This document shows, one piece after another, positions 1 through 32,882 of a DNA stretch of 32,882 nt. Made by a program: the position numbers and the translations under genes. The notes below the pieces were generated by a model that did no database searches, was not told the origin of the DNA, and saw nothing but the letters and a program-made list of their open reading frames with translations. The stretch is from Methanosarcina spelaei (GTDB taxonomy: Archaea > Halobacteriota > Methanosarcinia > Methanosarcinales > Methanosarcinaceae), in NCBI RefSeq assembly GCF_002287235.1, contig NZ_LMVP01000368.1:1-32882 (forward strand), given 5' to 3'. Every line of letters begins with the position of its first letter. Position 1 is the first letter of the stretch.

Positions 1-151
1 CAATTTTCATTCCAACGGACAGGCCCTTCGTAATAATATCAAGCGCCGGAATTCCTGCAGCCAGGGCCTCCTTGCATAGCTGTGCAGTACCTGCAACGTT
101 CTGATTTACGATTGCGTCGCGTAACTTATCAAATATCTCTTGATTTGCCAT
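1..151 (-). CDS. mtmC: Methylamine corrinoid protein, N-terminal fragment (probably MtmC)
   Basis: Reverse-strand reading from an ATG at 149-151 gives about 50 residues beginning MANQEIFDKLRDAIV and running off the left edge. A GGAGG ribosome site lies about 10 nt upstream. The sequence looks like the helical N-terminal domain of methylamine corrinoid proteins, which carry cobalamin and shuttle the methyl group from a pyrrolysine-containing methyltransferase to the coenzyme M methyltransferase. From memory of the family it best matches the monomethylamine protein MtmC; MtbC and MttC are close relatives, and the part that would settle it, with the cobalamin-binding DxHxxG motif, is outside the window. 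The neighbouring mtbA, ramA and pyl genes support the assignment. Confidence 0.75.
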   Translation of the reverse strand, partial: MANQEIFDKLRDAIVNQNVAGTAQLCKEALAAGIPALDIITKGLSVGMKI

Positions 152-615
152 TTTTGTAAACCTCCACTGAGATTTGCAGTTCTGTGCAGTATCGTTGGGC
201 AGTAAAATGTCTCCAGAGTCATTTTTTCGCAAAGGCTTTATGCTTGAACACAGACCCAAGCTCTGCTAACTAAAAAAGAGCGTTTGCATGGGGTTCTCGT
301 TTTAGGTTCAGATCCTTGCTGCCTTATATTTTTCAGCCATTAGGCGCAAGGAGGTTCCTTTACGAATTTTCTGACTGTTTATATTCAAAATTACTCACTG
401 TCATTGCCATTTTGCCCGAATATGTTCGGGATCCTTTGTGAATAATTTCTTCTCTTATGACATTGTTACCGGGGAATTTACTTGCCGGAAACTGCAAATT
501 TGTTTCCCAGTCGAATTAGCATTATATCCCGAATTTCCCAACAGTATGCCTGTTGGAACTGCCTGGAATTGTCCTGAACATTCAGACTCAATCCCTAAAC
601 AAAGATTAAAATTAT

Positions 616-626
616 ACTATATAAAC
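616..626 (-). promoter_or_regulatory. Candidate TATA box for the mtmC transcript
   Basis: On the minus strand this reads GTTTATATAGT, a good archaeal box A. The identical 11-mer stands upstream of ramA at 3259-3269. A start about 25 nt downstream would give a long mtmC leader. A second AT-rich candidate on the same strand lies near 795-805, so the actual start is not certain. Confidence 0.45.
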
Positions 627-943
627 GAATACTATATTTGTTATGATTTCAAGTTGTAAAAGTTTTAGATAAAAGCAATTTGTAATTTTTAGTGATATAA
701 TTAAGGACTTTTTTCCATTATTTTCTCTCTTAAACTCAAGATCTAAGCATAGAAGCGAAAAATATAAATATCGGAATTTCAAGCCATTGTAATTTCCTTT
801 ATATATGCACTCTTCAACTTCAAAGTCTTGTGCTATAAATCTTTTTTATGAAAGATCTTCGATAATATTGGGCATTAAAGCGAAAACTATAAATACTAAT
901 ATTTGGAGTCGCCGTAATCTTTTTCGATATATTCAATCTCCTA

Positions 944-1006
944 CTTCAAGACATTTGTCTTCTTCTTCAAGACATTTGTCTTCTTCTTCAAGGCATTTGT
1001 CTCCTG
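944..1006. repeat. 21-bp tandem repeat, three copies
   Basis: Three head-to-tail copies of a 21-bp unit beginning CTTCAAGACATTTGTC occupy 944-964, 965-985 and 986-1006. The third copy has drifted slightly. The array lies upstream of the candidate mtmC promoter. No function can be read from it. Confidence 0.8.
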
Positions 1007-1159
1007 CTTTAAGACTCTATATTTCAAATTCTTAAAAGGAGATCTTAAAATAATAATTTGACACTGCGGGAAGAATACATAATTATCCTGAAAAATTCGA
1101 GATTAGGAGATAAAGATCAGATTTGATGAAGTAATTTTTTGGAAAATCCTTAAAAATAA

Positions 1160-1178
1160 GGCCGGCTTAAGGCCGGCT
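1160..1178 (-). terminator. Hairpin terminator downstream of mtbA
   Basis: GCCGGC arms separated by TTAAG form a GC-rich 6-bp stem, extendable by a G-T pair. On the minus strand it is followed by a T-rich run (TTATTTTTAAGG). It lies about 80 nt past the mtbA stop codon, the right place and orientation to end that transcript. Confidence 0.6.
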
Positions 1179-1258
1179 GATCCATTTTTAAATTCTGTTA
1201 ATATGGCACACTATCAGTGTCCGATATATTTAGTATCTGATCCTGTTAAGTAATGTCT

Positions 1259-2278
1259 TTAGTATGTGTAGTTTTTTGTGCACTCAATCATCTTTTGGAG
1301 ATTAACTGTAGGAGTCATACTGACAGTCCCGCAGCCAACAGTGAGTAACCCAACGCCTGCTTCAAGGACCTTCTTGGAAGCTTCTTCAATCTCTTCAGGA
1401 GTTCCATTCCAGAGCACGGCTACAGGGTCAAGGTTTCCGACAATGATTGCGTCTTTCACATTACCTGTTGCGGTCTTGATGTCTACTTTCTGGTCTACGC
1501 TAATCCCGTTTACACCGGTCTTGTCCATAATTCCAAGGCCGTTAGTTGTGTTTCCGCAAATGTGAAGTACTGTAGCCACATCCAGTTCCTTCATTGCGTC
1601 AGCTATCTTTTTCTGATAGGGCAGAGCATACTTCTCGTAGAACTCTCCACCAATAAGCTCATAGCTTGCTGTAGGGTCAATGATAGCTATGGTGTCTGCA
1701 CCGTTTTCGACCATTGCTTTTGCATATGCTACATTGAAATCCGAGCAGAAGTCCAGAAGTGCGGGAACAATCTCTTCTCCTGTGAAAAGGTTTCCGAACC
1801 AGGCATCTCCGTTAATATGCTGGGCAAGAGAGAAAGGACCTATCATGGACCCTATAATCGGGAGCTCTTTCCCATATTTTTCGGAGAGTATCTTGACGGC
1901 CTCGAGGACCACTGCAATTCTGCCTTCTTTCAGGTTGTAGTTCTTTAATTTATCCAGATCTTCCAGGTTCTTAACGCTGGGTTTGATCACTGACGGCTGC
2001 TGCTTCAGGTCGCCGGCCTTTATTCCGCAGCCAAAAAATTCGGCTTCAGCTGTAATGTCAAAGGGAACTCTCACAGCTTCAAAACCTACTACAGTGTGTG
2101 CTGCTTCCGCAAGAGTCGCCATTTTCTCTGCGTCGGCATGGGCTTCTGGCCAGTAGGCTCCACAAGCTTCCATCTGTTCAACAGTTGCAGTCTGAGTGAA
2201 ACAGACAGCTGGCATCCTGTCCACCTGTTGTTTCCTTAATGCACGGTACAATCTTTCTTTTGGGGTATATTTTGCCAT
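1259..2278 (-). CDS. mtbA: Methylcobamide:coenzyme M methyltransferase MtbA
   Basis: This 339-residue protein belongs to the uroporphyrinogen-decarboxylase-like (beta/alpha)8 family of zinc methyltransferases. It transfers the methyl group from methylated corrinoid protein (MtmC, MtbC or MttC) to coenzyme M. The zinc site is visible as His239-x-Cys241 (LHICGN) with Cys316 in VGCGT. The N-terminus, [20 protein letters not shown], is complete, and an AGAGGGA ribosome site precedes the ATG. Length is normal. The isoenzymes MtaA (methanol) and MtbA (methylamines) are close; the position beside mtmC, ramA and pyl favours MtbA. It is transcribed toward mtmC but is separated from it by a hairpin terminator and 1 kb, so it has its own promoter. 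Confidence 0.9.
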
Positions 2279-2517
2279 TTATAATCCCTCTCTTATTTTT
2301 ATAGGTGCATAAGATTACGAAAAATACATACTATTTAATAAATATGTATTTATACCCTTTAATTAAAAATTATGTTATAAAAACTTATCAATTGAACAGC
2401 CGGAATAGGCTGAAAAATTCTTCAAAACAAGTAAATTTGTTTTATTGAACTCTGCCGGAAACAATATCTTAAATGTTCTATGATTTGCTATTTTATCACT
2501 TTTTGTATCCGTTTGTA
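2279..2517. other. mtbA upstream region
   Basis: AT-rich DNA containing the mtbA ribosome site and, on the minus strand, TATA-like sequence around 2320-2345. No gene is visible. Confidence 0.5.
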
Positions 2518-2723
2518 TAGCTTACTTCATTTGTATTCGGTTAAGGATTTTGAGCTGCTGATCTCGATTTCGACGGAAAAACTCAAACCCAAATGTTTAG
2601 TGTTTAAATTGAAATCGATATCAGATTCCAGTTTTGCATTTGATGAATAATTTAACAAATTTTATGAAAATCAATGCAATTGATAACGATTTTTCCTTAA
2701 CCGATGACCAATGTAGCTTACTT
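2518..2723 (+). mobile_element. MITE-like element copy 1, 186 bp plus 10-bp target duplications
   Basis: The element proper spans 2528-2713. It begins CATTTGTATTCGGTTAAGGA and ends TCCTTAACCGATGACCAATG, giving imperfect terminal inverted repeats sharing TCGGTTAAGGA. It is flanked on both sides by TAGCTTACTT (2518-2527 and 2714-2723), a perfect 10-bp direct repeat as left by transposition. A second copy at 31672-31857 is identical except at one position (C2656 here, T31800 there) and has a different 10-bp duplication. No open frame spans it, so it must have been moved by a transposase encoded elsewhere. The CAT end and 10-bp duplication recall IS4-family elements such as the ISH8 group, but that is inference. 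Confidence 0.92.
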
Positions 2724-3045
2724 TAATAAACCGGAAAGGAAATAGGGGAACTGGAACTCATGTTTTTAGGAAACTGTAAAAAATTCTACCCATTGAAATT
2801 TCAAAAACTATGGTAAAGTTCTCAAAAGTGAAGGCTGAGAACATGAAAATACAAATACAATTTTTATAATGCCATTTTTAACTCCAAGAAAGGACATGAT
2901 GGAAAAACTCTTCAATGCGGGATAGTTTCAAAATTACTTTCCAGTTTCTCTAAATTAATATTTTTTGCTTATTCTTTATTGAAAAAATCAAGATCAATAT
3001 TAGCAATAGCCGTAATACTCGATCCATTTACACACATTATTAACA
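2724..3045. other. Gene-free AT-rich stretch between the MITE and the IS relic
   Basis: No convincing gene. A short frame at about 2870 (MPFLTPRKDMMEKLFNAG, then TAG) could be the stub of a lost gene, but it is too short to identify. Confidence 0.4.
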
Positions 3046-3149
3046 ATATCGTATGAAAGCGATTGCAATTATTCAAAATCATTTATCTTTTGACGATTGA
3101 TTCGACATTAGTGCCATGAAAATTTAATTATTGGTAATCTAATGAGCTT
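3046..3149. mobile_element. Degenerate insertion-sequence relic related to 16539-16732
   Basis: Bases 3046-3112 match, at roughly 80 percent by eye, the reverse complement of about 16541-16607. Bases 3104-3149, starting at TTAGTGCCATGAAAATTTAA, match the direct strand of about 16623-16665. The two halves are thus joined in a different relative orientation from the copy at 16.5 kb. No transposase remains. This looks like a decayed insertion-sequence end or MITE in the ramA upstream region. Confidence 0.6.
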
Positions 3150-3258
3150 AAAACTAACAACTTTAGTTGAGTTTCTACCTGAAGATACAGGTTTACAGAA
3201 AATCTCTACAAAGCCTAATAACTGATTGTTAATACCTTCTAGTCAGGTACTGGTAATA

Positions 3259-3269
3259 GTTTATATAGT
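3259..3269 (+). promoter_or_regulatory. Candidate TATA box of ramA
   Basis: GTTTATATAGT, about 150 nt before the ramA start, is a good archaeal box A and is identical over 11 bases to the mtmC candidate box. It implies a leader of roughly 125-130 nt. Confidence 0.5.
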
Positions 3270-3418
3270 TCCTAAATTCTAAAATTATTATATCTTTTCC
3301 CTATTGACGCCGAATTAGAAATTTAACTAAATTATAGTCCTCATATCCCACACTTTTATGAGGTTGTTCTTACTGCCGGACGCCTCAAAACATTATATGC
3401 TTTCGGAGGACCTGAAAA

Positions 3419-5041
3419 ATGTATGGAATAGCACTTGATCTGGGTACCAGCGGTTTTAGAGCCCAGCTTATTGATCTTGAAACGAAGGAAACCTTAAAGA
3501 CAGTCATAACCATGGGTCATCCCCTTCCCGGAGGGAATGTTATGGACCACCTGGACTTTGCAATCACAACAGGTGAAGATGTGGCTCACGAGGTAATCAT
3601 CGAGACAATCAGGAGGATGTTCCTGCGGTTTGACGTTGACCTTTACAGTGTGGAACGGCTTGCAGTCTGTGGAAACCCTATACAGCTTTCCCTTTTCCAG
3701 AATACTGAGATAAGGGACCTTGCCTATGCAGGAGAAAACAAGCAGAAGATGCTTGGAGTCAGGAATGTAAAAAGAGATGCCCGTATGTTTTCTGCATCCG
3801 AAATTTTCGGGGAAAAAGATCTGCACAACTGTGAAGTTATCGTACCCCCTGCAATCAAGCACGAAATTGGGGCTGACGCTCTGGCTATGATGCTTGAAAC
3901 CGATTTCCTTATCCACTCTGAACCTTCGCTTGTCACCGATTACGGGACAAATGCCGAAATGGCTCTGAAAATAGGGGATCGAATTATCACTGCAAGCGCA
4001 GCAGCAGGACCTGCGATTGAAGGGCAGGGGATAAGTTCAGGCATGCTTGCAAGCCCGGGTGCGATTTGTGATGTAAAGCCAGAAGGGCAGTACTGGAAAA
4101 TTATAGTTCTTGACAGGGAAATGGAAAAACAGAATGCTTATCTTATTGATCCGATTACGGGGGAGATAAAGGAGTCCTACGGATGTGAAGCAATCGGGAT
4201 CACAGGTACAGGAGTCATCTCGGCTTTTTCTCTTGCACTGAGAAGCGGGCTGATTGAGAGATCTCCTAAACTTCCGAACGGAAAGCTGATCCTGGGTCCC
4301 GGGATTGAGATCACTGAAAAGGATGTCGAAGAAGCAGGAAAAGCTATTGGGGCAATTCGGGCTGCCCATATGACACTTATCGTTGAATCCGGAATCAAGT
4401 ACGAAGACCTGGAGTATGCATATATGTCAGGAGCCTCTGGAGCTTATGTGGACGCTGAAGATGCACGCAGGCTCGGAGCCGCACCGGGTTATGCAAAAAA
4501 AATTGTCCAGTTCGGAAATACCTCGCTTGCGCTTGCCAGGGAACTTGTACTGGAAAAATCCAGGCTGGATGACGTAATTGCGATTGCAAAGAAAATTACT
4601 GCCGACCATCTCATGATGGCGACCAGCGAGACTTTCAACAATTTCTACCTTTGTGAGCTTTCCTACTGGACACAGGGCATGCCACTTGAGATGTACGACC
4701 AGATGCTTGAACTCTACAACCTGCCTCCTCTCCCGAAAATTCTCGAACACGTAAGCATCGAAAAGAGAGTCAGCAAAGACATAGAAGAGGTCGGATCAGG
4801 CGGGCTTTCCATCCTCAAAGAAATTGGTATAATCCTCGAAGTCCCGGTGGAAAAGTGCGTCTACTGCAAAAAATGCGTAAAAGAATGTCCAGAAAATGCT
4901 CTTGAAATCGTAGAAAGAGACAGTCAGAGAATCGCAAAGTACGACAGCCAGAAGTGCCTTGGTACAAGCTGCCGCCGCTGTGTCGGTGTCTGCCCCGAAG
5001 ATGCTATCGATATAACAAAACTGAAAATTACAGCAAAATAA
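3419..5041 (+). CDS. ramA: Corrinoid-activation protein RamA
   Basis: RamA is an iron-sulfur ATPase that reductively reactivates methylamine corrinoid proteins oxidised to the inactive Co(II) state. The 540-residue protein starts MYGIALDLGTSGFRAQ, an actin/Hsp70-like (ASKHA) phosphate-loop signature, and continues as the RACo-type C-terminal ATPase domain (for example ITGTGVISAFSLALRSGLI). The last 64 residues form a two-cluster ferredoxin domain with cysteines at 480, 483, 486 and 490 and at 513, 518, 521 and 525; both motifs end Cys-Pro. The second has the spacing C-x4-C-x2-C-x3-CP, one residue longer than the classic motif at its first gap. A GGAGG site precedes the ATG. Length and architecture are those of methanogen RamA, and the position between mtbA and pylT fits. 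Confidence 0.93.
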   Translation: MYGIALDLGTSGFRAQLIDLETKETLKTVITMGHPLPGGNVMDHLDFAITTGEDVAHEVIIETIRRMFLRFDVDLYSVERLAVCGNPIQLSLFQNTEIRDLAYAGENKQKMLGVRNVKRDARMFSASEIFGEKDLHNCEVIVPPAIKHEIGADALAMMLETDFLIHSEPSLVTDYGTNAEMALKIGDRIITASAAAGPAIEGQGISSGMLASPGAICDVKPEGQYWKIIVLDREMEKQNAYLIDPITGEIKESYGCEAIGITGTGVISAFSLALRSGLIERSPKLPNGKLILGPGIEITEKDVEEAGKAIGAIRAAHMTLIVESGIKYEDLEYAYMSGASGAYVDAEDARRLGAAPGYAKKIVQFGNTSLALARELVLEKSRLDDVIAIAKKITADHLMMATSETFNNFYLCELSYWTQGMPLEMYDQMLELYNLPPLPKILEHVSIEKRVSKDIEEVGSGGLSILKEIGIILEVPVEKCVYCKKCVKECPENALEIVERDSQRIAKYDSQKCLGTSCRRCVGVCPEDAIDITKLKITAK

Positions 5042-5045
5042 TCTA

Positions 5046-5068
5046 TAGTGGGAATTAGATTCCCACTA
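5046..5068 (+). terminator. ramA terminator hairpin
   Basis: TAGTGGGAAT and ATTCCCACTA form a perfect 10-bp stem around a 3-nt loop. It starts 4 nt after the ramA stop codon and is followed by the pyrimidine-rich run ACTTTTCTTACTTTTACC. Confidence 0.8.
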
Positions 5069-5621
5069 ACTTTTCTTACTTTTACCTTTTCTTCACACAG
5101 TTCAACCATTAACCCACAAACGTTACGATGTTGACCTTGTCGTTGCTAATATATTTTCGGTCAAGCCTTTTTTGAAAAGGGTTGTTCCACAACCGTTGAC
5201 CCGCAACCGTTGCGCCGGTTGATCACGCTAATAGGGCTTGGGGATAAGATTCTAAAACTCAAACGTTATCAGGGGTTTTTGATCAAACTTTTTTTGAAAA
5301 GATTTGCGCTCAATCCTTTTTAATAGGTTTGCAGGTAAATCAGTCCTTTTCGGTAAAATTGAAAAACAACTTATCTTGCCCATAATTCATCCCTCTTGAG
5401 CGAAGCGAAAAGGTCTCCGTCCTCCCGAGACGGGACTCGGGTGACGGAACTCGGGTGACGGAACTCGGGTGACGGGACTCGGGCAATAAACTTATAAATA
5501 ATAACTTATTTTCCTTAATTTTTCACCAATAAACATATATATTAAACAATATTATTTTATACTATTAATTAAGACCACCATATAGGAAGCAAAACGCTTG
5601 TTCAATCTATTTTGCCTAGGA
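5069..5621. other. Intergenic region between ramA and pylT
   Basis: No gene. It contains repeated motifs of the form TCAAxCTTTTTTTGAAAAG (near 5161-5180 and 5283-5301), repeated CAACCGTTG words near 5190-5215, a four-copy 14-bp GC-rich tandem repeat (5429-5483), and then AT-rich DNA with TATA-like sequence (5530-5565) that probably includes the pylT promoter. Confidence 0.6.
5429..5483. repeat. 14-bp tandem repeat, four copies, upstream of pylT
   Basis: Four consecutive copies of GACGGRACTCGGGT (R is A or G) occupy 5429-5442, 5443-5456, 5457-5470 and 5471-5483. The first and last copies carry GGGAC, the two middle copies GGAAC. The array is much richer in G and C than its surroundings and ends about 140 nt before tRNA-Pyl. 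Confidence 0.9.
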
Positions 5622-5693
5622 GGAAATCTGATCATGTAGATCGAATGGACTCTAAATCCGTTCAGCCGGGTTAGATTCCCGGGGTTTCCGCCA
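5622..5693 (+). tRNA. pylT: tRNA-Pyl (anticodon CUA)
   Basis: This 72-nt gene folds as the amber-decoding pyrrolysine tRNA. The acceptor stem is GGAAATC with GGTTTCC (one G-T pair), discriminator G5690, and CCA is encoded at 5691-5693. Only one base separates the acceptor from a short D arm (GATC-ATGTA-GATC). The anticodon stem has six base pairs (AATGGA with TCCGTT), with CTA at 5652-5654. The T arm is CCGGG-TTAGATT-CCCGG. The six-pair anticodon stem, compact D loop and single connecting base are hallmarks of tRNA-Pyl. It is charged by PylS, encoded 250 nt downstream, and inserts pyrrolysine at UAG in methylamine methyltransferases. Confidence 0.98.
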
Positions 5694-5790
5694 TATTTCT
5701 GAATCCCGGAATGGTAATATAATAACATTCAAGATACATTCAGAATATTCCGCCGGAATCTTTTATAAAAGCTGGAGATACTTTCCCAGA

Positions 5791-5800
5791 CTATATAAAT
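5791..5800 (+). promoter_or_regulatory. Candidate TATA box of pylS
   Basis: CTATATAAAT lies about 145 nt before the pylS ATG. A start about 25 nt downstream would give a leader of roughly 120 nt containing the hairpins at 5841-5879. Co-transcription with pylT is an alternative. Confidence 0.5.
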
Positions 5801-5840
5801 TGTTTCTGTTATGTGGATCGATTTTAATTTCCGGGTAGCT

Positions 5841-5879
5841 GTCAGCAAATTGCTGACTCCGTGCTTATATTCAGTAAGC
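5841..5879 (+). promoter_or_regulatory. Paired hairpins in the pylS leader
   Basis: GTCAGC-AAATT-GCTGAC (5841-5857) is a perfect 6-bp stem, also readable as an odd palindrome with 8-base arms. It is closely followed by GCTTA-TATTCAG-TAAGC (5863-5879). Both lie between the candidate promoter and the pylS ribosome site (AGGGGTGA, 5931-5938). They may act as a structured leader or as an attenuator between pylT and pylS; neither is proven. Confidence 0.4.
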
Positions 5880-5924
5880 CGGGATTTTGAAATACTATTT
5901 CTTGGAAATCATCCGGGCTTTTAA

Positions 5925-7199
<1,275 letters not shown>

Positions 7200-7547
7200 G
7201 TTTGAAAACCCATTTAAAGTAGTTTGAGGGCGCTAAAAACAGATTGAAGATATTAGAACTTCACATTGAATGGCAATATAGAATGTAGTAAAGAATGGCA
7301 ATATTGAATAGCAGTAGAGAATGGCAATATCTAACTGCAAAAAGTAAAATGGCAACATCGAAATAAAAAAAATTAAAGTGTCAGTATCAATGGCAATAAT
7401 TAATGACAAAAAGTAAAGTCTTAGTGCTGAATCAAAAATAAGACCGTAAAAACTCAATGTGGCAAATACACTAAATGGCGAGATTTAACTGGTAATCGGC
7501 CTCTGAGGGTCGATAAACATCTAAATAATTTATGAGAGGGTGAAATT
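7200..7547. other. Repeat-rich gap between pylS and pylB
   Basis: This 348-bp AT-rich stretch carries a degenerate repeat of AATGGCAATAT-like words (near 7268, 7296, 7319, 7350 and 7389). No gene or clear terminator is visible. The gap suggests pylBCD can be transcribed separately from pylTS; a weak TATA-like CTAAATAATTTATG lies just before the pylB ribosome site. Confidence 0.55.
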
Positions 7548-8600
7548 TTGATCCAAAAAATGGCACTTGATAAATTTGACAGTTTAGGGGAAAAGGTCAT
7601 TGAAGGGTACCAATTAACTGATGACGACCTGAGAGCCCTTCTTTCCCTTGAATCCGAAAAAGACCTGGAAAGACTCTACTCTGCAGCGCGAAAAGTAAGA
7701 GATCATTATTTTGGCAACAGGGTATTTCTTAATTGTTTCATCTATTTCTCTACTTACTGTAAAAATCAATGTTCTTTTTGCTACTATAATTGTCGAAACG
7801 AGATCCATCGCTATCGACTGACTATGGAAGAAATAAAAGAAACCTGCAAAGCCCTGAAAGGAGCAGGCTTTCATATGGTTGACCTGACCATGGGAGAAGA
7901 CCCCTATTACTATGAAGATCCGGACCGGTTCGTTGAGCTTGTCCAGATAGTAAAAGAGGAACTTGGGTTACCCATAATGATTTCTCCGGGATTGATGGAT
8001 AATGCTACTCTTCTCAAAGCCAGGGAAAAGGGAGCAAACTTCCTTGCCCTTTACCAGGAAACATATGACACTGAACTCTACAGGAAACTCAGAGTTGGAC
8101 AATCATTTGATGGCCGTGTCGATGCACGCCGTTTTGCTAAAAATCAGGGATATTGTATAGAAGACGGAATCCTCACAGGGGTTGGAAATGATATTGAATC
8201 CACTATTCTGTCCTTAAGGGGAATGAGTACAAACAATCCTGATATGGTCAGAGTTATGACCTTCCTGCCCCAGGATGGAACCCCGCTTGAAGGTTTCAGA
8301 GATAAATCAAATCTCTCGGAACTGAAAATCATCTCGGTTCTCAGGTTAATGTTTCCCAAACGTCTCATTCCTGCTTCCCTTGACCTGGAAGGTATTGACG
8401 GCATGGTCCACCGTTTAAACGCAGGAGCAAATATTGTTACTTCTATTCTTCCTCCCGATTCCCAACTGGAAGGCGTTGCAAACTATGACCGTGGCTTTGA
8501 AGAAAGAGACAGGGACATAAAAAGTGTTGTCAGAAGGCTTGAAATCATGGGTATGAAACCTGCCCGGCAGGCTGACTTTGAGACAATCCTGGGGTGCTAG
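7548..8600 (+). CDS. pylB: Pyrrolysine biosynthesis radical SAM protein PylB (methylornithine synthase)
   Basis: PylB is a radical SAM mutase converting lysine to (3R)-3-methylornithine, the first step of pyrrolysine synthesis. The cluster-binding motif C71-x3-C75-x2-C78 is seen in TYCKNQCSFCYYN, and the TIM-barrel region (LTMGEDPYYYEDP, MISPGLMDNATLL, LYQETYDTELY) is intact. I chose the TTG at 7548 because GAGAGGGTGA lies at normal spacing and the product MIQKMA matches the known N-terminus as I recall it; the ATG at 7560 would be too far from that site. The stop is TAG (8598-8600), unusual here because UAG is decoded in this organism. pylC begins one base after it. Confidence 0.97.
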   Translation: MIQKMALDKFDSLGEKVIEGYQLTDDDLRALLSLESEKDLERLYSAARKVRDHYFGNRVFLNCFIYFSTYCKNQCSFCYYNCRNEIHRYRLTMEEIKETCKALKGAGFHMVDLTMGEDPYYYEDPDRFVELVQIVKEELGLPIMISPGLMDNATLLKAREKGANFLALYQETYDTELYRKLRVGQSFDGRVDARRFAKNQGYCIEDGILTGVGNDIESTILSLRGMSTNNPDMVRVMTFLPQDGTPLEGFRDKSNLSELKIISVLRLMFPKRLIPASLDLEGIDGMVHRLNAGANIVTSILPPDSQLEGVANYDRGFEERDRDIKSVVRRLEIMGMKPARQADFETILGC

Positions 8601-8601
8601 C

Positions 8602-9693
8602 TTGAAAACGATCTGTCTTGTAGGTGGGAAACTCCAGGGCTTCGAAGCTGCGTATCTATCTAAAAAAGCCGGAATAAAAGTAATTCTGGTAGATAAAAAT
8701 CCGCAGGCTCTCATCCGTAACTATGCGGATGAATTTTACTGTTTTGACGTAATAAAGGAGCCTGAGAAACTCCTTGATCTCTCAAAAAAGGTTGATGCTA
8801 TACTTCCTGTCAACGAAAATCTGGCCTGCATCGAATTTCTGAATTCAATCAAAGAAAAGTTCTCTTGTCCGGTTCTTTTCGATTTTGATGCTTATCGGAT
8901 AAGCAGAGATAAGAAAAGTTCAAAAGATTACTTTAAGTCCATAGGAGTCCCGACTCCGCAGGACAGGCCTTCAGAGCCACCTTATTTTGTAAAGCCCCCA
9001 TGTGAAAGCAGTAGTGTAGGAGCCGGGATCATCTACGATAATGAAGAGCTTGGAACCCTTGAGCCTGACATGCTGGTTGAGGAATATGTGGAAGGCGAGG
9101 TCGTTTCTCTCGAAGTTGTAGGGGATGGAAGTAATTTTGTCGTGGTAAAAGAGACCCAGGTCCATATAGACGAAACTTATGACTGTCACATGGTAACTCC
9201 GCTTCCTGCTAATCCTTTATTCAGGCAGATCTCTCATGCTCTTGCAGCAAACCTTTACTTGAAAGGAATTATGGACGTGGAAGCAATTTTCGGTCCAAAA
9301 GGGCTTAAAGTAATCGAAATTGATGCTCGTTTCCCAAGCCAGACCCCGACAGCTGTTTATTATTCTTCAGGGATCAACCTGATAGAACTCCTGTTCCGTG
9401 CTTTTACTGACGGTGTTGAGGAAACCGGGTCTTTTCCCGAGAATAAATATTGCATTTACGAGCATCTTATGCTCGGAGAAAACGGGATTCTTGTTCCTGT
9501 GGGAGAACAGGTACTTTCCATGGGGAGTGATTACGGAAAATTCTATGAAGAACCTGGCATTGAAATTTTTCTATGCAAAGGAGAGAATCCGGTATTTACC
9601 CTGATTTTCTGGGGCAAAGACAGGGAAGAAGCCGGGGAAAAAAAATGCAAAGGACTTTCACTTCTGAAAGATCGTTTCGAAGCGGCTGTCTGA
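8602..9693 (+). CDS. pylC: Pyrrolysine biosynthesis ligase PylC
   Basis: PylC is an ATP-grasp ligase that joins 3-methylornithine to the epsilon-amino group of a second lysine. The start is TTG at 8602, preceded by GGGGTG that overlaps the pylB end, giving MKTICLVGGKLQGFEAAYLS (363 residues), the usual N-terminus; an upstream in-frame TTG inside pylB (8578) is less likely. ATP-grasp features include PPYFVKPPCESSSVGAG (about 130-145), the LVEEYVEGEVVSLEV strand, and metal-binding acidic residues in KVIEIDARFPSQTP. Spacing to pylB is one base, so the two are almost certainly translationally coupled. Confidence 0.96.
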   Translation: MKTICLVGGKLQGFEAAYLSKKAGIKVILVDKNPQALIRNYADEFYCFDVIKEPEKLLDLSKKVDAILPVNENLACIEFLNSIKEKFSCPVLFDFDAYRISRDKKSSKDYFKSIGVPTPQDRPSEPPYFVKPPCESSSVGAGIIYDNEELGTLEPDMLVEEYVEGEVVSLEVVGDGSNFVVVKETQVHIDETYDCHMVTPLPANPLFRQISHALAANLYLKGIMDVEAIFGPKGLKVIEIDARFPSQTPTAVYYSSGINLIELLFRAFTDGVEETGSFPENKYCIYEHLMLGENGILVPVGEQVLSMGSDYGKFYEEPGIEIFLCKGENPVFTLIFWGKDREEAGEKKCKGLSLLKDRFEAAV

Positions 9694-9885
9694 AAGAGTA
9701 TTAAAGATTTGGAAAGTAAATTAAAATGGAAATGAAAAATAATATTTAGTGAATCTAAGGCTTAGAAACACTCAAATTTTGATAAAATAACATTAAATAC
9801 TCAGGTTTAAGGAAATTGAAATTTATAAAATCCAAATCTAATGAAATCAGACTTAAATTTTCCAAAACAGAAAATGGCGATAAAA
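9694..9885. other. AT-rich spacer between pylC and pylD
   Basis: A 192-bp spacer very rich in A and T, with no gene. It may hold a secondary promoter (TATA-like TTTATAAAAT at about 9821) or simply be loose operon DNA. No hairpin terminator is seen before pylD. Confidence 0.4.
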
Positions 9886-10665
9886 ATGGCACTTTTAACT
9901 CCAAAAGATTTGATAAATATTAATAAGCAGCTTCAGGAAGCCGATTCTACTGTTCAAAGAGTAACAGGGCTTGACATAAAAGGCATCTGTAAGGCTCTCT
10001 ACGGTACTTCCCCTAGTTCCGAAAAAGTAGGTATTGTTCCTGTAACTTCGGGAAATGGAATAATAGGAAACTTTTCGGCTTCTCTGCATGCGATTACGCA
10101 GTATTTCGGATTTGAAAGTTTTGTTACGGATATGCCGGATGTTAGCGGCTATTATGAAGCTGTGCGGGATGGAGCTGAGATTATTCTCATGGCCGACGAC
10201 TACACTTTTCTTGCGCATAACCTCAAAAACGGAAAAATGGCCAATAACCAACCCTGCACAGGTATAATTTATGCTGAGATTGCTTCCAGATATCTGAAAG
10301 CCTATTCAAAGGACGTATTTGTTGTGGGGCTCGGAAAGGTAGGTTTTCCCGGAGCAGCCCACCTTGTGCAAAAAGGTTTCAGGGTTTACGGTTATGATCC
10401 TGATGAAAACCTCATTCAGAGAGCCGTTTCAAACCTCGGGGTTATCCCGTTCAACCCTGAAAAGCCAAAAAAGTTTTCCATTATTTTCGAAGCGACTCCA
10501 TGCGCAAACACTATTCCTGAATCTGTACTTTCGGAGAACTGCGTGCTTTCAACTCCAGGAATTCCCTGTGCAATCTCTGAAGAACTTCAAACGAAATATG
10601 ATGTACAACTTGTAGCGGAACCTCTTGGAATTGGAACGGTATCAATGCTGTATTCTGTGCTCTAA
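9886..10665 (+). CDS. pylD: Pyrrolysine biosynthesis dehydrogenase PylD
   Basis: PylD is an NAD-dependent dehydrogenase that oxidises (3R)-3-methyl-D-ornithyl-lysine, after which the ring closes to pyrrolysine. The start at 9886 gives MALLTPKDLININKQ and 259 residues, the family length; in-frame ATGs at 9841 and 9874 would add 15 or 4 residues not seen in relatives as I recall them. The Rossmann glycine motif is VVGLGKVGFPGAAHL (GLGKVG at 148-153), followed by YGYDPDE at the strand end. There is no strong Shine-Dalgarno at this start. The gene is the last of the pyl cassette and is followed by a strong hairpin. Confidence 0.96.
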   Translation: MALLTPKDLININKQLQEADSTVQRVTGLDIKGICKALYGTSPSSEKVGIVPVTSGNGIIGNFSASLHAITQYFGFESFVTDMPDVSGYYEAVRDGAEIILMADDYTFLAHNLKNGKMANNQPCTGIIYAEIASRYLKAYSKDVFVVGLGKVGFPGAAHLVQKGFRVYGYDPDENLIQRAVSNLGVIPFNPEKPKKFSIIFEATPCANTIPESVLSENCVLSTPGIPCAISEELQTKYDVQLVAEPLGIGTVSMLYSVL

Positions 10666-10689
10666 CACTCGAGTGGTGTTTGATTTATA

Positions 10690-10719
10690 AATCATTGCCT
10701 TTTTGCCTTGGCAATGATT
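10690..10719 (+). terminator. pyl operon terminator hairpin
   Basis: AATCATTGCC and GGCAATGATT form a perfect 10-bp stem around a 10-nt loop (TTTTTGCCTT). It starts 24 nt after the pylD stop codon and is followed by ATTTATATAT. Confidence 0.8.
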
Positions 10720-10864
10720 ATTTATATATCAGACAGAAGCTTCAGGTTATTTTTTGAAGGAAGCGATTCAAAGCCTTTTACCAATGAGGGAATCTCTGAA
10801 TATCTGTTTCATGTAATCGGATATTTCTATCTTTGGTTAATTGGTTACTTATTTAAACGATCAA

Positions 10865-10882
10865 TTACTTACATGTAAGTAA
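10865..10882. promoter_or_regulatory. Perfect 18-bp palindrome, probable TetR operator copy 1
   Basis: TTACTTACATGTAAGTAA is a perfect palindrome. A copy with one mismatch lies at 12799-12816, between the tetR-like gene and the first DUF1638 gene. The sequence after each copy is also alike (AAGTAAGTATCTTGCTAATAAAT here, AAGTAAGCATATTCTTCTAATATAAAT in part there), so the two sites look like related promoters. No gene starts close downstream here; the next ORF begins about 390 bp away. Confidence 0.65.
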
Positions 10883-11045
10883 GTATCTTGCTAATAAATA
10901 ATGCTAATAAATTTAAAAAATGAGATTTCAGTTATCTAAGTAGTCTGAAATAAAATTTCGAATTATATGAAACCCTTTGTCTGCTTCTGTATTTTTACTG
11001 AGCAATAGTTAATATGCCCGTTTTTGTCCTTAAAACGGCTATTAT

Positions 11046-11180
11046 ACGATAATTTGAGGTATTGCACGATAATTTGATGTATTGCACGATAATTTGATGT
11101 ATTACACGATAATTTGGTGTATTACACGATAATTTGATGTATTACACGATAATTTGATGTATTACACGATAATTTGAGGT
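11046..11180. repeat. 20-bp tandem repeat, seven copies
   Basis: Units starting ACGATAATTTGATGTATTAC begin at 11046, 11066, 11086, 11106, 11126, 11146 and 11166, the last truncated to 15 bp. Variation is limited to a few positions (GAG/GAT/GGT, TTGC/TTAC). The strict 20-bp period, close to two DNA turns, resembles an iteron or multi-site protein-binding array. It lies about 90 bp upstream of the DUF2115-like gene. Confidence 0.92.
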
Positions 11181-11273
11181 GAGTATATTAATTCTTGTGA
11201 ACTGTTGTTTTTCTTAAAGAAAGAAGCTGATAACATTTCTCCTTAGTATTTGACAAAGGCACGTACATATGAA

Positions 11274-11675
11274 ATGGAGCATATTGAGAACCCTCCAGGA
11301 AGTATCCAATATATTATCCAGTGTATTGCAAGATATAATCTGGAGATATTCTCCGAACTGATAAACCGGAATTGCATAGATATAGATATACTCGAAGATA
11401 TTGACCCTGACAAACTGAAGGATTTTACTCTACGAATAAATCAATATATGGATGAGAATGCATCTTATCAAACAGACTTAAAAAGGTATGTTCGAATTAT
11501 ATCTACATATTTGGCTTTTATAGCAAAGAAGCCACTACATCCTCCAGACATGATCGTCAAAGATAACAAGAAGATTTTTAGAAAAGGCAACAACTATTTC
11601 TGCCCTGTTAAAAGTAAGCATATGTTGGAAGCTATGTCATTGTGTAAATATTGTGTTTGCAGGGTGACTGATTAA
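11274..11675 (+). CDS. DUF2115 (UPF0305)-like protein
   Basis: A protein of 133 residues from the ATG at 11274, or 141 from an in-frame TTG at 11250; neither has a strong ribosome site. It is mostly helical and acidic, with a C-terminal cysteine cluster FCPVKSKHMLEAMSLCKYCVC (four Cys), which suggests a metal or iron-sulfur site. The C-terminal motif resembles the archaeal DUF2115/UPF0305 family, whose function is unknown; the assignment is from memory and moderate. It stands alone on the plus strand behind the 20-bp tandem array. Confidence 0.6.
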   Translation: MEHIENPPGSIQYIIQCIARYNLEIFSELINRNCIDIDILEDIDPDKLKDFTLRINQYMDENASYQTDLKRYVRIISTYLAFIAKKPLHPPDMIVKDNKKIFRKGNNYFCPVKSKHMLEAMSLCKYCVCRVTD

Positions 11676-12153
11676 TATTTAAGTGAACATTTCCTCAAAC
11701 ATTCAGTGAAGATTTGCAGCATTTAGTGAAACTGTGTGCAGATTAGGTGGGATTTTTGATAGTAATCTAAAATCGGAGGTTATTCATGGCTTCTCAAAGC
11801 GCTGTCTAAATCCTTCTCCAAATCGTTTATTATGATAAAATTAATAAATTTTATTGTGAAGTTCAGATTCTGTTTGATAAAGTGCTTCACGCTTTCTGGA
11901 GTTTGAATGTTTGGCTTTTTCAGAGGAATGCCTTGTAAGAGTGATGATTATGACAACTAAAACAGAAGATATAGCCGGATGGGTATAATACTGGTGCATA
12001 TATCACATGAAATGTAAGATAACATGAAATGTAAGATAACATGAAATGTAAGATAATTGAAATGTCAGATAATATGAAACGTCTAATATGAAACGTCAGA
12101 TAATATAAAACGTCAGAGGTTTCTCATTTAATAAAACGAAGAACTAAGTTTAT
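11676..12153. other. Intergenic region upstream of the tetR-like gene
   Basis: About 480 bp with no full gene. A seven-codon frame with an excellent GGAGG site starts at 11786 (MASQSAV, stop), and a twelve-codon frame starts at about 11950 (MTTKTEDIAGWV, stop); both may be stubs of lost genes. A 17-bp tandem repeat occupies 12005-12055 and degenerates to about 12117. Confidence 0.5.
12005..12117. repeat. 17-bp tandem repeat upstream of the tetR-like gene
   Basis: Three exact copies of ACATGAAATGTAAGATA occupy 12005-12021, 12022-12038 and 12039-12055. They are followed by four decayed versions (GAAATGTCAGATAAT, GAAACGTCTAAT, GAAACGTCAGATAAT, AAAACGTCAGA). Each exact unit contains ATGTAAG, the half-site of the palindromes at 10865 and 12799. 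The array ends about 35 bp before the tetR-like start. Confidence 0.85.
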
Positions 12154-12780
12154 ATGAATGAGCACTATTCAATCAACTCATTAAAGAGTACAAGTGTTGT
12201 TATGAAAGATATGAACGAGACTAACCAAAAGATACTCTATTATGCAAGAATTTTTTTGCAATGTAGAGGCTATAATGGATTTAGTTACAAAGATATTTCT
12301 CAAAAACTGGGAATAAAGAATGCAGCAATTCATAATTACTACCCCAAAAAAGAAGATCTGGTTGCAGCCTTGCTCGAAGACAGCAGAAAGAATTTAGCTG
12401 CAAATATTACTCAAATAATAGAATCTGGAGGCTCAGCCCGTGATCAGCTTCAATACTACTTTGATTATGCACTGAAGGAGTTTGATGAAGGCAAAAGTAT
12501 CTGTCCTCCAGGCTCGGTAATTCTCGATTTTGAAGAACTTCCGGAGAAAGTTAAAAAGCAAAATTTGCTGTTACTGGATGATATCTTGACCTGGATTTCC
12601 AAAGTTCTTAAAACTGGTCTCAAACAGGGAGAATTTAGTTTTTCCGATCCTGTGGAGGCACGTGCAGAATTAGTAGTCGAAGCCTTAATGGGTGCCAGAC
12701 AATTATCCAGCATTAAAGGGAGAAAAACACTAATTAGATCAATTTCTCTAATTAAATCCGACCTTGGGTGGAAGGATTGA
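12154..12780 (+). CDS. TetR/AcrR-family transcriptional regulator
   Basis: A 208-residue protein with a TetR-type DNA-binding domain (about 25-70): ILYYARIFLQCRGYNGFSYKDISQKLGIKNAAIHNYYPKKE in outline, including the characteristic helix-turn-helix and YxxFxxKEDL-like end (NYYPKKEDL). The C-terminal helical domain (about 75-205) should bind an unknown ligand or form the dimer. Internal ATGs at codons 17 and 20 are alternative starts closer to usual TetR N-termini. A palindrome 18 bp past its stop codon fits a TetR operator, and the two DUF1638 genes follow in the same direction. I infer that it controls those genes. Confidence 0.9.
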   Translation: MNEHYSINSLKSTSVVMKDMNETNQKILYYARIFLQCRGYNGFSYKDISQKLGIKNAAIHNYYPKKEDLVAALLEDSRKNLAANITQIIESGGSARDQLQYYFDYALKEFDEGKSICPPGSVILDFEELPEKVKKQNLLLLDDILTWISKVLKTGLKQGEFSFSDPVEARAELVVEALMGARQLSSIKGRKTLIRSISLIKSDLGWKD

Positions 12781-12798
12781 TTTTTTCATAACCGCAAC

Positions 12799-12816
12799 TT
12801 ACTTATATGTAAGTAA
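12799..12816. promoter_or_regulatory. Probable TetR operator copy 2 at the DUF1638 promoter
   Basis: TTACTTATATGTAAGTAA is an 18-bp palindrome with one mismatched pair, extendable to CTTACTTA...TAAGTAAG. It lies 80 bp before the first DUF1638 gene and immediately upstream of a TATA-like CTAATATAAAT (about 12827-12837), where a bound regulator could block promoter access. Confidence 0.65.
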
Positions 12817-12896
12817 GCATATTCTTCTAATATAAATCAATTTATTTTTCGAAAAAAATTAGATTTTCTGGCAAGACTTCTGAGGGGAGTATCTCA

Positions 12897-13706
12897 ATGC
12901 CCACTATGAGTATTATTTCATGCAAGATTATGCAGGATGAAATTATCTGGATTCTTGAAAATGACTCTTCCATTGATGAGATCATTATAGTTGATAATGA
13001 AAATATCCGGGAATTCGTAGAAAAACTGGATAAAGTAAACCTTCAGTACAAAGTACTCTCTCTGGAAGATATTTCCTCACTTCCCGAAATTAAAAGTGAG
13101 TGTAATAAATATACGGTTCTGATTAATCTGATGGAATTGGGTCTTCATAGAAGTCCTAAAGAGTTGAAAATTAAGGTATATAAGACTATAAAGATTCTTG
13201 CTCCTTTTTCGTCGGGTATTTTGCTTTTTTACGGCTTATGTGGGAATGTACTGGGGGATGTTGAAAAAGATTTTGAAAAAGATTTTGGACTTAGTTCAAT
13301 CTCATGTCCTGTCCGCATCCTTAAAGACAAAGACCACAGGATTGTAGACGACTGCATAGGAGCTACTGTAGGAGGAGTTAATAACTATCTAAAGATACTC
13401 AAAAGTGTTAGTGATGCTGGAACATACCTCTTTACTCCCATGTACAGCAAAGGCTGGAAGGAAATACTTGACCTGAATAAGCTAAATAAAGACCCTGTCA
13501 AAGCGTTGAAATTAATGAAAAAAACCCATGAAATGATTGGTTACAAAAGAGTTGCTAAGATTAATACTGGCCTCAAATATACCGAAAATTTCGACGCTTC
13601 TATTCGGGAGTTTGCAAATTTGTTTGATTTCGAAATTTTGGAATTCGATGATGGTAATCAGGAAATCTTTAAAGATTGCTATAACGAACTCAAAATGGAA
13701 ATTTAG
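12897..13706 (+). CDS. DUF1638 family protein (paralogue 1)
   Basis: A 269-residue protein starting MPTMSIISCKIMQDEI after GAGGGGAG at normal spacing. Conserved blocks shared with its neighbour are SIIxCxxxxDE near the N-terminus, LGLH (about residue 82), a FYGxCGN block, VDDCIxxxxGGxxNY, and TPMYxxxW. The shared Cys, His and Asp residues suggest a metal or corrinoid-related role, and DUF1638 proteins are common in methyltransferase-bearing methanogens, but the biochemical function is not established. It ends in TAG; readthrough would add only five residues after the UAG before TGA. It is probably co-transcribed with the next gene (52-bp gap) under the palindromic operator. Confidence 0.8.
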   Translation: MPTMSIISCKIMQDEIIWILENDSSIDEIIIVDNENIREFVEKLDKVNLQYKVLSLEDISSLPEIKSECNKYTVLINLMELGLHRSPKELKIKVYKTIKILAPFSSGILLFYGLCGNVLGDVEKDFEKDFGLSSISCPVRILKDKDHRIVDDCIGATVGGVNNYLKILKSVSDAGTYLFTPMYSKGWKEILDLNKLNKDPVKALKLMKKTHEMIGYKRVAKINTGLKYTENFDASIREFANLFDFEILEFDDGNQEIFKDCYNELKMEI

Positions 13707-13758
13707 AAAAAAACAAAATGTTGAAATAATTTTGTATTTGTAAACGAATGGTGAGCGG

Positions 13759-14700
13759 ATGCCTGTACTTAGCATAATTGCCTGTGAAATGCTTGAAGAC
13801 GAACTGGCATATGTCCTCTCAGAAGACCATGACTTGGGTCAATTAATTATAGTTGAAAACAGGCAAAGTTTCAGTTTTGTTCGAAAGCTTAAATCCAGAA
13901 ATTGCCAGCTCAGACTTTTTCCTTTAGACAAGGTGCCTATTTTTTTAAAAGAGGTAAATAACTCCGTATATAACTCTGCATCTGTGAATATCTTGAAGCT
14001 TTTATTGAAACTTCCGTTTTTTGAGAAAATACCTCATCATATCAGAAAAAAGAGTAAAGAAAAGAACAATGAAAAGAACAATGAAAAGAACAATGACAAG
14101 AACAATGAAATGAACAATGAAAAGCCTATTGTCGTTGTAAACACTCTGAAACTTGGTCTACATGCAGATTGTGAACTTTTAAGGTCTGAAATCTATCAAC
14201 ATATTAAAAAAATGGCAGCTTTTTCAGATGGCATTCTTATTTTCTATGGAAATTGTGGGCACTCTCTGAGGAACACGGAAGAAAAATTTAAAGATCTCCC
14301 TTGCTCTCTTTACTTTCTCAAAGATGAAAAAGGAGAGATTGTGGATGATTGTATCAGCGTAGCTCTTGGAGGCAACGATAATTATGCTGAAGTTATGCAG
14401 GGTGGGAACGGTACGGGTATGATATATCTGACTCCAATGTGGGCTTCTAGTTGGAAACAAATGAGAACGGAATCTAATAACACTTCTGACTTTAATGACA
14501 GTTTTTTGAAAAGGCATTATAAAAAGGTTGTCAAAATCAATAATAATATTTCTACAGGAAGTGAATTCGATATAAATGTCTTAAATTATGCCCGGACTTT
14601 TGATATGAGTATTACTGAAATGGAAGGAAGTATGGAAATAGCAAATAAGTCCTATCTAAATGCCAAAAACAATGTTTGTAAAAGAGTATTATCAGATTAA
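13759..14700 (+). CDS. DUF1638 family protein (paralogue 2, with Lys/Asn/Glu repeat insert)
   Basis: A 313-residue paralogue of the preceding gene, starting MPVLSIIACEMLEDELAYVL after GGTGAGCGG. The same blocks are present: LGLHADCELL, FYGNCGH, VDDCISVALGGNDNY and TPMWASSW. Between the first domain and the LGLH block it carries an extra charged segment (about residues 78-117), with a run of five KNN[E/M/D]-type units encoded by 12-bp tandem repeats (about 14061-14120). The insert is absent from paralogue 1 and looks like recent repeat expansion in a surface loop. Function unknown. Confidence 0.8.
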   Translation: MPVLSIIACEMLEDELAYVLSEDHDLGQLIIVENRQSFSFVRKLKSRNCQLRLFPLDKVPIFLKEVNNSVYNSASVNILKLLLKLPFFEKIPHHIRKKSKEKNNEKNNEKNNDKNNEMNNEKPIVVVNTLKLGLHADCELLRSEIYQHIKKMAAFSDGILIFYGNCGHSLRNTEEKFKDLPCSLYFLKDEKGEIVDDCISVALGGNDNYAEVMQGGNGTGMIYLTPMWASSWKQMRTESNNTSDFNDSFLKRHYKKVVKINNNISTGSEFDINVLNYARTFDMSITEMEGSMEIANKSYLNAKNNVCKRVLSD

Positions 14701-14941
14701 AAATAATTAACAGAATACGCTGAAAATAAAAGAAGGAAAAACAAAATAACGAAGACAAATTTTTTATTATTTCAAGCCACTTGAAGTAATTTTAAGTCAT
14801 TTCAAGCCACTTCAAGCCACTTCAAACCATTTCAAATCATTTCAAGTCTTTATGATTTTTTTCCAAGTCTCTTTAAATTTTCTCGAGTCTCTTTGAGTTT
14901 TTTCAAGTCTCTTCAAGTCTTCTCGAGTTTTTTCAAGTTTT
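14701..14941. repeat. Degenerate TTCAAG-type tandem repeats between convergent genes
   Basis: From about 14770 the DNA is a run of diverged 9-10-bp units of the form ATTTCAAGCC, ACTTCAAGCC, ATTTCAAATC, CTTTCAAGTC and TTCTCGAGT. It fills the space between the convergent DUF1638 and toroid-protein genes and reaches the latter's stop codon. The pyrimidine-rich strand might aid termination of the plus-strand transcript. No gene is present. Confidence 0.7.
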
Positions 14942-15661
14942 TTAAGTCTTTTTATAAAATCCCAATGTACTTAGAGTCAGAGCAGTAGCGTTTATATCGT
15001 CGTCTTTATTTCCCCATGCTCCATTTTCATGGACATTTTCAAGGAGCCAGTGAACTGAATCTTCAACATCATCTTTAAAACCTGCAAGAAGCAGGGCCTG
15101 AATTGCAAGATTGCTTGTGGAAATGTGTATCCAGCCGCCGTCTAGCCTTTTTTTTGAAAGAATCCATCTGGCTTTTTCCTGGATAAAAGTTTCAAAGGTT
15201 CTGGTCTTTGCCAGACTATCCTGCTTTTTGAGAGCTGTAATTATAAGGGAAGTTGTACCGACCTGTTCCCAGGCAGGGCAATAGTTTTCGAATAACCAGT
15301 CGCATCCGTCTTTGTCCTGAATTCCCATGTCTGCAAGCGCTGCAAGGGCATAGGCTGTGTCGTAAACATCTCTGTTCCAAAAGTTTTCTTTTTTTCTGGC
15401 GAGCAGCCATCTCGCTGAAGCCGTGAATACTATTCCTTCTGTTGAAAGGGCTGAGCAGGCCCTTGCGGTGTCTCTGATTGAAGAGTTCCAGGAACCATCG
15501 TTATCCTGTTCAAGAATAAGGCGGGTTATGTAAGGGTTTGGAAGTTCCCAGAGGGCATGTGCGGATAAGGTACTTGAAAGTCCCTTTACGGACTGAATTC
15601 GCTGGGCAGAGAGCCATTCAAAACTGTTTTCCACAATATCAAATTCCAGGTTGTTTGACAT
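14942..15661 (-). CDS. Alpha/alpha-toroid (prenyltransferase/squalene-cyclase-like repeat) protein
   Basis: About 239 residues from the ATG at 15661 (MSNNLEFDIVENSFEWL). It contains repeated helical units with QW-like ends: LEQDNDGSWNSS, the region SARWLLARKKENFWNRDVYDTAYAL, KKRLDGGWIHIS and LLENVHENGAWGNKDDDINATALTLSTLG. This is the pattern of terpenoid-cyclase/protein-prenyltransferase toroids. It is far shorter than a true cyclase and shows no DxDD motif, so it is probably a stand-alone toroid of unknown activity. An alternative start at 15774 in another frame (MSNIDFDDNWTLLANSG) could be the original N-terminus displaced by a frameshift; no good ribosome site marks either. Confidence 0.65.
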   Translation of the reverse strand: MSNNLEFDIVENSFEWLSAQRIQSVKGLSSTLSAHALWELPNPYITRLILEQDNDGSWNSSIRDTARACSALSTEGIVFTASARWLLARKKENFWNRDVYDTAYALAALADMGIQDKDGCDWLFENYCPAWEQVGTTSLIITALKKQDSLAKTRTFETFIQEKARWILSKKRLDGGWIHISTSNLAIQALLLAGFKDDVEDSVHWLLENVHENGAWGNKDDDINATALTLSTLGFYKKT

Positions 15662-15822
15662 TTTATTGTGCTTTTCAGGACTCTGTTCCAAAATCCAGTG
15701 ATTTTCGTATTTTTTAATTGAAGACCTGAGTTAGCAAGAAGAGTCCAGTTATCATCAAAATCAATATTCGACATCTAAAGACTTCAATTTTTAAGTTATG
15801 TCACAAGGATTATGACTAATTA

Positions 15823-15866
15823 CAAAACCTAGTGATTTTGAACTTTAAATTCATCACTAGGTTTTG
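15823..15866. promoter_or_regulatory. 14-bp inverted repeat in a divergent promoter region
   Basis: CAAAACCTAGTGAT (15823-15836) and ATCACTAGGTTTTG (15853-15866) are perfect complements separated by 16 bp. The repeat lies between the divergent toroid-protein and DUF134 genes. It could be an operator, a bidirectional terminator or a remnant element; the lack of a T-run and the location favour an operator. Confidence 0.55.
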
Positions 15867-15970
15867 GTACTGATTCCTTTTCAGGCTTCATATATTAAAA
15901 CTTGACCGACACTTCCTCTTTCTTTTACTCTGATGGCCATTTTGGAGCTAGAGCCTGAATGAATGCAAAA

Positions 15971-15980
15971 CTATATATAT
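15971..15980 (+). promoter_or_regulatory. TATA box of the DUF134 gene, implying a leaderless transcript
   Basis: CTATATATAT is centred about 26 bp before the GTG at 16002, the normal distance from box A to the transcription start in archaea. This supports initiation at or next to that GTG. Confidence 0.55.
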
Positions 15981-16001
15981 TTTGCATCATTATGCATAAT
16001 T

Positions 16002-16496
16002 GTGCGCCCTAGAAAACGAAGGATTGTGGATTTCGAACATTCGGCAAGGCAGTTCAGGCCTTTCAGTCCAGAAAATGAAATTCCCGAAGAGATCCTGCTG
16101 ACAATCGACGAACTCGAGACCATGAGACTCAGCTTTCTGGAAAAACTTTCCCAGAGTGAGGCTGCGGTCCGTATGGAGGTTCACCAGTCCACCTTTCAGA
16201 GGGCTCTGAAAAAAGCACTTGAAAAAGTAACCGAAGCGCTTGTCCATGGAAAAGCAATAAGAATTGAAGGAGGAGATTACAGGATGCCAAGAGGGGACGG
16301 AACAGGTCCTGCAGGTCAGGGTCAGGTTGGCGGCGGAAGGCACCGCGGACAGGGCAGAGGCCAGGGAGGACGGTTCGGTGGAAATGGAGAAAATTGCGTA
16401 TGTCCGGCCTGTGGGTATGAAACTCCCCACACTCCGGGAGTTGCCTGCAACCAGGTGAAGTGCGAGAAATGCGGAAGCCCTATGGTCAGAAAGTGA
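16002..16496 (+). CDS. DUF134 HTH protein with glycine-rich middle and C-terminal zinc ribbon
   Basis: From GTG 16002 the product is 164 residues, M-RPRKRRIVDFEHSARQF, the usual DUF134 N-terminus. The in-frame ATG at 15963 lies upstream of the TATA box and is unlikely. Residues about 1-85 are the DUF134 sigma-70-region-4-like helix-turn-helix (LTIDELETMRLSFLEKLSQSEAAVRMEVHQSTFQRAL). A segment MPRGDGTGPAGQGQ follows, resembling the start of DUF5320 proteins, then a Gly/Arg-rich linker, and a C-terminal zinc ribbon with CPACGYET and CEKCGSP. The same MPxGD motif begins the next gene, linking the two. Probably DNA-binding; target unknown. Confidence 0.8.
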   Translation: MRPRKRRIVDFEHSARQFRPFSPENEIPEEILLTIDELETMRLSFLEKLSQSEAAVRMEVHQSTFQRALKKALEKVTEALVHGKAIRIEGGDYRMPRGDGTGPAGQGQVGGGRHRGQGRGQGGRFGGNGENCVCPACGYETPHTPGVACNQVKCEKCGSPMVRK

Positions 16497-16538
16497 GTTA
16501 AAAAGTAGCTCGAAAAAAGAGTGGGAGGAAAAGGCACA

Positions 16539-16732
16539 ACTAGTGTCGCGTCAATCCTCAAAGATTGAACGATTTTGAATAATTGTAACCGATTTTATAC
16601 GACATTTTACTGCTGATGCAACACTAGTGTCATGAAAATTTAGTTATTGGTAACCTTATGAGCTCAAAATCGTTGTATGCTGATGGAAGCTATCAAGATT
16701 ATGCTCAACAATTAAATTGCCGAGACACTAGT
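16539..16732. mobile_element. MITE-like element or IS relic with ACTAGTGTC ends
   Basis: The left end is ACTAGTGTCGCGTCAAT; the right end, read on the other strand, is ACTAGTGTCTCGGCAAT, matching at 15 of 17 positions. A third ACTAGTGTC lies inside (about 16622). Two internal stretches match the relic at 3046-3149, one in opposite orientation. The 194-bp element has no transposase. A short frame from about 16658 (MSSKSLYADGSYQDYAQQ) may be transposase residue. It separates the DUF134 and DUF5320 genes. Confidence 0.65.
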
Positions 16733-16854
16733 GTTCTTTTGCCATTTCAGTTCAGTTTGTCTTATCAGGGTTGTTTAAAGATTTTTACCTGATCATATTA
16801 TGACTTTACAAAATCAATGATAAATTAAAGATACAATGAAAGGAGTTGGAAACA

Positions 16855-17280
16855 ATGCCACATGGAGACAGAAAAGGTCCAGTAGGTGAGGGATCAAAGA
16901 CAGGACGAGCTATGGGTTACTGCTCAGGTAGTGACAGTCCGGGTTATATGACCAGAGTTCCTGCGGATGCAGGCCGGAACGTTGGCCGTAGAGTTAACCG
17001 TGGAGTTAACCGTGGAGTTAACCGTGGTGTAGGCCGAGGTGCAGGCCGCAGAACAGGTGTGGGTTTCTGCTGCAGGAAAACCCCAGGTTTTGGAAGAGGT
17101 GGGGAGTTTGCTGCCCGAGGTAAGTACCCTGGATATTACTATCCTGAGCCTGCTCAGACCAGCGCAGAACCGAATATCGATTTCCTTGAGAACCGGATAG
17201 GATCCCTGAAACAGGAACTTGAAACCCTTATGGAAAGTTTGAAAAGACTATTGTTCAAGGAAAGCGATGAAAATAAATAA
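16855..17280 (+). CDS. DUF5320-like Gly/Arg-rich protein
   Basis: A 141-residue protein starting MPHGDRKGPVGEGSKTGRAMGYC, the typical DUF5320 N-terminus. AGGAG lies 9 nt upstream of the ATG at 16855, so the in-frame TTG at 16846 is not used. The middle holds four tandem 12-bp repeats encoding RGVN/RVNRG units (about 17000-17035) and a GFCC pair. The C-terminal third is a coiled-coil-like helix (FLENRIGSLKQELETLMESLKRLL). Proteins of this type are often neighbours of DUF134 and iron-molybdenum-cofactor-like proteins; function unknown. It follows the DUF134 gene with a mobile element between them. Confidence 0.75.
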   Translation: MPHGDRKGPVGEGSKTGRAMGYCSGSDSPGYMTRVPADAGRNVGRRVNRGVNRGVNRGVGRGAGRRTGVGFCCRKTPGFGRGGEFAARGKYPGYYYPEPAQTSAEPNIDFLENRIGSLKQELETLMESLKRLLFKESDENK

Positions 17281-17472
17281 ATTGACAAATAAATTCATAA
17301 ACGAGTTCATTAACAGATAATCCATTGACGGATTCCGAATTCATTCATAGGTGAGTTTTAAAAAATAAATTTCTGGCTGGAACATAGAGGGATTTCTCTC
17401 TATATTCCTGGAAGTTCCTGCTAGATTTTCCCTTTTTCGGATTCTGATTTTTTGTGAAAGGAAGACTTAAAA

Positions 17473-18453
17473 ATGAGGTCAAGAATCGTTTACGGCCCAA
17501 TTCTTTCAAGAAGGCTCGGTAGGTCTCTGGGGGTAGATGTAATAAAAAATACCGGCTCGAAAAAGAACTGTAACTACGACTGTATCTACTGTCAGCTCGG
17601 GTACGCTGAGCTAAAAATCAGAAGCCCTGAAGATGTAAGAGAAGCTGTGACTCCAGAAGAGGTCTCCGAAAGCCTTCAAAAGTTAATTAACAATATCGAG
17701 GGCCTGGACTATATTACATTTTCCGGTACGTGCGAACCTACGCTGAACCTTTCTTTAGGGGAAATAATCCGGAATATCAGGAAAATAAGTGGGGTTCCGA
17801 TCTGCGTAATTACGAATTCTTCTCTTCTGGGAAGAGAAGACGTTCAAAATAATCTGGCAGAGGCAGATTTAGTAGTTGCAACCCTTGTTTCTGGAAATGA
17901 AGAGACCTGGAGAAAAATTCATAGACCTGCTCCGGGAATTGATCTGAAAGAAATAATTGAGGGTTTGAGGAAACTTGCAAAATCTGGAATTGGAAATAGA
18001 CTTGCACTTGAGGTCATGCTCCTAGAGAACAAAGCTGGTAGGCCCCTTAATTTTACTGACGAAGAGATCGAAGAGCTGGTAAAAACAATCAGGTACATAT
18101 GCCCGGAAGAGATCGAAATTTTAACAATAAGCCGTCCTCCTTCCGAAAAATGGGTGAGACCAGTTCCAGAGGAAAAGCTAAAGGAAATTGCAAAGCGTTT
18201 CATTTTTGAATTCGGAGATAGAAAAGTAAAGCTGGTTTTGAAGGAAAAAAAGAAGAAAGTAAAAGTGTTACGTACAAATGTGGATGAGGAGGTGTACGCC
18301 CTCCTCCTAAGAAGACCCTGTACTTTTGAACAAACATGCCAGAGTTTAAATATCAACCCTGAAAATCTCTCCTCTGTGCTCGAGAAATTGCTTGGTGAAG
18401 GCAAAATAGAGATAATAAGCTCAGAGGTTGAAAAGTATTACAGAGCAAAATGA
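17473..18453 (+). CDS. Radical SAM protein, COG0731 (wyosine-synthase-like) family
   Basis: A 326-residue protein with the radical SAM motif C33-x3-C37-x2-C40 (NCNYDCIYCQLG), the conserved YGPILSRRLGRSLGVD block and the glycine motif TFSGTCEPTLN. The C-terminal quarter (about 245-326) looks like a winged helix (VYALLLRRPCTFEQTCQSLNINPENLSSVLEKLLGEGKIEII). It resembles the COG0731 group annotated as wyosine tRNA synthetase-like, but it is probably a distinct methanogen protein; the substrate is unknown. A GAAAGGA site is at normal spacing before the ATG. It stands about 190 bp after the DUF5320 gene. Confidence 0.85.
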   Translation: MRSRIVYGPILSRRLGRSLGVDVIKNTGSKKNCNYDCIYCQLGYAELKIRSPEDVREAVTPEEVSESLQKLINNIEGLDYITFSGTCEPTLNLSLGEIIRNIRKISGVPICVITNSSLLGREDVQNNLAEADLVVATLVSGNEETWRKIHRPAPGIDLKEIIEGLRKLAKSGIGNRLALEVMLLENKAGRPLNFTDEEIEELVKTIRYICPEEIEILTISRPPSEKWVRPVPEEKLKEIAKRFIFEFGDRKVKLVLKEKKKKVKVLRTNVDEEVYALLLRRPCTFEQTCQSLNINPENLSSVLEKLLGEGKIEIISSEVEKYYRAK

Positions 18454-18657
18454 ACTCCACAAAAATGTACACTGCTAGCCGCCTTTATCTTGAAAAATAA
18501 TTTTTAGAGAAAATGGACTTTTCTCAGAGAATAAAGGTGTTCTTCAATAACAAGAAAAAGGTTATGGCTTTAGTTTCTCAATCTTCAAAATTGAGATTAC
18601 TTTTTTAAGCTTCTGAAAAAGGAACATCTTTCCAATTTTTATTTCCTCTATTACAAT

Positions 18658-19155
18658 TTATCTGGGTGGAGGTCTTTTTGCCAGCTCTTGATCAACTGAA
18701 TAAACTACATATTCATTTTTATCAATGCCTTTCAGTTTGGCGATAACTTCGTTGTCGTTCTCTTCCTCTTCGACCTGCTCTTCAACATACCACTGAAGGA
18801 AAGAAGCCGTAGCTTCATCTTTTTCAGCATGGGCAAGCTCTACCAGCTCATTAATTGAGCGGGTGATGAACTGTTCGTGCTTCAGGGTCTGCTGGAACAT
18901 TTCCATGGCTGTTCCAAATTCTATGGGTGGCTCTTTGATCTCCTTAAGTTTAATCTTTCCACCCTGGCTGTTTACGTAATCAAAGAGCTTCATTGCATGA
19001 ATATTTTCTTCGTCAACCTGGACTCTAAACCAGTGGGCAAAGCCCGGAAGCCCAACTGATGAACTATACGCTGACATCGCAAGGTACAGATAAGACGAGT
19101 ACATTTCTTTATTGATTTGTTCATTCAGTGCTTCTTCCATCTTTTCATTTAGCAT
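18658..19155 (-). CDS. ftnA: Ferritin
   Basis: A non-haem ferritin of about 165 residues that stores and oxidises iron. From the ATG at 19155 it begins MLNEKMEEALNEQINKEMYSSYLYLAM, the standard archaeal/bacterial ferritin start, with GGGAGAAG upstream; a TTG at 19203 would add 16 unusual residues, although AAAGGAAG precedes it. Ferroxidase residues are visible in EQINKEMYSSYLYLAM and in FRVQVDEENIHAMKLFDYV (ExxH), then ARA-type helix IDE HAEKDEATASFLQWYVEEQVEEE with its Glu/Gln residues. The C-terminus is intact. An inverted repeat flanks its probable promoter. Confidence 0.92.
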   Translation of the reverse strand: MLNEKMEEALNEQINKEMYSSYLYLAMSAYSSSVGLPGFAHWFRVQVDEENIHAMKLFDYVNSQGGKIKLKEIKEPPIEFGTAMEMFQQTLKHEQFITRSINELVELAHAEKDEATASFLQWYVEEQVEEEENDNEVIAKLKGIDKNEYVVYSVDQELAKRPPPR

Positions 19156-19243
19156 TGGTTTCTTCTCCCGTTCCTGAATATAACCTGAAAATTCGTTCTG
19201 CAATTCTTCCTTTTGAGATCAGTATGTATACATATGTTCTTTT

Positions 19244-19272
19244 TTGGTCAACATATATTCCTTTTTGACCAA
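19244..19272 (-). promoter_or_regulatory. Inverted repeat around the ferritin promoter
   Basis: TTGGTCAA (19244-19251) and TTGACCAA (19265-19272) are perfect 8-bp arms separated by 13 bp, two DNA turns centre to centre. The spacer, read on the minus strand, contains AATATATG, a TATA-like sequence, so a dimeric regulator could cover the promoter. A separate 12-bp palindrome, TATGTATACATA, lies at 19223-19234. Confidence 0.5.
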
Positions 19273-19336
19273 TTTCTTATAAAGTTTGTTTGAAAAAGTT
19301 ACTTGGTACAGTTTCTTGGTTTAGATTTCCGACTTT

Positions 19337-19798
19337 TCACTTTGTCTCATTAGATGCGATATTAGCTGAGATTTCTTTATCCTCTTGACCACAACGAACA
19401 AAACTTTTAGGTTTAACTCTCTGATGTACGACAAGTACCGGGATTTTTGAGTTTCTCACAACTTTTTCGGATACGCTTCCAAGCATGAAACGTTTAACCC
19501 CGCTTTTTCCAGTAGAGCCTATGACAATCATGTCAACTTTCTGATTCTCTGCAAAATCAAGGATTTTTTCAGCCGTATTTCCTTTAAGTAGTATGGGTAC
19601 AGCTTCTATTCCGGTAGCTTTTGCTTTTTCTTCTATGCAGCAAATTGCATCACGGCCAACTCTTTCAAATTGTTCATAGACATTTTTTACCCACGATTCA
19701 TCCATCAGAACGGAGTCAAGAAAGCTTATATCTATGACATATAAGGCATAGACCTTTGCCCCACTGTACCCAGCAATTTCCATCCCAAAATCCACCAC
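19337..19798 (-). CDS. Universal stress protein, missing a normal start codon
   Basis: A UspA-family nucleotide-binding protein. The C-terminal ATP motif G-x2-G-x9-G-S is intact (GSTGKSGVKRFMLGS), followed by EKVVRNSKIPVLVVHQR. From the first available start (GTG 19798) the product is 153 residues but lacks the first beta strand. That strand (RRILIATDGSKAAENV) is readable in the same frame upstream to 19897, where TAA stops the frame, yet no ATG, GTG or TTG occurs in that stretch. An ATG at 19896 is out of frame. Either a non-standard start is used or a small indel has cut off the start codon. Related copies lie at 20193 and 20656. Confidence 0.7.
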   Translation of the reverse strand: MVDFGMEIAGYSGAKVYALYVIDISFLDSVLMDESWVKNVYEQFERVGRDAICCIEEKAKATGIEAVPILLKGNTAEKILDFAENQKVDMIVIGSTGKSGVKRFMLGSVSEKVVRNSKIPVLVVHQRVKPKSFVRCGQEDKEISANIASNETK

Positions 19799-19920
19799 GT
19801 TTTCAGCAGCTTTTGAGCCGTCAGTAGCAATCAGAATTCGTCTTTGTGGTTTTGGTTTAAGTTCACTGCTCTCCTCTATACTTACTCTCCTCCATAGTTA
19901 TTCTCCCCCTATACTTACTC

Positions 19921-20035
19921 CCATTAAATTACAGATCTATTAGATTACTATTAGATTTGTTATTAGATTTACCATTAGGTTTGTTAAGATCTGTCATAGA
20001 TCTGTTATAGATCTGTTATTAGATTTGCTATTATT
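19921..20035. repeat. Degenerate repeat of TAGATCTGTT/TTAGATTTGTT words
   Basis: A run of diverged 11-16-bp units (ATTAGATTTGTT, ATTAGATTTACC, ATAGATCTGTT twice, ATTAGATTTGCT) fills the gap between two universal-stress-protein loci. No gene is present. Confidence 0.6.
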
Positions 20036-20192
20036 AATGAGTCAACAACGAAACCCGTCTTATTTTTTACTAATTTATGTTTCTATAATTGCTTTCGTGA
20101 TCGGAAACTTGATTATTCAAAAGATAAGTTCCAATGATAAACTCAAAAAAAATTTGAGTTATGGAATTGTCTCATTAAAATATTTCAGAATT

Positions 20193-20420
20193 TCATCCTT
20201 CTCGCAAGCTCTTTTCGTCTACGATAAGTACAGGAACTTGTGCGTTTCTGACAACTTCTTCAACGATTTTTTTTTTCAGATACGTTTCCAAGAAGAAATC
20301 GTTCGGCATCGTTTTTCCCGAGCGAGCCCACCAAAATCACATCAATGGCACTTATTGCCCACGCATCATTCTCCGAACCGTCAGTAGCAATCAGGATTTT
20401 CTGTAAAGATTTCTCTATCC
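20193..20420 (-). pseudogene. Universal stress protein pseudogene (internal deletion and frameshift)
   Basis: On the minus strand the frame reads QKILIATDGSENDAWA and then passes directly into IDVILVGSLGKNDAERFLLGN, VSEK. The N-terminal strand and C-terminal nucleotide motif are therefore joined with roughly 85 residues missing. At a run of nine A bases (about 20263-20271) the frame shifts; in the next frame it continues IVEEVVRNAQVPVLIVDEKSLREG to a TGA at 20193. No start codon precedes the first block. The intact neighbour at 20656-21150 shows what was lost. This is a clear dead copy. Confidence 0.88.
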
Positions 20421-20480
20421 CTTTTCTTTCCCACTTACCCCGCTTTAAGCTGATTCTTTAACTTAGCGATTAGCTCTAAA

Positions 20481-20609
20481 AAATTTAGGACTTACGCATT
20501 TGAGAAACAAAATCAATTACGTCAAAGAACGGAGATTAAAACCATATTCTAGACAGTTAATGGTCTAATGATATTGATTTCTCGGTTCAGCTGCGTAAGT
20601 CCTAAAATT
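20481..20609. mobile_element. 119-bp MITE-like element with TAGGACTTACGCA ends
   Basis: Perfect 13-bp terminal inverted repeats, TAGGACTTACGCA (20486-20498) and TGCGTAAGTCCTA (20592-20604), bound a 119-bp non-coding element. Beyond the perfect arms the inner sequence continues to match loosely (TGAGAAAC, AATCAAT with CGAGAAATCAAT). AATT-rich 5-bp flanks AAATT (20481-20485 and 20605-20609) look like a target duplication. It lies between the usp pseudogene and the intact usp gene. Confidence 0.85.
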
Positions 20610-20655
20610 ATTTCTAAAAAGGATCAGATTGTCCAATTTAGCTACTCAGAACTGG

Positions 20656-21150
20656 TTATTCCTGTATCAATTTTTTCTCACTTTTATGCCGTTCTCGAAC
20701 AACCAGGACCGGAATTTTTGCATGCCTTATAACTTTTTCAGATACGCTTCCAAGTAGTACACGCTCATATCCGCTTTTTCCAAGTGAACCCATTATGATC
20801 ATATCGATATTATTATCTTCTGCAAAAGTCACAATCTTCTCAGCCGGATGGCCTTTAAGCACCCTCGATTCCACTTCCACTCCTGCAGCTTCTCCAATTT
20901 TTTCTATATAAGAGGTTGCTTCACGTCCTTCTTTCTCGAATTCTTCAAGCACTTTGTCTGACCAGATTTGATCCAGCGGAACTGAACGGTATGGTGTTGT
21001 ATCGATGACATAAACAGCAAATATTTTTGCCCCACTACACCCAACCATTTCGATCCCAAAGTCTGCAGCTTCGTTTGCTGTTTCTGAGCCATCGGTAGCG
21101 ATCAGTATCTGTCTTTGCGGTCTAGATTCAATTTCAATAGTTCCCATCAT
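20656..21150 (-). CDS. Universal stress protein (UspA family)
   Basis: An intact 164-residue UspA-type protein: MMGTIEIESRPQRQILIATDGSETANEAADFG, with the ATP-binding motif G-x2-G-x9-G-S (GSLGKSGYERVLLGS) and C-terminal strand IPVLVVRERHK. GAGGGGT lies just before tandem ATG codons (21150 and 21147). Such proteins bind ATP or AMP and are made under stress, but the specific role is not known. It is the only fully intact member of the three-copy cluster here and serves as the reference for the other two. Confidence 0.92.
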   Translation of the reverse strand: MMGTIEIESRPQRQILIATDGSETANEAADFGIEMVGCSGAKIFAVYVIDTTPYRSVPLDQIWSDKVLEEFEKEGREATSYIEKIGEAAGVEVESRVLKGHPAEKIVTFAEDNNIDMIIMGSLGKSGYERVLLGSVSEKVIRHAKIPVLVVRERHKSEKKLIQE

Positions 21151-21423
21151 TACCCCTCATTTTATCAATCTGTATTCCAGTATCCATAACTTTCATCTTT
21201 TTTACAGTTTACGGTTTTTTTCAGTACTTCAGAGGCACAGATCACAATTAAAGTCCTTTAAACTTGCGTTCTATGTTCTGACCACCTTATTTTGTCCTCT
21301 ATCTGAATATTGATGTGTTCATATTAATAATTTTCATTCAATTGTTCTCTGAAGAAGAAAAAGCGTCCATGAAGGCAAAAAGTATATACTTTGGAATATA
21401 ATTATCAAAGAGGAGGGCAGATC
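21151..21423. other. Divergent intergenic region
   Basis: AT-rich, between divergent usp and lipoprotein genes. A TATA-like AGTATATACTTT at about 21381 precedes the lipoprotein gene's ribosome site by roughly 20 nt, so its leader would be short. Nothing else stands out. Confidence 0.4.
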
Positions 21424-22407
21424 TTGAAAAAATTGGGAATTAAGTCATCTCAAATCTTATTTTTGAAAAGTTTATCTTTAATATTCTCTATTATTGTTTT
21501 CACCCTTGGAAGTGGCTGTGTCAAGAATTTTGAAGAAGAGAGCTACTATAATGTTAGGGATATGGACATTTCAGCAGACCGTACAGGAGCAGCTTTCATA
21601 GATCTGAACGTCACAACGTATGTCGAAAAAGTACAGGGGGACAGTGCGAAAAATACCTCGCTTCTCCTTAAAGCATATAGCCGTGAAAGCGGGTTGCTTA
21701 AAACACAGAAGAAGATAGAACTCGGAGCGCTAAAGAAAGGAGATACGAAATCAGTGAGTCAGGTCCTGACCCTTCCGAAAGTTGGAGGATACGATCTTCA
21801 GAGTGTCCTTTTTGAGGAAAATGTGCAGAAAAGCAATGGAGAAATCAAAGTTTACAACCTGGGTTCCTTGCCTGCCGATGTACAGGAAACAGGGATTGGA
21901 ATTCCCGAGATGGACTTCAGGGTGAAAAAAGTGGAAGGCGGGAAAGTCCTTGTTGAAAGCGATATCTATCTGACGAATGAAGGCAGGGAAACCAGCAAAG
22001 ATTTTCGCATGCTTGTTAAGGTCCGTGAAATGGATGCCGGCCTCCTTGCGGATAAAGTCTGGACGCACACAGGAGAAATCAAACCTGAAGCCACAATTAT
22101 CCAGACTGTCAATCTGACAATGCCTGACCAGTACAATTACGTTGTAGAAGTCCTGATCTGGAACAATGATACTATTGTCGAGCGTGGAGAAGATTATATT
22201 CAGCTCAACCCCGTAGTTGAGATTAAAGATAAAAATACCACTAAAGCTCGAGAAATTCAGACAAGCGAATTTGAAAATGTGGTGGAACCCGAAGAGATTC
22301 CTGAAGAGGAATATACAAGTGCAAAAGAAGATTCACCAGGATTCAGCCTATTTTTATCTGCAATTTTGATCTGTTTGGTAGTAATTCTGAGGAGGCGGTT
22401 TGCATGA
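21424..22407 (+). CDS. Predicted cell-surface lipoprotein with C-terminal PGF-type anchor
   Basis: From TTG 21424, with GAGGAGGG 6 nt upstream, the product is 327 residues. It has a basic N-terminus (MKKLGIKSSQ), a hydrophobic stretch and a lipobox-like LGSGC at about residue 32. The mature part holds two beta-rich immunoglobulin-like repeats (VRDMDISADRTGAAFIDLNVTTYVE and FRVKKVEGGKVLVESDIYLTNEG). An acidic stalk follows, then SPGF, a hydrophobic segment and RRR at the very C-terminus, the pattern of archaeal PGF-CTERM surface proteins. Both N- and C-terminal attachment signals are present, which is unusual. It overlaps the next gene by 4 bp (ATGA). Function unknown. Confidence 0.75.
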   Translation: MKKLGIKSSQILFLKSLSLIFSIIVFTLGSGCVKNFEEESYYNVRDMDISADRTGAAFIDLNVTTYVEKVQGDSAKNTSLLLKAYSRESGLLKTQKKIELGALKKGDTKSVSQVLTLPKVGGYDLQSVLFEENVQKSNGEIKVYNLGSLPADVQETGIGIPEMDFRVKKVEGGKVLVESDIYLTNEGRETSKDFRMLVKVREMDAGLLADKVWTHTGEIKPEATIIQTVNLTMPDQYNYVVEVLIWNNDTIVERGEDYIQLNPVVEIKDKNTTKAREIQTSEFENVVEPEEIPEEEYTSAKEDSPGFSLFLSAILICLVVILRRRFA

Positions 22408-22661
22408 GTGAAACCTTAGACATGAGACCAGAGCCAAAAGCGGAAAAAGTGTCGGACCTGAGGGAGAATTTCAAAAAAGGAATCTTTCTTATTTCAATGC
22501 TGCTTCTGCTTGTAGCCACTTTCCAGCTCTATTTCTCCATAGAGCGGATAATTGAAATCTGGTTTGAGCATCAATATATTCCAATTTTCAGGGCTATTTA
22601 CAACTTCCTTGTCTTGATTGCAAGTCTGTACATCATTAAGCTTTACATTGTAAAACGCTGA
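22404..22661 (+). CDS. Small two-helix membrane protein coupled to the lipoprotein gene
   Basis: An 85-residue protein with a charged cytoplasmic head (about 1-25) and two predicted membrane helices (about 27-46 and 61-82). It starts at an ATG overlapping the upstream stop codon (ATGA), so translation is probably coupled and the two products may work together at the membrane. No family recognised. Confidence 0.7.
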   Translation: MSETLDMRPEPKAEKVSDLRENFKKGIFLISMLLLLVATFQLYFSIERIIEIWFEHQYIPIFRAIYNFLVLIASLYIIKLYIVKR

Positions 22662-22694
22662 AAAAAAGAAGACATTGGAAAAAAAGACTTGAAA

Positions 22695-22772
22695 AAGAAA
22701 ATACTGGAATAAGAAAATACTGGAATAAGAAAATACTGGAATAAGAAAACCTGAAATAAGAAACACTGGAAT
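22695..22772. repeat. 16-bp tandem repeat, about five copies
   Basis: Three exact copies of AAGAAAATACTGGAAT (22695-22710, 22711-22726, 22727-22742) are followed by two 15-bp variants to 22772. The array begins about 30 bp after the small membrane-protein gene and lies between it and the convergent tfuA. Confidence 0.9.
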
Positions 22773-22830
22773 AAATTTGAAGGTTAGAAGCTGCTGTTCG
22801 GAAGAAGTTTGAAAGGAGAGGTTTTAAGTT

Positions 22831-23490
22831 TCAGGCCCCTTCAATCAACTTTTTTACGGTTTCAAGCACCAGGACCGCATCTTCCCTTTTTACGTCAACC
22901 TCATTGCCTGTGAAAAAATCCAGAATGGATTTTTTCTTTTCTTCCGGAATTAGCCCTTTTTTCAACCCTTCTTTTACAAGCCCGAAATAACTCCGGTCAG
23001 GATAATAAGTGTTAATTGCAAGCTCCAGGAGACCGTCACGCTCTTCTTCACTCAAAAGTCCTGAGGCAAATGCGGCTTTCAGTGTTTCCCTCATATTGAC
23101 AAGGGGCACGGAAATGGGCTCGAAAGTGTCAGGGTTTGTGCTTACTGCAACTTCATCGTCGGACTCAATTACACCGTCCCTGTACCATTCGTAAACTTTT
23201 CCTACTCCTATCATTCCGTGGACATCCAGTTCAGAAGCCCGCAGAGCTCCCATGCTGGCACCTCCAACTACCTTTACGCCTGCATCAAGCGCAGACAGAA
23301 TCTCCCTGTGTCCAACAGCCGCCCTGTCAAAAAAGATTCCGTCTATTATTCCTATTACCTTATACCCTTTCTGAACGAATTTTTCAAGCTGGAACCTACA
23401 TACAGGAGGCTGGTAATTTGCCCTGAGAATTTTTCTTGCGTCCTCATGGCTAATGCTGTTGCCTGTAAAGATTGCCACTCTTGCTGTCAT
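22831..23490 (-). CDS. tfuA: TfuA-like protein, partner of YcaO
   Basis: A 219-residue TfuA-domain protein (MTARVAIFTGNSISHEDARKIL, VGHREILSALDAGVKVVGGASMGALRASEL). TfuA partners YcaO enzymes and, in methanogens, is needed for thioamidation of the glycine of McrA, probably by delivering sulfur. The ATG at 23490 overlaps the ycaO stop codon as ATGA, a sign of translational coupling; an in-frame GTG at 23502 is less likely. This pair is known in M. acetivorans, to my knowledge as the neighbouring tfuA and ycaO genes. Confidence 0.92.
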   Translation of the reverse strand: MTARVAIFTGNSISHEDARKILRANYQPPVCRFQLEKFVQKGYKVIGIIDGIFFDRAAVGHREILSALDAGVKVVGGASMGALRASELDVHGMIGVGKVYEWYRDGVIESDDEVAVSTNPDTFEPISVPLVNMRETLKAAFASGLLSEEERDGLLELAINTYYPDRSYFGLVKEGLKKGLIPEEKKKSILDFFTGNEVDVKREDAVLVLETVKKLIEGA

Positions 23491-24761
23491 CGTCTCTTCC
23501 ACGGCTTTTCATTTTTGTTTCTGGAGAATTCTTTCTTCCTTTGAGAACCGATTCTTTTTCCTTTCCGATCCCTGTCAATAGTAAAAAGTTCGAATCCGGG
23601 AATTATTACTCGCACAACCGGCACTTTAACCTCTTCTCTTGAGAGGTCTACCACCAGCACTCTTTCTGCAAGGCCCTTAAGTTTTTCGAGGATTACATCG
23701 ATATTTTCTGCAGGGCTTTTTCTGGATAGGTCCTGCACTTCGGAAAGAGATATTTTTTCTCCATCTTCAAACCAGAACCGGTTTAACCGCTTCATGCGGT
23801 CATATCCCACACTCCGGATAAAACCTTCTCTATCCGTATCTTCCCTTGCTCCCTGAATTTGAACTACTCGTGATTGGGCAGCTTCGGTTATAGCTCGCGC
23901 AACTGCAATTTCGGGTTTCAGGTGGGAACCTGCACCCATGACAAGAAGCGCAGGGTCTTTAAGTTTTACGTCGTCAGTTGCCGCTATTACTGTCGGAATG
24001 CCGGTATCGCTCGGAACCAGCCAGATTTTGAGTTCTATTCCTGCATCTTTGAATTTGCTGGCAAGCTCGTACAGGTACCCATCTTTCTCAGTCAGCACGA
24101 TTTCTTTTCCGAGATTGCGGGAATACTGTGCTATGCTTATTGCGTCCCTTTCTATAACCTCAAGCATCCCGTGAAGAATAGCTTCCTCAATCACGTTTCC
24201 GGACGCCAGCCCATTGGTATTGCTCAGGAAGAGTTTCTGACATTGTCCGGGTGAATCGTACGGGTGATAAACCGAGTTAGAGCTTACGAACACTTCTTCG
24301 TTGTTCATCAAATCGTATGTTCCAACCCATTCAAGCAAAGACTGGGGAAGATAAGGCTGGGGTAGAAGTAGCGTTGCAGGGTCGAGCACTGTGCAGCTTT
24401 CTATAGCTCTGGCATAGGATTCCACAAGGGCCGGGGCAGAAATCTCACCTTTAATATTTGCGTTCAGGCCAGGCCTTTCTGCAAGGCAGCGCTCAAAACT
24501 TTCCATTATCGCCGAAATCCGAGCCCTCTGCTCAGTTGAGCCCTTGCCTGAGTATATACTGATCGCTCCCTTTGCGGCACTGGGGCGGATTGCCGAAAAA
24601 ATAGGGATTCCTAGCCTGTCAAGGTTTGTAATATCTGCAATTCGGGTAACCCCTATCTTTTTTATCTCATCTTTAGTGTTTTCCAGGGTTGTGGCTTCAT
24701 CATATACTCGCTGTGTACCTTCGAGATATGAGATCGATCTGTCAAGTTTTATTTCAGGCAT
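23487..24761 (-). CDS. ycaO: YcaO-domain thioamide-forming enzyme
   Basis: A YcaO-family ATP-dependent cyclodehydratase. In methanogens the YcaO-TfuA pair installs thioglycine in the alpha subunit of methyl-coenzyme M reductase. I start it at ATG 24761 (MPEIKLDRSISYLEGTQRVY, 424 residues) because GGAAGGT precedes it at normal spacing; the open frame extends 71 codons further but that part is not protein-like. Family motifs include SIYSGKGSTEQRARISAIMESFER (the ATP-binding glutamate region), ASGNVIEEAILHGMLEVIERDA and GSHLKPEIAVARAITEAAQSR. The C-terminus is basic. It is followed by tfuA with a 4-bp overlap. Confidence 0.93.
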   Translation of the reverse strand: MPEIKLDRSISYLEGTQRVYDEATTLENTKDEIKKIGVTRIADITNLDRLGIPIFSAIRPSAAKGAISIYSGKGSTEQRARISAIMESFERCLAERPGLNANIKGEISAPALVESYARAIESCTVLDPATLLLPQPYLPQSLLEWVGTYDLMNNEEVFVSSNSVYHPYDSPGQCQKLFLSNTNGLASGNVIEEAILHGMLEVIERDAISIAQYSRNLGKEIVLTEKDGYLYELASKFKDAGIELKIWLVPSDTGIPTVIAATDDVKLKDPALLVMGAGSHLKPEIAVARAITEAAQSRVVQIQGAREDTDREGFIRSVGYDRMKRLNRFWFEDGEKISLSEVQDLSRKSPAENIDVILEKLKGLAERVLVVDLSREEVKVPVVRVIIPGFELFTIDRDRKGKRIGSQRKKEFSRNKNEKPWKRR

Positions 24762-25052
24762 AATTAGAAACCTTCCATCTCTTGTTATTATATTTTGTGA
24801 TTTTTCGAATGTCAACCTTTTAGGGAGATCTACATAATTTCTCTTCAGACTTTTTGGGAATATAAATATAATATAAACATGGTGCAAGGATACTGCAAAG
24901 ACACTACAAATATGATACAAATTTACTGTAAGTATAGTACGAACGTATTGCGAACATATGTGGATATAATACAAAGGGAGTACAAACGGAATAATGCTAT
25001 ATATTCAAGGATCTATAAGTATGTAAGAGGGCTTATAAGGGGGTTTTGTCCG
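24762..25052. other. Divergent promoter region between ycaO and the DUF2892 gene
   Basis: About 290 bp without a gene. TATA-like AATATAAATATAATATAAAC lies around 24858-24877. The open frame that runs through the right part to 25331 in frame is low-complexity before the true start at 25053, so its first 58 codons are not called coding. Confidence 0.5.
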
Positions 25053-25331
25053 ATGAATCTTAAAAAATTGCTTTTGGAAGAAAATGTAGGAGGCTTTGAT
25101 CTCCTGTGCCGAACCATATATGGGGTACTTGCAACTCTTGTGCTAGCAACAGGCCTTGTAAAAAGATCTCGATGGAAATGGATTATTGCGCTGATCGCTT
25201 TTACGGGTCTTGTTAGCTCAATCCTGAGACACTGCACTCCCTACTCCATTCTTGGAATCAGTACCGCAAAGAAAAAGAAAGCTTCTGTGCAGGAAGTTTA
25301 TTTCAATAAACAGTACTTCAGGAGATATTAA
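25053..25331 (+). CDS. DUF2892 (YgaP-like) membrane protein
   Basis: A 92-residue protein starting MNLKKLLLEENVGGFDLLCRT at the ATG preceded by AAGGGGG. It has two membrane helices (about 18-38 and 43-60) and the conserved RTIYGVLATLVLATGLV, WKWIIALIAFTGLVSSILRHCTPYSILGI pattern of DUF2892, a small transmembrane domain found alone or joined to rhodanese. HCTPYSILGI includes the family cysteine. Function unknown. Confidence 0.85.
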   Translation: MNLKKLLLEENVGGFDLLCRTIYGVLATLVLATGLVKRSRWKWIIALIAFTGLVSSILRHCTPYSILGISTAKKKKASVQEVYFNKQYFRRY

Positions 25332-25571
25332 TTCTCCAACCTTTTTTTCAACAGAGCTGCGTTAGTGAGTGTAAAAACCTGTCTGAAATTAAGTTTAAGT
25401 CTACAATTGGGATATTTATACACACTTGATTGCAGAGAAAGATATTTCTGTTCCGTGAAAAAGCCTCTAAGAGGAGGAAGAAATTTCGGGTTCTTTAGAG
25501 AAAAAGAGCCTGTGAGAGTCAAGCTTTGGTCGATATCAACGTAAGTGAATGAGAGTTTTGTTTTTAACTTT
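25332..25571. other. Gene-free stretch
   Basis: Between the DUF2892 gene and a small inverted-repeat element. No gene or clear hairpin seen. Confidence 0.4.
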
Positions 25572-25666
25572 GAGTCTATCCCAAAACCATGAACTTGGAA
25601 TTATCACTCTAATTTCTAACATGAAATAGTATAAATTTGGGATAAAATTGGTTTTGGGATGAACTC
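25572..25666. mobile_element. 95-bp element with GAGTYYATCCCAAAACCA ends
   Basis: GAGTCTATCCCAAAACCA (25572-25589) and, on the other strand, GAGTTCATCCCAAAACCA (25649-25666) match at 16 of 18 positions and bound a 95-bp AT-rich segment with no coding capacity. No target duplication is visible. The structure is that of a small MITE, or of joined ends of an insertion sequence. It lies just after the stop of the AIM24-family gene and could also serve as its terminator. Confidence 0.7.
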
Positions 25667-25686
25667 GACGATTAAATCAGCCTTTG

Positions 25687-26502
25687 TTACTCGCCAATGT
25701 TTTCTCCACTAGGTGAATAGTTCTGCCCAAGTGTTTTATACACGGACTGCGTGGGAGCCATCCAGACTTTTCCAGTGCCTTCATAGGTATGAAGGGCTCC
25801 TTCTCCACTGGCTAAATTTCCAACCAATTTCTTTGCAGATCTCTCAACCGTAAATTTGATAGAGGATGATCTTAGGAATACAAAGTTTCCATCGACTTGC
25901 AGTCTTTCATTATTAAGTTCATATTTCAGAACTTCACTTAGAGGTACTGGGATTGCAAGAGCACATAGGCCCTTTCCACTGAGTTTGGTCTGAAACCAAC
26001 CTTCTCCTCCAAATAGCCCTGACGATAGATTTTTCTGGGATGAAACTTCTACACTGACTCCGCTTTCACAGCAATAGAAAATTCCCTTATCTACAATAAT
26101 AGGATCATTGTCCAGTTCCATCAATATGAAATGACCGAAACTTGGTTCAAGAAAAATCTCTCCAGTACCTGAATAAGTAGGATTGAAGGCAGCTTCTTCA
26201 GTCAGTGAATTCTTTATCAGTTTCTTTGCAAGGCCTCCAACCCCTCCTATCTGGCATTCTGCACAAATATTTCCTTTGTGAAAGTAAAGAGCTCCCGGTT
26301 CGGTAGTTATCGAGCTGTTTTGAAGAGTAATTTTTACCTGCTTCAGGCTCATTCCTACTTTTTCAATATTATACAGATTTTCTGCAAGGCGAGAGTCTCT
26401 AAGTCCTCGCAGATTTTTGTACTGAAGGATCTCAATTTTTATCCCTTCTCTCTCAACGCATTCTAGCACATTGATGTTGTCATAAAAACTTTGTTCGATC
26501 AT
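25687..26502 (-). CDS. AIM24-family protein
   Basis: A 271-residue protein from ATG 26502 (MIEQSFYDNINVLECVEREGIKIEIL), preceded by GAAAGGTAG; the in-frame TTG at 26556 is not favoured. It has the AIM24/DUF124 beta-rich fold signals: LQNSSITTEPGALYFHKGNI, PTYSGTGEIFLEPSFGHFILMEL, the LSGKGLCALAIPVPLSEV block and HTYEGTGKVWMAPTQSVY. The family is widespread and of poorly known function, perhaps tryptophan-attenuation-protein-like in fold. It stands alone on the minus strand. Confidence 0.85.
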   Translation of the reverse strand: MIEQSFYDNINVLECVEREGIKIEILQYKNLRGLRDSRLAENLYNIEKVGMSLKQVKITLQNSSITTEPGALYFHKGNICAECQIGGVGGLAKKLIKNSLTEEAAFNPTYSGTGEIFLEPSFGHFILMELDNDPIIVDKGIFYCCESGVSVEVSSQKNLSSGLFGGEGWFQTKLSGKGLCALAIPVPLSEVLKYELNNERLQVDGNFVFLRSSSIKFTVERSAKKLVGNLASGEGALHTYEGTGKVWMAPTQSVYKTLGQNYSPSGENIGE

Positions 26503-27010
26503 TGGCTTACTACCTTTCAATTGATTTGAAAATAATTCATATTTTTTGCTGACCAAAGAATATTTACAGAACTAGCGTTTAGGATTTCATAATAAATTCT
26601 CTATTTAATGAAAAGTCAATTTTCCGATCAGTCGCGTTTTTGACCAATAGTAGGGATTCTATCTGGTTTTATGAATTATACAGGTTTTTTCAACCAGGCT
26701 TATTGATATTGTAAATGCTATAAATTTAAAGTAAATTTTTTTATACTATATTCTATTTCTTTTATATAGAATTATCTAAAAAATTAGAGTTTTAAGTCAG
26801 TTGATTCTATTAGAATTTTATCTGATTTTCCTCTTACTCGAGATTTATCTTCCTCTTCGTAATTGGCGTACATTCTGTAATATCCTTTGTTCTAAGAATA
26901 AGTAGAAAATATTAGAGTACGTTTATTTTTCAAGTACTATAACATAACTAATTTCAGTCACGTTGGTTATATATAAGTTCGATAATATTTTATTAATATT
27001 AAAACTAAGT
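26503..27010. other. Divergent AT-rich intergenic region
   Basis: About 500 bp of very AT-rich DNA. A TATA box TTATATATAAG lies at 26968-26977 before the plus-strand zinc-protein gene. TTGACCAA near 26648 repeats an arm of the ferritin inverted repeat, and GCTGACCAAAG lies near 26548; both may be chance. No gene. Confidence 0.45.
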
Positions 27011-27262
27011 ATGAAGATGAAAGAAATGAACAATACAAAAAGCTGTGAAGTTAGATGCACAAAGTGTAGAAATTGGTTCAGCTCACAACTTCTTCAGTTT
27101 GAAGATGAAGAGTCGTTTCTGCACTCTATAATGTATAAAAACAGAGAGCCATGTCCTTACTGCAATGCAGTGGTCACTTATGACAAAGAAATCATGAGAT
27201 TTGTAGAAAAAGACGGTACTGGTAAAGTCGTCAAAGAAACTAGATATCTGTATGATTTCTGA
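27011..27262 (+). CDS. Small zinc-ribbon protein
   Basis: About 83 residues from ATG 27011 (MKMKEMNNTKSCEVRCTKCRNWF). The site is about 35-40 nt after the TATA box at 26968-26977, so the leader would be very short or absent; an earlier in-frame start at 26963 lies upstream of that box and is unlikely. Two CxxC pairs, CTKC and CPYC, about 30 residues apart make a zinc ribbon. No homologue named; likely a small metal-bound accessory protein. Confidence 0.7.
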   Translation: MKMKEMNNTKSCEVRCTKCRNWFSSQLLQFEDEESFLHSIMYKNREPCPYCNAVVTYDKEIMRFVEKDGTGKVVKETRYLYDF

Positions 27263-27558
27263 TATAACATTAAAATTATCTTCCAAATTTTGCCAAGATT
27301 TTCTTAAATAAAAATTTATACTATTCTTAAAGAGTATATGTTAAACTTGTGCTAATCTGGAATAAATTTCGGATATGTTTTAACTTATTTGTTATTGAGG
27401 TTTTTTGAAACTTTAAGCTACTATTTTTAATTTAATTTCATAGGTTTTGAGAATTAAAAAATGAGAAAAGTCTTGGAACTTCTGTACTGAAAAGTCTAAG
27501 TAAAAGTCTATAGTAGAAGTCTATAGTAATTGAATCTAAAATGAATTTTGAGATAGAC
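27263..27558. other. Convergent intergenic region
   Basis: AT-rich, with a short AAAAGTCTAAGTAAAAGTCTATAGTAGAAGTCTATAG repeat near 27490-27530 (three diverged copies of about 14 bp). No gene or strong hairpin seen. Confidence 0.4.
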
Positions 27559-28026
27559 TCAAAGGTAAATCGCTATTATCACCATCAAAGTTGATATGGC
27601 CACGTATAAAATACCAGGTATAAAATGAGCCCAAAAGTCCGAACGAACTGAGAGCTCTCTTCGGATATTATCTTCATCAGTGAAAAAAGAATCTGGATAT
27701 TTGTGTAGAAAAGCTTCATAAATTCTGAAGTACCCAAATTCAAAAAATGAACCAATGCTGATTAAGGTAACGTCTAAAATACTGCTAATTGTCATATCGA
27801 GTGAAATTTCAACTGACCCCAAAAGGATAAATAAAACTGCGAAATGCAACAGCGGTACAATGAATAAAATAATCCATCCTGTTAATAAGCGTTTAATATT
27901 GTGAGACTTTCCCTTCCAGGCACTATATGTGTCCCACGGCTTGTATATTTCGTGGGAGCGAGCTATTATCAAAGAGAAATATATCGCAAAGAAATACAAA
28001 AACAAATCTTGTACGGTTGGCGACAT
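27559..28026 (-). CDS. Predicted four-helix membrane protein
   Basis: A 155-residue hydrophobic protein starting MSPTVQDLFLYFFAIYFSLIIARSHEIY. Predicted membrane segments lie at about 8-22, 48-70, 76-97 and 132-154. A conserved-looking WDTYSAWKGKSHNIKRLLTGW loop and a charged loop with DSFFTDEDNIRRE lie between helices. No family recognised. It has its own promoter region; neighbours give no clue to its function. Confidence 0.65.
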   Translation of the reverse strand: MSPTVQDLFLYFFAIYFSLIIARSHEIYKPWDTYSAWKGKSHNIKRLLTGWIILFIVPLLHFAVLFILLGSVEISLDMTISSILDVTLISIGSFFEFGYFRIYEAFLHKYPDSFFTDEDNIRRELSVRSDFWAHFIPGILYVAISTLMVIIAIYL

Positions 28027-28715
28027 AATCTTCCTATTTTAATTCATGTTCGGATCATTATTTGTCAAAATGATCATAACACGACTTAATAATAGAGAAA
28101 AAATACGAAATAGATCATGTTTTCCGGTCAGGAATTAATCTGATATTTGTAATTCAGATTATGAATTTAATAGATTTAATAACATATAAATCCCCAACCA
28201 TGCAAAGAAGAGTAGCCACATACTCTTTAAATATTCATTTTTTATTCTTTTTACATACCCGTAAATACGAATTTTTGATTACGTTATTTTACATTATCTT
28301 AATCTGGGAAGCAGGGAGTTATAAGATAAACAAAGTGAAGAAAATAAAAATATCACGTGAATATCTATAATCTGTTTTTGAGTTATTCTCAATTATCTTT
28401 TCTACACACCTATCCTTTATATTCAGTTCATTATAAAAATAAGTCAATACAGAGAATTCTTGAACAAACATGCGAAGAAACATGTGTGCATGGATTTTAA
28501 TTTCATAGTTCTAGTGCTTCGATTCCAAAATCAATTCTTTATTTCCCTAGAAAGATCAGTGATCTTCGGATCTATTCAAAAGTTAAGTTTTATGAACCTA
28601 CTTCGGAATCGCAGTACTAGATTCTGTTTTTAAATAGCCAGACATATTTATTTATTTTATGTCTTGTATAAGACAATTCGATAAGTTTATTATATTTGAG
28701 TACGTAGATTAAATT
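28027..28715. other. Largely gene-free AT-rich region
   Basis: About 690 bp. A 69-codon frame at 28161-28370 encodes a hydrophobic-then-basic product, but without a ribosome site or family resemblance I leave it uncalled. A TATA-like TTTATTATATTT near 28686-28697 precedes the small gene at 28716. Confidence 0.4.
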
Positions 28716-28868
28716 ATGACTTTCTTACCTCCAGATTATGGGTCTATTAGTCATATTCCTCTGGACATAGCCTTTAGGGATGCTATTTTTATCGGGATCT
28801 TTAGCATCGTTTTGCTTTTTATTCTGATCCTCACTGTGCGTCATAGTGTTCGGATAGCGAACCATTAA
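28716..28868 (+). CDS. 50-residue single-helix membrane peptide
   Basis: ATG 28716 to TAA 28868 encodes MTFLPPDYGSISHIPLDIAF followed by RDAIFIGIFSIVLLFILIL and a basic tail TVRHSVRIANH: one membrane helix (about 22-40) with a positively charged C-terminus. No Shine-Dalgarno is present, but a TATA-like sequence lies about 25 bp before the ATG, fitting a leaderless message. It is too short for usual gene calling. No function is assigned. Confidence 0.5.
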   Translation: MTFLPPDYGSISHIPLDIAFRDAIFIGIFSIVLLFILILTVRHSVRIANH

Positions 28869-29153
28869 ATATTTTCTCACATACATATTTTTTTCTTTAT
28901 TTTCCCTCTAGAAGGCTTAAAGTAGCTTAGTTTTGGTTTCCTTTCCTTCGTCTGTTTACGAACTTTTTAGGTGTTTCTTTAGTTTTTTCTCCGTTTTATC
29001 TTTTAAAAGTTGATCCTTTGAATTAGCTGGTTATAAAAGAATTTTTTCTTTTTTTGCAGGATATTTGGTTCTTTTAGCTTCGTTGCCTTCAAATATATCA
29101 GAAACTCTAATATATTTAAAAATAAAAATTAAAACCAGGGGAATTGGGAAAAC
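28869..29153. other. copB upstream region
   Basis: AT-rich, with a run of T-rich DNA at 28875-29060, a TATA-like TAATATATTTAAAA near 29108-29121 and the copB ribosome site (CAGGGGAATTGGG). No gene. Confidence 0.45.
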
Positions 29154-31556
29154 ATGCAGGCTGAAGAGAAGAGAGTGGACACCGGGATTTCTAATAGCCA
29201 GGTAAATGAATCCTCATCCAATGATAAAGAGCGCAAGTTCGGAAGAGACATGCAAGGAAATTTACGTGGGTCTCACGAAGAACGTAGGAATAAGCCTGCA
29301 GGTATGGCACATCACGGTAATCCCGAAGAGCAAACCATGAATACTGAAGAAAAATCACTGGACCAAGGGCAACGTGAAGAAGTAGATTATAGGAGCTCTG
29401 AACAGCCTGATGAAATGAAACACGAACGTAACGAAATGGAACACAAACTGGCTGAGACACAGCATGATGAGACGAAGCATGGGCAGCATGGCATGAAGGA
29501 TGAAGGAATGAAACAAGAAGAGATGAAACACGAAGGGATGAAACATGAAGATCACGAAGCAACCGGTGGGAAAGAGCACGGCAACCATCATACTCACATG
29601 CTTGAAGATTTTAGAAAAAGATTTGTTGTTTCTTTTGTGTTAACTTTTCCTGTTTTGCTGCTTTCGCCTATGATTCAGGATTTTTTTAATTTTGAATTTC
29701 GTGTTCCAGGTGCAGACTATATAATTTTTTTGCTTTCTTCTGTTGTGTATTTCTATGGCGGGTACCCTTTTCTAAGGGGGATTAAAGAGGAACTTTCCAA
29801 TAAATCGCCTGGAATGATGACTCTTATAGCCGTTGCGATAAGCGTGGCATATTTTTACAGCTCGGCTGTGGTTTTCGGGCTTCATGGGGAGGTTTTTTTC
29901 TGGGAGCTCGTGACCCTTATCGATGTAATGCTGCTTGGGCACTGGCTTGAGATGCGTTCGGTTATGGGAGCTTCAAGAGCCCTCGAAGAGCTGGTAAAAA
30001 TTATGCCTTCGGTTGCCCATATGAAGAAAAATGGTGAGGTTGTTGATGTCGCAGTTGACCAGCTAAAAGTCGGGGATAAGGTTTTGATTAAGCCCGGAGA
30101 AAAAGTGCCTGTAGATGGGACTGTTGTAGAGGGGACAAGCAGCGTCAACGAATCCATGCTTACCGGAGAGTCGAAGCCTGTTACGAAAAAACCTGGAAAT
30201 GACGTTATTGGTGGCTCGATTAATGGAGAAGCGGCTTTTGTTGTTAGTGTAGAAAAAACCGGAAAGGATACCTATCTCAACCAGGTTGTCGAACTTGTCA
30301 GAGCTGCTCAGGAAAGCAAATCAAAAACCCAGGACCTGGCAAACCGGGCTGCCATGTATCTCACAGTCATAGCCCTTTCCGTGGGAACTCTCACTTTTAT
30401 TCTCTGGATTCTTATCGGCCAGCAGCTTGTCTTTGCACTTGAAAGGGCAGTGACTGTGATGGTTATTACCTGTCCGCATGCCCTTGGGCTTGCAATACCT
30501 CTCGTGGTCGCAGTTTCAACGTCCATTGCCGCAAAAACCGGGCTTCTTATCCGGGACAGACAGGCATTTGAAAGAGCACGCAATCTTCAAGCTATCATTT
30601 TTGACAAAACCGGTACATTGACCGAAGGTCGGTTTGGAGTTACGGATGTAGTTTCTTTTTCAGGAGAAAAAATTGGGTCTGAGGACGGAGATAACGGAGT
30701 GAGTAGTGATAGAATCTTAAGCCTTGCAGCTTCTCTGGAAGCCAGTTCTGAGCACCCTATTGCTGCAGGTATTCTGGAAAGTGCCCGGGAAAAAGGATTA
30801 CAGACTCAGTCCGTGGAAGAATTCAGTTCAATTCCGGGAAAGGGAGTACAGGGCCTGGTTGGAGGAAAAAAATTCCTTGTTGTAAGCCCTGGCTACCTTG
30901 AAGAAAACGGAATTGTTCTCAAAAACGAAAAGATTGAAGAAATCGAAGCACAGGGAAAAACTGTCGTTTTCCTGCTTCAGGAGGGCCGTGTACTTGGAGC
31001 TGTTGCACTTGCCGACATTATCAGGAAAGAGTCCAGGGAAGCTATCTCAAAACTTAAAAGCATGGGAATTAAATGCCTTATGCTTACAGGAGATAATCGT
31101 TACGTAGCAGCCTGGGTATCCCAGGAATTAGAACTCGATGATTATTTCGCTGAAGTCCTTCCTCACGAAAAAGCAGAGAAAGTCAAGGAAGTCCAGGCGA
31201 AATATATCACAGGTATGGTCGGAGATGGGGTTAATGATGCACCTGCCCTGGCTCAGGCTGACGTCGGGATAGCCATCGGTGCAGGTACTGACGTTGCAAT
31301 TGAGACCGCTGATATTGTCCTGGTAAAAAATGATCCTGGGGATGTAGTTTACATAATTAAGCTTTCCAGAAAAACTTACTCCAAGATGTATCAGAATCTC
31401 CTCTGGGCAACAGGATACAACGTTTTTGCAATTCCTCTTGCAGCCGGGGTACTCTATGGATACGGAATCTTATTGAGTCCTGCTATTGGTGCAGTTTTCA
31501 TGAGCTTGAGCACCGTGATTGTAGCAATAAACGCTAAAACTTTAAAGATGGGGTGA
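29154..31556 (+). CDS. copB: CopB-type P1B ATPase with His/Met-rich N-terminus
   Basis: An 800-residue heavy-metal-exporting P-type ATPase. The membrane metal motif is C440-P441-H442 (TCPHALGLAIP), which marks the CopB (P1B-3) group, commonly linked to copper or silver. Other signatures are TGES (337-340), the phosphorylated Asp484 in DKTGT, SSEHP, and GDGVNDAP (from Gly690). There is no CxxC heavy-metal domain; instead residues about 1-155 form a hydrophilic head, from about residue 85 very rich in Met, His, Lys and Glu (repeated MKHE-type units), likely a metal sensor or sink. Membrane helices begin at about 160. The stop codon is 4 bp before a small downstream ORF. Confidence 0.93.
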   Translation: MQAEEKRVDTGISNSQVNESSSNDKERKFGRDMQGNLRGSHEERRNKPAGMAHHGNPEEQTMNTEEKSLDQGQREEVDYRSSEQPDEMKHERNEMEHKLAETQHDETKHGQHGMKDEGMKQEEMKHEGMKHEDHEATGGKEHGNHHTHMLEDFRKRFVVSFVLTFPVLLLSPMIQDFFNFEFRVPGADYIIFLLSSVVYFYGGYPFLRGIKEELSNKSPGMMTLIAVAISVAYFYSSAVVFGLHGEVFFWELVTLIDVMLLGHWLEMRSVMGASRALEELVKIMPSVAHMKKNGEVVDVAVDQLKVGDKVLIKPGEKVPVDGTVVEGTSSVNESMLTGESKPVTKKPGNDVIGGSINGEAAFVVSVEKTGKDTYLNQVVELVRAAQESKSKTQDLANRAAMYLTVIALSVGTLTFILWILIGQQLVFALERAVTVMVITCPHALGLAIPLVVAVSTSIAAKTGLLIRDRQAFERARNLQAIIFDKTGTLTEGRFGVTDVVSFSGEKIGSEDGDNGVSSDRILSLAASLEASSEHPIAAGILESAREKGLQTQSVEEFSSIPGKGVQGLVGGKKFLVVSPGYLEENGIVLKNEKIEEIEAQGKTVVFLLQEGRVLGAVALADIIRKESREAISKLKSMGIKCLMLTGDNRYVAAWVSQELELDDYFAEVLPHEKAEKVKEVQAKYITGMVGDGVNDAPALAQADVGIAIGAGTDVAIETADIVLVKNDPGDVVYIIKLSRKTYSKMYQNLLWATGYNVFAIPLAAGVLYGYGILLSPAIGAVFMSLSTVIVAINAKTLKMG

Positions 31557-31560
31557 TTTT

Positions 31561-31668
31561 GTGCTGGGAATCTTAGGTGGTATAAAAAAAATACTTGCTT
31601 TCGTCGCACTTGCTTCCACTATAATCGGATTTATTTCCAGGCTTATGGGGAAGAAAAAGAAAAGATAA
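31561..31668 (+). CDS. 35-residue membrane peptide immediately behind copB
   Basis: GTG 31561 begins 4 bp past the copB stop codon. The product is MLGILGGIKKILAFVALASTIIGFISRLMGKKKKR: one hydrophobic helix (about 10-28) capped by a basic tail. The near-overlap suggests coupled translation with the ATPase, so it may be a small regulatory or stabilising subunit, as small peptides are for some P-type ATPases. A 186-bp MITE is inserted precisely at its stop codon; the target duplication AAGATAAATT includes the TAA. Confidence 0.6.
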   Translation: MLGILGGIKKILAFVALASTIIGFISRLMGKKKKR

Positions 31669-31867
31669 ATTCATTTGTATTCGGTTAAGGATTTTGAGCT
31701 GCTGATCTCGATTTCGACGGAAAAACTCAAACCCAAATGTTTAGTGTTTAAATTGAAATCGATATCAGATTCCAGTTTTGCATTTGATGAATAATTTAAT
31801 AAATTTTATGAAAATCAATGCAATTGATAACGATTTTTCCTTAACCGATGACCAATGAAGATAAATT
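31662..31867 (+). mobile_element. MITE-like element copy 2, 186 bp plus 10-bp target duplications
   Basis: Element proper 31672-31857, with the same ends and interior as the copy at 2528-2713 and a single difference (T31800 for C2656). The flanks are the perfect direct repeat AAGATAAATT (31662-31671 and 31858-31867). Because the target contains the stop codon of the peptide gene, both copies of the target retain TAA and the peptide is unaffected. Near-identity of the two copies points to recent movement. Confidence 0.93.
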
Positions 31868-32001
31868 AGAGTTGTAAGTGGGAAAAATCATCAAAAGTTA
31901 ATGGAAAGACTTCGTTCCAGAACTCGGGTATTAAAAAAACATTTTTACTTTCTAGTTTCTTTGTGTTCTAGTAAGCTTCGGGTTCAAATTTTAACTTTTA
32001 T
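31868..32001. other. Spacer between the MITE and the next gene
   Basis: AT-rich DNA with no gene or strong hairpin. It contains the 3' flank of a minus-strand gene. Confidence 0.4.
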
Positions 32002-32445
32002 TTAACTGCTTGTTTCATTTACTATAGTTGAAGGACCGATTTCGGCATTGTTTTTGTACAGGTTGATTCCGCTTTTGTCTTTTATCGCAGTTTCCAGTTC
32101 GTAGGTGAAATCTTTCTTTCTTGGAAATTCGAGTATAATCGGATTTTCAGTAGAAATGTTTCCGTAAAATTCTTTATCGATGCTTTCGAGGGCATTTCCA
32201 TTTTCTCTGAACTGATATGTTATATAACAGTCAAATTTTGAGTCCGGATTTTTTGGACTGTAAGTAAATACTAATCGGTCTTCATAACTTCCGGATTCGC
32301 TCACAAACACCTCCAGATAATTCTTCTTCAGGATGCCGTCTCGATCTCCCGCACTGTCTTTTTCAGCAGGGTTGTTAACCAGCTGTGCAATTATCGTGGC
32401 ACTTACAACCATAAGAATAGCCATTAATAATTTGAATATGTTCAT
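32002..32445 (-). CDS. Predicted secreted or anchored protein of unknown function
   Basis: A 147-residue protein with an N-terminal signal/anchor helix (MNIFKLLMAILMVVSATIIAQL) and a mainly beta-type exported domain (YLEVFVSESGSYEDRLVFTYS, FDCYITYQF, PIILEFPRKKDFTYELETAI). No cysteine-based lipobox is present. It was not recognised as a known family. It follows a PLDc_N-like gene on the same strand, 55 bp away. Confidence 0.6.
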   Translation of the reverse strand: MNIFKLLMAILMVVSATIIAQLVNNPAEKDSAGDRDGILKKNYLEVFVSESGSYEDRLVFTYSPKNPDSKFDCYITYQFRENGNALESIDKEFYGNISTENPIILEFPRKKDFTYELETAIKDKSGINLYKNNAEIGPSTIVNETSS

Positions 32446-32500
32446 ATTTATTTAGATGTTAAATCTCCATTTTTATTTTCCGGTTTTTTCCTATCCGATT

Positions 32501-32719
32501 TTATTCCCCCAGCTCTAAAAGTCTCTTAGGGCGTCGGATGAGATAGTATAGAAAAGCTCCCACGATAAAAGTTAAGACAATAATTGCGACCCAGATCAGG
32601 CGTGTGTTTCCTATATCTGTCTCATTCTTTGCACAGTCAATAAGAATCCATATCCAGAAAATAAAGGAAAGTATACCAATTAATGCTAAAAGAATAAAAA
32701 CATAAGAAAAGCCGATCAT
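32501..32719 (-). CDS. PLDc_N-like small membrane protein
   Basis: A 72-residue protein with two membrane helices (about 5-28 and 42-61) and the pattern WIWILIDCAKNETDI...RLIWVAIIVLTFIVGAFLYYLIRRPKR, which matches the PLDc_N (phospholipase D nuclease N-terminal) family. The conserved DC and YYLIxRP are present. It is a stand-alone helix pair without a nuclease domain. It is upstream of, and in the same direction as, the exported protein at 32002-32445, and the two may be co-transcribed. Confidence 0.75.
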   Translation of the reverse strand: MIGFSYVFILLALIGILSFIFWIWILIDCAKNETDIGNTRLIWVAIIVLTFIVGAFLYYLIRRPKRLLELGE

Positions 32720-32846
32720 TTTATCAGCCTCGAATTTTTATTTTCGGATATATGCTTACAAATTGATAATTTCATAATTATCTGTAATAAAATTTTAGTA
32801 TTTAAGTATGTCTTTTATTATTAAACAATTTTATTTCAGTCGAATA
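32720..32846. other. Right-edge AT-rich spacer
   Basis: AT-rich DNA with a TATA-like run, ending in the hairpin at the window edge. No gene. Confidence 0.4.
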
Positions 32847-32867
32847 CCCCGCTAGCTTGCTGCGGGG
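32847..32867. mobile_element. Hairpin resembling an IS200/IS605 subterminal end
   Basis: CCCCGC-T-AG-CTTG-CT-GCGGGG folds as a GC-rich stem with one unpaired T and a 4-nt loop. A GC-rich hairpin with a bulged T just inside an AT-rich flank is typical of the ends recognised by IS200/IS605 Y1 transposases. The rest of any element lies beyond the right edge, so this is a candidate end only. Confidence 0.5.
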
Positions 32868-32882
32868 ATGGAAAACTTCCCC

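Follow-up and report, generated by a model that had tools for sequence, protein, structure and literature searches.

A multicopy 186 bp MITE in Methanosarcina spelaei and its likely partner, an ISH8-type insertion sequence

The window (the whole stretch of 32,882 nucleotides that was analysed) is one contig of G000, the 5.09 Mb draft genome of Methanosarcina spelaei, which consists of 559 contigs. It contains two near-identical copies of a non-coding element, one of which lies between the divergently transcribed genes mtbA and ramA. This raises the question of what the element is, whether it has affected its neighbours and which transposase could have moved it. A sequence-only reading of the window had described a 186 bp segment at 2528–2713 that is repeated at 31672–31857 with one base changed, and this is exact to the base: direct reading of the sequence gives a single mismatch, C to T, at element position 129. 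It had also given each copy its own perfect 10 bp target duplication, and the two duplications do differ, being TAGCTTACTT for copy 1 and AAGATAAATT for copy 2. The features of the two copies and the genes next to copy 1 are as follows.

1259–2278, − strand: mtbA (methylcobamide:CoM methyltransferase), neighbour of copy 1
2518–2527: left target duplication of copy 1, TAGCTTACTT
2528–2713, + strand: MITE copy 1, 186 bp, without an ORF of at least 80 aa; about 30 other host copies are identical to it
2528–2547, + strand: left terminal inverted repeat of copy 1, CATTTGTATTCGGTTAAGGA
2558–2624: internal inverted repeat of copy 1, with arms at 2558–2586 and 2596–2624; the core TCGATTT...AAATCGA is also found in diverged sister MITEs of 185–190 bp
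2694–2713, − strand: right terminal inverted repeat of copy 1, CATTGGTCATCGGTTAAGGA (read on the − strand); its first 18 bp are the end of the IS4-family insertion sequence (IS) of the host
2714–2723: right target duplication of copy 1, TAGCTTACTT
3419–5041, + strand: ramA (corrinoid protein reductive activase), neighbour of copy 1
31662–31671: left target duplication of copy 2, AAGATAAATT, overlapping the TAA stop of an ORF at 31561–31668
31672–31857, + strand: MITE copy 2, 186 bp, with T for C at position 129
31858–31867: right target duplication of copy 2, AAGATAAATT, single and element-free in two relatives

The element and its copies in the host

The element has the properties of a MITE. 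It is shorter than 500 bp, it contains neither a transposase gene nor any ORF of at least 80 aa, and its ends, CATTTGTATTCGGTTAAGGA and CATTGGTCATCGGTTAAGGA, are imperfect inverted repeats that are identical at 17 of 20 positions. A search of the host genome with the left-end pattern found 49 places, of which 48 match exactly across 28 bp (the reversed control gave none), against the two copies that had been counted from the window. Every copy was read with its flanks and the 10 bp duplication is perfect in 46 of the 49. The probability of a perfect duplication of this length arising at random is about 1e-6, and chance is therefore excluded. The remaining three copies comprise one that is truncated at a contig end, where the first five bases of the duplication agree, and two with discordant flanks (L228, at about 6151–6336, and L026); the latter are best read as rearranged, possibly by recombination between copies.

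Relative to copy 1, a T at position 129 is common to 12 host copies and a T at position 149 to three, and these groups look like source lineages. Apart from these two positions, no more than four private substitutions and two indels occur in the whole family of 49, which marks the burst as very recent. A single copy at 97–99% identity is present in each of the relatives G004, G005, G007, G021 and G023 (that of G005 is interrupted), so that the burst belongs to the host lineage. There is also a close copy with unmatched flanks near the end of contig L215 (DNPQ01000026.1), which is binned as a Bacillota MAG (UBA8347). Either this contig is chimeric or misbinned, or the copy reflects inter-domain transfer.

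Insertion sites and the mtbA–ramA locus

The sequence-only reading had proposed that related strains be compared for empty sites with a single target. At the copy 2 site the result is clean: in both G004 and G027 the flanks are present without the element, AAGATAAATT occurs once and the matches of the two flanks have precisely 10 bp in common. At the copy 1 site the comparison is only partly successful. The flanks are joined and the element is absent in the nearest relative, G005, but the target 10-mer there is TGGTGAATTT, which has diverged from TAGCTTACTT, so that absence is clear and the single-target test is less clean. The ORF at the copy 2 site has 35 codons and lies 3' of a copper-type P-type ATPase gene; copy 2 entered at its stop codon, which the duplication preserves, leaving the ORF unbroken.

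MITE insertions were found inside ORFs for 9 of 42 assessable copies, compared with 58% of control positions (p = 1.3e-6); insertions thus avoid ORFs. Copy 1 is 250 bp upstream of the start of mtbA and 705 bp upstream of the start of ramA, which is followed by pylS, pylB, pylC and pylD. In an alignment of eight relatives the last conserved upstream block lies at about 2421–2446 in the window, and copy 1 is approximately 70 bp beyond it. An effect of copy 1 on the promoters of mtbA and ramA, as proposed in the sequence-only reading, is thus not supported by its position, because it falls outside the upstream blocks that are conserved in these relatives.

The mtbA–ramA interval contains other features. 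At 2730–2885, a few bases from copy 1, there is a broken fragment of a class I SAM-methyltransferase-like gene, in whose place G004 and other relatives have a 233-aa ORF. The segment at 3045–3153 is a dispersed repeat with matches of 75–92% at many places in many Methanosarcina genomes, and part of it is present in inverted orientation at 16539–16606. Elsewhere in the window there are approximately seven 20 bp tandem units upstream of a DUF2115 gene (11020–11200), an inverted repeat with 40 bp arms that are 75% complementary and a 55 bp loop (20478–20612), and short tandem repeats with a 16 bp unit, AAGAAAATACTGGAAT (22679–22772).

The likely partner insertion sequence and the mode of transposition

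Ten near-identical 5' halves of an IS4-type IS were found in the host genome. Each starts with CATTGGTCATCGGTTAAG, is cut off by a contig edge after 1041 bp and has an open transposase frame of 329 aa. Nine host contigs terminate in 55 bp of the other IS end, CATTGGTCATCGGTTCAG, which was located by its terminal pattern. Seven pairs of 5' and 3' halves could be matched through an identical 10 bp duplication, so that the host has about 10–12 IS copies. Contig ends interrupt these copies. The C-terminus of the transposase, with the K of the YREK motif, falls beyond the contig edge, and a search of the host contigs for it gave no match. Complete copies in relatives are 1445–1453 bp long, encode a transposase of 435–448 aa and are flanked by 10 bp duplications.

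The transposase belongs to PF01609 and scores 206.7 bits against NCBIfam NF033592 (cut-off 115), as expected of an IS4-type DDE enzyme. Published criteria for the ISH8 subgroup are length, CAT ends with T at position 15, a YREK motif and 10 bp direct repeats (PMC2266710). The length of the complete copies lies within the 1400–1800 bp of this subgroup; CATTGGTCATCGGTTAAG and its variants have the form CAT-----------T, with T at position 15; the complete copies of relatives have the motif Y-GA-R-WDI-E-LLFKEL-K; and 10 bp direct repeats flank both the seven paired host copies and the complete copies of relatives. By these criteria the partner is likely to be an autonomous IS4-family insertion sequence of ISH8 type. 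It differs in that no apparent target specificity was seen for the subgroup (PMC2266710) whereas the IS described here has a weak but clear palindromic preference for RA-N6-TY.

Several lines of evidence tie the MITE to this IS. At the CATTGGTCATCGGTTAAG end the MITE is identical to the host IS over 18 bp, and to the IS of some relatives over 20–21 bp; its left end agrees with the host IS ends at 15 of 18 positions. The duplications are 10 bp long in both. Targets of strict RA-N6-TY form were found for 27 of 46 MITE sites, 8 of 12 host IS sites and 10 of 12 IS sites in relatives, compared with an expectation of about 2%. Additionally, on contig C224 the elements are arranged as TACCTAAATC-MITE-TACCTAAATC-IS and the far side of the IS also carries TACCTAAATC, so that the MITE abuts the IS and the two have the same target duplication. 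There is a comparable IS–MITE pair in G010 (L143). The sequence-only reading had suggested a search for a transposase gene with the same ends, and it is answered by this IS, which matches the MITE in one 18 bp end, in the size of its duplication and in its preferred targets, and has an intact transposase in relatives.

Outside the ends there is little similarity. That between the MITE and the host IS is confined to the ends, with some 50 bp at 74% adjoining the right end and the 15 of 18 positions at the left, and the best match to any IS is 58 bp at 81% (IS 3' end, G012). We have accordingly rejected the idea that the MITE arose from the host IS by simple internal deletion. Two other candidates for an autonomous version were also set aside: a 3.3 kb element between two MITE halves in G005, which is the MITE interrupted by other DNA, and a long version in G026 (L084), in whose reading frames no transposase was recognised. 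Searches for a vehicle found no exact match to the 20 bp ends in viral contigs and no match to the element in plasmids.

Taken together, the data suggest that the element is very probably a MITE that is mobilised in trans by the ISH8-type transposase of the host. We infer that the transposase recognises the CATTGGTCATCGGTTAAG-type ends that are common to IS and MITE, and that the MITE may be active at the present day. The enzyme would bind these ends and insert the MITE at staggered cuts 10 bp apart, in AT-rich targets of RA-N6-TY form that are mostly intergenic, and repair of the cuts by the host would then produce the 10 bp duplication.

Mobilisation by a different host transposase, for example that of an uncharacterised IS with the left end CATTTGTATTC, would account for the three of 18 positions at which the left end of the MITE departs from the host IS ends, and CATTTG-type ends are present on sister MITEs and on a decayed IS in G018. 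Nevertheless, MITE and host IS are identical in 18 bp of the right end, agree in the length of the duplication and in their choice of targets, and have one target in common at C224. No other PF01609 transposase locus in the host has such ends on both sides, and we consider a second enzyme very unlikely. That the repeat was dispersed by homologous recombination or assembly error, without any transposition, might be suspected from the many identical copies in a draft of 559 contigs and from the two with discordant flanks. This is refuted by the 46 perfect duplications and the clean empty sites, which require target duplication, and the relatives hold single copies of the same structure; we regard it as almost certainly wrong.

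The element might instead be a structured regulatory RNA or attenuator that is retained for its effect on neighbouring genes, its mobility being secondary. It folds better than shuffled sequences (z = −5.4), diverged sister elements have kept the internal inverted repeat and the copies are mostly intergenic. A strong fold, however, is favoured by inverted terminal repeats alone, and covariation within the 185–190 bp sister group is negligible (−0.16 kcal/mol). No Rfam family matches the element, the sole hit being sub-threshold and elsewhere in the region. The copies are also recent, being absent from both of the sites that were compared in relatives, and such a regulatory role seems highly improbable. 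The original proposal of recent transposition of a non-coding element is strongly supported by the 49 copies, their 46 perfect and mostly differing duplications, the empty sites of copy 2 and the presence of a likely autonomous partner.

Sister elements and known MITEs

Sister MITEs of 185–190 bp and 144–145 bp are found throughout the genus, the host included, with matching ends and 10 bp duplications (at most one mismatch). The internal inverted repeat TCGATTT...AAATCGA is kept in the 185–190 bp group and was absent from those IS copies that were inspected. Tentatively, the core of the MITE could be ancient and under selection of its own, for instance as a cis-acting enhancer of transposition or a second transposase site, and not mere filler, although we think this rather doubtful. 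In G016 (L235) there are many 24 bp end matches but the MITE core is a different one, TATTTGTATTCGGTTAAGGATTTTGTTAACCC, and is partly masked as N.

The weak similarity outside the ends places this element among the type II MITEs as PMC10969869 uses the term. In common with prokaryotic type II MITEs, whose likeness to an IS lies mainly at the ends, it is shorter than 500 bp, multicopy and without a transposase gene, and it has terminal inverted repeats (4–30 bp in that class), direct repeats, a high AT content, mostly intergenic locations and a strong predicted fold (PMC10969869). In contrast with them, it is unusually homogeneous, the duplications of 46 of the 49 copies are intact and the likely partner IS is in the same genome.

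MITEs are already known from Methanosarcina, for example those of ISMba11/IS1634 (247 bp, direct repeat of 6 bp), ISMac2/IS1182 (160 bp, direct repeat of 4 bp) and ISMba19/IS5 (147 bp) (PMC3852290). These are of similar size and show little likeness to their partners outside the ends, but none in that table, which cites a further 26 archaeal families described before it, combines an IS4 partner with a 10 bp direct repeat. In the literature that was searched for Methanosarcina MITEs there is no description of the 186 bp element. It adds a new and unusually clean member to a well-known class of elements, and we do not claim priority.

The element provides a clean archaeal case in which, after a recent burst, a gene-less element is more numerous than its likely partner IS (49 copies against 10–12). 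The setting is a genus used for archaeal genetics, and the defined ends, the target rule and the empty sites make mobilisation in trans directly testable.
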